Part shown: positions 1 to 64,000 of the stretch, in pieces
How the letters are laid out: each line of letters opens with the position of its first letter
Numbering within the stretch: the first letter of the stretch is position 1
Assembly (NCBI RefSeq): GCF_947036865.1
Contig: NZ_CAMQSF010000017.1
Location: forward strand, 1 to 64,000
Length of the DNA: 64,000 nt
Reading direction: 5' to 3'
Source of the DNA: an uncultured Caulobacter sp.
GTDB taxonomy: Bacteria; Pseudomonadota; Alphaproteobacteria; Caulobacterales; Caulobacteraceae
Made by a program: the position numbers and the translations under genes
Notes under the pieces: model-generated
What the model was told of the DNA's origin: nothing
Databases searched by the model: none
Seen by the model: only the letters and a program-made list of their open reading frames with translations

Positions 1-222
1 GGCGCGTTCAGCCGGGGCGGCGCTCGGGGGCCTGGCGATCGCGGCCGGCGGCGGCCGGCGGCGCTCGGGATCGGGCGACGCCTCCGGGCGCTCCAGAGAC
101 ACGATGATGGCCGGCGGCGGGGTCGGCGGGGGTCCCGGATCCAGGTCCAACACGAGCAGCACGACGAGCAGCGCGTGGACCGCCACCGAGCCCAGCACGA
201 CTCCCCAACGCGATCGCCGCAC
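1..222 (-). CDS. Partial N-terminus of a TonB-like / proline-rich membrane-anchored protein running off the window start
   Basis: Minus-strand frame from GTG at 222: VRRSRWGVVLGSVAVHALLVVLLVLDLDPGPPPTPPPAIIVSLERPEASPDPERR..., one N-terminal TM then Pro-rich region. Confidence 0.4.
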   Translation of the reverse strand, partial: MRRSRWGVVLGSVAVHALLVVLLVLDLDPGPPPTPPPAIIVSLERPEASPDPERRRPPPAAIARPPSAAPAERA

Positions 223-313
223 CGCCCGCCCCTCTAAACCCCCGGTCGCGGCACTAGCGCGGAGGTCGATGGCGGAAGTCGGACCGAAACGTGGCCTTTA
301 GCGGCGCCGCGCG

Positions 314-664
314 TCAGGCCTGGCCCAATTGCTTGATCACCCGGGCCAGCTGGCGCGGGTCGATCGGCTTGGACAGGATGGGCGCGTCTCGCAGGTCCGG
401 CCGCACGCCCTGGTCGCCATAGCCGGTGACGAAAGCGAAGGGCACGCCGCGCGCGCGCAGGACCTCGGCGGTCTCGAACGAGGTCTCGCCGTCGCCGAGA
501 TTGACGTCCAACAGGGCGATATCGAACTGCTCGGCCTTGGCGGCGGCCAAGGCCTCGCCCGCCGACGCGGCCGGCCCGACGATCTCGCAGCCCATATCGA
601 ACAGCAGGTCCTCGACCAGCATGGCCACGAACAGCTCGTCCTCGACGACGAGGATCCGCCTTAT
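314..664 (-). CDS. Single-domain response regulator (receiver domain)
   Basis: IRRILVVEDELFVAMLVEDLLFDMGCEIVGPAASAGEALAAAKAEQFDIALLDVNLGDGETSFETAEVLRARGVPFAFVTGYGD...ILSKPI; domain convincing, start codon unclear (no ATG/GTG/TTG near the domain start). Confidence 0.75.
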   Translation of the reverse strand: MRRILVVEDELFVAMLVEDLLFDMGCEIVGPAASAGEALAAAKAEQFDIALLDVNLGDGETSFETAEVLRARGVPFAFVTGYGDQGVRPDLRDAPILSKPIDPRQLARVIKQLGQA

Positions 665-665
665 T

Positions 666-1715
666 TCAGGCCGCGCCTCGGATGAACCGGTTCGACTCCC
701 CGGTTCGTCCCAACTGCGCGTTGATCTCGCAGACGAGGCCGGAAGCCAGGTAGTCGAGCGTGACGGCGCCGCCAAGCTCTCGGGCCAGGCCTCCGGTAAT
801 GAGACGGCTGCCAAAGCCCTGGCGACTGGGGGGCGAAACAACAGGCCCATCGGTTTCTTCCCACTTCAGATGCAGCACCTCGCCCGTCTCGCCCTTGATC
901 CGCCGCCAGGTGAGCAGCACCCGGCCGACCTCGTTGGAGAGCGCGCCATATTTCGCCGCGTTCGTCATCAATTCGTGCAGCGCCATCGACAAGGCCAGCG
1001 TCGCCTTCGGCGCCAGGCGCACCGCGGGACCGTCGAGCACGAAGCGCCCGGGCTCGCCGTGCGCCGAGACCACCGCGTCGACGATGTCGACAAGCTCCGC
1101 GCCGTCCCAGCTCTCGCGCGTCAGAATGTCGTGGCCTCGCGCCAGGGCCAGCAGGCGGATGGTCAGGTTCTCGCGCGCATCCTCCAGCCCTTCCGCGTTG
1201 CGGAGGGTCTGTCCGGCGACCGACTGGACCGTGGCCAGGGTGTTCTTCACCCGGTGATTCAGCTCGTTGATCATCAGGCGCTGCAACTCGTCGGCCCGCT
1301 TGCGCGCGGTGACGTCGCGCATCACGCCGGTGAAGAAGCGCTTGCCGTTCTCGCGCCACTCGGCGATCGAGAGCTCCAGCGGAAAGGTGGAGCCGTCGCT
1401 ACGGCGGCCATTGACCTCGCGACCGATCCCGATGATCCGGCGCTCGCCCGTCTGGCGATAGCGCTCGAGATAGGCGTCATGCTCGCCGTGATAGGGCTCG
1501 GGCATCAGCCGGTTGACGTTTTGGCCGACCATCTCGGCGGCCGCATAGCCAAACAATCGCTCGGCGGCGGGGTTGAAGGCCGCGATACGGCCCGACTCGT
1601 CGATGACCACGATAGCGTCGACGGCGGTATCGACGATGGCCCTGTACCGGGCGTCCGACGCGGCCGACTTGGACGCGCCTCGCCCGCCTTCGGTCGTCTT
1701 ACGCGCTCCCGCCAT
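666..1715 (-). CDS. PAS sensor histidine kinase, HWE/HisKA_2 family
   Basis: PAS (YRAIVDTAVDAIVVIDESGRI...) and HWE-type INELNHRVKNTLATVQSVAGQTLR; MAGARKTTEGG is the likely start, ORF opens to 1772. Confidence 0.85.
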   Translation of the reverse strand: MAGARKTTEGGRGASKSAASDARYRAIVDTAVDAIVVIDESGRIAAFNPAAERLFGYAAAEMVGQNVNRLMPEPYHGEHDAYLERYRQTGERRIIGIGREVNGRRSDGSTFPLELSIAEWRENGKRFFTGVMRDVTARKRADELQRLMINELNHRVKNTLATVQSVAGQTLRNAEGLEDARENLTIRLLALARGHDILTRESWDGAELVDIVDAVVSAHGEPGRFVLDGPAVRLAPKATLALSMALHELMTNAAKYGALSNEVGRVLLTWRRIKGETGEVLHLKWEETDGPVVSPPSRQGFGSRLITGGLARELGGAVTLDYLASGLVCEINAQLGRTGESNRFIRGAA

Positions 1716-1834
1716 CAACGACTCCGGCCTTCCCTGACTCGGACCGTATCGCCGAACCCACGCGTTGGCCACTCATTCCGGCCCACTCCGCCTATCGGGA
1801 GTTGAGTCCGCTTCCCCACCTTGGGGACACAACG

Positions 1835-1862
1835 AAAAAGGGAGCCGCGAGCACGGCTCCCC
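1835..1862 (-). terminator. Rho-independent terminator downstream of the DUF4167 gene
   Basis: Minus strand GGGAGCCGTGCTCGCGGCTCCCTTTTT. Confidence 0.75.
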
Positions 1863-1888
1863 TTCGCTGATCGACCGATGTCGGACGA

Positions 1889-2965
1889 TCAGGCCTCTTC
1901 GGATTCCGAACCGGCCGGAGCGCCCTCGCCCGCCTCGAAGCTGCGCGGCGCGCGGCGGCGACGGGGCTTCTTGACCTCTTCGGCTTCCGGCGGGGCGGAC
2001 GGCGCCTCGGCGGCCGGCGCGGCTTCGGCGGCGCGTTCGGTCTTGCGGCCCAGGAAGGCGGGGGCATGGCTGACGGCGCCGTCCTGGCCGCGCAGCATCG
2101 GCGAGCTCTCGGCCGGCGCCTCGGCGGTCAGGGGCGAGGCTTCCGGCTCGATCACGGCCAGCGGGTCGCGGTCGCCGCGCGGTTGCCAGTCACGGTCCCG
2201 GTCGCGGTTGCGGTCGCGATTGCGGCGGCGGCCCTCGCGGAACTCGCCGCCTTCGCCCTGGAAGCCGCCCTGCGGCTGATCGCCTTCGGCGGCCGGGCGG
2301 TCGTCGCGCGGACGCTCCTCGCGCGGACGATCGTCGCGGTCGCGGAAACGATCTTCGCGGGGCCGGTCGTCGCGCGGGCGATCGTCCCGGGGGCGATCGT
2401 CGCGATTGCGGTCGCGGTCGTCGCGGTCGCGCCAGCGGTCGCGGCGGCCTTCGCCGTCGCGGTTGTCGCGGTTGCGATCACGGTCGCGGTTCTCGAAGTT
2501 GCGGTCGCGATCGCGATCGCGGTTGCGGTCGCGGGTCTCGAAGCGGTCGCGGCGCGGTTCGCCGCCCTCGCCCTCGCCGCCCTCGCCCTGGCTCTCGGCC
2601 GGCGTCTCGGCGACTTCGGGCTCCTCCGGCGGCTCGGCCTCGAAGTCGATCTCGTAGGCCGCGTAGGCGTCCTTGCCGATGATGTCGGCCACCGGCCGAT
2701 TCGGCTGGATGGCCCGCAGGACGCGGAAATAGTGCTCGGCGTGCTGCAGATAGTTCTCGGCCAGAACCCGGTCGCCCGACGAGGCGGCGTCGCGCGCCAG
2801 CTGCTGGTACTTCTCGTAGACGCTCTGGGCCGCGCCGCGAACCTTGACGCCCTCGGGGCCGTTCGAGTCGAACGCGCGGTTGGCGTTGTGCTGCTGAGGC
2901 TTGCCGCCATTGCCGCCGCGATTGTTGCGACCGCGCTGGCGCTTCATGCCTTTGAAATCTCTCAT
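1889..2965 (-). CDS. DUF4167 domain-containing protein with long Arg/Asp/Asn-rich low-complexity tail
   Basis: MRDFKGMKRQRGRNNRGGNGGKPQQHNANRAFDSNGPEGVKVRGAAQSVYEKYQQLARDAASSGDRVLAENYLQHAEHYFRVL, typical DUF4167 N-terminus. Confidence 0.85.
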   Translation of the reverse strand: MRDFKGMKRQRGRNNRGGNGGKPQQHNANRAFDSNGPEGVKVRGAAQSVYEKYQQLARDAASSGDRVLAENYLQHAEHYFRVLRAIQPNRPVADIIGKDAYAAYEIDFEAEPPEEPEVAETPAESQGEGGEGEGGEPRRDRFETRDRNRDRDRDRNFENRDRDRNRDNRDGEGRRDRWRDRDDRDRNRDDRPRDDRPRDDRPREDRFRDRDDRPREERPRDDRPAAEGDQPQGGFQGEGGEFREGRRRNRDRNRDRDRDWQPRGDRDPLAVIEPEASPLTAEAPAESSPMLRGQDGAVSHAPAFLGRKTERAAEAAPAAEAPSAPPEAEEVKKPRRRRAPRSFEAGEGAPAGSESEEA

Positions 2966-3221
2966 GTTCTCTTCTGAACCTGTCCGGAGGTCAGTCTTGC
3001 GCTGGCGCGTCCGGCCTTGCTGGTCTCTGGGCGGGTCCAACCCTGGGTGCGTTTCAGAGACACTGGTTTCCGTAGAGCCCCCGCCCTGCTCTTGCGGCGC
3101 GGCCATCGGCGAACCGAGCGCGCCTGCCAGGGGAGCCTCGCCAGCGCCCGACGCCTTCGCGTCAAAGCTGGCTTTTCCCGTCACCCGGCGATCTGGAAGG
3201 AGACAGGACTCGTCTAGCGGT

Positions 3222-4091
3222 TCACGCCCCGGTTTCCAAGGGATTTTTCACCCCGGTCACCACGCGGTCGTGCGTCGACAGGTCCTTGACCGTCCGAACC
3301 CCCTGCGCGCCCGCCTCGCGGAACAGCGCCTCGACGGCCTGGGACTGGTCGTAGCCGATCTCGACGGCGAACATGCCGCCGGCCTTCAGCACGCGCAGGA
3401 TCTCCGGCGCCAGCAGCCTATAGGCGTCCAGCCCGTCGGGGCCGCCGTCCAGGGCGAAGCGCGGCTCGTGGTCGCGAACCTCGGGCTCCAGGGTATCGAT
3501 CACCGCCGTCGGGATGTAGGGCGGGTTGGAGACCACCAGATCGAAGCTCGCGTCGGCCAGGCCCGCCGTCCAGTCGCCGTGCAGGAAGGCGGCGCGATTG
3601 TTCAGGTCGAGATTGGCGGCGTTGTCGCGCGCCACGGCCAGGGCCTCGGACGAGGCGTCGACGCCCAGCCCCTTGGCCGCCGGCCGCTCGGCCAGCACCG
3701 CCAGGAGGATCGTGCCCGAGCCGACGCCCAGGTCCAGCATCGAGAAGGCCATGTTTTCCGGATAGGCCTTCAGCACCTCGTCGACGATGACCTCGGTCTC
3801 GGGGCGCGGGGTCAGGACGTTCTTGTTCACCTGCAGCAGGATCTTCCAGAAGCCCTTGCGGCCGATGATGTGGCTGACCGGCTCGCGGCGCTCGCGGCGC
3901 GTCAGGAACTGGTCGAGCGTCGCCTCCTGCTCGGCGGTCAGGTCGCGATAGGGATCGGTGACGATCTCGGTGCGGGTGACATTGGCGGCCACCTCCAACA
4001 GCAGCCGGGCGTCGATCGAGGGCTGATCGATGCCGACGGCCTTCAGGCGATCCTTGGCGGCGGTCCAGGCTTTGACGAGGGTCAGGGTCAT
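3222..4091 (-). CDS. prmC: Peptide chain release factor N(5)-glutamine methyltransferase
   Basis: VVSNPPYIPT motif, PrmC N-terminal domain, LDLGVGSGTILLAVLAERP SAM site. Confidence 0.92.
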   Translation of the reverse strand: MTLTLVKAWTAAKDRLKAVGIDQPSIDARLLLEVAANVTRTEIVTDPYRDLTAEQEATLDQFLTRRERREPVSHIIGRKGFWKILLQVNKNVLTPRPETEVIVDEVLKAYPENMAFSMLDLGVGSGTILLAVLAERPAAKGLGVDASSEALAVARDNAANLDLNNRAAFLHGDWTAGLADASFDLVVSNPPYIPTAVIDTLEPEVRDHEPRFALDGGPDGLDAYRLLAPEILRVLKAGGMFAVEIGYDQSQAVEALFREAGAQGVRTVKDLSTHDRVVTGVKNPLETGA

Positions 4092-4139
4092 GGGCCGGCA
4101 TTTAGCGCGTCGCGCGCCGGGAGGCGAGATTGAATGAGG

Positions 4140-4154
4140 TACCAGATTTTGGTA
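4140..4154. promoter_or_regulatory. Palindrome upstream of parDE, candidate autoregulatory operator
   Basis: TACCA-GATTT-TGGTA, perfect 5-bp arms, 24 bp upstream of the antitoxin ATG. Confidence 0.45.
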
Positions 4155-4177
4155 AATCGGATCATTCGGAGCGCGTC

Positions 4178-4429
4178 ATGAGTAAGAACACCTCGATCGT
4201 GCTCAGCGAGCACTTTCAGGCCTTCATCGCCGAGCAGGTCGAGAAGGGCCGCTACGGCTCCGCGAGCGAGGTGGTTCGGGCGGGCTTGCGATTGCTGGAA
4301 GACCGCGAAGCGCGGCTGGCCCGGCTGCGCGCGGCGCTCATCGAGGGCGAACAAAGCGGTGTCGCCGAGGCCTTCGATATCGGCGCCTTTATTGCTGAAC
4401 GCGCAAAGGAAGAAGGCATTGAGGAGTGA
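4178..4429 (+). CDS. parD: ParD-family type II antitoxin
   Basis: MSKNTSIVLSEHFQAFIAEQVEKGRYGSASEVVRAGLRLLEDREARLARLRAAL; RHH ParD signature; overlaps toxin start. Confidence 0.9.
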   Translation: MSKNTSIVLSEHFQAFIAEQVEKGRYGSASEVVRAGLRLLEDREARLARLRAALIEGEQSGVAEAFDIGAFIAERAKEEGIEE

Positions 4430-4719
4430 GCGCTTATCGGCTCAAGCCAAGGGCTAAGCGCGACCTCGATGAAATCTGGATCTACTCCAAGGCCAAGTGG
4501 GGGCCGCGACGCGCGCTCGCTTATCTGCGGGATATCGAAGCCACGATCATGATGATCGCAAGAAACCCGGACCTTGGCCCCATCAACGACGCTCTACCAG
4601 ACGGTTACCGACAACGCAGCGCCGGGTCGCATCTTGTTTTCTATCGACGGCGGGACGGCTTCATAGAGGTCGTTCGGATACTGCATCGGAATGTGGACTT
4701 CGACAGCCACCTGCCCTGA
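4426..4719 (+). CDS. parE: ParE/RelE-family toxin
   Basis: MSAYRLKPRAKRDLDEIWIYSKAKWGPRRALAYLRDIEATIMMIARNPDLG...; GTGA overlap with parD stop. Confidence 0.9.
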   Translation: MSAYRLKPRAKRDLDEIWIYSKAKWGPRRALAYLRDIEATIMMIARNPDLGPINDALPDGYRQRSAGSHLVFYRRRDGFIEVVRILHRNVDFDSHLP

Positions 4720-4789
4720 CGACCTTTGCGTCGAACGCTCCGGGAACGCCGCCCGCCTGACCGGGTTTCCTGGCCAGGAGGGCGTAACC

Positions 4790-6004
4790 ATGGCCGACGC
4801 GAAGAGGCGTCCGATCCTGACTTGGCTGAAGTCCCGGCCCTATCACCTGGCGCCGTGGATCGTGCTGCTGGCGGCCGCGCCGCTGGTGCTGCCGCGCAAG
4901 AAGACGGCCGAGACCCGCATCGTCGATCCGCCGGGTCTTTCCGAGGACCGCCGCATGCCGCCGGCGGAATTCGACACCGCCGAGCCCCTGCGCGGCCGGG
5001 CGGCGCGTCATCCCGTGGCCATCCCGCCGCTGGGCTGGCGCGACATCGCCTGGCGCACGGCGCGGGAGATCAGCGTCGATCGCCTGCCCGCCGTCGCCGG
5101 GGGCGTCACCTTCTACACCCTGCTGGCCCTGATCCCGGCCATCGGCGCCTTCGTCTCGCTCTACGGTCTGGTCGCCGATGTCGGCGAGGTCGAAAAGCAG
5201 CTGCGTGGCATGGCGCTGGTCTTTCCGCCCAGCGTCATCCAGATCGTCGGCGAACAGATGACCCGGCTGGCCGAGCAGAAGAGCGGCAAGCTGGGCGTGG
5301 CGTTCCTGATCAGCCTGCTGCTCTCGGTGTGGAGCGCCAACGCCAGCATGCGCGCCCTCTTCGACGGGCTGAACGTGGCCTATGACGAGACGGAAAAGCG
5401 GCCGCTGGCCCCGCGCATCCTGCTGACCTACGGCTTTACCCTGTGCGCGTTGATCTACGCCGCCGCGGTGGCGGGCGTGCTGATCGCCACGCCCGTCCTG
5501 CTGAAGCTCGCGCGGCTGTCGGCGCTGGAGCCGCTGCTCGCGCCGGTGCGCTGGCTGACCGTGATGGCCATGACCGCGTTCGCCTTCGCCGTGCTCTATC
5601 GCTTCGGCCCCAGCCGCGCCCGCGCCCGCTGGCGCTGGGTCTGGATGGGGGCGGTGTTCGGCGCGGCGGCCTGGCTTCTGGGGTCGCTGGGCTTTTCGGT
5701 CTATGTCAATAACATCGCCCATTACGACGTTGCCTATGGCCCGCTGGGCGCGGTGATCGCCTTCATGGTCTGGGTCTGGTTCTCGATCATGGCCATCCTG
5801 GTCGGCGCCGAGCTGAACGCCGAGATCGAGCACCAGACCGCCGTCGACTCCACCACCGGCCCGGAGCAGCCGATGGGCGCGCGCGGCGCGGCCATGGCCG
5901 ACACGGTGGGGCTCGCCTTCGATCCCTGGGAAATGCTGCGACGCGAGGCCAAGGGCGTGCGACGCCTGGCCGGCGCGGCCTGGCGGCGGGCGCGCGGCCG
6001 GTGA
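4790..6004 (+). CDS. YihY/BrkB-family inner membrane protein
   Basis: GGVTFYTLLALIPAIGAFVSLYGLVAD ... YVNNIAHYDVAYGPLGAVIAFMVWVWFSIMAILVGAELNAEIEHQT. Confidence 0.88.
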   Translation: MADAKRRPILTWLKSRPYHLAPWIVLLAAAPLVLPRKKTAETRIVDPPGLSEDRRMPPAEFDTAEPLRGRAARHPVAIPPLGWRDIAWRTAREISVDRLPAVAGGVTFYTLLALIPAIGAFVSLYGLVADVGEVEKQLRGMALVFPPSVIQIVGEQMTRLAEQKSGKLGVAFLISLLLSVWSANASMRALFDGLNVAYDETEKRPLAPRILLTYGFTLCALIYAAAVAGVLIATPVLLKLARLSALEPLLAPVRWLTVMAMTAFAFAVLYRFGPSRARARWRWVWMGAVFGAAAWLLGSLGFSVYVNNIAHYDVAYGPLGAVIAFMVWVWFSIMAILVGAELNAEIEHQTAVDSTTGPEQPMGARGAAMADTVGLAFDPWEMLRREAKGVRRLAGAAWRRARGR

Positions 6005-6090
6005 ACATTGTTCGGCTTGACGGCCGGAATCGGCTTGTCGGCGCCGACCACCGTTCCTAGCTTCCGGCCGCCCGCCCGCGAGGAAGCCTC

Positions 6091-6618
6091 ATGCCGCTGC
6101 CGACCGCCTACAAGGACGACGAACTCGCCGACATCGCGGCCCTGGTGAACTCGGCCTATCGCGGCGAACTGGCGACCAAGGGCTGGACCAGCGAAAGCTA
6201 TCTGCTCGGCGGTCAGCGCACGGACGAGGAGACCCTTCGCGCCGACCTCGCCGCCGCGCCCGGCGCGACCATCCTGACCTTCCGCGACGCCCCCGGCGAA
6301 AAACCCCATGCCTGCGCCTGGCTGGAGCCGGCGGGCGACGACGCCTGGTACGTCGGCATGGTCACGGTCTCGCCGCTGCGCCAGGACGGCGGCCTGGGCC
6401 GCGCCATGCTCGAAGCCTGCGAGGCCCACGCCAAGGCGCGCGGCGGCAAGACGATGCGCATGACCGTCATCTCGGTCCGCGACACCCTGATCGCCTGGTA
6501 CCAGCGTCGCGGCTATCGCCTGACCGGCGAGACCCAGCCCTTCCCCTATGGCGACGAGCGCTTCGGCGTGCCCCAGCGCGACGACCTGACCTTCGTGGTG
6601 ATGGAAAAGGCGCTTTAG
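6091..6618 (+). CDS. GNAT-family N-acetyltransferase
   Basis: VGMVTVSPLRQDGGLGRAMLEACEAHAKARGGKTMRMTVISVRDTLIAWYQRRGYRLTGET. Confidence 0.85.
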   Translation: MPLPTAYKDDELADIAALVNSAYRGELATKGWTSESYLLGGQRTDEETLRADLAAAPGATILTFRDAPGEKPHACAWLEPAGDDAWYVGMVTVSPLRQDGGLGRAMLEACEAHAKARGGKTMRMTVISVRDTLIAWYQRRGYRLTGETQPFPYGDERFGVPQRDDLTFVVMEKAL

Positions 6619-6653
6619 GCGGGTACAATCAACAACGGACGCGCCGCTCCCCG

Positions 6654-7016
6654 TCAGCCTATGATTTGCTCAAGGGCCTGACGCAAAGCTTGCTGATCCT
6701 CGGCTTTAAGGACGCCTAGGCTACGGATCAACAAGCGTTGTTCGAGGGTGGCTATAACGGGCTTCACCGCGGAGGGCTTAAGAAGACCTGCCGCTTGCCA
6801 GTGTCTCAGCCACACCTCCCCAACAAGCGGTGTAGGTCTGAGCTGGCTCGTGATCGCCATCATGATCACATCGGGCCGCTCGATGTTGTAGGCGCGACTA
6901 GAGACGACCACCGCCGGTCGCTGCTTGGAAGCCGCCTGACTGGTAAAGGGGAACGGGACGAGGACGACGTGTGCGAAGTCGAGGGAAGCGACCTCAGAGA
7001 TCATCGTAGACGTCAT
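6654..7016 (-). CDS. PemK/MazF-like toxin
   Basis: VVLVPFPFTSQAASKQRPAVVVSSRAYN...VIMMAITSQ...LLKPSAVKPVIATLEQRLL. Confidence 0.85.
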   Translation of the reverse strand: MTSTMISEVASLDFAHVVLVPFPFTSQAASKQRPAVVVSSRAYNIERPDVIMMAITSQLRPTPLVGEVWLRHWQAAGLLKPSAVKPVIATLEQRLLIRSLGVLKAEDQQALRQALEQIIG

Positions 7017-7191
7017 CCTCGGGGTTGCTCCACACCTCGGCGAAGGCGGGACCGCTGGCCGCCATCGCCGCGCGCGTGATCGCGCGATCCTGATCGCGCT
7101 GGTGGATGAAATCCACGAAGTCCTCCACTTCGGACAGGCGTTCCGAAGGCAGGGCGTTAATCTTCTCTATCAGGGCCCGGTTAGCGGCCAT
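6994..7191 (-). CDS. DUF2281-like antitoxin paired with the PemK/MazF toxin
   Basis: MAANRALIEKINALPSERLSEVEDFVDFIHQRDQDRAITRAAMAASGPAFAEVWSNPEDDVYDDL; 3' end overlaps toxin start by 23 bp. Confidence 0.75.
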   Translation of the reverse strand: MAANRALIEKINALPSERLSEVEDFVDFIHQRDQDRAITRAAMAASGPAFAEVWSNPEDDVYDDL

Positions 7192-7295
7192 GGGGACTCC
7201 TATTGGCGTCACCCGGACAGCATAGCGCCGATTGCGTCGACCGTCTTGCCTCGAGCCGGGGTGCGCACCTTGACGCCTGGGGGCCGGAAATTCCC

Positions 7296-8678
7296 CTAGA
7301 TCACCGCCCGCGAACGCTCGCCGACCTCGCTGGAGAGCGCGGCGGCGACGATCTCCAGGCCCCGCCGCAGGGTCTGCTGGTCGGCGACGGCGCCCAGGCA
7401 GACGCGCACGCCGGACTCCAGGCCGGGCTCGACGCCGGGAGCGTCCGGCGGCGTGACCTCGGCCCCGCCGCGCAGGGCCCGGCCGGACAAGCGCTCGGCC
7501 GCCAGTTCGCCCATCGGCAGCCAGACGTGCGGGGCCGTGTCGGAGCGCGGCGTCTCGATGGCCTCGCCCAGGACCTCGCGGGCGATGGCCAGGCGCGCGG
7601 CCGCCTCGGCGCGGACCTCGGCGACGATGGTCTCGGCCGCGCCGTCCTCGATCCACTGGGTGGCGACCAGCCCGCCGAAGCCGGAAGGGGCGTAGGTGGT
7701 GGCGCCGACCGCGCTCAGCACGCGTTCGAAAGCCTCCGCCGTGGGCGCGACCAGAAAGCCGGCCCGCAGACCGGGCCCGAGGGTCTTGGAGACGCTGGTC
7801 ACATGGAAGGTCCGCTCCGGGGCCAGCAAGGCGAGCGGCGGCGGGGCGTTCGGCACATAAACGCCATAGACGTCGTCCTCGACGATGGTCAGGTCATGCC
7901 GGCGGGCGATGACCACGATCGCCTGGCGACGGGCCAGACTCATGATCCGGCCCGTGGGGTTCTGCAGGGTGGGAATGGTCGACAGCACGCGCGCCCCGGT
8001 CGCGCGGATGGCGGCCTCCAGCGCGTCGGGATCCAAGCCCTCGGCGTCCATGGCCACGCCCTTCAGTCGCCAGCCCGCGTGCGCCGCCAGCGCCTTGACC
8101 CCGCCATAGGTCGAGGCCTCGCACAGCACGGTGTCGCCGGCCCGCGCGACGGCGGCCGTGGCGAAGGCCAGGCCCTGCTGGGCGCCGCCGCAACAGACGA
8201 TCCGCCGCCAGTCCGCGCCCGCGAAGCCGCCGGTCATGGCCAGCCACTTGGCCCCGGCCCGCCGCTGGGCCTCGTGGCCCGCCGCCGGGGCGTAGGCCAG
8301 ATGCTCCAGGAGGTCCGGCCGCCGCCGCAGCCGCGCCAGGGCCTCGGCGATCCGGGTGGCCGCGGGGCCGGCCGGCGCGATGTTCTGAGCTAGGTTGATC
8401 GGCCCTTCGCGCCCGTACGGCCGATGCTCGGCCGGCGCGTTGACGAAGCTGCCGCGCCCGACATGGGCGCTGACCAGCCCCGCCTTCTCGGCCTCGACAT
8501 AGGCGCGGGTCACCGTGCCAAGGCCGACGCCCAGGCGATAGGCCAGGTCGCGCTGCGGCGGCAGGCGCGTTCCCGCCGCCAGCGCTCCGGACGCGATATC
8601 GGCGCGCAGGGCCGCCACCAGCCGCTCGTACAGCGGCGCGGAGCCTTCGGGCACGACAGGGGTCCAGGGGCTGGACAC
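7296..8678 (-). CDS. MocR-type GntR/aminotransferase transcriptional regulator
   Basis: N-terminal wHTH (LYERLVAALRADIASGALAAGTRLPPQRDLAYRLGVGLGTVTRAYVEAEKAGLV) fused to class I aminotransferase fold (TSVSKTLGPGLRAGFLVAP). Confidence 0.92.
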   Translation of the reverse strand: MSSPWTPVVPEGSAPLYERLVAALRADIASGALAAGTRLPPQRDLAYRLGVGLGTVTRAYVEAEKAGLVSAHVGRGSFVNAPAEHRPYGREGPINLAQNIAPAGPAATRIAEALARLRRRPDLLEHLAYAPAAGHEAQRRAGAKWLAMTGGFAGADWRRIVCCGGAQQGLAFATAAVARAGDTVLCEASTYGGVKALAAHAGWRLKGVAMDAEGLDPDALEAAIRATGARVLSTIPTLQNPTGRIMSLARRQAIVVIARRHDLTIVEDDVYGVYVPNAPPPLALLAPERTFHVTSVSKTLGPGLRAGFLVAPTAEAFERVLSAVGATTYAPSGFGGLVATQWIEDGAAETIVAEVRAEAAARLAIAREVLGEAIETPRSDTAPHVWLPMGELAAERLSGRALRGGAEVTPPDAPGVEPGLESGVRVCLGAVADQQTLRRGLEIVAAALSSEVGERSRAVI

Positions 8679-8690
8679 GCGACATCTCCA

Positions 8691-8711
8691 ATATTGTCAT
8701 CATGACAATAT
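8691..8711. promoter_or_regulatory. Perfect palindrome in the MocR/LysE intergenic region, candidate MocR operator
   Basis: ATATTGTCAT-C-ATGACAATAT, 10-bp perfect arms, read directly. Confidence 0.7.
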
Positions 8712-8774
8712 GCGGCTTTGACTCTCGATACAATCGAAATCATCACGGTGACATTCCGGTCGAAGGAGCCCGAG

Positions 8775-9440
8775 ATGACCTCCCAGCTGCTGCTCGCCTA
8801 CGTGCTGTTCTGCTTCGCCACCGCCGGCACGCCGGGCCCGAACAACATGATGCTGCTGGCTTCGGGCGCGAACTTCGGCTTCCGCCGCACGATCCTGCAC
8901 ATCCTGGGGATCAGCGCGGGCCTGGGCTTCATGGTGCTGGCGATGGGACTTGGGCTGGGCGGGGTGTTTCGCGCCTATCCGGTGCTGCACGAGATCCTGC
9001 GCTGGGTTGGCGGGGCCTACATGCTGTGGCTGGCGTGGAAGATCGGGACCTCGACCTCGATCAGCGACAGGGCCGTGGGCGCCAAGCCGATGACCTTCGC
9101 CCAGGCCGCGGCCTTCCAGTGGGTCAATCCCAAGGCCTGGGCCATGGCGCTGGGCGCGGCGACCACCTACGCGCCGGAAGGGGGCGGCTGGACGGTCGTG
9201 CCGCTGCTGGCGGGAACCTTCATGCTGGTCGGCGCGCCGTGCAGCGCCGCCTGGGCCGGCTTTGGCCAGGGCCTGCGGCCGTTCCTCGACCGGCCGGCGA
9301 TCCTGCGGACCTTCAACATCGTCATGGCGCTGCTGCTGGTCGCCTCGCTCTATCCGCTGGTGGTCGAGCGGCCGAACGCCTCGACGCCGAACCTGGCCGT
9401 CGCGGGGCACGGCGCCCCGACGCCGCGCTCGCGCGGATAA
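8775..9440 (+). CDS. LysE-family amino-acid/metabolite exporter
   Basis: MTSQLLLAYVLFCFATAGTPGPNNMMLLASGANFGFRRTILHILGISAGLGFM, LysE/RhtB signature. Confidence 0.92.
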   Translation: MTSQLLLAYVLFCFATAGTPGPNNMMLLASGANFGFRRTILHILGISAGLGFMVLAMGLGLGGVFRAYPVLHEILRWVGGAYMLWLAWKIGTSTSISDRAVGAKPMTFAQAAAFQWVNPKAWAMALGAATTYAPEGGGWTVVPLLAGTFMLVGAPCSAAWAGFGQGLRPFLDRPAILRTFNIVMALLLVASLYPLVVERPNASTPNLAVAGHGAPTPRSRG

Positions 9441-9499
9441 CCAGGCTGGACAGTCGCCGCGATCCGGGAAACCGTGAGTGACCCGAAATCGAGGCCGCC

Positions 9500-10345
9500 A
9501 TGACTGACCTTTCGATGAACCGCCGCGGCGTGCTGGCCGCTGGCCTGGCCTTCGCCGCGACGCCCGCCCTGGCGCGCGCCGCCCTGACGACCACGACGAT
9601 CAAGGTCGGCGACCGCGACGTCGAGCTGACCGTCGCCAGGCCGGACGCGCCCAAGGGCGTGATCGTCTTCTCCCATGGCGCGGGCAGCGCGCCGGACGCC
9701 TATCCGGGCCTGTTCGAGGCCTGGGCCAAGGCGGGTTTCCTGGTGGTCGAGCCGATGCACGTCGACTCGCTGAAGCATCCCAAGCACGCCGACTATGATC
9801 TGCGGGCGGCCTTCCCGCTGCGGATCGCCGACCTGGCCGCGACGCGGGCCTGGGCCGCCCAGGCGGCGCCGGGCCTGCCGATGGCGGCCGCCGGCCATTC
9901 CTACGGCTCGCTGATGTCGATGATCGAGGGCGGCGCCCTCGACGCCATGCTGCACGCCCGGGACCCGAACCTGAAGGCGGTGGTGAGCTTCTCGAGCGCG
10001 GGGCTGATCCCCGGCCTGATCGGCCCCTCGGCCTACGCCACCCTGACGCCGCCGTTCCTGATGATCACCGGCGACAGGGACGTCCTGCAGGGCAATTTCG
10101 ACGACTGGCACGACCATCTTCGGCCGTTCGAGACCAGTCCGGCCGGCGACAAGTACGCCTGGATCGGCAAGGACGTCGATCACGGCCTGGCCCACGGCCG
10201 CGACGCCACGAAGGCCAGCGCCTTCGCCGACGCCGCGGCGCTCAGCGTCACCTTCCTGAAGGCGACGATGCTGGCCGACGCCGAGGCCAAGGCCGCCCTG
10301 GCGGCCCGGACCTCGACGCCGATCGCCGAGTTCAGGCGGCGCTAG
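9500..10345 (+). CDS. Exported alpha/beta hydrolase (Tat-like signal)
   Basis: MTDLSMNRRGVLAAGLAFAATPALA leader; GVIVFSHGAGSAPDAYPGLFEAWAKAGFLVVEP; GHSYGS nucleophile elbow. Confidence 0.85.
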   Translation: MTDLSMNRRGVLAAGLAFAATPALARAALTTTTIKVGDRDVELTVARPDAPKGVIVFSHGAGSAPDAYPGLFEAWAKAGFLVVEPMHVDSLKHPKHADYDLRAAFPLRIADLAATRAWAAQAAPGLPMAAAGHSYGSLMSMIEGGALDAMLHARDPNLKAVVSFSSAGLIPGLIGPSAYATLTPPFLMITGDRDVLQGNFDDWHDHLRPFETSPAGDKYAWIGKDVDHGLAHGRDATKASAFADAAALSVTFLKATMLADAEAKAALAARTSTPIAEFRRR

Positions 10346-10871
10346 GCGCGGCCCGCACCCGTTCGGCCGGGATGTTCAGGAAGTCGCGCTTGCCCAGCGG
10401 CACGCCCTTGTGGCGCAGGATGTCGTAGGCGGTCACGACGTGGAACTGGAAGTTCGGCAGGGCGAACTCCAGCAGGAACTGACCGCCGTCAAAGCCGAGA
10501 CTGAAGGTCGGCAGGGTCATCACGATCTCGCGGCCCTCGGCGCCGTCATAGGCCGAGGCCGGCACGCTCTGGACGAAGTCCAGGGTCTTGGCGACGCGCG
10601 CTTGCAGCTCGGCGAAGGTCTTCTCCTCGTCGGGCATGGCCGGGGCGGCCACGCCGGTCAGCCGGGCGACCGCGCCCTTGGCCGCGTCCGAGGCCCGCTG
10701 GATCTGGCCCGACAGCGGCAGCATGTCGTCGAACAGACGCGCCTCGACATAGGCGTCGGGGTCGACCCCGGTCGCCTCGGCGTGGGCCTTGGCCTTTTCG
10801 AGCAGGGACGACAGCGTCGCGAGGCCGCGCGAGATCGACGTGACGGCCACGTGTTGAACGGAGAAGGACAT
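10332..10871 (-). CDS. DUF1993 family protein
   Basis: MSFSVQHVAVTSISRGLATLSSLLEKAKAHAEATGVDPDAYVEARLFDDMLPLSGQIQRASDAAKG...NFQFHVVTAYDILRHKGVPLGKRDFL. Confidence 0.85.
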   Translation of the reverse strand: MSFSVQHVAVTSISRGLATLSSLLEKAKAHAEATGVDPDAYVEARLFDDMLPLSGQIQRASDAAKGAVARLTGVAAPAMPDEEKTFAELQARVAKTLDFVQSVPASAYDGAEGREIVMTLPTFSLGFDGGQFLLEFALPNFQFHVVTAYDILRHKGVPLGKRDFLNIPAERVRAAPSAA

Positions 10872-10994
10872 GGGAAGCTTCCTGGCTGAGCCCGACCCCT
10901 CCGGTCGAGCTCCCGGGAAGTTGGGCGGCCGCCGAAGCGTTTTCAATCGCTACGGATGACGATGAGTGTCAGCAGCGACGCGCACCGGCCGTGT

Positions 10995-13202
10995 TCAGGC
11001 CTCGGCGGTGAGGCGGACACGGCCGCCTTCGGCGACCAGCGCGTCGATCGCGTCGGCGGCCACCGGCGCGCTGAACAGGAAGCCCTGGGCCTGGGCGCAG
11101 CCGATGTCCTTCAGCCGCTGACGCTGCTCGTCGGTCTCGACGCCCTCGGCGATCACCGACAAGTGCAGGGCCTTGGCCAGGCGCACGATCGCCGCGACCA
11201 CCGCGCCGGCCTCCTTGTCGTCGCCCAGCGGCGTGATGAAGCTGCGGTCGATCTTGATCTTGTCGATCGGATAGCGCCGCAGATAGCTCAGCGAGCTGTA
11301 GCCGGTGCCGAAGTCGTCGAGCGCCAGGGAGAAACCCATCTTGCGCAGGCGGCTGATGGCGTCGTGCGTGGCCTCGTCGTCGCCCAGCAGGGCGCCTTCG
11401 GTGATCTCCAGTTCGATGGCGTGGGCGTGGGCGCCGGTCTCGCGCAGGATCTCCGCCACCTGTTCGGGGAAGTCCGGTTGCCGCATCTGCAACACCGAGA
11501 CATTGACAGCCACCTTCAGGTCCTTCCAGCGACGGCTGTCGGCGAAGGCGCGGCGCATGATCAGGCGGCCCAGGTCGTCGATCAGGCCGCAGTCCTCGGC
11601 CAGCGGCACGAAGGCGGCCGGCGAGATGGCGCCCTTGGTCGGGTGGGTCCAGCGAGCCAGGGCCTCGACCGCGACGACCCGACCGATCGCGTCCACCTGC
11701 GGCTGATAGGCCACCCAGACGCCGCCGTCGCGCAAGGCCGCGCGCAGGTCCGCCTCGAGGCCGCGCCGGGCCTTCAGCGCCGAGTCCATCTCGGCCTCGA
11801 AGAAGCAGTAGCGCCCGCGCCCCTCTTCCTTGGCCCGGTACATGGCCACGTCCGCCCGGCGCGCGGCTTCGACGGCGCCGACATGGGCCTCGGCATGGTC
11901 GATCAGCGCGATGCCGATCGAGCCGCCGACGAAGACGGTGCCGCAGGACAGATCGACCGGAGCGCTCAAGGCCGCCACCAGGCGATCGGCCGCGGCCGCC
12001 GCGCCGCGCGGATCGAGATCGACGGCCACGACGCCGAATTCGTCGCCGCCCAGGCGCGCCACCGTCTCGCCGGCGCGACAAAGGGCGGCCAGACGCTTGG
12101 CCACGATCTGGATCAGCTCGTCGCCGGCGGCGTGTCCGTGGGTGTCGTTGACCGCCTTGAAGCGATCCAGGTCGATGGCCAGCACGGCGACCGCGCCGCG
12201 ACGCCGCGAGAGGCCGTCTATGGCCTGACGCAGGCGCTCCTCGAACAGGACGCGGTTGGCGAGCCCGGTGAGGGCGTCGTGAAGCGCCATGTGCTTGGCC
12301 CGCGCCTCGCTCGCGATCAGGCCCTCGGCGATCTTGCGGCTGCGGCGCGCGAGGATGCCCACGGCCACGACCAGGCCGCCGACCACCAGCAGGATCGGCA
12401 GCACGGCCTTGCGCAGCAGGCGCTGGCCGGGATGCACCGGCGCCCAGTCCAGCGTCGCGATGATCCGGCCGGACAGGTCGCGCAGCGGCACATGGGCGTC
12501 GTTCGGTTGGTTGGTGGCGTCGCCCCGGTGCAGGTGGATGCCCTTCAGCAGGAAGCGGCTGGCCAGATTGTCCAGGAACAGGGCGTCGATCTTCAGCGCG
12601 GTGACCACCACCGGCGCACGGGGATTTCGGATCAAGGCCTTGCCGAAGTCGGGCTGCACCAGGCTGGCGGTGATCAGATAGGTGGCGCCGTTGATATCTT
12701 CGAGCGCGCTCACCTGAACGGGGCGCGACACGAGGCCGCCGTCGGCGCGCGGACCGGTGGGACGCGCCAGCCCGCGCTCGGCGGCCCGCAGCTGGGCCAG
12801 CACCGGGCCGAGGTCGGCGGCGTAAGGCTGATACTCGTCCGGCGAGGTCTCCAGGCCCGCCTTCTCGGCGTACAAGGGCCGATCGTGCTGGTCGACGATG
12901 AAGATCAGGTCGAAGCCCGCCTGGCCCAGCAGATAGGCGCCGATGTTCTCGCGCGCCCAGGCCGGATCGAACCGGTTGTCCAGATGCTCGACCGCCTCGT
13001 CCCAGGTCGTCTGCGGCGAGATGACACGCTGGATGTCGCCGGTGCGCGCCTGCAGGCCGCGCGCGACCAGCGCCTCGTCGTGCTTCAGCGCGCCTTCGTC
13101 AACGCGCCCGGCGATCATGAACAGCATGAGCAGCAGGGCGGCGACGGTCAGCAGCCCCATGCCGATCAGCGGGGCGGAAAGCCGGGTCTCGATGCGCTTC
13201 AT
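10995..13202 (-). CDS. Membrane-bound CHASE4-like GGDEF-EAL protein
   Basis: N-terminal TM and periplasmic domain; RLGGDEFGVVAV (GGDEF) and VEALARW (EAL) motifs, YQPQVD...NVSVLQMRQPDF; in-frame start to 13256 possible. Confidence 0.88.
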   Translation of the reverse strand: MKRIETRLSAPLIGMGLLTVAALLLMLFMIAGRVDEGALKHDEALVARGLQARTGDIQRVISPQTTWDEAVEHLDNRFDPAWARENIGAYLLGQAGFDLIFIVDQHDRPLYAEKAGLETSPDEYQPYAADLGPVLAQLRAAERGLARPTGPRADGGLVSRPVQVSALEDINGATYLITASLVQPDFGKALIRNPRAPVVVTALKIDALFLDNLASRFLLKGIHLHRGDATNQPNDAHVPLRDLSGRIIATLDWAPVHPGQRLLRKAVLPILLVVGGLVVAVGILARRSRKIAEGLIASEARAKHMALHDALTGLANRVLFEERLRQAIDGLSRRRGAVAVLAIDLDRFKAVNDTHGHAAGDELIQIVAKRLAALCRAGETVARLGGDEFGVVAVDLDPRGAAAAADRLVAALSAPVDLSCGTVFVGGSIGIALIDHAEAHVGAVEAARRADVAMYRAKEEGRGRYCFFEAEMDSALKARRGLEADLRAALRDGGVWVAYQPQVDAIGRVVAVEALARWTHPTKGAISPAAFVPLAEDCGLIDDLGRLIMRRAFADSRRWKDLKVAVNVSVLQMRQPDFPEQVAEILRETGAHAHAIELEITEGALLGDDEATHDAISRLRKMGFSLALDDFGTGYSSLSYLRRYPIDKIKIDRSFITPLGDDKEAGAVVAAIVRLAKALHLSVIAEGVETDEQRQRLKDIGCAQAQGFLFSAPVAADAIDALVAEGGRVRLTAEA

Positions 13203-13413
13203 CTCTCGCGAAGGTCCAGGCGCGGGGGCAGCTAAGGCCAAGAGATTGAAAGGCAATGGCTAAGCTGGGCCTAACGCCGCCCCCGCCTCGTCCCCGACTT
13301 GGGTTCGCCTCGACCGACGGTATCGCGTCATTTATCCCGCGCCGACGATTTCATCCGAAGCCGAAAGGTTCTACAGAGACCGACCGTTCTTCCCAGCCTT
13401 GCGACGACTTCCC

Positions 13414-14484
13414 TTGCGACTGCCCCAGGCCCGACTCGACCAGGTTCTCGACCGTTTCCGCGAAGTGGAGGCCCGCATGGGCGCGGCCACCGACGGGAGC
13501 GAGATCGTCAAGCTCTCCAAGGAGCACGCCGAGCTGAAGCCGGTGGCCGAGGCCGTCGAGCGCCTGGCCAAGCTGACCGCCGAGCGCGCCGAGCTCGACG
13601 CCCTGGCCGCCGATCCCGAAATGGCCGACATGGTCCGCGACGAGATGGACGCGCTCGACGAGAAGCTGCCCGTCCTGGAGCGCGAGCTGGCCCTGATGCT
13701 GGCGCCCAAGGACAAGGACGAGAACGCCTCGGCCATTCTGGAAGTGCGCGCGGGCACCGGCGGCGACGAGGCGGCGCTGTTCGCGGGCGACCTCTTCCGC
13801 ATGTACCAGCGCTACGCCCAGCTGCACGGCTGGCGGGTCGAGGTCGACAGCGTCTCGGAAGGCGAAATGGGCGGCTTCAAGGAAATCGTCGCCTCGATCA
13901 CCGGCGACGGCGTGTTCGGCCGGCTGAAGTTCGAGAGCGGCGTGCACCGGGTGCAGCGCGTGCCGGCCACCGAGGCGCAAGGCCGCATCCACACCTCGGC
14001 CGCCACGGTCGCGGTGCTGCCCGAGGCCGAGGACGTCGAGATCGAGATCAAGGAAAGCGACCTGCGGATCGACACCTACCGCTCGTCGGGCGCGGGCGGT
14101 CAGCACGTCAACAAGACCGACTCGGCCGTGCGCATCACCCACTTGCCGACCGGCGTGGTGGTGACCAGCTCGGAAAAGTCGCAGCACCAGAACCGCGCCC
14201 GGGCGATGAAGAACCTGAAGGCGCGCCTCTACGACATGCAGCGCGAGGCGCTGGACAGCGCCCGCTCCGAGGCCCGCAAGAGCCAGGTCGGCAGCGGCGA
14301 TCGCTCCGAACGCATCCGCACCTACAACTTCCCGCAAGGCCGGGTGACCGATCACCGGATCAACCTGACCCTCTACAACCTGTCGCGGATCATGGAGGGC
14401 GACGCCCTGGACGACGTGATCAACCCGCTGATCGCCGAGGACCAGGCCGAGCGTCTGGCCAGCCTGGAAGAAAGCTTTAGCTAG
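13414..14484 (+). CDS. prfA: Peptide chain release factor 1
   Basis: [22 protein letters not shown]...[16 protein letters not shown]...[24 protein letters not shown] (GGQ motif); TTG start at 13414 likely (13399 also possible). Confidence 0.93.
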
Positions 14485-14487
14485 GCC

Positions 14488-15255
14488 ATGGCTTGGACCC
14501 GCACCTATGACGAGGCCGAGCCCCAGCGGGTCAATAAATGGCTGGCCCAGAGCGGCGTGTGCTCGCGCCGCGAGGCCGAGCAGCTGATCGCCGACGGCCT
14601 GGTGTCGATCGACGGCGCGGTGGTCGAGGACGTCGGCCGCAAGATCCAGCTGGGCCAGACCCTGACGCTGGCCGACCGCGCCACCGCCAAGCTCGACGGC
14701 ACGCCGACCTATCTGATCCACAAGCCGCGCGGCGTGGTCTCGGCGCAGCCCGATCCTGGCCAGACGCCGGCGGCGCGCCTGCTGACCCGCGCGAACCTAT
14801 GGGGCGACGCGGCGGGCGTGGCGATCCCGCAATCGGGCGACCTGATCCCGCCGGTCGGACGGCTGGACAAGGACTCGCGCGGCCTGCTCCTGCTGTCGCA
14901 GGACGGCGTGGTGGCCAAGGCCGTGATCGGGCCTCAGTCGGACCTGGAAAAGGAATATCGCGTCGCCGTGATGGGCGAGCTGACCGAAGAGAAGCTGGAG
15001 CTCCTGCGCTTCGGTCTGGAATTGGATGGCCGCGAGCTCAGGCCGGCGGACGTCGAGGTGATCTCCGACCAGCGCCTGAAGTTCGTCCTGCGCGAGGGCC
15101 GCAACCGGCAGATCCGCCGAATGTGCGAGCTCGTGGATCTGAAGGTGGTGGACCTGTTCCGCGTGCGGATCGGTCCGCTGGACCTGGGCGACATGCCCGA
15201 AGGCCGCTGGCGGCCGCTGACGGCCGCCGAGCGGGCGGCGCTGATCGGGGGTTAG
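14488..15255 (+). CDS. RsuA/RluB/E/F-family pseudouridine synthase (RluF-like)
   Basis: S4 domain VNKWLAQSGVCSRREAEQLIADG; PPVGRLDKDSRGLLLLSQDG; REGRNRQIRRMCELVDLKV. Confidence 0.9.
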   Translation: MAWTRTYDEAEPQRVNKWLAQSGVCSRREAEQLIADGLVSIDGAVVEDVGRKIQLGQTLTLADRATAKLDGTPTYLIHKPRGVVSAQPDPGQTPAARLLTRANLWGDAAGVAIPQSGDLIPPVGRLDKDSRGLLLLSQDGVVAKAVIGPQSDLEKEYRVAVMGELTEEKLELLRFGLELDGRELRPADVEVISDQRLKFVLREGRNRQIRRMCELVDLKVVDLFRVRIGPLDLGDMPEGRWRPLTAAERAALIGG

Positions 15256-15416
15256 CCGATCTGGTCGATGACCTCGGCGCGCAACTCGGCGCGGGTCATG
15301 CCGGGCCAGGCCCAGTCGGTCTGGGCCGGACGAACCGCCGACAGCGCGACGCGACGCGGCGTTTGGGTGCGAGGCTCGGGCCGGACGGCGGCCTCGCGGT
15401 GGGTAACGGTTTTCAT
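15252..15416 (-). CDS. Small hypothetical protein (about 54 aa)
   Basis: MKTVTHREAAVRPEPRTQTPRRVALSAVRPAQTDWAWPGMTRAELRAEVIDQIG; codon-plausible, convergent with the pseudouridine synthase. Confidence 0.45.
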   Translation of the reverse strand: MKTVTHREAAVRPEPRTQTPRRVALSAVRPAQTDWAWPGMTRAELRAEVIDQIG

Positions 15417-15619
15417 GAAGTTCCAAACAGGGGCCGGCGAATTGGCGGGCCCAAAACAATAGAAAGATGGGAAATCGCCCCGGGCGGTCATTGACGGCGC
15501 GGGCCGAGCGAAGCGCGGCCTTGCGTCAGGGGACGCTTGAGCGGCGAGCGCGCATGGATGACAGATGGGGCGCCGCGTGTCCAGTTCAAGAGGCGCGACC
15601 GAGACGCCAAGCCGCGGCC

Positions 15620-16027
15620 TCAGCGCTTGACCTTGGAATACGGCACGAACGGGCCCAGGCTGACGAAGCCGCGCGGGAAGTGCGAGATCGAGTCGAGCAG
15701 CTGAACCGTCTCGGGCGCGCAGAGCTGGTTGCCGTAGGTCTTGGTCAGCAGCACGTCGTCCTCGCGCAACGAGGAAGCGCCGCCGCGCGGGCGGTTCACC
15801 AGGAGCTGGTTGCCCGGCAAGTGGTAGACGATCGCCACGCCCTCGATGATCTCGCTGCCCTGGATGTCGCTGAGGCTGACGCAGGCGACCGGCTTGCCGG
15901 CCACGCGGCCTTCCAGGCGCTGGGCCAGCTCGGCCTCGCCGGAGAGCCGTTCGCGCGGCGCGGCCGACGCGCTCGCCGCCGCCGCCAGGATCGCCGCCAG
16001 CGTCAAGCTTCTCGCCAAGCCTCGCAT
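15620..16027 (-). CDS. Hypothetical exported protein
   Basis: MRGLARSLTLAAILAAAASASAAPRERL signal peptide; GKPVACVSLSDIQGSEIIEGVAIVYHLPGNQLLVNRPRGGASSL. Confidence 0.7.
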   Translation of the reverse strand: MRGLARSLTLAAILAAAASASAAPRERLSGEAELAQRLEGRVAGKPVACVSLSDIQGSEIIEGVAIVYHLPGNQLLVNRPRGGASSLREDDVLLTKTYGNQLCAPETVQLLDSISHFPRGFVSLGPFVPYSKVKR

Positions 16028-16040
16028 CACGTGTCTCTCC

Positions 16041-17180
16041 CTATTCGGCCGCCAGGGTCTCCGCGGCCTTCGCGGCCTGGATCTCGGCCGCCTTCTTCTC
16101 AACGAGTTCGACGATGTGATCGATCATCCCGTCGTTGGATTGTTTGTGGTCGGGCTTGCCGGCCATGTAGACCATGCCCGCCCCGGCCCCGCCGCCGGTG
16201 AAGCCGATGTCGGTCATCAGCGCCTCGCCGGGGCCGTTGACCACGCAGCCGATGATCGACAGCGACATCGGCGTGGCGATGTGGGCTAGGCGCTCTTCCA
16301 GCGCCTCGACGGTCTTGATGACGTTGAAGCCCTGCCGCGCGCAGGACGGGCAGGCGATGATGTTGACGCCCCGGTGGCGCAGGCCCAGCGACTTCAGGAT
16401 GTCGAAGCCGACCTTGACCTCCTCGACCGGATCGGCGGCCAGCGACACGCGGATGGTGTCGCCGATGCCGGCCCACAGCATCGAGCCGATGCCGATCGCG
16501 CTCTTCACCGTGCCCGTGCGCGTGGCCCCGGCCTCGGTGACGCCCAGGTGCAGCGGGCAGTCGATGGCCTCGGCCAGCTGGTAGTAGGCGGCGACGGTCA
16601 GGAACGGGTCGGAGGCCTTCACCGAGATCTTGAACTCGTGGAAGTCGTGGTCCTGCAGGATGCGGGCGTGGTTCAGCGCGCTCTCGACCATCGCCTCGGG
16701 GCACGGCTCGCCGTACTTTTCCAGGAGTTCCCGTTCGAGCGAGCCGGCGTTGACGCCGATCCGCATCGAGCAGCCGTGGTCGCGGGCGGCCTGGATGACC
16801 TCGCGGACGCGGTCGGGCGAGCCGATATTGCCCGGATTGATCCGCAGGCAGGCCGCGCCGGCCTGCGCCGCCTCGACGCCGCGCTTGTAGTGGAAGTGGA
16901 TGTCGGCCACGAGCGGGACCTTGGCCTCCCGCGCGATGGTCTTGAACGCCGCCGTGCTCTCGACGTCGGGACAGCTGACGCGGACGATATCGGCGCCGGC
17001 CTCCTCCAACTGACGGATCTGCTCCAGCGTCGCCTTGGCGTCGCTGGTGGGCGTGTTGGTCATCGACTGCACCGAGATCGGCGCGTCGCCGCCGACCTCG
17101 ACGGAGCCGACGCGGATCTTGCGCGACGGGCGGCGCGTGATCTGGCGCCAGGGACGGACGTGGGTGTGGTCAGCGGCCAT
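16041..17180 (-). CDS. ispG: 4-hydroxy-3-methylbut-2-en-1-yl diphosphate synthase
   Basis: [69 protein letters not shown]. Confidence 0.95.
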
Positions 17181-17270
17181 GCCGCTAATTTAGAGCCTAC
17201 CGGCGCGGAACTGAAGGGTCCTTCCCGCTGATCGCCCGCGATTTCGCGGGCGAAGGCCGGGTCGATCGGC

Positions 17271-18326
17271 CTAGGGGCGGGGCGGCGCGACGGCGGGCGA
17301 GGCCGGCGCGGCGGCCTTGGGCGGCGGGATCAGCTTGGCGACCACCTGCACGCCGCCCGGCAGGCGGCTGCTCAGGGCGCCGCCGACATAGACGTCGAAC
17401 GCGCCGGCGTCCGCCGCCTCGACCGACAGGCCGGGCGTGCGCGGCGCGCGATAGGCCTCGCCGGCCGAGAACCAGCGGGACAGATAGATCGCGCCGTCGG
17501 CGCCGCGCACCGTCAGGGCGGTGGCCTTTCGGGCCTGCAGCAGGACGCCGGAAGCCTCGGCCGGGGTCGCGCCCAGCACGGCGCCGCGCGCCTTGAACGG
17601 CGCGCCGAGCTTGAAGTCGTCGGCGGCGGCGCCGGCCTTGGCCTCGGCCTCCTCACGCGCCTTGGCCGCGACGTTCGCCGCGTCCACCGAACCGCCGTTG
17701 GCGGCGGCGTCATCGAGACCGGGAGTCTTGTAGGGCTCGGGCGTCGTCGACTCGACCGGCGCCGGCAGGGGCGCGCCCAGGGCGACGGAGCTGTTGTTGG
17801 CGTGCGCCTGGACCTGGGTCGAGGCGGCCGGCGGGGCGATCTGCGGCGGCGGCGCGTCCTTGGCGATGGCGCGCTGGGCCACGTTCCACAGCAGGATGGC
17901 GCCGACCACCAAGAGGCCGCCGGCCAGGATCAGGGCCAGGCGCGGGTCGCGCTCGCGACGCACGCCGACCGGCGCGCGCAGCTCGGCGCCCTCGTCGGGC
18001 GCGTCGTTCTTGAAGCGGGTGACGGCCGCCTCGGCGTCCAGGCCCAGCAGCGCCGCATAGGCGCGGACATAGCCGATGGTGAACGGACGCGACGGCAGGT
18101 CCTCGAGCCGCATGTCCTCCAGGGCCTCGATATAGCCCTGACGGATCCGCGTGCCGTCGGCGATGTCCTGGGTGGTCAAGCCGCGGAATTCACGGGCGGC
18201 CTTCAGGGCCATGCCGATGTCGGCGCCCTCGTCCAGCGAGGGTTGGGAGACGGCGACCGGCGCTTCGTCACGATCGGCGTCGGCGACGAGATGCAAACGC
18301 CTCACGTTGCCCGTATCCAGCGGCAT
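17271..18326 (-). CDS. Helix-turn-helix, RodZ-like membrane protein with C-terminal DUF4115-like domain
   Basis: LKAAREFRGLTTQDIADGTRIRQGYIEALEDMRLEDLPSRPFTIGYVRAYAALLGLD; single TM; C-terminal beta domain. Confidence 0.85.
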   Translation of the reverse strand: MPLDTGNVRRLHLVADADRDEAPVAVSQPSLDEGADIGMALKAAREFRGLTTQDIADGTRIRQGYIEALEDMRLEDLPSRPFTIGYVRAYAALLGLDAEAAVTRFKNDAPDEGAELRAPVGVRRERDPRLALILAGGLLVVGAILLWNVAQRAIAKDAPPPQIAPPAASTQVQAHANNSSVALGAPLPAPVESTTPEPYKTPGLDDAAANGGSVDAANVAAKAREEAEAKAGAAADDFKLGAPFKARGAVLGATPAEASGVLLQARKATALTVRGADGAIYLSRWFSAGEAYRAPRTPGLSVEAADAGAFDVYVGGALSSRLPGGVQVVAKLIPPPKAAAPASPAVAPPRP

Positions 18327-18485
18327 GTCGACTTAACGCCCCCACAATTCGCGCGGCGCGCGAAGCGCGACGCTCCCCCCACTCCGCGTCCGCGCGGAGT
18401 TCTTAACAACTCTTGTTGAATATCAAACTAAGTAGCGGGATTCAATGTACTAAACGGTGACGCTTGGTTAACGGCGAAGCTCTGG

Positions 18486-20750
18486 TCACACGGCGACGTA
18501 AAGCTTGCGCGCCAAGGTCTCGATCTCGCCGCGCAGCGAGCCGCCGGAGCCCTTCAGCAGCGCCTCGACGTTGCGTCGGGCGGCCTCGCGATCCAGCGAC
18601 AGCACCATCTGCTTGACGGGACCGATGCCGGCCGGCGGCATCGACAGGCCCTCGAACCCCAAGGCCACCAGGGCGAAGGCCTCCAGGGGACGGCCGGCCA
18701 TCTCGCCGCACACGGACACCGGCGTGCCGGTGTCGGCGCAGGCCTGCTGGATGGTCTTAAGGGCCCGCAGCGCGGCCGGCGACAACGGGTCGTAGCGGTC
18801 GGAGACGCGCGGATTGCCCCGGTCCGCCGCGAACAGATACTGCATCAGGTCGTTGGTGCCGACCGAGACGAAGTCGGTCATCGGCAGAAGCGCGTCGAGA
18901 TGCCACAGCAGCGACGGCGCCTCGACCATGGCCCCGACGTCCAGGCGGGCCGGCGCGGGACGCCCGCGCTTCAGGGCCCAGGCCACCTCCTGGTCGACGA
19001 ACGCGCGGGCGGCGCGGAACTCGTCCACATTGGCCACCAGCGGGAACATGATCCGCAGCGGCCGGCCGGCGGCGGCCTTGACCAGGGCGCGGATCTGCAT
19101 GCGCAGCAGGGCCGGGCGGTCCAGGCCCATGCGCACCGCGCGCCAGCCCAGGGCCGGATTGTCCTCGCGCTCCAGCTCCATGTACGGCAGCAGCTTGTCG
19201 CCGCCGAGATCCAGCGTGCGGAAGGTGACCGGCATGCCGTTGGCGGCCTCCAGCACCTTCTCGTAGAGCGCGGTCTGGGCCTCCAGACGCGGCAGCTCCT
19301 CGGCCACCATGAACTGGAACTCGGTGCGGAACAGGCCGATGCCCTCCGCGCCGGTCTCGGCCAGGATGTCGAGATCGACGGCCAGGCCCGCGTTCATCAG
19401 GAGCGTGATCTTGGCCCCGTCCTTGGTGATCGGCGGGGTGTCGCGCAGGCGGGCGAACTCGGCCTTGCGCTGGGCGCGGACCTCCATCCGGGCCTTCAGC
19501 GCCTTGACCACGTCGGGCCGCGGCCGCAGCCAAGCCTCCTGCGTCTCGGCGTCGACGACCACGGGGTCGCCCTCGTTGACCCGGTCGCGCAGGCCGGCCA
19601 GGCGGCCGACGCAGGGGATGTCCAGCGCGCGGGCCACGATGCCGGCGTGGCTGGCGGCGCTGCCCTCCTCCAGGAGGATGCCCTTCAGCTTGGTGCGGTC
19701 GTATTCCAGCAGGTCGGCGGGACCCAGGTTCCGGGCGATCAGGATCGCGTCGTCGGGCAGCACCCGCACGGCATGCACGTCGCCCGACAGGTGGCGCAGC
19801 AGGCGGTCGTTCAGGTCTTCCAGATCGTGCAGCCGCTCGCGCAGATAGGGGTCCCGCGCCTGGCCCAGCCGCGCGCGGTGCTCGGAGCGGACCCGCTCGA
19901 CCGCCGCCTCGGCGGTCAGGCCCGAGCGCACGGCCTCCTGCAGGCCCCGGTTCCAGCCCCGGTCGTGGGCGAACAGCCGATAGGTCTCCAGCACCTCGTA
20001 GGAGGCGCCGACCAGGCCGTGCTGGCCCTCCAGCATCTCGTCGATCTGGGTCTGCAGCTGCTCGATGGCGTAGTTCAGCCGCGCTTCCTCGGCCAGGGCG
20101 TCGTCGGACAGCAGGGTCTCGGGCGCGACCGGCGCCTCGTGCAGCACCGCCACGCCATAGGCCAGACCCTCGGCGAAGCGCGAGCCCTTCAGACGCTCGG
20201 GCTTGTGCGGCGCCAGCTCGACGTCCTTCAGCTCGTCGGCGCCCAGAAGCTCGCTGGAGCTGACCATCTCGGCCAGCACCATGGCGATGATCTGGAGGTC
20301 CTCGACCTCCTCCTCGTCATAGATCCGCTCGGTGCGGTTCTGGACAACCAGCACGCCGATCGCCCGCCCGCCGCGCAGCAGCGGCACGGCCAGGAAGGCG
20401 TGATAGGGATCTTCGCCGGTTTCCGGACGGTACGAGAACGAGGGGTGGCTGGCGGCGTCCGACAGGTTCAGCGGCCGGCCCAGGCGCATGGTCTCGCCGA
20501 CCAGGCCCTCGCCTGGCTTCAGCCGGGTGACGTGCACCGCCTCGCGCGCCAGGCCCTCGGTGGCGAACAGCTCGAGATCGCCCGAAGCGCGGCGCAGATA
20601 GATCGAGCAGACCTCGGCCACCATCGAGATGGCGATGGTGCGCACCACCATGTCGAGCTTGGCCTGGGCGGGTCCGCCGCCAGCCATGGCCTCGCGGATC
20701 TGCCGCAGCAGACTGCGTGGTCCTCGAACGGCGATGCCGGATGCGGCCAT
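18486..20750 (-). CDS. ptsP: Phosphoenolpyruvate-protein phosphotransferase, nitrogen PTS EI
   Basis: N-terminal GAF plus PEP-utilizing domain (LLEEGSAASHAGIVARALDIPCVGR), GIGLFRTEFQFM, FVSVGTNDLMQYLFAADR. Confidence 0.95.
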   Translation of the reverse strand: MAASGIAVRGPRSLLRQIREAMAGGGPAQAKLDMVVRTIAISMVAEVCSIYLRRASGDLELFATEGLAREAVHVTRLKPGEGLVGETMRLGRPLNLSDAASHPSFSYRPETGEDPYHAFLAVPLLRGGRAIGVLVVQNRTERIYDEEEVEDLQIIAMVLAEMVSSSELLGADELKDVELAPHKPERLKGSRFAEGLAYGVAVLHEAPVAPETLLSDDALAEEARLNYAIEQLQTQIDEMLEGQHGLVGASYEVLETYRLFAHDRGWNRGLQEAVRSGLTAEAAVERVRSEHRARLGQARDPYLRERLHDLEDLNDRLLRHLSGDVHAVRVLPDDAILIARNLGPADLLEYDRTKLKGILLEEGSAASHAGIVARALDIPCVGRLAGLRDRVNEGDPVVVDAETQEAWLRPRPDVVKALKARMEVRAQRKAEFARLRDTPPITKDGAKITLLMNAGLAVDLDILAETGAEGIGLFRTEFQFMVAEELPRLEAQTALYEKVLEAANGMPVTFRTLDLGGDKLLPYMELEREDNPALGWRAVRMGLDRPALLRMQIRALVKAAAGRPLRIMFPLVANVDEFRAARAFVDQEVAWALKRGRPAPARLDVGAMVEAPSLLWHLDALLPMTDFVSVGTNDLMQYLFAADRGNPRVSDRYDPLSPAALRALKTIQQACADTGTPVSVCGEMAGRPLEAFALVALGFEGLSMPPAGIGPVKQMVLSLDREAARRNVEALLKGSGGSLRGEIETLARKLYVAV

Positions 20751-20907
20751 GACGCCCTTACGCGCTCCCTCTCCCGAAACCGACTTAGCCCAGCTTCAAG
20801 CGCGAGGGGTTAAGACGGCGTCGTCCTCTAGATGGGGGCTAGCGCAGATTCCGCTCGCGGGATAGCCGCTGGCGTCAACCGAACGGCGATTAGGTGTGAA
20901 GGCGCGG

Positions 20908-20939
20908 AAAAGCGCCGCCCCGGGGTCGGGGCGGCGCAG
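20908..20939 (-). terminator. Rho-independent terminator downstream of the glycine-zipper gene
   Basis: Minus strand GCGCCGCCCCGACCCCGGGGCGGCGCTTTTC. Confidence 0.7.
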
Positions 20940-20975
20940 GTCGCGCTAGAGGAGGGATCAGGACTCCAGCGGCGT

Positions 20976-21395
20976 TTAGCGGCGATAGCCGTAGGCGTAG
21001 CGGTTGTCGTAACGGGCGTCATAGCGGTTGTCGTACCGGTCATAGCGCGCGTCGTAGCGATCGTAGCGGCGGCCGTAGGCGTCGTAGGCGTAGCGCCCGT
21101 TGTCGTAGCGCCCGTTGTCGTAGCGCGGCGCGTAGCGGTGCTCGTAGCCGTAGCGGCGGTCGTCATACTTGTCCCGGGCCGTGGTGGCGCCGAGGGCGGC
21201 GCCGGCGACGGCGCCGATGGCGACCGCGTCGCCCTTGCCGTGGCCCAGGGCCGCGCCGGCGACGCCGCCGAGCACCGCGCCGATGATGGCGCGATCGGTC
21301 TTCTCGCCAGCGAAGGCGGCGGTGGCGGGGGCGACCAGCGCGCCGGTGACGGCGACGGCCAGGACGGTCTTGGTGATCTTGCCGAAGGTGTTCAT
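20976..21395 (-). CDS. Exported glycine-zipper protein with Tyr/Asp/Arg-rich C-terminal repeats
   Basis: Signal MNTFGKITKTVLAVAVTGALVAPATAAFA; AIIGAVLGGVAGAALGHGKGDAVAIGAVAGAALGA; repeated RYDNGRYDNGRY / RYDARYDRYDNRYDARY. Confidence 0.75.
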   Translation of the reverse strand: MNTFGKITKTVLAVAVTGALVAPATAAFAGEKTDRAIIGAVLGGVAGAALGHGKGDAVAIGAVAGAALGATTARDKYDDRRYGYEHRYAPRYDNGRYDNGRYAYDAYGRRYDRYDARYDRYDNRYDARYDNRYAYGYRR

Positions 21396-21464
21396 GGCGG
21401 GGCTCCTATCTCCGTTGATAGGGGTTGTAGGCCCCCGCGTCTGAATGGGGTCGGGACCGGTCGT

Positions 21465-22139
21465 TCAGGTGGCGTTTAGGTTCGGACACGCGCTCTCCGC
21501 GCCCGCGTCCCAGGTCAGATAGCCGAACACCGCCCGTTCCAGCCGCCGCGACAGGCTTTCGCGATCGGGCGCGCGCTCGCGGCCCTCGGCGTCGACCAAG
21601 GCGCGGGTCAGGCGCAGGAGATCGGCCGCCGCTTGGCTCAGGTCCAGATGGGCGAGCGCGCCGCCGCCGCGGCGCAGGACGCCGACGATCGCCGACAGAA
21701 TCGACCGCTCGGCGGCCTCGGTCTCGTCGTCCAGCGGCAGGCGCGCCTCCTCGAAGTCCAGGATGCGCGCCAGATTGGGGAAATCCAGCTGATGGCCCAC
21801 GGCCACGGCGATCAGCCGCGACACCGCCGCGCGCCAGTCCTCGCCGGGCCGCTCGACCACCGCGGCGGCGACCTCGGCGGAAAAGCGGCCGGCGTCGCGG
21901 CGCACCAGGGCGGCCATCAGCGCGTCCTTGCCCGGGAAGTACTGGTACAGCGAACCGACACTGACACCGGCGACGGCGGCCACGGCGTTGGTGTTGAAAC
22001 GCTCCAGCCCCTCGCGCTCCAGAATGCGAGCCGCCCCGTCCAGGATCACCTCCACCGTGGCGCTCGAACGCTTCTGGCGCGGGCGTTTGCGCGGGCTCAG
22101 AGGGTCCCGCCCCCGCCCCTCCGGATGCGAGTAGGCCAT
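21465..22139 (-). CDS. TetR/AcrR-family transcriptional regulator
   Basis: VEVILDGAARILEREGLERFNTNAVAAVAGVSVGSLYQYFPGKDALMAALVRRD; start MAYSHPEGR (ORF opens to 22157). Confidence 0.9.
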   Translation of the reverse strand: MAYSHPEGRGRDPLSPRKRPRQKRSSATVEVILDGAARILEREGLERFNTNAVAAVAGVSVGSLYQYFPGKDALMAALVRRDAGRFSAEVAAAVVERPGEDWRAAVSRLIAVAVGHQLDFPNLARILDFEEARLPLDDETEAAERSILSAIVGVLRRGGGALAHLDLSQAAADLLRLTRALVDAEGRERAPDRESLSRRLERAVFGYLTWDAGAESACPNLNAT

Positions 22140-22159
22140 ATGTGATGGAAAGCTCACAT
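22140..22159. promoter_or_regulatory. Inverted repeat in the TetR/darcynin intergenic region, candidate TetR operator
   Basis: ATGTGA-N8-TCACAT immediately upstream of the MAYSHPEG start. Confidence 0.45.
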
Positions 22160-22198
22160 TCGTGGCGCGGTCAATGACGGCCGCGACCGGAGACGAAC

Positions 22199-22552
22199 AT
22201 GAGCACCGATCCTCAAACCATGACGCTCTTCATGCTGGTGCGGACCTCGCCCGCCTGGCTGGCCCTGCCGCCGCCGGAGCGCTTCGCCTTCTTCCACGCC
22301 CATGTCGAGCCGTTGCTGACGGCCCAGCCCGCCGTCAAGCTGCGGTTCTACGACGCCGAGTTCTACGACGCCCGCGTCTCGGACGTGCTGGTCTGGGAGA
22401 CCGCCGACCAGGCCGCCTATCGCGCGATCGTCGAGGGCCTGCGCGAGACGCCGTTCTGGGATCACTACTTCCACATCGTCGACATCATCCCGGCGATCGA
22501 GAACGCCTACGCCGACCACTACGACGCCAAGGTGATCGGCGCGGCGGCTTGA
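22199..22552 (+). CDS. Darcynin-family protein
   Basis: MTLFMLVRTSPAWLALPPPERFAFFHAHVEPLL...RFYDAEFYDARVSDVLVWETADQAAYRAIVEGLRETPFWDHYFHIVDIIPAIENAYA. Confidence 0.8.
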   Translation: MSTDPQTMTLFMLVRTSPAWLALPPPERFAFFHAHVEPLLTAQPAVKLRFYDAEFYDARVSDVLVWETADQAAYRAIVEGLRETPFWDHYFHIVDIIPAIENAYADHYDAKVIGAAA

Positions 22553-22555
22553 CGA

Positions 22556-23479
22556 TCAGGCCCTATGCAGCCGCGCCGACCAAGATACGCCAGCCAGCAT
22601 CAGCACCATGGCCGCGCTCTCCAGGGGGCGCGGCCAGCGGGCCTCGTGCAGGAAGCCGTACAGCAGGGCGAACACCGTCTCGAACACGATCAGTTGGCCC
22701 GAGAGGCTGAGCGGCAGCAGCCGGCTGGCGGCGTTCCACAGACCGTTGCCGATCACCGAGGCCCCGATCGCCACCGCGAAGCTGACGCCCCAGAACAGGC
22801 CCCAGGCGCCGGCGGCGTGCGCCTTGCCGGCGACCGCGAAGGCCGGAACCACCAGGACCAGCGACAACAGGCCCGTGGCGACGCCGGTGAGCAGCGACCA
22901 CTCGTGGCTGGTGAACTTCGGCGTGGCGGCCAGGCGCCGGGCGTTCCAGACGGCGTAGGCGGTCCAGACGGCCAGGGCCAGCAGCGCGCCCAGCAGCCCG
23001 ACCAGCGTCCGCCCCGCGCCCGCGCGACCGGCGGCGGCGAAGGCGTCGAGATTGATGCATACCCCGCCGGCGACGATTAGGGCCAGCGGCCAGATCAGCC
23101 GGCGCAACGGCGTCCCCTCTCCCGGCCGCGCCCCGACCAGCGTGATGGTGACGGGCAGCAGCCCGATGACCAGCGAGGCCAGGGCGACCCCGGCGGTCTG
23201 CACCGCCACCGCAAGGCCGACATAGTAGACGAGGTTGCCCAGCAGGCTGAGCAGCAGGAGATCGCGCCAGTCGCGCCCGTCCATCCGGGCCATGACGCCC
23301 TTCCAGCTCGGGACCAGCAGCACGCCCGCCGCCAGCCCGTAGGCCAGGTACCGCCCGGCCGTCGCCTGCAGCGGCGTGAAATCGGCCAGCAGCCTCGGCG
23401 CCAGGAACACCCCGCCCCAGAACGCGCCGGCGATCACACCGCACAGCAGGCCGAGCAAGAGGTTGCGGGAGGGGGTCAT
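22556..23479 (-). CDS. EamA/DMT-family transporter
   Basis: Ten-TM DMT pattern, GVIAGAFWGGVFLAPRLLADFTPLQATAGRYLAYG. Confidence 0.87.
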   Translation of the reverse strand: MTPSRNLLLGLLCGVIAGAFWGGVFLAPRLLADFTPLQATAGRYLAYGLAAGVLLVPSWKGVMARMDGRDWRDLLLLSLLGNLVYYVGLAVAVQTAGVALASLVIGLLPVTITLVGARPGEGTPLRRLIWPLALIVAGGVCINLDAFAAAGRAGAGRTLVGLLGALLALAVWTAYAVWNARRLAATPKFTSHEWSLLTGVATGLLSLVLVVPAFAVAGKAHAAGAWGLFWGVSFAVAIGASVIGNGLWNAASRLLPLSLSGQLIVFETVFALLYGFLHEARWPRPLESAAMVLMLAGVSWSARLHRA

Positions 23480-23526
23480 GAAGACGTGTTAGCAAATCCT
23501 CTCGCCATCGGGGGAGGATCTAGGCG

Positions 23527-23991
23527 TCAACCATGCCCCGGCATCGCCAGCGGCTGGCTCGCGTCGGCCACCAGGCGGCGGGCCTGTTCCAGGGCCGCGT
23601 CGATGTCGTTCTCGATGAACTCGACCTCCAGGTCGGTCAGCGGATGCGGCGCCGCGATGGTGCCCCGCAGGTATTCGCGGCGCTCGGCCTCGGTCATCGA
23701 CCACCAGCCGACGGTGTGGCCCTCCTCGATCACCGCGTCGCCCATGGCCAAGAGGTCGTCGGTGTCGAAGATCGGCTGGCCGATCTTTTCCGGAAAGCGC
23801 GGCTCGGCGTCGTTGACCACCCGGTCGAGGCGCTTGAGCAGGGCCGCCAGCCACGGGCTGATCAGCAGCGGCTTCTCGTAGCCGTCGCCGAACTTGGCGC
23901 GCAGCAGGAGGTCGAACAGGACCTTCAGCCCCTCGTCGCCCTGGAAGGTGACGGTCTTGGCCTCGGGATCGAACTTGAAGACGTCGGGCAT
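23527..23991 (-). CDS. Hypothetical cytosolic protein
   Basis: MPDVFKFDPEAKTVTFQGDEGLKVLFDLLLRAKFGDGYEKPLLISPWLAALLKRLDRVVNDAEPRF; codon-plausible. Confidence 0.65.
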   Translation of the reverse strand: MPDVFKFDPEAKTVTFQGDEGLKVLFDLLLRAKFGDGYEKPLLISPWLAALLKRLDRVVNDAEPRFPEKIGQPIFDTDDLLAMGDAVIEEGHTVGWWSMTEAERREYLRGTIAAPHPLTDLEVEFIENDIDAALEQARRLVADASQPLAMPGHG

Positions 23992-24054
23992 GAGGGCTCC
24001 GTGGGCTCCGGCCCTGATAACGTCCGAACGCGACGTTTTCTTGCGGAAGACGGG

Positions 24055-24159
24055 TGCGTCCTTCGAGGCACGCTCAGGAGCGCGCACCTCAGGATGAGGA
24101 CGTCTGTACTGAATTCCTCATCCTGAGGCGTGAGCCGAAGGCGAGCCTCGAAGGACGCA
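24055..24159. repeat. Intergenic palindromic element
   Basis: TGCGTCCTTCGAGGC (24055-24069) / GCCTCGAAGGACGCA (24145-24159) and inner CCTCAGGATGAGGA / TCCTCATCCTGAGG. Confidence 0.85.
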
Positions 24160-24164
24160 GCGAA

Positions 24165-25412
24165 CTACAGCTGGTCCAGCCCGTACGCCGCGTGCAGCGC
24201 CCGCACGGCGAGCTCGGTATAGGCCGCGTCGATCAGCACCGAGATCTTGATCTCCGAGGTCGAGATGACCTGGATGTTGATGTTCTTCTCGGCCAGGGCG
24301 GCGAACATCGACTGGGCGACGCCGGCGTGGCTGCGCATGCCGACCCCGATCACCGAGACCTTGGCGACGTCCTCGTTGACCGCGACGGCCTCGAAGCCGA
24401 TCTCCTTCTGGGCGGCCTGGACGATCTCGACCGCGCGGGCGGCGTCGCGCTTGCCGACCGTGAACTCCATGTTGGCGGTGTCGGCGCTGCGGGCGCGCGA
24501 CTGCACGATCATGTCCACGTTCACATTGGCGTCAGCCAGGCGGCCGAAGATCTGCGAGGACACGCCCGGATGGTCGGGCAGCCCCAGCAGGGTGATCTTG
24601 GCTTCGTCGCGGCTGTAGGCGACGCCCGAGACGATGCGCTTTTCCATGATTTCTTCCTCGTCGCAGACGATCGTACCTTGGCCCGGCGCTTCACCGGGTT
24701 CGACGAAACTCGACAGCACCCGCACCGGCACGCGATGGGCCATGGCCATCTCGACCGAGCGGGTCTGCAGCACCTTGGCCCCCAGCGAGGCCATTTCAAG
24801 CATCTCTTCGTAGCTGATCTTGGCCAGGCGCTTGGCCTTGCTCTCGATCCGCGGGTCGGTCGTGTAGACGCCGTCCACGTCGGTATAGATGTCGCAGTCG
24901 CCCTTGACCGCCGCGGCGATCGCCACCGCCGAGGTGTCCGAGCCGCCCCGGCCCAGGGTGGTGATGCGGCGGTCGGGGGTCACGCCCTGGAAGCCGGCGA
25001 TCACGGCGATCTCGCCGCTGGCGAAGCAGGCCTCGAGGTTCTCCGGCGGGATCTCCTCGATCCGCGCGCGGCCGTGGGCGGCGTCGGTCAGGATCGGCAC
25101 CTGCCAGCCCAGGAACGAGCGGGCCTTGTGGCCCATGTTGCGCAGGGTCATGGCCAGGAGGCCGGCGGTCACCTGCTCGCCCGAGGCGACGACGGCGTCG
25201 TACTCGTCGTCCGACTCCGGCAGGCCTTGGGCCGCGCGGCCGGCGCCGTCGGTCCAGGCGACGAGCTCGTTGGTCTTGCCCGACATGGCCGAGACGACCA
25301 CGGCCACCTGTTTGCCGGTGGCGACCTCGGCGGCGACCAGGCGCGCCACGCGGCGAATGCGCTCCAGGTCGGCGACCGACGTGCCGCCGAACTTCATCAC
25401 CAACCGAGACAC
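24165..25412 (-). CDS. lysC: Aspartate kinase
   Basis: VSRLVMKFGGTSVADLERIRRVARLVAAE; two C-terminal ACT domains (ITLLGLPDHPGVSSQIF; VSVIGVGMRSHAGVAQSMF); GTG start. Confidence 0.95.
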   Translation of the reverse strand: MSRLVMKFGGTSVADLERIRRVARLVAAEVATGKQVAVVVSAMSGKTNELVAWTDGAGRAAQGLPESDDEYDAVVASGEQVTAGLLAMTLRNMGHKARSFLGWQVPILTDAAHGRARIEEIPPENLEACFASGEIAVIAGFQGVTPDRRITTLGRGGSDTSAVAIAAAVKGDCDIYTDVDGVYTTDPRIESKAKRLAKISYEEMLEMASLGAKVLQTRSVEMAMAHRVPVRVLSSFVEPGEAPGQGTIVCDEEEIMEKRIVSGVAYSRDEAKITLLGLPDHPGVSSQIFGRLADANVNVDMIVQSRARSADTANMEFTVGKRDAARAVEIVQAAQKEIGFEAVAVNEDVAKVSVIGVGMRSHAGVAQSMFAALAEKNINIQVISTSEIKISVLIDAAYTELAVRALHAAYGLDQL

Positions 25413-25528
25413 GTGCCTGCCACCTCGAAAACCGGTCAATTCTTGCGCGGAAGCCGGCTCATCGCCCCCGCCCGCGCAAGCCGCCGCCTTCTAGCGGCGT
25501 TGTCCAGGCGCCGCAATGCGTCATCGCA

Positions 25529-26353
25529 TCATTTTCGCGCCGCGTGATCGTCCAGGACCGGCGGAAGCTTGAAGGCCACCACCTGACGGGTGGCGCGGTT
25601 GACGCCCCAGACCACGCGCGGCTGATAGGGGTCCCACGCGATCGCCTGGCCCTCGACCGGGATCGCCAGGGTCGCGACGAGGTCCAGCGTCGCCCCGCCC
25701 TCGGTCGGGACCCGCAGCGCGTACATCTCGGGCCGGTCGTGGCCGGTGACATAGAGCAGGCCGTCGTCGCCGAACGCCCCGCCCGAGCTGCTGTAGGGGG
25801 CCATGCGCTCTAGCACCGGCGCGGGCAGCAGCCACGCCCCGACCCGCCGCCACTGGTCGTCGAACTTGACCAGCGTCGTCCATCGATGGTCGCGCCCGGG
25901 CTCGCCGCCCTTGGCGTCGTAATTGGCGAACATCCCCCACCAGAAGCCGTCGTGGCGATCGACCCAGGTCAGCGACCCGGTCCCCGGCCCCAGCGGCACG
26001 ACGCGCTTGTGGGTCATTTTCACCGGGTCGAAGATCTCGACCGAGCTGGTCTGGGGCACGCTGGGATAGTTGGAGCCGGCGCAGACCAGATCCTTGCCGA
26101 CGATCAGGCAGGCGTTCAGGTGCTTGAAGCGGACGGGGTCGCCCTTCCACTCGGCCTGCTTGACGGCGGTCGCCTTGTCGTAGCGGGCGATGGTCCCGTT
26201 ATCGATCGCGAAGAGGTGGGTCTTGTCGACCGCCACGCCCTGATTGGCCTCGGGCGCTTCCAGGCGGCGCGCCTCGGTCGTCTTCAGGCTCGGCTCCTGG
26301 GCCAGGGCCGGAGCGGCGGCCAGCAGCGCGGCCAGGATCGAAAGACGCTTCAT
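25529..26353 (-). CDS. Hypothetical exported protein, possibly beta-propeller-like
   Basis: Signal MKRLSILAALLAAAPALAQ; repeated strand-rich segments (GVAVDKTHLFAIDNGTIARYDKAT, GDDGLLYVTGHDRPEMYALRVP). Confidence 0.7.
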   Translation of the reverse strand: MKRLSILAALLAAAPALAQEPSLKTTEARRLEAPEANQGVAVDKTHLFAIDNGTIARYDKATAVKQAEWKGDPVRFKHLNACLIVGKDLVCAGSNYPSVPQTSSVEIFDPVKMTHKRVVPLGPGTGSLTWVDRHDGFWWGMFANYDAKGGEPGRDHRWTTLVKFDDQWRRVGAWLLPAPVLERMAPYSSSGGAFGDDGLLYVTGHDRPEMYALRVPTEGGATLDLVATLAIPVEGQAIAWDPYQPRVVWGVNRATRQVVAFKLPPVLDDHAARK

Positions 26354-26426
26354 GCGCGGAACCATCAGCCCGGACTCGGACGAAGTCGCAACTTGGACCA
26401 GGATTGTGACGATCAAACCTACTCCG

Positions 26427-26530
26427 GTCTTCCCCGCGCAAGCGGGATCCAAGCCGAGTTTGCGGCATAGTCCCCCGCGCGCGCCGCGACGTCGGACTCA
26501 GCCTGGGTCCCCGCTTTCGCGGGGAAAACG
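26427..26530. repeat. Intergenic palindromic element
   Basis: TTCCCCGCGCAAGCGGGATCCAAGC ... GCCTGGGTCCCCGCTTTCGCGGGGAA, imperfect inverted arms. Confidence 0.65.
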
Positions 26531-26573
26531 GCAGGCGGGTTTAGCCTTGAGTGTTGATAGCCTCTTCAGTGCC

Positions 26574-26662
26574 GTCCTCGCCCTTCGACAGGCTCAGGGT
26601 GAGGACGACTATAGGCCCCGCGGGCACAAAATCCTCATCCTGAGCCTGTCGAAGGACGAGGA
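26574..26662. repeat. Intergenic palindromic element of the CTTCGACAGGCTCAGG type
   Basis: CTTCGACAGGCTCAGG / CCTGAGCCTGTCGAAG 16-bp perfect arms within GTCCTCG...CGAGGA. Confidence 0.85.
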
Positions 26663-26795
26663 TTTCCATCCGGACCAACCTCCACACGCAACGTGAACTC
26701 AGCCCAACGGAGTAGGTGTTTTCGCGGTGAAGACGACGTAGGCGTGGGGGACGAGGATGATGCGCCGGCGGCCAAATCCCTCTAAACAAGCGCGC

Positions 26796-27548
26796 ATGAC
26801 AGACGCCGCCTCGCCCTCCTGGAGCATCGACCCCGCCGACGTGGCGCGGTTCTCGGCCATCGCCGCCGAATGGTGGGATCCCAAGGGCAAGTTCGCGCCG
26901 CTGCACGTGTTCAATCCCTGCCGCCTGGCCTTCATCCGCGAGCAGGCCCTGACGCGCTTCGGCCGCGACGGCGCCGCCCGCGCGCCGTTCGAGGACCTGT
27001 CCCTGCTCGACATCGGCTGCGGCGGCGGCCTGCTGTCCGAGCCGATGGCCCGGCTGGGCTTCTCGGTCACGGGCATCGACGCCTCGGAGAAGAACATCAA
27101 GACCGCCGCCACCCACGCGGCCGAGCAGGGCCTGGAGATCGCCTACCGCCCCGCCACCGCCGAACAGCTGCTGGCCGAGGGCGCGGGGCCGTTCGACGTC
27201 GTGCTGACCATGGAGGTCATCGAGCATGTCGCCGATCCGGGCGAATTCCTGCGGACCTGCTCCAAGCTGCTCAAGCCCGGCGGCCTGATGGTCGTGGCCA
27301 CCCTGAACCGCACGCTGAAGGCCCTGGCCCTGGCCAAGATCGGCGCCGAGTACGTGCTGCGCTGGGTGCCGGCGGGCACGCACGACTGGCGCCAGTTCCT
27401 GAAACCCGAGGAGCTGCGCGCCTTCCTGGCCGGCGAGCCGGTCGAGATGCAGGGCCCGTTCGGCGTCAGCTACAGCCCTCTGACCGGCCGCTGGAGCCGC
27501 TCGACCGACACCGACATCAACTACATGATGACCGTCACCAAGGCCTGA
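26796..27548 (+). CDS. ubiG: UbiG: 2-polyprenyl-6-hydroxyphenol methylase / 3-demethylubiquinol 3-O-methyltransferase
   Basis: [65 protein letters not shown]. Confidence 0.94.
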
Positions 27549-27676
27549 AACGCGGGCCTTCGGGGAACTTCGCCGCGCCGGGAGCTTTTCCCATCCCAGG
27601 GACAAGAACCCGGATTGGCGACCCACCGTCGGGGGGTCGGACGTCGATCCGTTCGCGTGGGAACGGAGACCATCTC

Positions 27677-28696
27677 ATGACTTGCAAGACCTTGGCCGCG
27701 ATGCTGGCCGCGACGGTGGCGTGCGGCGCGATCGCCCCCGCCTTCGCCCAGGACTCGGCCTATCAGCGGAACCTGAGCGCCTACGACCAGCAGCGCTCGA
27801 ACTATTACGATCGCGTCGCCGAGTATCAGGACCGCCAGGACGCCTACGAGCGCGATCGCGCCAACTACCTGCGGGCCCGCGACGAATACGACCGCCGCTA
27901 CGGCCGCGGGGCCTATGACCGCCGCTATCCCAGCTACGCCGACCGCTACCGCGTGGCCCAGTATCGCGACAGCAACGCCTATTACGGCGAGCAGGCCGAT
28001 TTCGAGCGCGCCCGCGCCAGCTACGAGCGCGCCCGCTACGACTATGACCGCCGCTATGGCGAGGGCGCCTATGACCGCCGCCATCCCGGCGAGGCCGACC
28101 GCTTCCGGGTCAGCGGCGTCAGCCAGGCCTCGGGCTACGACACGCGCTATGACACCGGCCGCGCCCAATGGGAGCGGGACCGCGATCGCTACTTCGCCGC
28201 CCGCGACGACTATGACCGCCGCTACGGCGCCGGCGCCTATGACCGTCGCAATCCGGGCGAGAGCGCCCGTTACGCCACGCCCTATGCCGGCGGCGCCTAC
28301 AGCATCGACACCAACGCCAATGTCGGCGTCGACACCTGCCGTCAGGACGCCAAGCGCAACGCCACGGTCGGCGGCGTGATCGGCGCCCTGGCCGGCGCGG
28401 CCCTGGGCTCGAACGTCGCGGCCCGCAACGCGCGCCCCGAGGGCACCGTGCTGGGCGCCCTGGTCGGCGCGGGCGTCGGCGCGGCGGTCGGCAACGCCTC
28501 GGCCAAGTGCGACACGCGCGGCGCCTACTACACCTACGACCAGACCCAGCCCTATCGCTACAGCGACGGCCGCTACGCCAGCGCGGGCGAACGCTGCCGC
28601 CTGGCCCCGGCCCCGACCGAGTACAACGGCCGCGTCGAGCAGCGCTATGTCCGCGTCTGCCCCGACGCCGACGGCCGCTATCGCGTCGAGAGCTGA
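27677..28696 (+). CDS. Exported glycine-zipper protein with three long Tyr/Asp/Arg-rich repeats
   Basis: Signal MTCKTLAAMLAATVACGAIAPAFAQ; repeats YDRRYGRGAYDRRYPSYADRYRV / YDRRYGEGAYDRRHPGEADRFRV / YDRRYGAGAYDRRNPGESARYAT; ATVGGVIGALAGAALGSNVAARNARPEGTVLGALVGAGVGAAVG. Confidence 0.8.
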   Translation: MTCKTLAAMLAATVACGAIAPAFAQDSAYQRNLSAYDQQRSNYYDRVAEYQDRQDAYERDRANYLRARDEYDRRYGRGAYDRRYPSYADRYRVAQYRDSNAYYGEQADFERARASYERARYDYDRRYGEGAYDRRHPGEADRFRVSGVSQASGYDTRYDTGRAQWERDRDRYFAARDDYDRRYGAGAYDRRNPGESARYATPYAGGAYSIDTNANVGVDTCRQDAKRNATVGGVIGALAGAALGSNVAARNARPEGTVLGALVGAGVGAAVGNASAKCDTRGAYYTYDQTQPYRYSDGRYASAGERCRLAPAPTEYNGRVEQRYVRVCPDADGRYRVES

Positions 28697-28810
28697 TCCC
28701 GGCTCGCGCCCAGGCTCGAGCGTCGGGGATCCGACCAGCGGGAAACCCGTCGCCAGCTTGGGCGTTAAGACGCCGAGGGATTTCAACAGGGTAAGAACGG
28801 AGAGCTCGCC

Positions 28811-29110
28811 ATGCGCGCCCATCTGAAAGCCGCCATCCTGGCCACCGTCGTCGGATTCACCGTCAGCAGCGTGGCCGTCACCGCCGCCGACGCCCAAGGC
28901 CGCCGCTATCGCGTGATGGTCTGCGACAAGTCCAAGGCCAAGAACGGCGCCATCATCGGCGGCCTGTCGGGCGCCCTGCTGGGCAACGTCGTCGCCGGCC
29001 ACGGCGCCCGCACCGAAGGCACGCTGCTGGGCGGCGCGGTCGGCGCCGTCGCCGGTCACGAGATCGGCAAGGGCAAGCGCAAGTGTCACTACGAGTACCG
29101 GTATCGGTAA
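28811..29110 (+). CDS. Small exported glycine-zipper protein
   Basis: MRAHLKAAILATVVGFTVSSVAVTAADAQ; NGAIIGGLSGALLGNVVAGHGARTEGTLLGGAVGAVAGHEIGKGKRKC. Confidence 0.8.
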   Translation: MRAHLKAAILATVVGFTVSSVAVTAADAQGRRYRVMVCDKSKAKNGAIIGGLSGALLGNVVAGHGARTEGTLLGGAVGAVAGHEIGKGKRKCHYEYRYR

Positions 29111-29136
29111 GGCGTAGAGCTTCTTGAGACGAACGA

Positions 29137-29168
29137 GGGCGGCGGATCGAAAGATCCGCCGCCCTTTT
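29137..29168 (+). terminator. Rho-independent terminator
   Basis: GGGCGGCGGATCGAAAGATCCGCCGCCCTTTTT. Confidence 0.9.
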
Positions 29169-29209
29169 TCATGCGGTCTCCGCCGAACGCCCGAAGGCGA
29201 CGCGCGGCC

Positions 29210-29258
29210 AGAGCGTGATAGCCGAAAGTGTGAGCGGTTTTCGCGGCTAGCACGTTCT
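29210..29258. repeat. Short alphaproteobacterial-type intergenic repeat
   Basis: AGAGCGTGATAGCCGAAAGTGTGAGCGGTTTTCGCGGCTAGCACGTTCT, imperfect dyad AGAGCGTGATAGCCG.../...CGGCTAGCACGTTCT. Confidence 0.55.
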
Positions 29259-29319
29259 AAAGGTTTGAAATCGAGCCTGTTTATCCGTTTCGAATGAGTC
29301 CATTCGAGACAGGCAGGCT

Positions 29320-30804
29320 CTAAGCGGCGGCCCTTCGCGCCGTCTCGCCCGCGCCGCCGCCGGTGTCGAAGCCCGCCACCAGAGCGGCCAGTTCGCCCGC
29401 GCCGCGCCGAAGGCTGGCGGCCTCGCTCGTCGCCTGGGAGACGCGCTGCGCGTTCTGCTGCGTGGTGGCGTCCATCTGCGTCATCGCGCCATTGACGTCG
29501 CCGAGATTGGCGGCCTGGCCGGAGGCGGCGTCGGCGATCCCCTGGATCAGCGTGTCGATCTCGGAGATTTGGCCGGTGATGTCGATCAGCGCTTCTCCCG
29601 TGCGCCCCACCAGCTCGACGCCGCGGGTCACCTGCATCGTGCTCTGGGCGATCACCGACTTGATCTCCTTGGCGGCCTCGGCGCTGCGCTGGGCCAAGGC
29701 GCGAACCTCGGACGCCACCACCGCGAAGCCGCGTCCCGCGTCCCCGGCCCGCGCGGCCTCCACGCCCGCGTTCAGGGCCAGAAGATTGGTCTGGAACGCG
29801 ATCTCGTCGATGACGCCGATGATCTGGGCGATCTGGCCCGCGCCCTTCTCGATCTCGTCCATCGCCGAGACCGCGTCGCGGACCAGGTCGCTGGATAGCT
29901 CGGCCTTGCCCCGCGCGGCCGAGGCCGAAGCGGCGACCTGCTTGGCGCCTTGAGCGCTGGTCTTCACCGCCTTGGTGATCTCGTCGATGGCGGTGGCGGC
30001 CTTGACGATGTCGGCGGCCTGGCGCTCGGTGCGATGGGTCAGATCCTCGCAGGCCTGGGCGATCGCGACCGACCCGCGCTCGACATTGGTCGAGGCCCCG
30101 GCGATGCCCTTGATCGTGGACTCGAGCGTCTGGATCGCGGCGTTGAAGTCTTCGCGCAGCTGGGCGTATTCGGCGGGCAGGTCGTCGTTCAGGCGGTAGT
30201 TCAGCAGCCCCTCGCTGAGCGCGGCCAGCGCATGGCCCACGCTCTTGACGATCGCCTCCCGCTCCGTGCGGATCGCCTCGATCTCGGCCTTTCGCCGCGC
30301 CTCCTCGGCCGCGTGCAGATAGACCGACAGCGCGTAGTCGATGTCGAGCATCGCGGCCTTCACCAGGGCGCCCAGCTCGGCGGAGACCTCGGCGGGGCTA
30401 GCCCCCTTGCTCATGAAGCCCCGCGACCAGCGCGCCTCGACCAGCGCGTCGATCAGGCTCTCGACCACCACGGCGTAGCCGCCGATGTACCAGCGCGGTT
30501 CCAGACCGATCCGGGCGTGGACCTCGCCGATCGCGGTGACCGCGTTGACATAGCCCTGATCGAAGTCGCCCGTCAGGATGCGCTCCCAGTGGGCGACCTG
30601 CTTCTGCTTGGCGTGTTCGATCGCCGCCTGGTTCGGGAAGAACCGGATCGTCTCCGGGTTGTTTCGGACCTTGGCATAGAAACCGTCCATAGCCTGGCTC
30701 AAGCGCGCTCGGATCGTCGGTCCGATGGCCTTGATGCGGGCGCGAGCCTGGGCGTTCAGCCCCATGAAGCCCAGGCGCTCTTCGATCGTCTTGACGTCCG
30801 CCAC
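29320..30804 (-). CDS. Globin-coupled methyl-accepting chemotaxis protein (HemAT-like)
   Basis: Protoglobin-like N-terminus (IKAIGPTIRARLSQAMDGFYAKVRNNPETIRFF...IGEVHARIGLEPRWYIGGY) plus MCP hairpin ([45 protein letters not shown]). Confidence 0.93.
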   Translation of the reverse strand: MADVKTIEERLGFMGLNAQARARIKAIGPTIRARLSQAMDGFYAKVRNNPETIRFFPNQAAIEHAKQKQVAHWERILTGDFDQGYVNAVTAIGEVHARIGLEPRWYIGGYAVVVESLIDALVEARWSRGFMSKGASPAEVSAELGALVKAAMLDIDYALSVYLHAAEEARRKAEIEAIRTEREAIVKSVGHALAALSEGLLNYRLNDDLPAEYAQLREDFNAAIQTLESTIKGIAGASTNVERGSVAIAQACEDLTHRTERQAADIVKAATAIDEITKAVKTSAQGAKQVAASASAARGKAELSSDLVRDAVSAMDEIEKGAGQIAQIIGVIDEIAFQTNLLALNAGVEAARAGDAGRGFAVVASEVRALAQRSAEAAKEIKSVIAQSTMQVTRGVELVGRTGEALIDITGQISEIDTLIQGIADAASGQAANLGDVNGAMTQMDATTQQNAQRVSQATSEAASLRRGAGELAALVAGFDTGGGAGETARRAAA

Positions 30805-30944
30805 GTCGGGATCTCGCTGTTATGGAGTGGAGCCTCCACTGGAGCGCCTGGAGCGTAAAGAAAGGCCTAATTGACACGTAGAGGGCGCTACATTTCGCGG
30901 GCTTTTACGACCTAAAGCCTTGTTTTGTGCGCATTCCGGGGAAG

Positions 30945-30959
30945 TTAATCAGACATTAA
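30945..30959. promoter_or_regulatory. Full-consensus CtrA box
   Basis: TTAA-TCAGACA-TTAA, between the globin-MCP and the PAS gene. Confidence 0.65.
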
Positions 30960-30975
30960 TTAGCGATGCGGCACC

Positions 30976-31386
30976 ATGGACTCTCGGGAGACCTCGATGC
31001 TGGACCACCTCGTTAAGATCTATGCCGATAGCGACATCGCTGTCATCGTGACGGACGCCAACTTCTCCGACGAGGGGCCGACGATCCTGTTCGCCAACGC
31101 GGCGGCTCAGCGCATGACCGGCTATGCGCGCGCGGAGATGGTGGGGCGCTCGCCCCGGATGCTGCAGGGCGCGGAGACCAGCCTTGCCTCGCGCAAGGCC
31201 TTGGCCAGGGCGATCCGCCAGAACGATCATTCGGCGGTAGTGCTGCGGAACTATCGCAAGAACGGAGAGCCCTACGACTGCGCGATCTCGGTGGAGGTGC
31301 TGCGCAACCGGGCCGGCGCGCCGGAACTGGCGATCGCCTTCGAACAGGAACGCCCCATCCGAGCGGGCCGCCGCCGGGCCGTCTGA
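30976..31386 (+). CDS. Stand-alone LOV-like PAS domain protein (no photoactive Cys)
   Basis: NAAAQRMTGYARAEMVGRSPRMLQGAETSLASRKALARAIRQNDHSAVVLRNYRKNGEPYDC; start may be 30997 (MLDHLVKIY). Confidence 0.82.
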   Translation: MDSRETSMLDHLVKIYADSDIAVIVTDANFSDEGPTILFANAAAQRMTGYARAEMVGRSPRMLQGAETSLASRKALARAIRQNDHSAVVLRNYRKNGEPYDCAISVEVLRNRAGAPELAIAFEQERPIRAGRRRAV

Positions 31387-31393
31387 GCCCCCC

Positions 31394-31828
31394 TCAGTTC
31401 ACCTGCGTCTTCTTCGGCGCGGCCGGCGGCAGCGGGGCCACGCGCACGCCGTCCTCGATCAGCGCCTTGACCTCGGTCGGCGAGGCCTCGCCATAGATGC
31501 CGCGCTCCTCGGACTTGCCCTCGTGGATGGCGCGGGCCTCCTTGGCGAAGGCGTCGCCGACATAGTCGAAATTGTCCTCGACGTGGCGGCGGACCTCGGT
31601 CATGGCGGTCATCATCATCTCGCGCGTCTTGGCGTCGACGGCGGGGGCGGCGCGCTGAGCCTTGGTGCCGGTGACGGCCGGGGCCATGATCTGCTTGGAC
31701 ACCCCGTGCGAGCCGCATACCGGGCATTCGACGAGGCCCCGAGCGGCCTGGTCGTCATAGTCCGCCGACGAGCCGAACCAGCCCTCGAATTGATGAGCCT
31801 GATCGCACTGGAGCGCGTACTTGATCAT
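31394..31828 (-). CDS. DUF1178 family protein
   Basis: MIKYALQCDQAHQFEGWFGSSADYDDQAARGLVECPVCGSHGVSKQIMAP. Confidence 0.92.
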   Translation of the reverse strand: MIKYALQCDQAHQFEGWFGSSADYDDQAARGLVECPVCGSHGVSKQIMAPAVTGTKAQRAAPAVDAKTREMMMTAMTEVRRHVEDNFDYVGDAFAKEARAIHEGKSEERGIYGEASPTEVKALIEDGVRVAPLPPAAPKKTQVN

Positions 31829-31840
31829 GGTTGGTCGTGG

Positions 31841-32695
31841 TCAGGGTCCGACGAAAGACCGGGCGTTCTGGAGCGCCGGGATCGCCGCCCGCGCCGACAA
31901 AGCAGCGGGCAGGTCGAGGTCGGCCATCAACACGCCCGGCGCGTCGTGGTCAAGCCTGGCGATCACCTCGCCCCAGGGACCGACCACGATCGAGCGGCCC
32001 CAGGTGCCGCGACCGTCCTCGTGGACGCCGCCCTGGGCGGGCGCCAGCACGAAGGAGCCGGTCTCGATGGCGCGGGCGCGCAGCAGCACTTCCCAATGGG
32101 CCTCGCCGGTCGGCCGGGTGAAGGCGGCCGGAACCGTCAGCACCGTGGCGCCGGCCAGGGCCAGGGCGCGGTGCAGGGCCGGAAAGCGCACATCGTAGCA
32201 GATGGTCAGGCCGAGCCTGGCCCAGGGCGTGTCGACCGTCACCGCCCGCTCGCCCGGCGCGTAGGCCGACGACTCGCGCGCCGTCTCGCCCGGCTTGCCG
32301 TCCTTGGGGGGCAGGTCGACGTCGAACATGTGCAGCTTGTCGTAGGTCGCGACGATCGCGCCGGTGGGGTCGATGACCACCTGGCGGTTGGCGGCCTTGC
32401 CTTCGCCGTCCTCGCGCCGCACCAGAGCCGAGCCGATGTCGATCCAGGTCCCGGTCTCGGCGGCGATGGCGCGCAGGCCCTGGACGACGGGGTCGTCCTC
32501 CAGCGCCGTCAGGGCCGGCAGCAGCTTGGCGCGGTCCCTCTGCACGACATTTGTGCATTCGGGGGTCAGCACTAGTTGGGCCCCCTGCCCGATCGCCTCG
32601 CGCACCGGCGGCGCGACATGGTCCAGCGCCGCGGCGTGGGTCGCCGGCGTGCGGGTCTGGACGAGACCGACTCTCAAGCCCCCCTTGGTCGTCAT
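31841..32695 (-). CDS. Carbon-nitrogen hydrolase (nitrilase family)
   Basis: LTPECTNVVQ; YDKLHMFDVDLP; GLTICYDVRFPALHRALALAGATVLTVPAAFT (Glu-Lys-Cys triad). Confidence 0.92.
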   Translation of the reverse strand: MTTKGGLRVGLVQTRTPATHAAALDHVAPPVREAIGQGAQLVLTPECTNVVQRDRAKLLPALTALEDDPVVQGLRAIAAETGTWIDIGSALVRREDGEGKAANRQVVIDPTGAIVATYDKLHMFDVDLPPKDGKPGETARESSAYAPGERAVTVDTPWARLGLTICYDVRFPALHRALALAGATVLTVPAAFTRPTGEAHWEVLLRARAIETGSFVLAPAQGGVHEDGRGTWGRSIVVGPWGEVIARLDHDAPGVLMADLDLPAALSARAAIPALQNARSFVGP

Positions 32696-32946
32696 GCGGC
32701 GAGCAGGCCGTCCAGCTTGCCCTCGCGCTCCAGAGCCATCATGTCGTCGCAGCCGCCGATGTGCCGGTCGCCGACGAAGATCTGCGGGAAGGTCGAGCGG
32801 CCCGACCGCTCCATCATCTCCTGGCGCAGCTTGGGATCCATGCCGGCCTCGATCTCGGTGAAGTCGGCGCCCTTTTCGCTCAAGAGAGCCAGGGCGCGGG
32901 CGCAGTAGCCGCAGAAGGGGCGGGTGTAGATGGTGACGTGGGCCAT
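32692..32946 (-). CDS. grxC: Glutaredoxin 3
   Basis: MAHVTIYTRPFCGYCARALALLSEKGADFTEIE...GRSTFPQIFVGDRHIGGCDDMMAL. Confidence 0.95.
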   Translation of the reverse strand: MAHVTIYTRPFCGYCARALALLSEKGADFTEIEAGMDPKLRQEMMERSGRSTFPQIFVGDRHIGGCDDMMALEREGKLDGLLAA

Positions 32947-32973
32947 GCTCGAACTCGGAATCCTTGGTGAAGC

Positions 32974-33756
32974 TTATATAGGGCGCGCCTGGGTTTCTGT
33001 AACGCGCGCGACGACAGATAGGCTCACGGCCGCCGCGCCGGCCGCCAGAAGCGCCCGCGCGCAGCCCTCGGCCGTGGCGCCGGTGGTCAGAACGTCATCG
33101 ATCAGGACGAGCCGCCGACCTTCGATCTGGCGCCGCCGGGACGGGGGCACGGCGAAGGCCGCGGCCACGTTGCGCCGCCGGCCCGAGGCGGACTTGCCGC
33201 CCTGGCTGTCGGTGTCGCGCCGGCGGACCAGGGCGTCGGGCAGATACTCGAGCCCCGCCATGCGGGCCAGCGGCCTCGCGATCTCGGCGGCCTGGTTGTA
33301 GCGACGGCGCAGCAGGCGGGCGCGGTGGACCGGCACGGGAACCACCGCCTCGGCTTCGGCCAGCAGGTCGGCGGCCGAGCGCGACAGCCAGCGGGCGAAC
33401 AGGCCGGCCAGGTCGGCGCGGTCGGCATGCTTCAGCTTCAAAACGAGCTCGCGCGAGTGCTCGTCATAGACGCAGGCGGCGCGGGCCCGCTGGAAGGCCT
33501 TGGGCTTGGCCTGGCAGCCGGGACAACGGTCCAGCGCCGCCTCGGCATAGGGCATGGCCAGGCCGCAGCCGTCGCAGACCGGATCGTCCAGGAAGGTGAT
33601 CTTCGAGAAGGCGCGAGGGGACAGGCCGCGGCTCAGCGCCGCCTCGCCGTCCAGGGTCGCCGGCGGCAGGATCAGGTCCAGCAGATCCCGCCCGAGGCTC
33701 ATAAGACGCGGGCCGCCTTTCCAGATCGGTCCGGAATCGCCATGTTCCGCGCGCAT
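32974..33756 (-). CDS. ComF family phosphoribosyltransferase-like protein
   Basis: CxxC zinc motifs (DPVCDGCGLAMPYAEAALDRCPGCQA); RRLVLIDDVLTTGATAEGCARALLAAGA. Confidence 0.92.
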   Translation of the reverse strand: MRAEHGDSGPIWKGGPRLMSLGRDLLDLILPPATLDGEAALSRGLSPRAFSKITFLDDPVCDGCGLAMPYAEAALDRCPGCQAKPKAFQRARAACVYDEHSRELVLKLKHADRADLAGLFARWLSRSAADLLAEAEAVVPVPVHRARLLRRRYNQAAEIARPLARMAGLEYLPDALVRRRDTDSQGGKSASGRRRNVAAAFAVPPSRRRQIEGRRLVLIDDVLTTGATAEGCARALLAAGAAAVSLSVVARVTETQARPI

Positions 33757-34666
33757 GACCGCCTCGCCCCTGCTCTTCGACCGCGCCCTGCATCGCCAGC
33801 GCCTGGACCGCGCTGCGCCCGACTACGCGTCCGCCGACTTTCTGAAGGCGCGGGCGGCGCAGGACGTGGTCATGCGGCTGGAGACCATCCTGCGACGCTT
33901 TCCGGTCGCCGTCGACCTCGGCGCCAGAAACGGACATTTTTTCAATGCCTTGAGCGACAGCGACGCCCGCGCCAATCTCGACATCCTGATCGAGGCCGAC
34001 CTGTCGGGACGGATGCTGGCCGGACGCGAGGGCCCGCGCGTGGTCGCCGACGAGGAGCGCCTGCCGTTCGGCGACGCGACGCTGGATCTGGTGGTCTCGA
34101 CCCTGTCGCTGCACTGGACCAATGACCTGGTCGGCGCGCTGATCCAGATCCGCCGCGCCCTGCGGCCCGACGGCCTGTTCGTCGGCGCGCTGTTCGGCGG
34201 CGCGACGCTGACCGAGCTGCGCCAGTGCCTGCTGGCGGCCGAGGCCGAGCTGTCGGACGGGGCCTCGATGCGGGTCTCGCCGTTCGCCGACGCCATCGAC
34301 GCCGCGGGCCTGCTGCAGCGCGCCGGCTTCGCCCTGCCGGTGGCCGATGTCGATCGGGTCAAGGTGCGCTACGCCCACCCGCTGAAGCTGCTCCAGGACC
34401 TGCGGGCCATGGGCGAGACCAGCGTGCTGCTGGACCGCTCGCGCAAGCCGCTGACGCGGCGCGTGCTGTTCCGGGCGATGGAGCTCTATGTCGAGCGCTT
34501 CGCCGAGCCGGACGGCCGCGTGCCCGCGACGTTCGAGATCGTCGCCGTCACCGGCTGGGCCCCGCACGAGAGCCAGCAGAAGCCGCTGCGGCCGGGCTCG
34601 GCCAAGATGCGGCTGGCCGACGCCCTGGGGGTCCAGGAGCAGCCGGCGGGGGATAAGGCCGGTTAG
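33755..34666 (+). CDS. SAM-dependent methyltransferase fold protein, BioC/NDUFAF5-like
   Basis: LLFDRALHRQRLDRAAPDYASADFLKARAAQDVVMRLETILRRFPVAVDLGARNGHF; STLSLHWTNDLVGALIQIRRALRPDGLFVGALFGGATL. Confidence 0.87.
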   Translation: MTASPLLFDRALHRQRLDRAAPDYASADFLKARAAQDVVMRLETILRRFPVAVDLGARNGHFFNALSDSDARANLDILIEADLSGRMLAGREGPRVVADEERLPFGDATLDLVVSTLSLHWTNDLVGALIQIRRALRPDGLFVGALFGGATLTELRQCLLAAEAELSDGASMRVSPFADAIDAAGLLQRAGFALPVADVDRVKVRYAHPLKLLQDLRAMGETSVLLDRSRKPLTRRVLFRAMELYVERFAEPDGRVPATFEIVAVTGWAPHESQQKPLRPGSAKMRLADALGVQEQPAGDKAG

Positions 34667-34821
34667 GTGCCGCTCAGCGTCGTGGCGGTCTTGGTGAAGG
34701 CGGTCTTGATGCCGCCGCTGACCAGGTTCAGGGCGCTGATGATGGCGATCGAGATCAGGACCACGAACAGGCCGACCTCGACGGCCGTGGCGCCCGATTG
34801 ATCAGCCCAGAAGGCCTTCAG
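34663..34821 (-). CDS. Flp/Fap-type pilin-like ORF with no canonical start codon
   Basis: LKAFWADQSGATAVEVGLFVVLISIAIISALNLVSGGIKTAFTKTATTLSGT; CTG overlapping the mutT TGA (CTCTGA) is the only start-like codon at the expected position. Confidence 0.55.
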   Translation of the reverse strand: MKAFWADQSGATAVEVGLFVVLISIAIISALNLVSGGIKTAFTKTATTLSGT

Positions 34822-35222
34822 AGCACGTCGCGCAGCCAGGCGACCAGGGGCTCGTCCGCGGGCGGCATCGGATAGTCCGCGAGCTTGTCCGGTTTCACCC
34901 ATGCCAGCGCCTCGTGCTCCCTGCGCGTCACCTGGCCCTCCCAGCGACGGAGCAGATAGAGTGGCATCAGGAGGTGAAAAGACTCGTAAGAGTGGGACGC
35001 GAAAACGAACGGCGCGAGACAGGCCTGGGCGACCTTGATCCCCAGCTCCTCGTCGAGCTCGCGGATCAGGCAGGCCTCGGGCGTCTCGCCGGCCTCGACC
35101 TTGCCGCCGGGAAACTCCCACAGGCCTGCCAGCTGCTTGCCCCTCGGCCGCTGGCAGATCAGCACCCGGCCGTCGACATCGATCAAGGCGGCGGCGGCGA
35201 CGAGGACGATGGGCTTGGTCAT
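34818..35222 (-). CDS. mutT: MutT-type NUDIX hydrolase (8-oxo-dGTP diphosphatase family)
   Basis: LICQRPRGKQLAGLWEFPGGKVEAGETPEACLIRELDEELGI (Nudix box). Confidence 0.92.
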   Translation of the reverse strand: MTKPIVLVAAAALIDVDGRVLICQRPRGKQLAGLWEFPGGKVEAGETPEACLIRELDEELGIKVAQACLAPFVFASHSYESFHLLMPLYLLRRWEGQVTRREHEALAWVKPDKLADYPMPPADEPLVAWLRDVL

Positions 35223-35264
35223 GGGGCGGGTTTGGCCTCTGTCGCCGCGGACCGCAAGGGCGGA

Positions 35265-35412
35265 TCGCCTCTCCTCCCCCGCCTGGGGGAGGTGTCGCGG
35301 CCGCGAAGCGCGCCGTGACGGAGGGGGTTGGTCATGAGTCAGCAGCGCCGGCGCTGAACCCCCTCCACCGGCTTCGCCGGTCCCCCTCCCCCAAGAGGGG
35401 GAGGAGAGCATC
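35265..35412. repeat. Intergenic palindromic element
   Basis: ATCGCCTCTCCTCCCCCGCCTGGGGGAGG ... CCTCCCCCAAGAGGGGGAGGAGAGCATCGC. Confidence 0.8.
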
Positions 35413-35646
35413 GCCTTGCCCCTTCCTTGACTTTCGCACCGCAACAAGCGATATCGGCGTTGCGCCACTTCGGCGCTATTGGCGCTCCAGCCGCGTGAGG
35501 GTCCGTTTTCGGGCCAGCCTGTCGAGCGCCTTGAGAGCTTTTCTCACCCGATCGCCCGTGCACGCGGGGCGCTCCCCTAACGATAGCCGAGGGGCCGCCG
35601 TGCGAGAACGCATGGGCCGCGTCGGCGCACGAAAGAACCAACACAC

Positions 35647-37038
35647 GTGACTCAATTTTCCGACCTTGGCCTGGCCAAGCCGCTGCTGAAGGCGCTGGCC
35701 GAGAAGGGCTACAAGGAACCGACCCCGATCCAGGCCCAGGCGATCCCGGTGGTGCTGCAGGGCAAGGACCTCCTGGGCATCGCCCAGACGGGCACCGGCA
35801 AGACCGCCGCCTTCGCCCTGCCGATCCTGCAGCGCCTGGCCGAGGACCGCAAACCCGCGCCGCGCCGCGGCTTCCGCTGCCTGGTGCTGTCGCCCACCCG
35901 CGAACTGGCGACCCAGATCGCCGAGAACTTCAAGGCCTACGCCGTCCACATGGGCCTGTCGGTCCACACCATCTATGGCGGCGTGAAGTACGGCCCGCAG
36001 ATGAAGGCCCTGGCCGGCGGCATCGACGTGCTGGTCGCCACGCCCGGCCGCCTGATGGACCACATGGCCGAGAAGTCGGCTACGGTCTCGGGCACGGAGA
36101 TCTTCGTCCTCGACGAAGCCGACCAGATGCTGGACCTGGGCTTCGTGGTGCCGATCCGCAAGATCGCCGCCCAGCTGACCAAGAACCGCCAGAACCTGTT
36201 CTTCTCGGCCACCATGCCCAGCGAGATCGGCAAGCTGGCCGGCGAGCTGCTGAAGGATCCGGTGCAGGTCTCGGTGGCCCCGCAGGCCACCACGGTCGAG
36301 CGCATCGACCAGCGCGTGCTTTTCATCGAGGCCCAGCGCAAGCGTCCGCTGCTGGCCGAGCTGTTCGCCGATAGCAGCTTCTCGCGCACCATCGTCTTCA
36401 CCCGCACCAAGCGCGGCGCCGACCGGGTGGCCAAGTACCTGAACGCCGCCGGCGTCGAGGCCGCCTCGATCCACGGCGACAAGACGCAAGGCCAGCGCGA
36501 GCGGGCCCTGGCCGCCTTCAAGGCCGGCGAGATGCGGGCCCTGGTGGCGACGGACATCGCCGCGCGCGGCATCGACGTCAACGACGTCAGCCACGTGATC
36601 AATTACGAGCTGCCCAACGTGCCGGAGGCCTATGTCCACCGGATCGGCCGCACCGCCCGCAAGGGCAAGGACGGCATCGCCATCAGCTTCTGCGCCGACG
36701 ACGAACGCAGCCTGCTGAAGGACATCCAGAAGGCCACCCGCCAGACGATCCCGTCCTTCGACCGCCGCAACGACAAGCAGCTGGCGGCGGCCGCCGCGGT
36801 GGCCGACAAGCTGGTCCCGGCCGATCGTCATGTGGATCCGCGCAAGGCCGATCCGCGCAACGACGTGCCGTCCGAGCTGCGCCGCAAGCGCAACCGCAAC
36901 CGGTCCGGCGGTCAGGCCGCCCAGGGTCAGAATCAGGGTCGCGGCCAGGCCAAGAAGGCCGCGCCCGCCCAAAACCAGTTCCGCGGCCCCAAGCGCCAAG
37001 CCGCCCCCGCGGCCAAGAGCTGGACCCCGCTGGACTAG
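35647..37038 (+). CDS. DEAD-box RNA helicase, RhlE-like
   Basis: GTG start; GLAKPLLKALAEKGYKEPTPIQAQAIP, AQTGTGKTAAF, DEAD, SATMP, HRIGRTAR; basic Gln/Asn/Arg-rich tail. Confidence 0.94.
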   Translation: MTQFSDLGLAKPLLKALAEKGYKEPTPIQAQAIPVVLQGKDLLGIAQTGTGKTAAFALPILQRLAEDRKPAPRRGFRCLVLSPTRELATQIAENFKAYAVHMGLSVHTIYGGVKYGPQMKALAGGIDVLVATPGRLMDHMAEKSATVSGTEIFVLDEADQMLDLGFVVPIRKIAAQLTKNRQNLFFSATMPSEIGKLAGELLKDPVQVSVAPQATTVERIDQRVLFIEAQRKRPLLAELFADSSFSRTIVFTRTKRGADRVAKYLNAAGVEAASIHGDKTQGQRERALAAFKAGEMRALVATDIAARGIDVNDVSHVINYELPNVPEAYVHRIGRTARKGKDGIAISFCADDERSLLKDIQKATRQTIPSFDRRNDKQLAAAAAVADKLVPADRHVDPRKADPRNDVPSELRRKRNRNRSGGQAAQGQNQGRGQAKKAAPAQNQFRGPKRQAAPAAKSWTPLD

Positions 37039-37189
37039 CTGTCCGATCAAGACCGCGGTCGCGGACGCCGGAGCGGCGCCCGCGACACCGCGCCGTACCC
37101 AATCTTCAAGGCGGCGCTTGAATCCTCGCCATTGATGCGCTCACCTGAGGTCAGGGCCGGTCCTCTGACCGGACGGGGGACCGGAGGAC

Positions 37190-39454
37190 ATGGGCGAGGG
37201 CAAGCCGCGCGCCGCGCCTGCGCTGACCAGGATCGCCGGCGGCGAAATGGCCGAGCGCGTGCGCGCGTTCGACTGGTCGACGACGCCCATCGGCCCGCGA
37301 GACGCCTGGTCGCCCGCCCTGCGCATGGCCGTGGACATGATCCTGGCCACGAACTTCCCGATGGCCCTGCGCTGGGGTCCCGACCTGGTGCTGATCTATA
37401 ACGACGCCTACGCGCCGGCCCTGCACGCGCTGCACCCCGCCGCCCTGGGCATGAGGCTGGACCAGGCCTCGCCCGACTTCCAGGCCTCGATCCGGTCCTT
37501 CCACCAGGACATTCTGAGCGGGGCCAGCGGCGGGCTGGCCTTCGCCGAACTGCCGTTGAAGGTCACGCGCGGCGGCGGCCAGGAGACCGGCTACTTCCGG
37601 ATCAGCTACAGCCCGGTCCCCGACGACACCGCCGAGAACGGCATCGGCGGCGTCCTGGTCACGGCGGTCGAGATCTCCGAGACCGTCGCGACCGAGAGAA
37701 CGCTGCGCGCCACCCAGGAACGCTACGACATGGCCCGCCAGGCCGCCGGCGTGGTCGGCGCGTGGGAGTGGGACATCAAGACCAACAAGGTCTATGCCGA
37801 CGCCCGGTACGCCGAGCTGCACAACGTCCCCCCGGAATTGGCCGAGGCCGGCCTGCCGGTCCAGGCCTATACGCCGGCCTTGCATCCCGACGACCGGGAC
37901 CGCGTTCGCGACCTCGCCCTGGAGGCGGCGGCGGCGGGGACCGAGTTCTCGGCCGAGTATCGTCTGGTCCAGGCGAACGGCGCCGAGCGCTGGATCTACA
38001 CCCGGGGCCGCGCCTATCTGGACGACGACGGCCAGCCGCTGCGCAACACCGGCGTGGTCGTCGACATCACCGAGCGCAAGCAGGTCGAGGTGGAGTTGGC
38101 CCAGGCGCGGCTGGGCCTGGATTTGGCCGCCCAGGCCGCTGGCCTCGGCCGCTGGGATCACAGCCCCACCGCCGGCGCGCGGTTCTGGGACCAGCGGGCG
38201 CGCGACATCTTCGGGCTGCGGCCCGACGACGAGCCGACCTGGGAGCTGCTCGACCAACTGATCCATCCGGACGATCGCGGCATGGTCACGGGGGCCGTGG
38301 CGATGGTTCTGGATCCGGCCGGCCCCGGCACGATCAATCTGGAATACCGCATCCATCGCCGCACCGACGGCGCCTTGCGCTGGGTCGAGGCGTTCGGGCG
38401 AACCTTCTTCGAGGACGGCCAGCCCTTGCGCTTCGTCGGCGTGATCTCCGACGTCACCGACCGCCGCGAAGCGGTCAATCACCTGCTGCGGCAGGAAGAG
38501 ACCCTGCGCCAGGCCGTCGACGCCGCCGATGTCGGCACCTGGGATCTGGACGTCGACACCGGCGCCCTGACCTGGTCCGAGCGCTGCTACCCGATGTTCG
38601 GTCTGCCGGCCGGCGAACCGGTGGACATCGAGACGGCCTTCTCGCTGATCCATCCCGGCGACGAGGCCCGGGTGCGCGAGGCCACGCGCCAGGCCATGGA
38701 TCCCGCCGTCAGGGCCGACTACGCGGTGGAGTTCCGGGCCACGGGCCGCGACGATCATGTCGAACGCTGGCTGGCCGTGAAGGGCAAGGTGTTCTTCGGC
38801 GACGACGGCCGCGCGCACCGCTTCGTCGGCGCCGTGGTCAACATCACCGACCGCAAGCGGGCCGAGCTGCACTTGCGCCTGCTGGTCAACGAGCTGAACC
38901 ACCGCGTGAAGAACAGCCTGGCCACGATCCAGGCCATCGCGTCGCAGAGCTTCAACGGCCAGCGCTCGATGGACGAGGCGCGCGAGGCGTTCTCCAACCG
39001 CGTCGTCGCCCTGGCCGAGGCGCACGACCTGCTGACCCGCGAGAACTGGGAAGGCGCCGACCTGCAGGACGTGGTCGACCGCGTCGCGACACTGCACGGG
39101 GGCGTCGATCGTTTCACCCTGTCGGGCCCGTCGGTGCGTCTGTCCCCCAAGACGGCCCTGTCCCTGTCGATGGCCCTGCACGAACTGGCCACCAACGCCA
39201 TGAAATACGGCGCCCTCTCGACCCCGGAGGGCGAGGTCGCCATCGCCTGGGCTCTGGCCCCCGACGCGGGGCCGGTCCGGCTGGACCTGACCTGGACCGA
39301 AAGGGGCGGCCCCCCTGTCGCCGCGCCCAGCGACCGCGGCTTCGGCTCGCGCCTGATCGAGCGCGGCTTGGCCGCCGAGCTCTCCGGCTCGGCGACGATC
39401 GACTTCCAGCCCGAGGGCGTGGTCTGCCGAATCCGGGCGCTGCTGGAGGCCTAA
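37190..39454 (+). CDS. Multi-PAS sensor histidine kinase, HWE/HisKA_2 family
   Basis: Several PAS/PAC repeats; LLVNELNHRVKNSLATIQAIASQSFNGQRSMDEAREAFSNRVVALAEAHDLLTRENWEGADL. Confidence 0.9.
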   Translation: MGEGKPRAAPALTRIAGGEMAERVRAFDWSTTPIGPRDAWSPALRMAVDMILATNFPMALRWGPDLVLIYNDAYAPALHALHPAALGMRLDQASPDFQASIRSFHQDILSGASGGLAFAELPLKVTRGGGQETGYFRISYSPVPDDTAENGIGGVLVTAVEISETVATERTLRATQERYDMARQAAGVVGAWEWDIKTNKVYADARYAELHNVPPELAEAGLPVQAYTPALHPDDRDRVRDLALEAAAAGTEFSAEYRLVQANGAERWIYTRGRAYLDDDGQPLRNTGVVVDITERKQVEVELAQARLGLDLAAQAAGLGRWDHSPTAGARFWDQRARDIFGLRPDDEPTWELLDQLIHPDDRGMVTGAVAMVLDPAGPGTINLEYRIHRRTDGALRWVEAFGRTFFEDGQPLRFVGVISDVTDRREAVNHLLRQEETLRQAVDAADVGTWDLDVDTGALTWSERCYPMFGLPAGEPVDIETAFSLIHPGDEARVREATRQAMDPAVRADYAVEFRATGRDDHVERWLAVKGKVFFGDDGRAHRFVGAVVNITDRKRAELHLRLLVNELNHRVKNSLATIQAIASQSFNGQRSMDEAREAFSNRVVALAEAHDLLTRENWEGADLQDVVDRVATLHGGVDRFTLSGPSVRLSPKTALSLSMALHELATNAMKYGALSTPEGEVAIAWALAPDAGPVRLDLTWTERGGPPVAAPSDRGFGSRLIERGLAAELSGSATIDFQPEGVVCRIRALLEA

Positions 39455-41001
39455 ACCGACGCCGCCCGCAGGGCCTGGGCGATCTGCTCGTCCGTGCGGC
39501 GCAGAGCCATCATCAGCGCGCCCGCGACGATCAACGGCAGCGGCGCCCAGGCCAGCAGGCCGGCCACCGCCAGGCCCGTGGCGACGCCGATCAGCAGGGT
39601 GATCATCGTCTCGGCGAGCGCCGTCAGCACCGACCCGCCGCGCCGGCGGCGGAAGTCGGCGCGCTTGCCGGGCTTCTGGCGCCAAACATTGATCAGGCCC
39701 GCGCTCCAGGCGGCCAGACCCGCGCCCAGCGCGGCCCAGAACGCGGCCAGGGGCGCGAACCACGCCATCACGGCGATCGGAATGGCCAGCAACAACGCCA
39801 CCGGAACGAGGGCCGCCGTCAGCTTGGCGCGATTCAGCACGCCGATCGGGGTCGGCGAGATGGCCAGGAGGTCGGGCGTGTCCTCGGCCGAGATGGTGAT
39901 CCAGGCCAGGCTTCCGGCCACCTGGCCCGCCAGGAAGGTGACGGCCGCGGCCGGACCGGCCAGGGCCCAGGCCGGCATGTGCGCGGCGTTGCGGGCCAGC
40001 ACGAAGGCCAGGGGCAGCATGTAGAGCACCCTCAGCAGCACTTGCGACAGCAGCGCCGCGTCGCGCGCGACCAGGCGCAGCTCCTTGCGCACCGTCGCCT
40101 GGAACGCGCCGGCGGCGAAGGCGCGGGTCGGGCCCTTGGCCGCCTTGCGGGTCTCGGCCCCGGCGGTGGCGGCGGCCGCGTCCGCGAAGCGGCGGCCCAG
40201 GGTCTGGGCGGCGAAGAGGAAGAGGCCCAGGCCGATCGCGGCCACGATCAGCAGCGGCAGCGGCTGGCCCAGGGCCGCGCGCAGGGGAATGTCGGCGAAG
40301 GGCGGCGGCTTGAACGCCCCGTGGCTGGCCTCCTTGGCGACCCGGGCGAACAGGGTCTCGCTGGCCTGGCGGCCCATCAGGTTGCGATACTGGCTGGCCA
40401 GGAAGAAGGCCGCGCCGATCAGCGCCGCCATCACCTGGGCCACGGTCCGCGTGCGACGCGGGCCGATCAGCGCGAACAGCGCCATGGCCAGCAGCAGGCC
40501 CACGCCCGAGGCCGCCAGCGACGCGGCGGCCAGCAGCACGAACAGACCGGCCCAGGCGGGATGCCCCAGAACGATCGACGGCGTCACCAGCAGCACCGCC
40601 GGGACCATGAAGAAGAGACCCGCGTTGACCGCCATGGCCAGGGCGCGCACGAACAGCACCTTGCGCGGCGTCAGGGGCGACGAAAACAGCAAGTCGAGGT
40701 CCCCGCGCTCGTAGAGCGCGTCGGCCGAGGCGGCCAGGGTCGTCGACAGCATCAGGGTCATGATCACCGCCAGGACCAGATCGCTGATCGCGACCGACAG
40801 CGGGATGACCGGAATCTGGTGGCCGCGCAGACCCAGGCCGGCGGCGATCCCGCCGATCAGCATCATACCGCCCAGGATCGCGAAGGCGATGAGCGAGCCG
40901 ACCCCGCGCGAGGCGCGCTTCGACCAGACGCCGCGCCAAGCCAGGCGCAGCTCGTGGGCCAGCAGCCACGGCGTGCTGGCGGGCTTGAACGGCAGGCTCA
41001 C
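39451..41001 (-). CDS. ABC transporter permease
   Basis: GTG start, overlaps the ATPase stop (GTGA); many TM segments (GSLIAFAILGGMMLIGGIAAGLGLRGHQIPVIPLSVAISDLVLAVIMTLMLSTTLAASADALYERGDLDLLFSSPL). Confidence 0.85.
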   Translation of the reverse strand: MSLPFKPASTPWLLAHELRLAWRGVWSKRASRGVGSLIAFAILGGMMLIGGIAAGLGLRGHQIPVIPLSVAISDLVLAVIMTLMLSTTLAASADALYERGDLDLLFSSPLTPRKVLFVRALAMAVNAGLFFMVPAVLLVTPSIVLGHPAWAGLFVLLAAASLAASGVGLLLAMALFALIGPRRTRTVAQVMAALIGAAFFLASQYRNLMGRQASETLFARVAKEASHGAFKPPPFADIPLRAALGQPLPLLIVAAIGLGLFLFAAQTLGRRFADAAAATAGAETRKAAKGPTRAFAAGAFQATVRKELRLVARDAALLSQVLLRVLYMLPLAFVLARNAAHMPAWALAGPAAAVTFLAGQVAGSLAWITISAEDTPDLLAISPTPIGVLNRAKLTAALVPVALLLAIPIAVMAWFAPLAAFWAALGAGLAAWSAGLINVWRQKPGKRADFRRRRGGSVLTALAETMITLLIGVATGLAVAGLLAWAPLPLIVAGALMMALRRTDEQIAQALRAASV

Positions 41002-41753
41002 GCCCGCGCCCCCTCGGACGAGGCGTCCGACGTCAGTTGCAGGAAGACGTCTTCCAGCGTCCGGCCGCTGGCCTCGCCGGCGCGGTTGCGCAGCTCCTCC
41101 AGCGTGCCCTCGGCCAGCAGGCGACCGCCGGCGATGATGCCGATCCGGTCGGCCATCCGCTCGGCGACCTCGAGGATGTGGGTGGTCAGGATCACCGTGC
41201 CGCCGGCGTCGACCCGGGCTTGCAGCATGTCCTTGACCAGGCGGGCGGCGGCGGCGTCGAGGCCTGTCAGCGGCTCGTCCAGGATCAGGAGCTTGGGGTC
41301 GTGGATCAGCGCGCCGGCCAGGGCGACCTTCTGCTTCATGCCGCGCGAGAAGCCCTCGCAGCGGCGCCGCGCCTCGCTGATCAGGCCCAGGGTGGCCAGC
41401 AACTCCTCGGCCCGGGTCTTGGCGGCCTTGGGCTCGACGTTCCAGAGGCCGGCGACGAACTCCAGGTATTCGAGCGGCGTCAGCTTGTCGTAGATCATCG
41501 CCTCGTCGGGCGCCCAGGCCAGCAGGGCCTTGGCCGCCGCCGGATCCTTGCGGGCGTCGACGCCGAAGATCGACACCTCGCCCTTGTCCGGCTGGGTCAG
41601 CCCCGCCACCATCCGCAAGGTCGTGGTCTTGCCGGCTCCGTTGGGGCCCAGCAGCGCGTAGAGCTCCCCCGCGTGAACCGTCAGGTCCAGGTCCGTCACC
41701 GCGGGCTTGGCGAACGTCTTGTTCAGCCCACGCACAATCAACGCTTCCGTCAC
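40998..41753 (-). CDS. ABC transporter ATP-binding protein
   Basis: LLGPNGAGKTTTLRM Walker A; CEGFSRGMKQKVALAGALIHDPKLLILDEPLTGLD. Confidence 0.95.
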   Translation of the reverse strand: MTEALIVRGLNKTFAKPAVTDLDLTVHAGELYALLGPNGAGKTTTLRMVAGLTQPDKGEVSIFGVDARKDPAAAKALLAWAPDEAMIYDKLTPLEYLEFVAGLWNVEPKAAKTRAEELLATLGLISEARRRCEGFSRGMKQKVALAGALIHDPKLLILDEPLTGLDAAAARLVKDMLQARVDAGGTVILTTHILEVAERMADRIGIIAGGRLLAEGTLEELRNRAGEASGRTLEDVFLQLTSDASSEGARA

Positions 41754-41931
41754 GCCATCTCCCCTTACTCAACCCTACTCAACGTGATTGGAGCCGCTCG
41801 CGCAATCCCTGCTCGCCGATCGCGAGCGACGCGCGCGGGATGGATGCGACAGTCGGTCGCGGCCGCTCCCCAGGGCGGGTTAGTCTTCGTTCACCAGTCC
41901 ATTGAATCCTTTAACCTCAACTTCGAGGACC

Positions 41932-44145
41932 ATGACCGTGACTGGCGCGCGACCTAAGTCTCTTCGCATCACCTTGGTCATTGCTGTCGGCGTACTCTTG
42001 ATGGCGATGGGGCTGGGCATCACGGTGTCCGGCTGGGCGGTGATCCAGGCCGACGCGCATCGGCAGGCGACGGCCCAGGCTCGCGCCCTGCTGGACGCTT
42101 ATGGTCAACGGGTGGGCCGGGAAGTCGGCCTGGCCATCAAGAACGCCCAGTCCGGCGCGTCGGCGGTGGAGTCCCTGGCGCGGGATCCGGCGCGGGTGGA
42201 CCGCGATCAGGTCGGCGAGTTGGTCAAGCACATGATCCAGGCCAACCCCCAGTTCGTCGGCATGACGCCGGTGTTTGACGCCAACGCCCTGGACGGCCGG
42301 GACGCGGCCTTCACCAATCACCCGATGTCGGACGCCGCCGGACGGTTCGTGCCGTACTACTCGTGGACGCCGCAGCGGACGATCGGCCTCGACAAGCTGG
42401 TGATGACCGCCGACGCCGGGATCGACGCCTGGTACACCAAGCCGATGCGCGAGAACCGCGACCAGGTCACGCCCGCCTATCTCTATCCCGTCAACGGCGA
42501 GAAGATCCTGATGACCTCGGCGGTGTCGATCGTCCGCCGGGCGGGACGGCCGATCGGGGTCGTGACCACCGACGTGGCCCTCACCGATCTGGTCAAGCGC
42601 ACCGAGACCCTGCGTCCGTTCGGCACGGGCCGAGCCTCGATCATCGGCGGCGGCGGCGTCTGGGTGGCCAACGCCGACAAGACCAAGCTCGGCGCGGCCG
42701 TCGACGACAAGGCCCTGCTGCGCCTGATCGCCGAGGCCGACAAGACCGGCTTCGCCGAGGCGGTCGTGGACGGCCCCCAGGGCAAGATGCTTCGCGCCGT
42801 CGCGCCGGCGGCCCTGCCGGGCGTCGCCGACACCTGGCACGTCGTCATCGAAGCGCCGATGTCGGCGGTGCTGGCGGGGGCCAACAGCGCCCTGGCGATC
42901 ATGCTGGCGGCCGGCGTCGCCGTCATGGCCGCCACGCTCGCCGCCCTGTGGTACGGATCGCGCTTGCTGATCGACCCCGTCCGCAAGATGACGACCTATA
43001 TGGACGGCCTGGCCGCCGGCGACTACGCGGCCGAGCCGCCGTTCCGCGCGCGGGGCGACGAGATCGGCGCCATGGCGCGTTCGGTCGGGGTCTTCCGCGA
43101 CGCCCTCGTCGATCGCCAGAACGCCCGCCGGCGCGAGGAAGAGGAGCGCCAGCGCGCCGAAGGCGAGCGCGGCGAGCGCGAGGCCGCCCGCCGCCAGGAC
43201 GCCGCCGAGCGCGAGCGCGTGATGAGCGCCCTGGCCGACGGCCTCTCGCGGCTGTCCGCCGGTGACCTGACCTGGCGGATCAACGACAGCTTCCCGCCGA
43301 CCTTCGAGGCCCTGCGCCACGATTTCAACACCGCGATCGGCGGCCTCGAGCGCACGGTCGGCGTGCTGGCCCACTGCGCTCAGGCCGTGCGCGCCGGCTC
43401 CGGCGAGATCACGGCCGCCGCCGACGACCTGTCCCGCCGGACCGAACAGCAAGCCGCCCGGATCGAGGAGACGGCCGCCGCCCTGGACGAGATCACGGCC
43501 ACGGTGCGCCAGACCGCTCAAGGGGCCGAGGAGGCGCGCCGCGCGGTGGCCTCCAGCCGCGAGTCGACGGAACAATCGCGCCAGGTCGTCGCCAACGCCA
43601 TCGACGCGATGCGCAAGATCGAGGCCTCGTCCCAAGAGATCGGCCAGATCGTCGGGGTGATCGACGAGATCGCCTTCCAGACCAATCTGCTGGCGCTGAA
43701 CGCCGGCGTCGAGGCGGCTCGCGCCGGCGAGGCCGGCAGGGGCTTCGCGGTCGTGGCCCAGGAGGTCCGGGCCCTGGCCCAGCGCTCGGCCGAGGCGGCC
43801 AAGGAGATCAAGACCCTGATCAGCGACTCGTCGCGCAATGTCGAAGACGGCGTCGAGCTCATCGACCGCGCCGGCGGCGCCCTGGAGACGGTGACGCGCC
43901 AGGCGGCCCACATCGACGAGCTGGTGGCGACGATCTCGTCCTCGGCGCGCGAGCAGGCCACCGGCCTGGCCGAGGTCAATACGGCCGTCAATCAGATGGA
44001 CCAGGTGACCCAGCAGAACGCCGCCATGGTGGAGCAGACCAACGCCGCCAGCCACAACCTGGCGAGCGAGGCCCAGCAATTGGGCGAACTGGTCGCGCGG
44101 TTCCGTCACGGCCGGGTCGAACAGGCCGCCGCTCGGGCCGCCTGA
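41932..44145 (+). CDS. Methyl-accepting chemotaxis protein with periplasmic Cache-type sensor and HAMP
   Basis: TM, periplasmic region ([61 protein letters not shown]), second TM, MCP hairpin [45 protein letters not shown]. Confidence 0.94.
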
Positions 44146-44200
44146 CCACGAAGTCGGGCCGCGCATTGACAGCGGCCCGGCCCCGAGGCCTGCTCGCGCC

Positions 44201-44596
44201 ATGTCCGAGCCCGTCGCCGCCCGCCTCGCCAGCGCCACGCCGATCCTCTTCGTGCGCGACGTCACGCGCGCGGCCCATTTCTGGCGCGACGTCCTGGGGT
44301 TCGCCGTCGACTTTCTGCATGGCGAGCCGCCGTTCTACGGCGCGGTGTCGCGCGACGGGGCCTGCCTGCATCTGCGCCACGTCCATGCGCCGAACTTCGC
44401 CGCCCTGGCCGCGCGAGAGCCGTCGCTGATCCTGGCGACGATCGAGACCACCGCGGTCGAGGCTCTGTTCGCCGAGTTCGAGACGCGCGGGGCGGACTTC
44501 CCCCAGCGCCTGGTCCGTCAGCCCTGGGGCGGCCTGGACTTCCACGTCCGCGATCCCGACGGCAACGTCGTGTCGTTCGTCGCGTTCGATCGCTGA
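44201..44596 (+). CDS. VOC/glyoxalase-bleomycin resistance superfamily protein
   Basis: ATPILFVRDVTRAAHFWRDVLGFAVDFLHGEPPFYGAVSRDGACLHLRHV...PWGGLDFHVRDPDGNVVSFV. Confidence 0.9.
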   Translation: MSEPVAARLASATPILFVRDVTRAAHFWRDVLGFAVDFLHGEPPFYGAVSRDGACLHLRHVHAPNFAALAAREPSLILATIETTAVEALFAEFETRGADFPQRLVRQPWGGLDFHVRDPDGNVVSFVAFDR

Positions 44597-44737
44597 GGCG
44601 TCCTTTCGCGCCGCGCTCTGGAGGATCGTGCAAGAGCTTCGCAGGATCCGCCTAACGCGAAGCGGCCGTGACGTGGCAGAACCCGGAGCGTTCGATCCTC
44701 CCCGAACGCACCTCCCCGAACTCAAGGATTTCTCCGC

Positions 44738-45781
44738 ATGGCTGCCGCCAAAGGTTATGCCGCGCCCGCCGCCGGCGCCCCCCTCGCCCCGTTCAGCTTC
44801 GAGCGCCGCGAGCCCAACGACGACGACGTCGTCATCGCCATCAAGTACTGCGGCGTCTGCCACTCCGACATCCACATGGTCGACAACGGCTGGGGTCAGA
44901 GCGTCTATCCGATCGTCCCCGGCCACGAGATCGCCGGCGTGGTCACCGCCGTCGGGTCGAAGGTCACCCGCTTCAAGGAAGGCGACCATGTGGGCGTCGG
45001 CTGCTTCGTCGACAGCTGCGTCAACTGCAAGGCCGCCCGCGATCTGGATCGCGAGCAGTACCAGCCGGGCCTCGTCCTGACCTACAGCGGCTTCGAGCCG
45101 GGCTCGGACGTCCCGACCTACGGTGGCTATTCCGATCACATCGTGGTCAAGGACGACTACGTCCTGTCGATCCCCGAGAACCTGCCGCTGGACGCCGCCG
45201 CGCCGCTGCTGTGCGCCGGCATCACGCTCTATTCGCCGCTGCGCCACTGGAACGCGGGTCCCGGCAAGAAGGTCGCGATCCTGGGCATGGGCGGCCTCGG
45301 CCACATGGGCGTCAAGCTGGCCCACGCGATGGGCGCCGAGGTGACGGTGCTGAGCCAGACCCTGTCCAAGCAGGCCGACGGCCTGCGCCTGGGCGCCGAC
45401 CACTACCACGCCACCAACGACCCCAGGACCTTCGAGACCCTGGCCGACACCTTCGACCTGATCATCTGCACCGTCTCGGCCGGCATCGACTGGGGCGCTT
45501 ACCTGGCGCTGCTGAAGGTGGACGGAACCATGGTCCTGGTGGGCGCGCCGGAGGAGCCGGTGCCGCTGAACGCCTTCGCCCTGATCCCCGGCCGCCGCAC
45601 CCTGGCCGGCTCGATGATCGGCTCGATCAAGGAGACCCAGGAGATGCTCGACTTCTGCGGCGAGAACAACATCGTCGCCGAGATCGAGACCATCGCGATC
45701 GACCAGATCAACGAGGCCTACCAGCGCATGCACAGGAGCGACGTGCGGTATCGCTTCGTGATCGACATGAGCACGCTGTAG
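44738..45781 (+). CDS. Zn-dependent NAD(P) alcohol dehydrogenase (cinnamyl/YahK-like)
   Basis: [74 protein letters not shown]. Confidence 0.95.
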
Positions 45782-45800
45782 GGCGTCCGCACACCTCTCC

Positions 45801-45905
45801 GTGTCATCCCGGAAGCCTCGCGGAGGCTATCCGGGACCCAGGGGCCGACGCACCGCCCTTGGCTCCTGGGTCCCGGCTCTCCGCTACGCTGCGGCCGGGA
45901 TGACA
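45801..45905. repeat. Palindromic element, GTCATCCCGG family copy 1
   Basis: GTGTCATCCCGGAAGCCTCGCGGAGGCTATCCGGGACCCAGGGG...CTCCTGGGTCCCGGCTCTCCGCTACGCTGCGGCCGGGATGACA; near-identical to 58010-58120. Confidence 0.9.
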
Positions 45906-45942
45906 AGGCTAAGGGAGTGAAAACGCTTTTGAGGCCAGCCCC

Positions 45943-46467
45943 CTAAAACCGCGTCTTGCAGCCCTGTTTCAGGTGCACGCCGCGCAGGAAGCCGCGGCGG
46001 GCCAGGCCCGCGTCGACGGCGGCGTTCATCCGGCGATCGGCCGGCGCCGCGCCGGTGACCTCGCGGACCAGGCCGCGGAACGGGATGATGCTGTTGACCA
46101 GCGCCGAGCCGCCGGCCTCTGCCAGCTTGCCGGCGCGGCTTTCCTCGTACGCGTTGACGGTCCCGTAGTCGGGACCCAGCACGGCGTTGAGGCCCGTGAC
46201 CTCGGCGGCCAGGGCCTTGCAGGTCTTCAGACCCTTCAGGCTGTAGGGGTCCTCGAAGGCCTTCTCCAGGATCGGCGGGATCTCGCGCTTGGCGATGCCC
46301 ACGTCGCGCGCCGGCTGCGAACCGATGTCGACCGCCTTCTTGCGCGCCTCGCTCCAGCGGCCCGCGGGCTCGTCCGGCTTCTCGGGCGGCTTGACCTGGG
46401 CCCGCGCCGACCCGGCCGCCAGCAGCAGCAGCGCCGCGCCGACCGCCATCCGAAGCCTACGACCCAT
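45943..46467 (-). CDS. Hypothetical exported protein
   Basis: MGRRLRMAVGAALLLLAAGSARAQVKPPEKPDEPAGRWSEARKKAVDIGSQPARDVGIAKREIPPILEKAFEDPYSLKGLKTC. Confidence 0.75.
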   Translation of the reverse strand: MGRRLRMAVGAALLLLAAGSARAQVKPPEKPDEPAGRWSEARKKAVDIGSQPARDVGIAKREIPPILEKAFEDPYSLKGLKTCKALAAEVTGLNAVLGPDYGTVNAYEESRAGKLAEAGGSALVNSIIPFRGLVREVTGAAPADRRMNAAVDAGLARRGFLRGVHLKQGCKTRF

Positions 46468-46535
46468 CGTGACACCCTCCGTGGAATACGCAGCAGGAAC
46501 GAGAAGCTTGGCCGTCGGTTCCGACCGATAACCCG

Positions 46536-47015
46536 TCAGTTCGGCGGCGTCGCCGCCTCCAGGTCAAAGGCCGCGTCGAAGGCGTCCTCGCCGGGGACGG
46601 TTCCCGACAGCGCGGTTTCGAACAGGTCCTCCAGCGCGTCCCAGACGAACGACAGCTGCTCCAGCACCGCCGGAACCTTGCCGGCCTCGAAGCCGGGATA
46701 GAGATCCTCGATCAGCCACAGGCCCGACCCCGGGTCGAAGCCGAAGCGGCAGCCGATCAGGCGGAACTGCGCGCGGGCCACGGTCTCGAACAGGGCGGTC
46801 AGGTCGCGCGCCTCGTCCAGGTCCTCGGGGTCCAGCACCAGGCAGCGCGCCTGCAGCCAGCCGTGATCCGGCAGCAGATAGAAGGCCCCCTCCTCCTCGC
46901 CGCCGGAGACCTCCAGGCCCCGGTCGATCGCCTCGACGACATAGCCGGCCTCGCGGCAGGCGGCGGCGAGCTCGGCCAGCAGGGCGGCTTCCTGGTCGGG
47001 GGTCAGGGTGGTCAT
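46536..47015 (-). CDS. Hypothetical acidic protein
   Basis: MTTLTPDQEAALLAELAAACREAGYVVEAIDRGLEVSGGEEEGAFYLLPDHGWLQARCLVLDPEDLDEARDLTALFETVARAQFRLI. Confidence 0.7.
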   Translation of the reverse strand: MTTLTPDQEAALLAELAAACREAGYVVEAIDRGLEVSGGEEEGAFYLLPDHGWLQARCLVLDPEDLDEARDLTALFETVARAQFRLIGCRFGFDPGSGLWLIEDLYPGFEAGKVPAVLEQLSFVWDALEDLFETALSGTVPGEDAFDAAFDLEAATPPN

Positions 47016-47042
47016 GGGTCCAGTCCGGCTAAAGCATTTCCG

Positions 47043-47161
47043 CGTCGTCATCCCGCGCGTCATGCGCGGGACCCATGGGTCAGCTTACACGTGAGCGCGT
47101 TATTCCGCCCGCCCTTGCGGCGGAAAAATGGGTCCCGCGCATGAAGCGCGGGATGACGACG
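47043..47161. repeat. Intergenic palindromic element upstream of hyp / downstream of argJ
   Basis: CGTCGTCATCCCGCGCGTCATGCGCGGGACCCAT ... ATGGGTCCCGCGCATGAAGCGCGGGATGACGACG. Confidence 0.88.
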
Positions 47162-47185
47162 TGTAGAGCGGCAGCCGCCCGCCCC

Positions 47186-48652
47186 CTAGCTCCGGTAATC
47201 CCCGTTGATCGCCACGTACTGCTTGGTCAGGTCGCAGGTCCACACCGTGGCCGAGCCCTTGCCGACGCCGACGTCCACCGAGACCTCGAACTCCTGGTTC
47301 TTGACGTAGGCGCTCATCTTGGCCTCGTCGTATTCGGGCGAGATCAGGCCGTCGCGGGCGGCGTAGAGGTCGCCGAACTTGACGCTGATCTTCTCGCGCG
47401 CGACCGGCTCGTCGGCGCGGCCGACGGCCATGACGATGCGGCCCCAGTTGGCGTCCTCGCCGGCGAAGGCGGTCTTGACCAGCGGGCTCTCGGCGATGGT
47501 GCGGGCGATCTTGCGGGCGCTGGCCGGGCTCTCGGCGCCGTTGACGGTGATCTTGACGAACTTGGTCGCCCCCTCGCCGTCGCGGACCAGCTGCAAGGCC
47601 AGATCCAGCAGCACGTGCTCCAGCTTGTCGCGGAAGTCGGCCAGACGCTTGTCGCCGGCGCGGTGGATCTTCGGCGCGCCCGACTGGCCGGTGGCGAACA
47701 GCAGCAGGGTGTCGTTGGTCGAGCGGTCGCCGTCCACGGTCACGCAGTTGAAGGTCGTGCGCGTGTAGAGGCTGACCAGGGTCTGCAGCGCGGCCGGGGC
47801 GATCGCCGCGTCGGTGGCCACGAAGGCCAGCATCGTCGCCATGTCGGGCGCGATCATCCCCGAGCCCTTGCAGATGCCGGCGATCTTGACCTCGACGCCG
47901 TCGATCATGGCGGTGGCGTAAGCGCCCTTCGGGAAGGTGTCGGTGGTCATGATCGCCCGGCCGGCCTCGGCCCAGGCGTCGGCCTTCAGGCGGCTTTCGA
48001 CCTCGGGCAGGCGGGCGGTGATCTTGCTGTCGTCCAGGATCACGCCGATGACGCCGGTCGAGGCCATCATCACGTCGCGCTGGCGGCAGTCCAGGCGCTT
48101 GCCGACGGCGGTGGCGACCCGGCGAACCGCGTCCGCGCCGGGCTTGCCGGTGAAGCTGTTGGCGCAGCCGGCGTTGACCACCAGGGCCCGCACGTCCGCG
48201 CCGCCGGTGGCGGCCAGCTGCCGCTTGCACCAGTCCACCGGCGCCGAGCCGACGCCGTGCCGGGTGAAGACGCCCGCCGCCGAGGTGCCCTCGGCGAAGC
48301 TCATCAGGAGCAGGTCCTCGCGCTCGTGCTTGTAGAAACCGGCGCGGCCGGTGGCGATCTCGACGCCGGGGATCGGCGGAATGGTCGGGAACGGCACGGC
48401 CAGGGGCGAGACGGCCAGGCCGGGCTTGCCCGGCGCGGCCGAGGGGGCCTTGGCCGGCGGGGCGGGCGCGGTCGGCGCGCCCTCGCCGGCGGACTTCTGG
48501 GCGCGGCGCAGGCCGGCGCGCTTCAGGGCCGAGGCCAGCGGATCGACCAGGGCGCGCTCGATCGCGGCGCCGGCGGCCGCCACCGGGTTCGGCGCGGCGT
48601 CTTGCGCCTTCGCGGCGGGAGTCTGGCCGGAAGTCTTGGAGGTCTTGGTCAT
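47186..48652 (-). CDS. argJ: Bifunctional glutamate N-acetyltransferase / amino-acid acetyltransferase
   Basis: VMMASTGVIGVILDDSKI; GMIAPDMATMLAFVATDAAI; TFNCVTVDGDRSTNDTLLLFATG; Ala/Pro-rich N-terminal extension. Confidence 0.94.
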   Translation of the reverse strand: MTKTSKTSGQTPAAKAQDAAPNPVAAAGAAIERALVDPLASALKRAGLRRAQKSAGEGAPTAPAPPAKAPSAAPGKPGLAVSPLAVPFPTIPPIPGVEIATGRAGFYKHEREDLLLMSFAEGTSAAGVFTRHGVGSAPVDWCKRQLAATGGADVRALVVNAGCANSFTGKPGADAVRRVATAVGKRLDCRQRDVMMASTGVIGVILDDSKITARLPEVESRLKADAWAEAGRAIMTTDTFPKGAYATAMIDGVEVKIAGICKGSGMIAPDMATMLAFVATDAAIAPAALQTLVSLYTRTTFNCVTVDGDRSTNDTLLLFATGQSGAPKIHRAGDKRLADFRDKLEHVLLDLALQLVRDGEGATKFVKITVNGAESPASARKIARTIAESPLVKTAFAGEDANWGRIVMAVGRADEPVAREKISVKFGDLYAARDGLISPEYDEAKMSAYVKNQEFEVSVDVGVGKGSATVWTCDLTKQYVAINGDYRS

Positions 48653-48671
48653 GACGGCCGCTCTTGCTGGT

Positions 48672-49730
48672 CTATTTTTTCGCGGGTGGGGCGGGTTGGG
48701 CGGACGGCGGTTGAGGCGGGGCCGAGGCCGGCGCGCCGCCCTGCAGCTCGGGCGGCGCGGAAGCCGGCTCCTGGGCGCCGGTCGCGCCGGTCGCCTCCTG
48801 AGGCTTGCCGATCAGCATCTCGACCTTGGCCGAGCCGCGCAGCTTCTCGAGAATGTCGCGCACCTGGTCATAGGTCAGGAAGCGCACGATCTGGGGACGC
48901 GCGGCCTCCAGCGTGATCGGCTCCTCGGTGCGCTTGTCCTCGACCTTGACGAGGACCCAGCCGCCCTCGGCCGCGAACGGTCCGACCAGCTGGCCCTTCT
49001 GGGCGTCCTTCAACGCCGCGCCATAGGGCTCGGGCATCACGTCCAGGGTGAAATAGCCGAGATCCCCGCCGTTGAACTTGGTGGCTTGGTCGGTCGAGCG
49101 CTCCATGGCCAGGGCGTCGAACGAGGCGCCGGTGGCCAGCAGCTTCTTGAGGCTCTCGGCCTCGGCCTGGTTGCCGACGATGATCTGGCGGGCGCGGATC
49201 TCCTCCGAGCGCTTGGAGAGCTTCTGCTGCTCGGCGTAGAGCTTGCGGATGGCGTCCTCGGTGACGGCCTTCTCGACCACGCCCTCGACCAGCATGTCGC
49301 CCAGGATCCGCTCGCGCGCGGCGGCGAGGCGGCGCTGGGCGATCGGATCCTTGTCCAGCTTGCGCTTGGCGGCCTCGGCGGCCAGCAGCTTCTGGTCGAT
49401 CACCTCGTCCAGGCGCTGGCGGAACACCTCGCTGGAGATGTCCAGCGGCTCGCCCTCGCTGATCAGGCCCTGGGCCACGGCCTCGCGCTTGACGTCGCTG
49501 GCCCAGATCACCTGGCCATTGACGCGGGCCACGGCGGTGTCGCCGGGCTCGGGCGGCTTCTCGGCGACCTTATTCTGGCCGCACGCCGCCAGCAGAAGCG
49601 CGACCGCCACCGCCAGACCGACGCCGCCGAGGGAGAAGAACCCGCCTTGCCCGCCCCGTGCCCGGCCTTGCGAACCCGCCATGCGCGTTACCCGTTTTCC
49701 GTCCAGCGTTGTGGGAATAGAAAAACCCAT
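48672..49730 (-). CDS. Parvulin-type peptidylprolyl isomerase lipoprotein
   Basis: Lipobox-like LLLAACG; SurA_N-like region, EIRARQIIVGNQAEAESLKKLLATGASFDALAMERSTDQATKFNGGDLGYFTLDVMPEPYGAALKDAQKGQLVGPF; likely start 49680. Confidence 0.87.
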   Translation of the reverse strand: MGFSIPTTLDGKRVTRMAGSQGRARGGQGGFFSLGGVGLAVAVALLLAACGQNKVAEKPPEPGDTAVARVNGQVIWASDVKREAVAQGLISEGEPLDISSEVFRQRLDEVIDQKLLAAEAAKRKLDKDPIAQRRLAAARERILGDMLVEGVVEKAVTEDAIRKLYAEQQKLSKRSEEIRARQIIVGNQAEAESLKKLLATGASFDALAMERSTDQATKFNGGDLGYFTLDVMPEPYGAALKDAQKGQLVGPFAAEGGWVLVKVEDKRTEEPITLEAARPQIVRFLTYDQVRDILEKLRGSAKVEMLIGKPQEATGATGAQEPASAPPELQGGAPASAPPQPPSAQPAPPAKK

Positions 49731-49883
49731 CGCGTTGACAGGTCTTTGACCGGTGCTTAAGTCTCGCGCGCGTGCAAGTCGAGCGGTTTTTCCGTCGCTC
49801 CGCGCGCCCCGAAAAACCCCGTAGTCAAGGCCGCCAAAGCCTTTGCGCCGGCCTCATAAATAAACGCTCCGGATTTCCTCTTC

Positions 49884-52655
<2,772 letters not shown>

Positions 52656-52678
52656 GCCTGGATTGAGATTTGAAATTG

Positions 52679-52714
52679 AAGCGCCCGTCCCGGGAGATCG
52701 GGGCGGGCGTTTTC
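52679..52714 (+). terminator. Rho-independent terminator of secA
   Basis: CGCCCGTCCCGGGAGATCGGGGCGGGCGTTTTCG. Confidence 0.75.
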
Positions 52715-52716
52715 GT

Positions 52717-52848
52717 CTTCCCCTCTCCCCTTGCGGGTGGCCCCGGCCAAAGCCGGGGGGCGGGTGAGGGGTCGCGCCGTCGCCGGAAAAGCCTTTCAAC
52801 CCCTCATCCGGCGCTGCGCGCCACCTTCTCCCGCAAGGGGAGAAGGAG
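52717..52848. repeat. Intergenic palindromic element
   Basis: CTTCCCCTCTCCCCTTGCGGG ... CCCCTCATCCGGCGC...CTTCTCCCGCAAGGGGAGAAGG. Confidence 0.8.
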
Positions 52849-54168
52849 AATGACCGCCGCCGCGACCAGCATGACGGCCGCGACCAAGCCCGACGCGCGC
52901 AACCCCGTCACCAGGTCCGCCCCCGCCAGCGCCCCGAAGATCGCCACCCCCGCCGCGCCGCCGACCTGGCGGCAGGCGTTGAGCGTCCCCGACGCCGCGC
53001 CGGCCTCGGACCGGTCGACGCTGGCCAGCAGGCCGCTGGTCAGGGCGGGGATGGCCAGGCCCATGCCGCCGGGGATCAAGGCGAAGCCCGGCAGCATGTC
53101 GAGAAAGCCGCTCGCCGCGCCCAGCCGCGCGGTCAGGGCGTAGCCGCAGGCCGCGATCAGCACCCCGCCGGCGGTGACCGCCCCCGCGCCCAGCCGCGCG
53201 ACCAGAGCGCCGCTCAAGAGGTTCGAGACGACGAAGGTCGCCGTCAGCGGCAGGAAGGCCAGGCGCGCCCGCGATGGGCTCCAGCCCAGCGCTCGCGACA
53301 GATAGAGTCCCAGCACGAAGATCAGGCCGTAATAGGTGAAGTTCAGGGTCGAGCCGACGACCACCGCCGTCCAGGCCGGACGCCGGCGGAACACGGCCGG
53401 CGGCATGGCCGGGTGCGGGGCTTGGCGCTCGTACAGCCCGAAGACCAAGGCCAGGGCCACGCCCGCGATCAGGCAGGCGGTCGGCGCGCCGCTCCAGCCC
53501 CGATGGCCGCCCTCGATCAGCCCACCGACCAGCAGGGTGACGGCGGCGACGGCCAGGGCCTGGCCGGGCGCATCGAACGGGACCTTGGGCCTGGGCGGCG
53601 TCGTGGGCGCGACGATGGCCGTCAGGGCGGCGCCGATCGCGCAGAGCGGCAGGTTGACGAAGAACACCCAGCGCCAGCCGAGACTCTCCACCAGCAGGCC
53701 GCCCAGCACCGGTCCGGCGGCGATCGACACCCCGCCGGCGGCGGTCCACCAGCCCACGGCGGCGGCGCGCTTCTTGTCGTCGCCATGGGCGGCGTGGGCG
53801 ATCAGGGCCAGGGACGGCGGGATCAACAACGCGCCGGCCGCGCCCTGGGCCACCCGCCCGCCGATCAGGGCCGCCGGGCTCGTCGCGAGGCCGCAGGCCG
53901 CCGAGGCCAGGCCGAACAGCACGAGCCCCGCGATGAACGCCCGCTTGGGCCCGACCCGATCGCCGATCGCGCCCGCCGACAGCAGCATCGCCGCCAGCGC
54001 CAGCACATAGGCGTCCACCACCCATTGCAGCGCCGCCGTCCGCGCGCCCAGCGCTCGGCCCAGGGCGTCGAGCGCGACATTGACGATGGTCACGTCCAGC
54101 TGGGTGACCAGGAAGCCGAAGCTGGCGGCGGCCGTGATCCAGGCCAGGCGGGAAGACGCGGTGCTCAT
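52804..54168 (-). CDS. MFS drug transporter (DHA2/EmrB-like)
   Basis: FLVTQLDVTIVNVALDALGRALGARTAALQWVVDAYVLALAAMLLSAGAIGDRVGPKRAF; C-terminus runs into the palindromic element. Confidence 0.92.
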   Translation of the reverse strand: MSTASSRLAWITAAASFGFLVTQLDVTIVNVALDALGRALGARTAALQWVVDAYVLALAAMLLSAGAIGDRVGPKRAFIAGLVLFGLASAACGLATSPAALIGGRVAQGAAGALLIPPSLALIAHAAHGDDKKRAAAVGWWTAAGGVSIAAGPVLGGLLVESLGWRWVFFVNLPLCAIGAALTAIVAPTTPPRPKVPFDAPGQALAVAAVTLLVGGLIEGGHRGWSGAPTACLIAGVALALVFGLYERQAPHPAMPPAVFRRRPAWTAVVVGSTLNFTYYGLIFVLGLYLSRALGWSPSRARLAFLPLTATFVVSNLLSGALVARLGAGAVTAGGVLIAACGYALTARLGAASGFLDMLPGFALIPGGMGLAIPALTSGLLASVDRSEAGAASGTLNACRQVGGAAGVAIFGALAGADLVTGLRASGLVAAVMLVAAAVILLLPLREKVARSAG

Positions 54169-54242
54169 GCCCCGGTTTGACCCGCCGCGCGGCCCGATTG
54201 CTACACGCGTCGATGAACCATTCCGAGCGCGATGGGTCTAGG

Positions 54243-54956
54243 ATGCCGTCGATGGACGCCAATATCGCCTCCCCCGCCGCCCTGATCGGCGAGCCGACCC
54301 GCGCCGCCATGCTGCAGGCGCTGATGGACGGCCGCGCCCAGCCGGCCAGCGCCCTGGCCTGGGCCGCCGGCGTCACCGCCCAGGCCGCCAGCAACCACCT
54401 GGCCAGGCTGGTCGACGGCGGACTGCTGGCCGTCGAGCGCGAGGGGCGTCACCGCTATTATCGCCTGGCCTCGTCCGAGGTGGCGCACGCGCTGGAGGCG
54501 CTGGCGGTGCTGGCCGCCCCCGTCCGCTCCCTGGCGGTTCCCCGCTCGCCCAAGGCCCGCGCCTTGCGCGACGCCCGCTGCTGCTACGGACATCTGGCCG
54601 GACGGCTGGGCGTGAGGGTCTGCGAGGCCCTGGTCGCCCGCGACCTGATCCGCCCGGAACAGGACAAGCGCTACGCGGTCACGCCCGAAGGCCGCGACTG
54701 GTTCGAGGCGCTGGGCGTCGGGCTCGACGGGCTGCGGTCGCCGCGCGGCGTCGCGCGCCAGTGCCTGGACTGGACCGAGCGCCGCCATCACCTGGCCGGT
54801 CCTCTAGGCGTGGCGCTGTTGAACGCGATGGTCGCGCGCGGCTGGCTGGCGCTGGAGCCCAAGGGCCGCGCCGCCCGCCTGACGCCCGACGGCGCCGCGG
54901 CGCTGCGGACCTTGCTGGACGTCGGTCTGGACGACCTCGACCAGGCGGCCGCGTAG
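54243..54956 (+). CDS. ArsR-type winged-helix transcriptional regulator
   Basis: AALIGEPTRAAMLQALMDGRAQPASALAWAAGVTAQAASNHLARLVDGGLLAVEREGRHRYYRLASSEVAHALEAL; divergent from the MFS gene. Confidence 0.9.
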   Translation: MPSMDANIASPAALIGEPTRAAMLQALMDGRAQPASALAWAAGVTAQAASNHLARLVDGGLLAVEREGRHRYYRLASSEVAHALEALAVLAAPVRSLAVPRSPKARALRDARCCYGHLAGRLGVRVCEALVARDLIRPEQDKRYAVTPEGRDWFEALGVGLDGLRSPRGVARQCLDWTERRHHLAGPLGVALLNAMVARGWLALEPKGRAARLTPDGAAALRTLLDVGLDDLDQAAA

Positions 54957-55084
54957 AGACGGTCCATTTTAGGTGGATTCGGACGCAGGCATCGACGACG
55001 CGCGTCGCGCGCGGACTTCTTCGTTGAAAAGTCGCGCGATAACAACCTAGAGTAATTCCGAGAAGCGGGTGGCCGGTCGGTCGA

Positions 55085-55212
55085 ATTCAGCGCGCGAGCG
55101 GGCGCCGGGCCTGAAGACGAATTACCCCGGCCGCATGCTGACGCAGAGGCGAAACCGGGGTGTCCGAGGGGAAAGATAGATGAAACCCCGCCGCCTTGCA
55201 AGAATGGGCTGA
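55085..55212 (+). ncRNA. Putative structured leader / ncRNA upstream of the Abi-family gene (boundaries approximate)
   Basis: ACCCCGG (55124-55130) / CCGGGGT (55155-55161) stem; GGGG (55168-55171) / CCCC (55186-55189) stem; second ACCCCG (55185-55190) competes for CGGGGT. Confidence 0.4.
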
Positions 55213-55215
55213 GCC

Positions 55216-55869
55216 ATGGCGCGGATCGACGACATGGAAACGGCGCTCTCGCTTGAGCGGTTCGGCCGCTATGTCGCCTGGGCCGGCGGGGATCGCGAGC
55301 GGGCCTTGGACCTCTACACGCTCAACACCCGAGTGTCCGAGGCGCTCTACATCGCGCTCCAGACCCTGGAAGTCAGTCTGCGTAATCGCATCCACACCGT
55401 GATGGCGGCCAAGCACGGCGAGCGCTGGTTCCAGGACGCCGACCTGATCAAAGCGCCGCTCCAGCGAGCCCAGGTCGCCGAGGCGATCCGCGACCTGGAA
55501 GCCGAGGGCAAGGACACAACGGCGGGCCGGGTCGTGGCGGCCCTCAGCTTCAGCTTCTGGACGGCGATGTTCAGTCCCGCCTACGAGGACCTCTGGCGTT
55601 CGACCTTGCGGTTCATCGCCGTCCGCGAGGGCAAGGGTTTGACGCGCAAGGACTTCTCGCGACCGCTCACTCAGATCCGGCTGCTGCGCAACCGGGTCGC
55701 CCATCACGAGCCGATCCTGCACTGGGATCTCCATCGGCATCACCGCCTGCTGCGCGAGCTGACGCTGTGGCTGTCGCCCCCGGCGTTCGCCTGGAGCCGG
55801 GCCTTGGACCGGTTCGAAGCGGTCTATCCGGCTGAAGGCGCGCTGCTGGCCCGCGACGCCCAGGACTGA
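55216..55869 (+). CDS. Abi-family (AbiD/AbiF-like, Abi_2) HEPN protein
   Basis: MARIDDMETALSLERFGRYVAWAGGDRERALDLYTLNTRVSEALYIALQTLEVSLRNRIH ... PLTQIRLLRNRVAHHEPILHWDLHRHHRLLREL; HEPN RNxxxH at 55687-55704. Confidence 0.8.
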   Translation: MARIDDMETALSLERFGRYVAWAGGDRERALDLYTLNTRVSEALYIALQTLEVSLRNRIHTVMAAKHGERWFQDADLIKAPLQRAQVAEAIRDLEAEGKDTTAGRVVAALSFSFWTAMFSPAYEDLWRSTLRFIAVREGKGLTRKDFSRPLTQIRLLRNRVAHHEPILHWDLHRHHRLLRELTLWLSPPAFAWSRALDRFEAVYPAEGALLARDAQD

Positions 55870-55878
55870 GAGTCGCCG

Positions 55879-56934
55879 CTACGGCCGCAGCACCATCCCC
55901 ACATCCGCCGCCGTCCCGCCATCGACCTGTTCCAGATAGGCCGCGCGGATGGCGTCCGGCCCCTGCCCGTCCCGCACCTTCAGCCAGCGCGGCGCGTCGG
56001 CGGCGAAGGGGGTCCAGGCCGCGCCGTAGCGGGTTTCGAACTCGCCCGGCGCCCAGTCGGTCCGGCGCTTGGCGATGCGGTCGGGGGCGAAGAAGAAGGC
56101 GGGCTTGGGGCCGGGCAGCGCCGCCTGGACGCGCGGGACCTCCCAGTGGGTGCCGCCGACCAGGATCGAGGCCTTCAGGGCGTCGCCGAACCGGTGGTGC
56201 ACCGCGCCGAGCACGGCGCTGTCGCCGGCGAAGTCGACGAACACCGCGCCGCCGTCGATCGCCGCTCCGGCGATATCGTCGTAGAGCACCACCTCGTCAT
56301 AGAAGCCGAGGCCCTCGACGAACGCCTGGTTGCGCGGCGAGGTCAGGCCGACGACCTTCACCGCCCCGCGCCGCTTCAACAGGGCCGCCAGGGCGATCGC
56401 GGTCTTGGACGAGGCGCTGGACAGGATCACGCGGGCCGCGCCGTGGAAGCCGGCCTCGTCCAGCTGGTCGTCGATCAGGAACGAGGTGACGAACAGCGGC
56501 TGCAGCAGGGCGCGATAGGCCTCCGACGCGTCCTCGGCCCCGACCGACTGGTACTGGTTGTAGACCACCGGCAGCGGCAGGCGGTGCGGCGCGACGTCGG
56601 TGAAGCCGCCCTTGCTGGCCTTGGCCTCCACGGTCAGGTGGGTGGACATCGGCCAATAGCCGTAGAACCGCTGGCCGACGGCCAGGTCCGGATGGGCCGA
56701 GGCCTCGACCCGGGCATAGCCCCAGACCGGCACGCGGCCAAAGCCGTCTGGGGCCGGGAAGAAGTCCCAGTAGCGCATCGCCTCGCCGAACACGGCGTAG
56801 GTGATGTTGTTGGCGGTCAGGGCGAAGCTCTCGATCGCCAGGCGCGCCTGGCCGTCGGCCAGCGGCGGCGGCTCGACCTCGCGGATCTCCGTCCGGCGCA
56901 GATCGGTCTTGGCGACCAGCAGATCCCAGGCCAT
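55879..56934 (-). CDS. DUF2855 family protein
   Basis: ALTANNITYAVFGEAMRYWDFFPAPDGFGRVPVWGYARVEASAHPDLAVGQRFYGYWPMSTHLTVEA. Confidence 0.88.
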   Translation of the reverse strand: MAWDLLVAKTDLRRTEIREVEPPPLADGQARLAIESFALTANNITYAVFGEAMRYWDFFPAPDGFGRVPVWGYARVEASAHPDLAVGQRFYGYWPMSTHLTVEAKASKGGFTDVAPHRLPLPVVYNQYQSVGAEDASEAYRALLQPLFVTSFLIDDQLDEAGFHGAARVILSSASSKTAIALAALLKRRGAVKVVGLTSPRNQAFVEGLGFYDEVVLYDDIAGAAIDGGAVFVDFAGDSAVLGAVHHRFGDALKASILVGGTHWEVPRVQAALPGPKPAFFFAPDRIAKRRTDWAPGEFETRYGAAWTPFAADAPRWLKVRDGQGPDAIRAAYLEQVDGGTAADVGMVLRP

Positions 56935-57012
56935 GGCGTCTTCTCCCCGTGAGCCGCCAAGCTAGGCGGCGGGCGCGATGCCGTCAAACAAGCGTTCGAG
57001 GCGCGCCCGGCG

Positions 57013-57031
57013 CATTGTCATCGGGACAATG
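57013..57031. promoter_or_regulatory. Operator-like inverted repeat matching the MocR-promoter palindrome
   Basis: CATTGTC-ATCGG-GACAATG; shares ATTGTCATC-NN-GACAAT with 8693-8709. Confidence 0.6.
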
Positions 57032-57096
57032 TTTCGATTGCGGCGCGGCCAGCCAGGGGGCAAGCCGGACCGTGATCCCGGACGAACGGAGCGGTC

Positions 57097-57996
57097 ATGA
57101 CCCACGCGCCCCTGCCTCTGCGCCACCTGCTGCTGGCCCTGGCCGTGGTGGCCGTCTGGGGGACGAACTTCGTCGTCATCCGGATCGGCCTCAACCACCT
57201 GCCGCCGCTGCTGTTCGCCACCCTGCGCTTCACGCTGGTGCTGCTGCCGATGGCGTTCTTCGTCAAGCGGCCGGCCGTTCCGTGGAAGAACCTCGCCGCC
57301 TATGGCGTGCTGATCGGGGCCGGGCAGTTTGGCCTGCTGTTCGTGGCCATGAAGGGCCACATCTCGCCGGGCCTGGCGTCACTGGTGGTGCAGACCCAGG
57401 TGTTCTTCACCATCGGCATGGCCATGGCGATCAGCAAGGAGCAGGTGCGCGGCTTCCAGATCGTGGCCCTGCTGCTGGCCGCCTCGGGCATCCTGCTGAT
57501 CGCCGCGCACGGCGGCGGCTCGGCCACGCCGCTGGGCGTCTTGCTGGTGCTGCTGGCGGCCGCCAGTTGGTCGGGCGGCAACATCGTCGCGCGCCAAGCC
57601 GGGCCGGTGAACATGCTGGGCTATGTGGTCTGGGCGAGCCTGTTCTCGATCCCGCCGCTTTTCGCCATGTCGCTGTGGCTGGAGGGCTGGCCGGCCATCG
57701 TCAAGGGCGTGACGGGCGCGGACGCGGCGACCTGGGCCGCCGTCGCCTGGCAGGCGGTGGGCAACACGATGTTCGGCTACGCCGCCTGGGGCTGGCTGCT
57801 GGCCCGCCATCCGGCCGCGACGATCACGCCGATGGCCCTCCTGGTGCCCGTCTTCGGCATGGGCGCCTCGGCCCTTTTGCTGCACGAGGGCCTGCCGGCC
57901 TGGAAGCTGATCGCCGCGGCGCTGGTGCTGACGGGCTTGGCGGTGAATATCCTTTGGCCGAAGGTGCGGGCGAGAGTGGCGGCGGCGGCGGCTTGA
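57097..57996 (+). CDS. EamA/DMT-family exporter (RhaT/YdcZ-like)
   Basis: LLLALAVVAVWGTNFVVIRIGLNHLPPLLFATLRFTLVLLPMAFFVKRP, ten-TM. Confidence 0.92.
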   Translation: MTHAPLPLRHLLLALAVVAVWGTNFVVIRIGLNHLPPLLFATLRFTLVLLPMAFFVKRPAVPWKNLAAYGVLIGAGQFGLLFVAMKGHISPGLASLVVQTQVFFTIGMAMAISKEQVRGFQIVALLLAASGILLIAAHGGGSATPLGVLLVLLAAASWSGGNIVARQAGPVNMLGYVVWASLFSIPPLFAMSLWLEGWPAIVKGVTGADAATWAAVAWQAVGNTMFGYAAWGWLLARHPAATITPMALLVPVFGMGASALLLHEGLPAWKLIAAALVLTGLAVNILWPKVRARVAAAAA

Positions 57997-58009
57997 GGTC
58001 CAAAATCCC

Positions 58010-58120
58010 GTGTCATCCCGGAAGCCTCGCAGAGGCTATCCGGGACCCAGGGGGTGAAAGAGCGCTGTGCTTGCGGCCCCTGGGTCCCGGCTCTCCGCTA
58101 CGCTCCGGCCGGGATGACAC
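58010..58120. repeat. Palindromic element, GTCATCCCGG family copy 2
   Basis: GTGTCATCCCGGAAGCCTCGCAGAGGCTATCCGGGACCCAGGGGG...CCCCTGGGTCCCGGCTCTCCGCTACGCTCCGGCCGGGATGACAC. Confidence 0.92.
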
Positions 58121-58183
58121 AGTTTGATTTGACCTCCCTCGGGGAAAGAAGCCGACCCTCCCGCAAAACACGGGAGAGCCGCC

Positions 58184-59335
58184 ATGCCGACGCCGTTCGA
58201 GGTCAACTGGAGCCGCGAGGCCATCGACAAGGTGCTGGCCCAGGTTCGCGCCTACGACTTCCCCCCCGCGCCAGAAACCGGACAAGCGGGCGGCGGCTGG
58301 GCCTATGGCTGCGACGCCGACTTCCTCCGCGAGATCCGCGCCTACTGGACGGACGGCTTCGACATCGCCGCCGCCCAGGCCAACCTGAACCGCTTCCCGC
58401 AGTTCACCGCGACGATCGAGGATCTCGACATCCATTTCGTCCACGTGGTCGGCGAGGCGGGCGGGCGGCGGCCCCTGCTGATCAGCCACGGCTGGCCGGG
58501 CAGCCACTTCGAGTTCTGGGACGCCATCGAGCCCCTGGCCTTCCCGTCGCGCCACGGCGGCGATCCGGCCGACGCCTTCGACCTCGTCATCCCGTCGCTG
58601 CCGGGCTTCGGCTTCTCGGGCAAGCCGAAGCGCCCGCTGGGCCAGCGGGCCACGGCGCGCCTGTTCGACACGCTGATGACCCGCGAGCTCGGCTATTCGA
58701 GCTATCTGGCCCAAGGCGGCGACTGGGGCGGGCTCGTGACCTCGTGGCTGGGCCTCGACCAGGCCGCCCACGTCAAGGCCATCCACCTGAACATGATCGG
58801 CCTGCGCCCCGCCGGCCCGCCGACCACGCCCGAGGAGATCGCCTGGATCACCGGCTTCGGCGCCCAGATGGATCTCTGGGGGGCCTATTTCCGCCTGCAG
58901 GCCAGCAAGCCGCAGTCGGTCGCCTGGCTGGGCGCCAGCAACCCGGTCGGCCAGGCCGCCTGGATCCTGGAGCGCTTCCATGACTGGGCCGACTTGTCCG
59001 AGAAGCCCTTCGAGCGGGTGTTCAGTCGCGACCAGTTGCTGACCAACGTGATGATCTACGTGATGACGGGGTCCTTCACGACCGGCGCCTGGTACTATCG
59101 CGCCATGCTGGAGGAAGGCGGCCCGGTGCTGGCCGAGGGCCAGCGCTGCGAGACCCCGACCGCCTTCGCCAACTTCCCGGGCGAGAGCATCTACAAGCCC
59201 CCGCCCCGCTCGTGGGCCGACCGCGCGTACAACATCACCCGCTGGAGCGAGATGCCGCGCGGCGGCCACTTCGCGGCGATGGAGGAGCCGGGGCTGTTCG
59301 TCGAGGACGTGAGGGCCTGGGCTAGAGAACTCTAA
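58184..59335 (+). CDS. Epoxide hydrolase (EHN-domain alpha/beta hydrolase)
   Basis: PFEVNWSREAIDKVLAQVRAYDFPPAPE; LLISHGWPGSHFEFWDAIEPLAFPSRHGGDPADAFDLVIPSLPGFGFSGKP; GGDWGG. Confidence 0.93.
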   Translation: MPTPFEVNWSREAIDKVLAQVRAYDFPPAPETGQAGGGWAYGCDADFLREIRAYWTDGFDIAAAQANLNRFPQFTATIEDLDIHFVHVVGEAGGRRPLLISHGWPGSHFEFWDAIEPLAFPSRHGGDPADAFDLVIPSLPGFGFSGKPKRPLGQRATARLFDTLMTRELGYSSYLAQGGDWGGLVTSWLGLDQAAHVKAIHLNMIGLRPAGPPTTPEEIAWITGFGAQMDLWGAYFRLQASKPQSVAWLGASNPVGQAAWILERFHDWADLSEKPFERVFSRDQLLTNVMIYVMTGSFTTGAWYYRAMLEEGGPVLAEGQRCETPTAFANFPGESIYKPPPRSWADRAYNITRWSEMPRGGHFAAMEEPGLFVEDVRAWAREL

Positions 59336-59341
59336 AGCGCG

Positions 59342-59463
59342 CCCCCTTCCCCCTTGATGGGGGAAGGGTCGGGGATGGGGGTGAACCACTGAGGTCGGTC
59401 TGAGCACGGCTTCAAACGCCGCATCACCCCCACCCCTGCCCCTCCCCCATCGAGGGGGAGGGG
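59342..59463. repeat. Intergenic palindromic element
   Basis: CCCCCTTCCCCCTTGATGGGGGAAGGGTCGGGGATGGGGGTG ... CACCCCCACCCCTGCCCCTCCCCCATCGAGGGGGAGGGG. Confidence 0.8.
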
Positions 59464-59529
59464 ATATGGACGGAGGCGCCTTGGCGTGGCATCGGATCGG
59501 CCCTCCGAAAGCTTGCCCGTCGAGGACCC

Positions 59530-60549
59530 ATGGCCCGCTACGATTTCGCCTCCGACAATGTCGCCGGCGCCATGCCGGAAGTCATGGAGGCCCTGGTCGC
59601 CGCCAACGCCGGCGTCGCCTCGGGTTACGGGACCGACCATGTCAGCAAGGCCGCCGCCGACCGGATCCGCGCCCTGCTGGACGCCGACGCCGAGGTGCGG
59701 TTCACCGCCTCGGGCACGGCCGCCAACGCCTTCGCCCTCACCTTGCTGGCCCAACCGCACGAAGCGGTGCTGGCGCACGAGCACGCCCATATCTGCACCG
59801 ACGAGACCGGCGCGCCGGGGTTCTTTGGCCAGGGCGTCGGCCTGATCGGCCTGCCCGGCGCCTCGGGCCGGATCGACCTGCCCGGACTGGAGGCCGCCTT
59901 GGCTCGCCCCGAGGTGTCGTACAACCAGCCCGCCGCGGCCCTGTCCCTGACCACCGCCACCGAGTACGGCACGGTCTATACGGAAGCGCATCTCCGGTCG
60001 CTGATCGCCCCGGTCAAGGCCAAGGGCTACGGCGTCCACCTGGACGGCGCGCGGCTGGCCAACGCGGTCGCGGCCGGCTTCGACCTGAAGAGCGTCGCGA
60101 AGCTGGGCGTCGACGTCCTCGTCATCGGCGGGACCAAGGCCGGCTCCACCCCCACCGAGGCCGTGGTGTTCCTGAACCCGGACCACGCCCGCCGCCTCGA
60201 CGCCCGGCTCAAGCACGCCGGCCAGCTGGTCAGCAAGGGCCGGTTCCTGGCCGCGCCGTGGCTGGGTCTGCTGGGCGAGGACGGTGGGACGGGGCCCTGG
60301 GCCGCCCGCGCCGCCCACGCCAACGCCATGGCGCGCAAGCTGGCCGCGCTGATGCCCTTCCCGATCCGCCATCCGGTCGAGGCCAACGGGCTGTTCGTCG
60401 AGATGGACGAGCCCGCCCTGGAACGCCTGCGCGGCGAGGGCTGGTTCGTCTACCGGTTCCTGGACGGGACGGTGCGCTTCATGTGCTCCTGGGCCACGAC
60501 GCCGGAGATGGTCGAGGACCTGGGTGCGGCCTTGAGGCGAATCGCCTAA
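59530..60549 (+). CDS. Low-specificity L-threonine aldolase family (PLP, beta-eliminating lyase fold)
   Basis: YDFASDNVAGAMPEVMEALVAANAGVASGYGTDHVSKAAADRIRALLDADAEVRFTASGTAANAFAL; VHLDGARLANAVAA; VIGGTKAGSTPTEAVV. Confidence 0.92.
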   Translation: MARYDFASDNVAGAMPEVMEALVAANAGVASGYGTDHVSKAAADRIRALLDADAEVRFTASGTAANAFALTLLAQPHEAVLAHEHAHICTDETGAPGFFGQGVGLIGLPGASGRIDLPGLEAALARPEVSYNQPAAALSLTTATEYGTVYTEAHLRSLIAPVKAKGYGVHLDGARLANAVAAGFDLKSVAKLGVDVLVIGGTKAGSTPTEAVVFLNPDHARRLDARLKHAGQLVSKGRFLAAPWLGLLGEDGGTGPWAARAAHANAMARKLAALMPFPIRHPVEANGLFVEMDEPALERLRGEGWFVYRFLDGTVRFMCSWATTPEMVEDLGAALRRIA

Positions 60550-60597
60550 ATTAACAACCTTAACGGGCTTTCTTCGCGCTTGCGGGCCGAAAATGGC

Positions 60598-60629
60598 CTA
60601 CCATTCCCAAACGCTTGGGTTTTTGGTAG
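60598..60629. promoter_or_regulatory. Composite dyad upstream of the DUF4160-DUF2442 pair
   Basis: CTACCA-TT-CCCAA-ACGC-TTGGG-TTTT-TGGTAG, two nested arms, ends 7 bp before the ATG. Confidence 0.5.
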
Positions 60630-60636
60630 TCTCGGC

Positions 60637-60903
60637 ATGGTCACGCTCTTGCGCCACGGTAAGGTCCGGGTCGTCATCTATTCGGAAGACCACCGTCCTA
60701 GCCATGTGCACGTCGTGGGCGTCGAGCAAGCCGCTGTCCTGCTGCTCGACTGCCAGGACGCGCCCCTTCCGCACGGACCCGTGACCCTTCGAGAGAACCA
60801 CGGCTTCCTGGCGCGGGAGCTGCGGCCCATCATCGAGCAGGTCGAGGCGAACCTCGAAATGCTCTGCGCCGAATGGAAACGCGTGCATGGCGATTACCGA
60901 TGA
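60637..60903 (+). CDS. DUF4160 domain-containing protein
   Basis: MVTLLRHGKVRVVIYSEDHRPSHVHVVGVEQAAVLLLDCQDAPLPHGPVTLRENHGFLARELRPIIEQVEANLEMLCAEWKRVHG. Confidence 0.87.
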   Translation: MVTLLRHGKVRVVIYSEDHRPSHVHVVGVEQAAVLLLDCQDAPLPHGPVTLRENHGFLARELRPIIEQVEANLEMLCAEWKRVHGDYR

Positions 60904-61297
60904 GGAGATCGAAGCGGCGACGGCGCGAGGTGAAGCGCTGATCGCCACGCGGCCTCGGGCGGTGTCGGCGCGCTATGACGCTGTTCGAGATCTCGTCGAG
61001 ATCGCCTTCGGGAATGGGGCGTTCTTCAGCTTCCCGCCGAGCTTGACCCAGGCCCTCGCGGAGGCCGCGCCCCAGCAGCTGGCGGATATCGAGGTCGTCG
61101 GCGCGGGCATGGGCCTGTACTTCCCGGGCTGCGACGCCGATCTGTATATTCCTGCTTTGGTGGACGGCGTGTTCGGCTCCAAGGCGTGGATGGCGTCGCG
61201 ACTGGGTCAGGAAGGCGGACGCGTTCGGAGCGAACGCAAGGCCGCCGCCGCCCGCGCCAATGGCAAATTGGGCGGCAGGCCTCGAAAAGCCAGTTAA
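60887..61297 (+). CDS. DUF2442 domain-containing protein
   Basis: SARYDAVRDLVEIAFGNGAFFSFPPSLTQALAEAAPQQLADIEVVGAGMGLYFPGCDADLYIPALVDGVFG; overlaps the DUF4160 gene by 17 bp. Confidence 0.85.
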   Translation: MAITDEEIEAATARGEALIATRPRAVSARYDAVRDLVEIAFGNGAFFSFPPSLTQALAEAAPQQLADIEVVGAGMGLYFPGCDADLYIPALVDGVFGSKAWMASRLGQEGGRVRSERKAAAARANGKLGGRPRKAS

Positions 61298-61304
61298 ACA
61301 GGCT

Positions 61305-63503
61305 CTAGGACGCGGCGCGGTCCAAGTCTTCAGCCTGGGGCGTGGACAAGCCTTTGGCTTCGGGCGTCAGCACCGTTACGGCTTGAGCCGGGCTCGCGAG
61401 AGGCTCCACCCCCAGCATCCGGGCGATCTCGGCCGCCGGGGCCGGGCGGCTGATGAAGTAGCCTTGGATCTCGGCGCAGCCCTGGCCGCGCAGGGCGTCC
61501 AGCTGGGCCTGGGTTTCGACGCCCTCGGCCGTGGTCACGACGCCCATCGACGCGCCCAGGTCCAGCACCGCCTTGATGATAGCCAGGGCGTCGCTGTCGT
61601 GCAGGATGTCGCGGACGAAGGTCTGGTCGATCTTGATCTTGTCGAACGGGAAGCTGCGCAGATAGCTCAGCGAGCTGTAGCCCGTGCCGAAGTCGTCCAT
61701 CGAGATGCGCACGCCCAGGGCCTTCAGGTCGTGCAGCATGGTCATGTTGGCCTGGCTGTCCTGCAGCAGGACCGACTCGGTGATCTCCAGCTCCAGGCGC
61801 TGGGCCGGCAGGCCCGAGGCGGCCAGGGCCGAGACGACGGTGCGCACCAGGCCCCGGTCGCGGAACTGGGCCGGCGACAGGTTGACGGCCAGTCGCACGT
61901 GGTCCGGCCACAGGGCGGCCTCGGCGCAGGCGTTGCGCAGCACCCACTCGCCCAGCGGGACGATCAGGCCGATCTCCTCGGCCAGCGGAATGAAGTCGGC
62001 CGGCGAGACCATGCCCCGCTCCGGATGGCGCCAGCGCAGCAGGGCCTCGCAGCCGGTCACCCGCTCGTCGCCCAGATTGTAGAGCGGCTGATAGAACAGC
62101 TCGAACTCGCCGGCCTGCAGCGCGCGGCGCAGATCCAGCTCCAGCGCGCGACGCGCCTGCAGCTGCTCGTCCATGGCGCGTTCGAAGAAGTGGAAGGCGC
62201 CGCGCCCGTCGGCCTTGGCGCGGTACAGGGCCATGTCGGCCTTCTTCAGCAGCTCGTCGGCGTCCTCGCCGTCCGAGGGCGCGACCGAGACGCCGACGCT
62301 GGCGCCGATCACCACCTGATGGCCCTGAAGATCGAACGGCGCGGACATGGCTTCGACGATGCGGCTGGCCAGGCGGGTGGCGCCCGTCATGTCCTTCAGA
62401 CCGGTCTGGACCACGGCGAACTCGTCGCCTCCCAGTCGGGCCACGGTGTCGCCCTCGCGCACGCAGCCGCGCAGGCGCTCGGCCGCGACGCGCAGCAGGG
62501 CGTCGCCCAGCGGGTGGCCCAGCGTGTCGTTGACGGTCTTGAAGCGGTCCAGGTCGATGAAGTGCACCGCCAGCTGCTGGCCATCGCGCGCTCGGCGGGC
62601 CAGGGCCTCGGACAGATGCTTCTGGAACAGCACCCGGTTGGGCAGCTCGGTCAGGGGATCGTAATGGGCCAGACGCGCGATCTGGGCCTCGGCCCGCTTG
62701 CGCTCGGCGATGTCCTCGGAGACGCCCAGCAGGTATTCGGGCTCGCCCTCGGCGTTGAGGATCGCGATCTTCTTGGTGCGGAGGATCGCCATGCTGCCGT
62801 CCTGGCGCGGCACGTGGTCTTCCTCGACGACCCTCACCTCGCCCGACTGCAGCACCTCGCGGTCGCGCTCGACATAGAGGGCGGCCAGCTCGGCGTCGTG
62901 GATGTCGGCGTCGGTCTTGCCGATCACCTGGTCGCGGCTGAAGCCCAGGGTCTTCTCGCCCGCGCGGTTCAGCAGGACATAGCTGTGGTCGTCGGCGCGC
63001 TTGACGAACACCATGGCGGGCATGGCCTCGACGATGGCGGTCATGAAGGTCTGGGCGCGCTCGACCTCGGCCTTGGCGGTGGCCAGGGCCTCGACGCCGC
63101 GGCGGTTGGTTTCGTTGGCGGCCTGCAGCAGGCCCAGCACCGTGCCGACGCCGATATAGCGGCCGCCCTCGGTGACGATGAAGCCGCGCAGCAGGTCCGA
63201 GGCGCGATAGGAAAGGCTGTCGGTGGTGAACGCCGCCAGCTCCATGTCGGCGTCGACGACCAGCGGCTCGCGGTCCATCAGCGTCGAGATCGGACGGTTG
63301 GCGTAGAGGGCGCGGCCGTACTCGGCGGCCATGCGCAGGAAGAAGGCGTTGCGTTCGACCAGGCCGATCGGGCGGTGATCGTCGTCGACCACGGGTACGA
63401 TCAGGGTGTCCGGCTCCTCGCGGAATCGGTCGTACAGCGCCTTGCCGAGATCCTCCTGCCGCGCGGGCGTCAGGGGGGAAACGGTGTCCCGCAGGGTGAA
63501 CAT
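61305..63503 (-). CDS. CBS-like / PAS / GGDEF-EAL bifunctional c-di-GMP protein
   Basis: N-terminal CBS-like pair (STLMDREPLVVDADMELAAFTTDSLSYRASDLLRGFIVTEGGRYIGVGTVLGLL), PAS, RLGGDEFAVVQTG, CEALLRWRHP (EAL). Confidence 0.9.
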   Translation of the reverse strand: MFTLRDTVSPLTPARQEDLGKALYDRFREEPDTLIVPVVDDDHRPIGLVERNAFFLRMAAEYGRALYANRPISTLMDREPLVVDADMELAAFTTDSLSYRASDLLRGFIVTEGGRYIGVGTVLGLLQAANETNRRGVEALATAKAEVERAQTFMTAIVEAMPAMVFVKRADDHSYVLLNRAGEKTLGFSRDQVIGKTDADIHDAELAALYVERDREVLQSGEVRVVEEDHVPRQDGSMAILRTKKIAILNAEGEPEYLLGVSEDIAERKRAEAQIARLAHYDPLTELPNRVLFQKHLSEALARRARDGQQLAVHFIDLDRFKTVNDTLGHPLGDALLRVAAERLRGCVREGDTVARLGGDEFAVVQTGLKDMTGATRLASRIVEAMSAPFDLQGHQVVIGASVGVSVAPSDGEDADELLKKADMALYRAKADGRGAFHFFERAMDEQLQARRALELDLRRALQAGEFELFYQPLYNLGDERVTGCEALLRWRHPERGMVSPADFIPLAEEIGLIVPLGEWVLRNACAEAALWPDHVRLAVNLSPAQFRDRGLVRTVVSALAASGLPAQRLELEITESVLLQDSQANMTMLHDLKALGVRISMDDFGTGYSSLSYLRSFPFDKIKIDQTFVRDILHDSDALAIIKAVLDLGASMGVVTTAEGVETQAQLDALRGQGCAEIQGYFISRPAPAAEIARMLGVEPLASPAQAVTVLTPEAKGLSTPQAEDLDRAAS

Positions 63504-63688
63504 GGTTACGCCTCCACTCGCGGCGAATGAAGGACCATTTCCCGGCTAACGAGGTGCTAATACCGGCATTGAGGTAACGGCATTTCGCGAAAACTTCACG
63601 GCGCCGTCACAATGTTTGCGCCGGTGTTTACATTCCAGGCGCCTGGCCGGCGTTTGACCTGAAAGGACGCGTGGCGCGCCCGGGTTCT

Positions 63689-64000
63689 CTATTCGCGCTC
63701 GCGGCGGGCGTCGCCCACGGCCAGGTGGCCGACCCAGCTGACCACGCCGGTGACGATCGCCGCCTCGACCCCCGCCAGCAGGCCGTGAACCGCCAGCCCG
63801 TCCAGCAGCCACGCGACCAGCCCGATCATCGCGGCGTTCACCACCAGCAGGAACAGGCCCAGGGTCACGATCGTCAGCGGGAAGGTCAGCAGAGTCACCA
63901 CCGGCCGCACGACGGCGTTGACGATCCCCAACAGGAAGCCGGCGATCAGCAAGGTCTTCCAGCCGTCGGCGGTGACGCCCGGCACGATGCGCGCCGCCAG
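63689..64000 (-). CDS. Phage-holin-family (mycobacterial-type, DUF360-like) membrane protein, 5' end beyond window
   Basis: VPGVTADGWKTLLIAGFLLGIVNAVVRPVVTLLTFPLTIVTLGLFLLVVNAAMIGLVAWLLDGLAVHG; frame remains open to the window edge. Confidence 0.75.
   Translation of the reverse strand: MAARIVPGVTADGWKTLLIAGFLLGIVNAVVRPVVTLLTFPLTIVTLGLFLLVVNAAMIGLVAWLLDGLAVHGLLAGVEAAIVTGVVSWVGHLAVGDARRERE

Follow-up and report, generated by a model that had tools for sequence, protein, structure and literature searches.

A conserved hairpin RNA upstream of a predicted AbiF-type HEPN ribonuclease gene in an uncultured Caulobacter sp.

Results

An AbiF-type unit inserted between two neighboring genes

The window, a stretch of 64,000 nucleotides from contig NZ_CAMQSF010000017.1 of an uncultured Caulobacter sp., contains an AbiF-type unit composed of a promoter region, an RNA, and a toxin gene on the plus strand (54957–55872; end coordinates approximate). 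Judged by eye, the unit is flanked by an ArsR-like HTH gene and an oxidoreductase-like gene, which are neighbors in relatives. In two genomes of the same genus, G605 and G134, the flanking genes lie next to each other, and 29 and 24 unaligned nucleotides, respectively, separate the alignments. Therefore, the unit represents an insertion of about 0.9 kb in the window, or a loss in G605 and G134. Within the family sample, the toxin gene was not found in any other genome of the genus.

The gap between the preceding ORF and the toxin gene is 259 bp long (54957–55215). A consensus scan of the plus strand yielded one promoter-like sequence, TTGAAA-N18-TAGAGT (55024–55053), compared with a mean of 0.0 in shuffled sequences, and this is a candidate promoter. 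In many relatives, both chromosomal and plasmid-borne, an HTH_36/DnaD_N-like gene of about 160 codons precedes the RNA, and it is located directly ahead of the RNA at L161:3391–3873, L162:3382–3879, and L163:3408–3893 and in L002–L008 and L020–L023. It is possibly a third member of the operon that was lost from, or never present in, the window, where a search for an HTH_36 remnant found none. The rhizobial plasmid copies (L161:234–1711 and L164) adjoin genes for a SMODS-like nucleotidyltransferase and a DUF6602 protein, a defence-island-like setting.

The toxin gene encodes a predicted HEPN ribonuclease

The ORF at 55216–55869 on the plus strand encodes a protein of 217 amino acid residues carrying LLRNRVAHHEPIL. 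It matched Pfam Abi_2 with 37.8 bits against a cut-off of 25.6 (E 3.2e-9), and PADLOC assigned it to PD-T4-5/AbiD. The HEPN catalytic motif RNRVAH (R158–H163; 55687–55704, plus strand) is of the R(N/H/D)xxxH type, and R158, N159, R160, H163, and H164 were invariant among 36 relatives. Because a sequence search of the PDB with the toxin gave no match, a fold search was needed. The AlphaFold2 model of the toxin had a pLDDT of 94, and its top PDB match in Foldseek was 8VZ6, a PbAbiF dimer in complex with its ncRNA (probability 1.00, E 3e-3, TMq 0.57). The remaining PDB matches listed had probabilities of at most 0.12, leaving 8VZ6 as the sole convincing one. By family, motif, and modeled fold, the protein is an Abi_2/AbiF-type HEPN RNase with predicted toxicity, in agreement with the original prediction of an AbiF-like HEPN protein.

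The leader contains a conserved three-helix hairpin RNA

The covariance model R1 matched the plus strand at 55119–55167 with 63.4 bits (E 9e-16 in the window), a score that is partly by construction because the window copy is one of the 27 training sequences of R1. In the outer helix P1, ACCCCGG (55124–55130) pairs with CCGGGGU (55155–55161). According to the fold, CGC (55132–55134) pairs with GCG (55149–55151) in P2, and UGC (55136–55138) pairs with GCA (55143–55145) in P3 around the loop UGAC. P2 and P3 are nested inside P1, forming a three-helix hairpin.

The 45-nt core (55119–55163) folded alone into P1–P3 with −20.7 kcal/mol and a z-score of −2.9, and 3 of 200 shuffled sequences were equally stable, whereas the entire leader (55085–55218) was not unusually stable, with a z-score of −0.62. 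Thus, by folding, only the first stem was above chance, and comparative data confirmed this stem. Over 27 sequences, 89.6% of cells paired, compared with 38–49% when the partners were slid. Among the 53 R1 matches, whose alignment was fitted to the structure and is therefore biased towards P1–P3, 93% of cells paired overall and 96.8% in P1, two-sided changes occurred at 7 of the 13 pairs and in all three helices (shuffled mean 3.5, none of 500 shuffles as high; at most 4 with slid partners), and the covariation score was 0.117 versus 0.061. A lack of conserved structure or covariation across orthologous leaders had been named as grounds for refuting the proposal; the structure is conserved. 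The double changes in P1 were CG to UA, GC to AU, and AU to GC or CG. Both modeled pairs of P2 showed two-sided changes, with CAC/GUG in L166 and L167, and in P3 the UA pair was invariant while the inner end was CG, UA, or GC. When 12 diverse copies were submitted to RNAalifold with no structure supplied, P1, P2, and P3 were returned. In L166, which is from outside the class and was not among the training sequences of R1, pairs were altered yet kept in all three helices.

The hairpin lies upstream of relatives that share approximately 32–78% protein identity and belong to many families of Alphaproteobacteria and some of Gammaproteobacteria. For the closest relatives, the upstream consensus is AAA..., then ACCCCGG-CGC/CCG-AU-GCC-nnnn-GGC-AGAG-GCG/CGG-nn-CCGGGGUgU. 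These results indicate that the leader holds a genuine conserved hairpin RNA.

The hairpin is followed by a linker of fixed length and a CAA element

A 38-nt linker (55161–55198, plus strand) with a conserved UGU(A/C)C at its start, but otherwise of variable sequence and fixed length, separates the hairpin from a CAAG element (55199–55202, plus strand) at a fixed distance from P1. Of 42 distinct leaders, 38 had CAA exactly 37 or 38 nt after the final base of P1 (shuffled mean about 3, maximum 9), and CAA was found 36–39 nt after P1 in 39 of the 42 (null mean 3.2, maximum 9). Column conservation within the linker was limited to UGUAC at its start and TA at 22 nt before CAA. A −10 box in the linker was rejected, since only the TA is at a fixed distance and a matching −35 is absent. 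A role of the linker as a guide was also rejected: two linkers searched against 50,697 phage records gave best E values of 0.7 and 2, which is chance level.

Among the leaders with the R1 hairpin, CAA lies at varying distances from the start codon, and CAA as part of an ORF or a start codon was rejected for them on this ground. In leaders with other hairpins, [G/U]CAA was present ahead of the gene in 28 of 31 (shuffled sequences 6.2, maximum 11), near the start codon, and in a few of these CAA falls inside the ORF (MAESQ...). In G373, the whole RNA unit including CAAG is present in three tandem copies before the gene and one behind it, compared with one copy in the window. Since these repeats include CAAG and the start codon follows CAA at no fixed distance, the RNA unit probably ends at CAA and runs for about 90 nt from its A-rich 5′ end. 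The tandem units (L054; G373:C68, minus strand, 1103–2626) are about 200 bp each, with the fourth behind the abi gene. By analogy with tested systems, the CAA element is probably a recognition site or a mark for processing of the RNA at a fixed distance, and the constant spacing suggests that a cut or contact is positioned relative to the bound hairpin.

The hairpin RNA is linked to Abi-family genes

A search of 385 genomes of the class with R1 gave matches at E ≤ 0.01 in 18 genomes. Among the 19 places with at least 40 bits, many of which were training sequences, 14 adjoined an Abi-family ORF or fragment; this linkage is partly by construction, as most sequences of the model came from a protein search. 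Four of the 19 places (L073/L076, L086, L087, and L095) were without an Abi gene. When the sample was widened to 399 genomes of the phylum, three new places of 33–53 bits, not used to build R1, each immediately preceded an Abi gene. A fourth, of 30 bits and without an adjoining Abi gene, is probably a chance match. The hairpin is on the same strand as the toxin gene and usually 70–140 nt ahead of it. On the protein tree, toxins with the R1 hairpin clustered (3 changes versus 18.6 with shuffling), and the toxin of the window belonged to a well-supported set of 16, all 16 of which had the hairpin.

Several loci had unusual arrangements. In L079, a further one of the 19 places, the RNA is separated from the start of the Abi gene (L067) by an insertion sequence (G559:C96). 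In L073 (G552:C41:35056–35105), an intact RNA without an abi gene precedes a VOC/glyoxalase-like gene, as judged by eye, and may be a decayed module or a stand-alone antitoxin. On plasmid pTK2 of Sphingobium sp. TKS (L160:3000–3047), the RNA and the first abi codons are fused into other sequence, and an annotated sigma-factor-like ORF overlaps the RNA. Presumed prophage or virus contigs (L121, L122, L125–L127, and L132) contain Abi genes with R1-type or diverged hairpins of 22–64 bits, and CAA follows at about 36–38 nt in most of them. Exact 15-mer matches in 40 viral contigs, none of which was R1-positive, were discarded as chance, as were most matches of a loose inverted-repeat pattern in the class.

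The hairpin RNA does not match known RNA families

The original prediction could not tell whether the leader matches a known RNA family. In a scan of the window with Rfam 15, no family, RF03085 (abiF RNA) included, reached its gathering score, and the weak matches of ylbH and BjrC68 below their gathering scores were treated as chance. RF03085 gave no match when the leader was searched at E ≤ 10 and 34 related loci at E ≤ 1, while the same tool detected it in phiC2 with 37.6 bits as a positive control. Conversely, R1 gave no match in phiC2. The hairpin RNA resembles the RF03085 RNA in position, being located upstream of an abiF gene. It is an AbiF-associated RNA absent from Rfam 15, set apart from RF03085 by covariance model and by conserved letters. 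To our knowledge, RF03085 is the only AbiF RNA family in Rfam. Four conserved strings of the hairpin RNA had no occurrence in the literature searched, outside which Zilberzwige-Tal et al. lies.

Other hairpin classes were observed ahead of more distant proteobacterial Abi_2 genes (L028–L042, L056–L071, L134, and L140), for example GATGAGGGGAGGCTTTCGCCCGCATGTCTCAAAGCC and CCCCGCGAGGGC...GTCGCGGGG. Sixteen loci with such hairpins gave no match to abiF RNA in an Rfam scan, and these classes are probably further unrecorded AbiF RNAs.

Discussion

The leader had been proposed to be either a cognate RNA antitoxin or an attenuator in which competing stems control the toxin gene. The sequence elements concerned, ACCCCG (55124–55129), CGGGGT (55156–55161), a second ACCCCG (55185–55190), and GGGG (55168–55171), are all present at these positions, so that the window does contain a GGGG/CCCC pair and a second ACCCCG with which an attenuator or a riboswitch-like switch could operate. 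Lactococcal AbiD1 has a regulatory 5′-UTR (cited in PMC12373285), and the terminator-bearing RCd22 of C. difficile also shows cis termination. However, no terminator was found on the plus strand of the leader, P1 is kept everywhere, and the second ACCCCG is replaced or missing in relatives, being absent from rhizobial leaders. The alternative pairing in relatives reaches at most about 4 bp versus 7–8 bp in P1. Linker stems of at least 4 bp occurred in 22 of 28 distinct leaders versus 19.7 in shuffled sequences, or 19 versus 15.8 with limited loops, neither being significant. The competing-stem switch was rejected on these grounds, and attenuation is highly improbable; the antitoxin half of the proposal stands as the most likely role, by analogy with two tested AbiF systems.

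The arms of P1 are also inverted repeats, and the HTH_36/DnaD_N-like gene ahead of the element in many relatives could encode a protein binding the palindromic CCCCGG...CCGGGG, in which case the element would be a conserved DNA site for a regulator or recombination instead of an RNA. This is scarcely plausible: loci without the HTH gene (the window, L001, L009, L013, and L015) retain the element, the internal loops around which P2 and P3 covary are asymmetric, the orientation towards the gene is constant, and CAA is at a fixed distance on one strand. Another explanation is an autoregulatory 5′ leader, in which the toxin would bind, and perhaps cut, the leader of its own mRNA to limit expression, the RNA would not act in trans, and leftover toxin would be neutralized otherwise. 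The absence of a terminator between the RNA and the gene, together with the absence of the conserved nucleotides of RF03085, makes a purely cis role in translation or mRNA decay possible; the same-strand position of the RNA shortly ahead of the gene and the [G/U]CAA near the start codon in leaders with other hairpins are in line with it. On the other hand, the tandem units and the copy behind the gene in G373 and the constant hairpin–CAA distance despite a varying distance to the start codon argue against an autoregulatory leader, and the tested AbiF RNA RCd22 acts both in trans and in cis (PMC12373285). We regard this explanation as unlikely.

The preferred interpretation, which we consider likely, is a toxin–antitoxin or abortive-infection module of the AbiF type, similar to type III systems, in which the hairpin RNA would keep the HEPN RNase inactive. 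The RNA is read as an antitoxin because two tested AbiF systems use a cis-encoded ncRNA to bind and neutralize the toxin (PMC12373285 and PMC12737573). A few strong RNA copies without an Abi gene count against a toxin/RNA pair, which would leave them only by decay. The locus encodes a real, probably functional RNA/toxin pair of the AbiF type. Directly observed were the family, catalytic motif, and fold match of the protein, the structure, covariation, and linkage of the RNA, its fixed spacing to CAA, and the insertion relative to the sister genomes. The RNA–protein binding, neutralization, processing, and phage defence described here are predictions, with antitoxin action and processing modeled on AbiF/AbiFr and RCd22. 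One transcript would carry the 5′ RNA unit, consisting of the hairpin, the 37/38-nt linker, and CAA, followed by the HEPN ribonuclease. The hairpin RNA would bind the HEPN dimer and block its active site, so that the cell stays alive. The nuclease itself would probably trim the transcript near CAA, at a defined distance from the hairpin to which it is bound, and this trimming would free the antitoxin RNA and limit the mRNA of the toxin. If the RNA supply failed, for example, when a phage shuts off transcription, free toxin would cut cellular RNA.

The hairpin RNA provides a well-supported second AbiF RNA family besides RF03085, in Proteobacteria. The covariance model, the list of conserved nucleotides, and the rigid hairpin–CAA spacing make recognition and trimming of the RNA by AbiF directly testable, and the R1 hairpin can serve as a marker for unannotated AbiF toxin–antitoxin units on plasmids and prophages. 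RNA-guided Cas13 is considered to descend from AbiF/AbiFr. It is conceivable, although we hold it rather doubtful, that this distinct AbiF antitoxin RNA family absent from Rfam 15 works with a HEPN enzyme measuring a fixed run of 37/38 nt from the bound hairpin to CAA, and that this geometry, a hairpin with a variable segment of fixed length and a cut by a HEPN pair, resembles the origin state of the repeat-plus-spacer crRNA of Cas13.

Type III toxin–antitoxin systems (ToxIN) have the same order of RNA and then RNase on one strand, with the RNA directly upstream and occasionally in tandem repeats, whereas usually one RNA copy is present here. The toxin here is a HEPN protein, in contrast to the ToxN fold in ToxIN. 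In PbAbiF–AbiFr, as reviewed in PMC12737573, the RNA is both complexed with the toxin and processed by it. PbAbiF (8VZ6) and the protein of the window have in common the HEPN fold (Foldseek rank 1, probability 1.00), RNxxxH, and a cis-encoded structured RNA, but the latter is shorter (217 residues versus a chain of 297), with 16% identity over the structural alignment of the two proteins. In RCd22–AbiFCd of C. difficile phi027/phiC2, the RNA neutralizes the toxin by binding it, both in cis and in trans, and mutating R/H abolishes toxicity (PMC12373285). There and in RF03085, the RNA is likewise located just upstream of the toxin gene on the same strand, and the plan is shared: a hairpin of about 37–40 nt with a G+C-rich outer stem, an internal loop, and a short inner stem, with doubled copies possible. 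The conserved letters differ, being GCAU...GCAGAG.C here and AAGC...GCUCAAAU there; RCd22 has a terminator, unlike the RNA of the window, and phiC2 is without the 37/38-nt linker to CAA. In Cas13an, the HEPN domains group with AbiD/F, and its own RNA is cut 23–24 nt from the repeat (PMC12165695). No CRISPR array was seen here, and the two linkers had no significant phage match and no sign of a guide; the Cas13an crRNA and the present system are nevertheless alike in combining a HEPN enzyme of the AbiD/F clade with a hairpin RNA that has a segment of set length.
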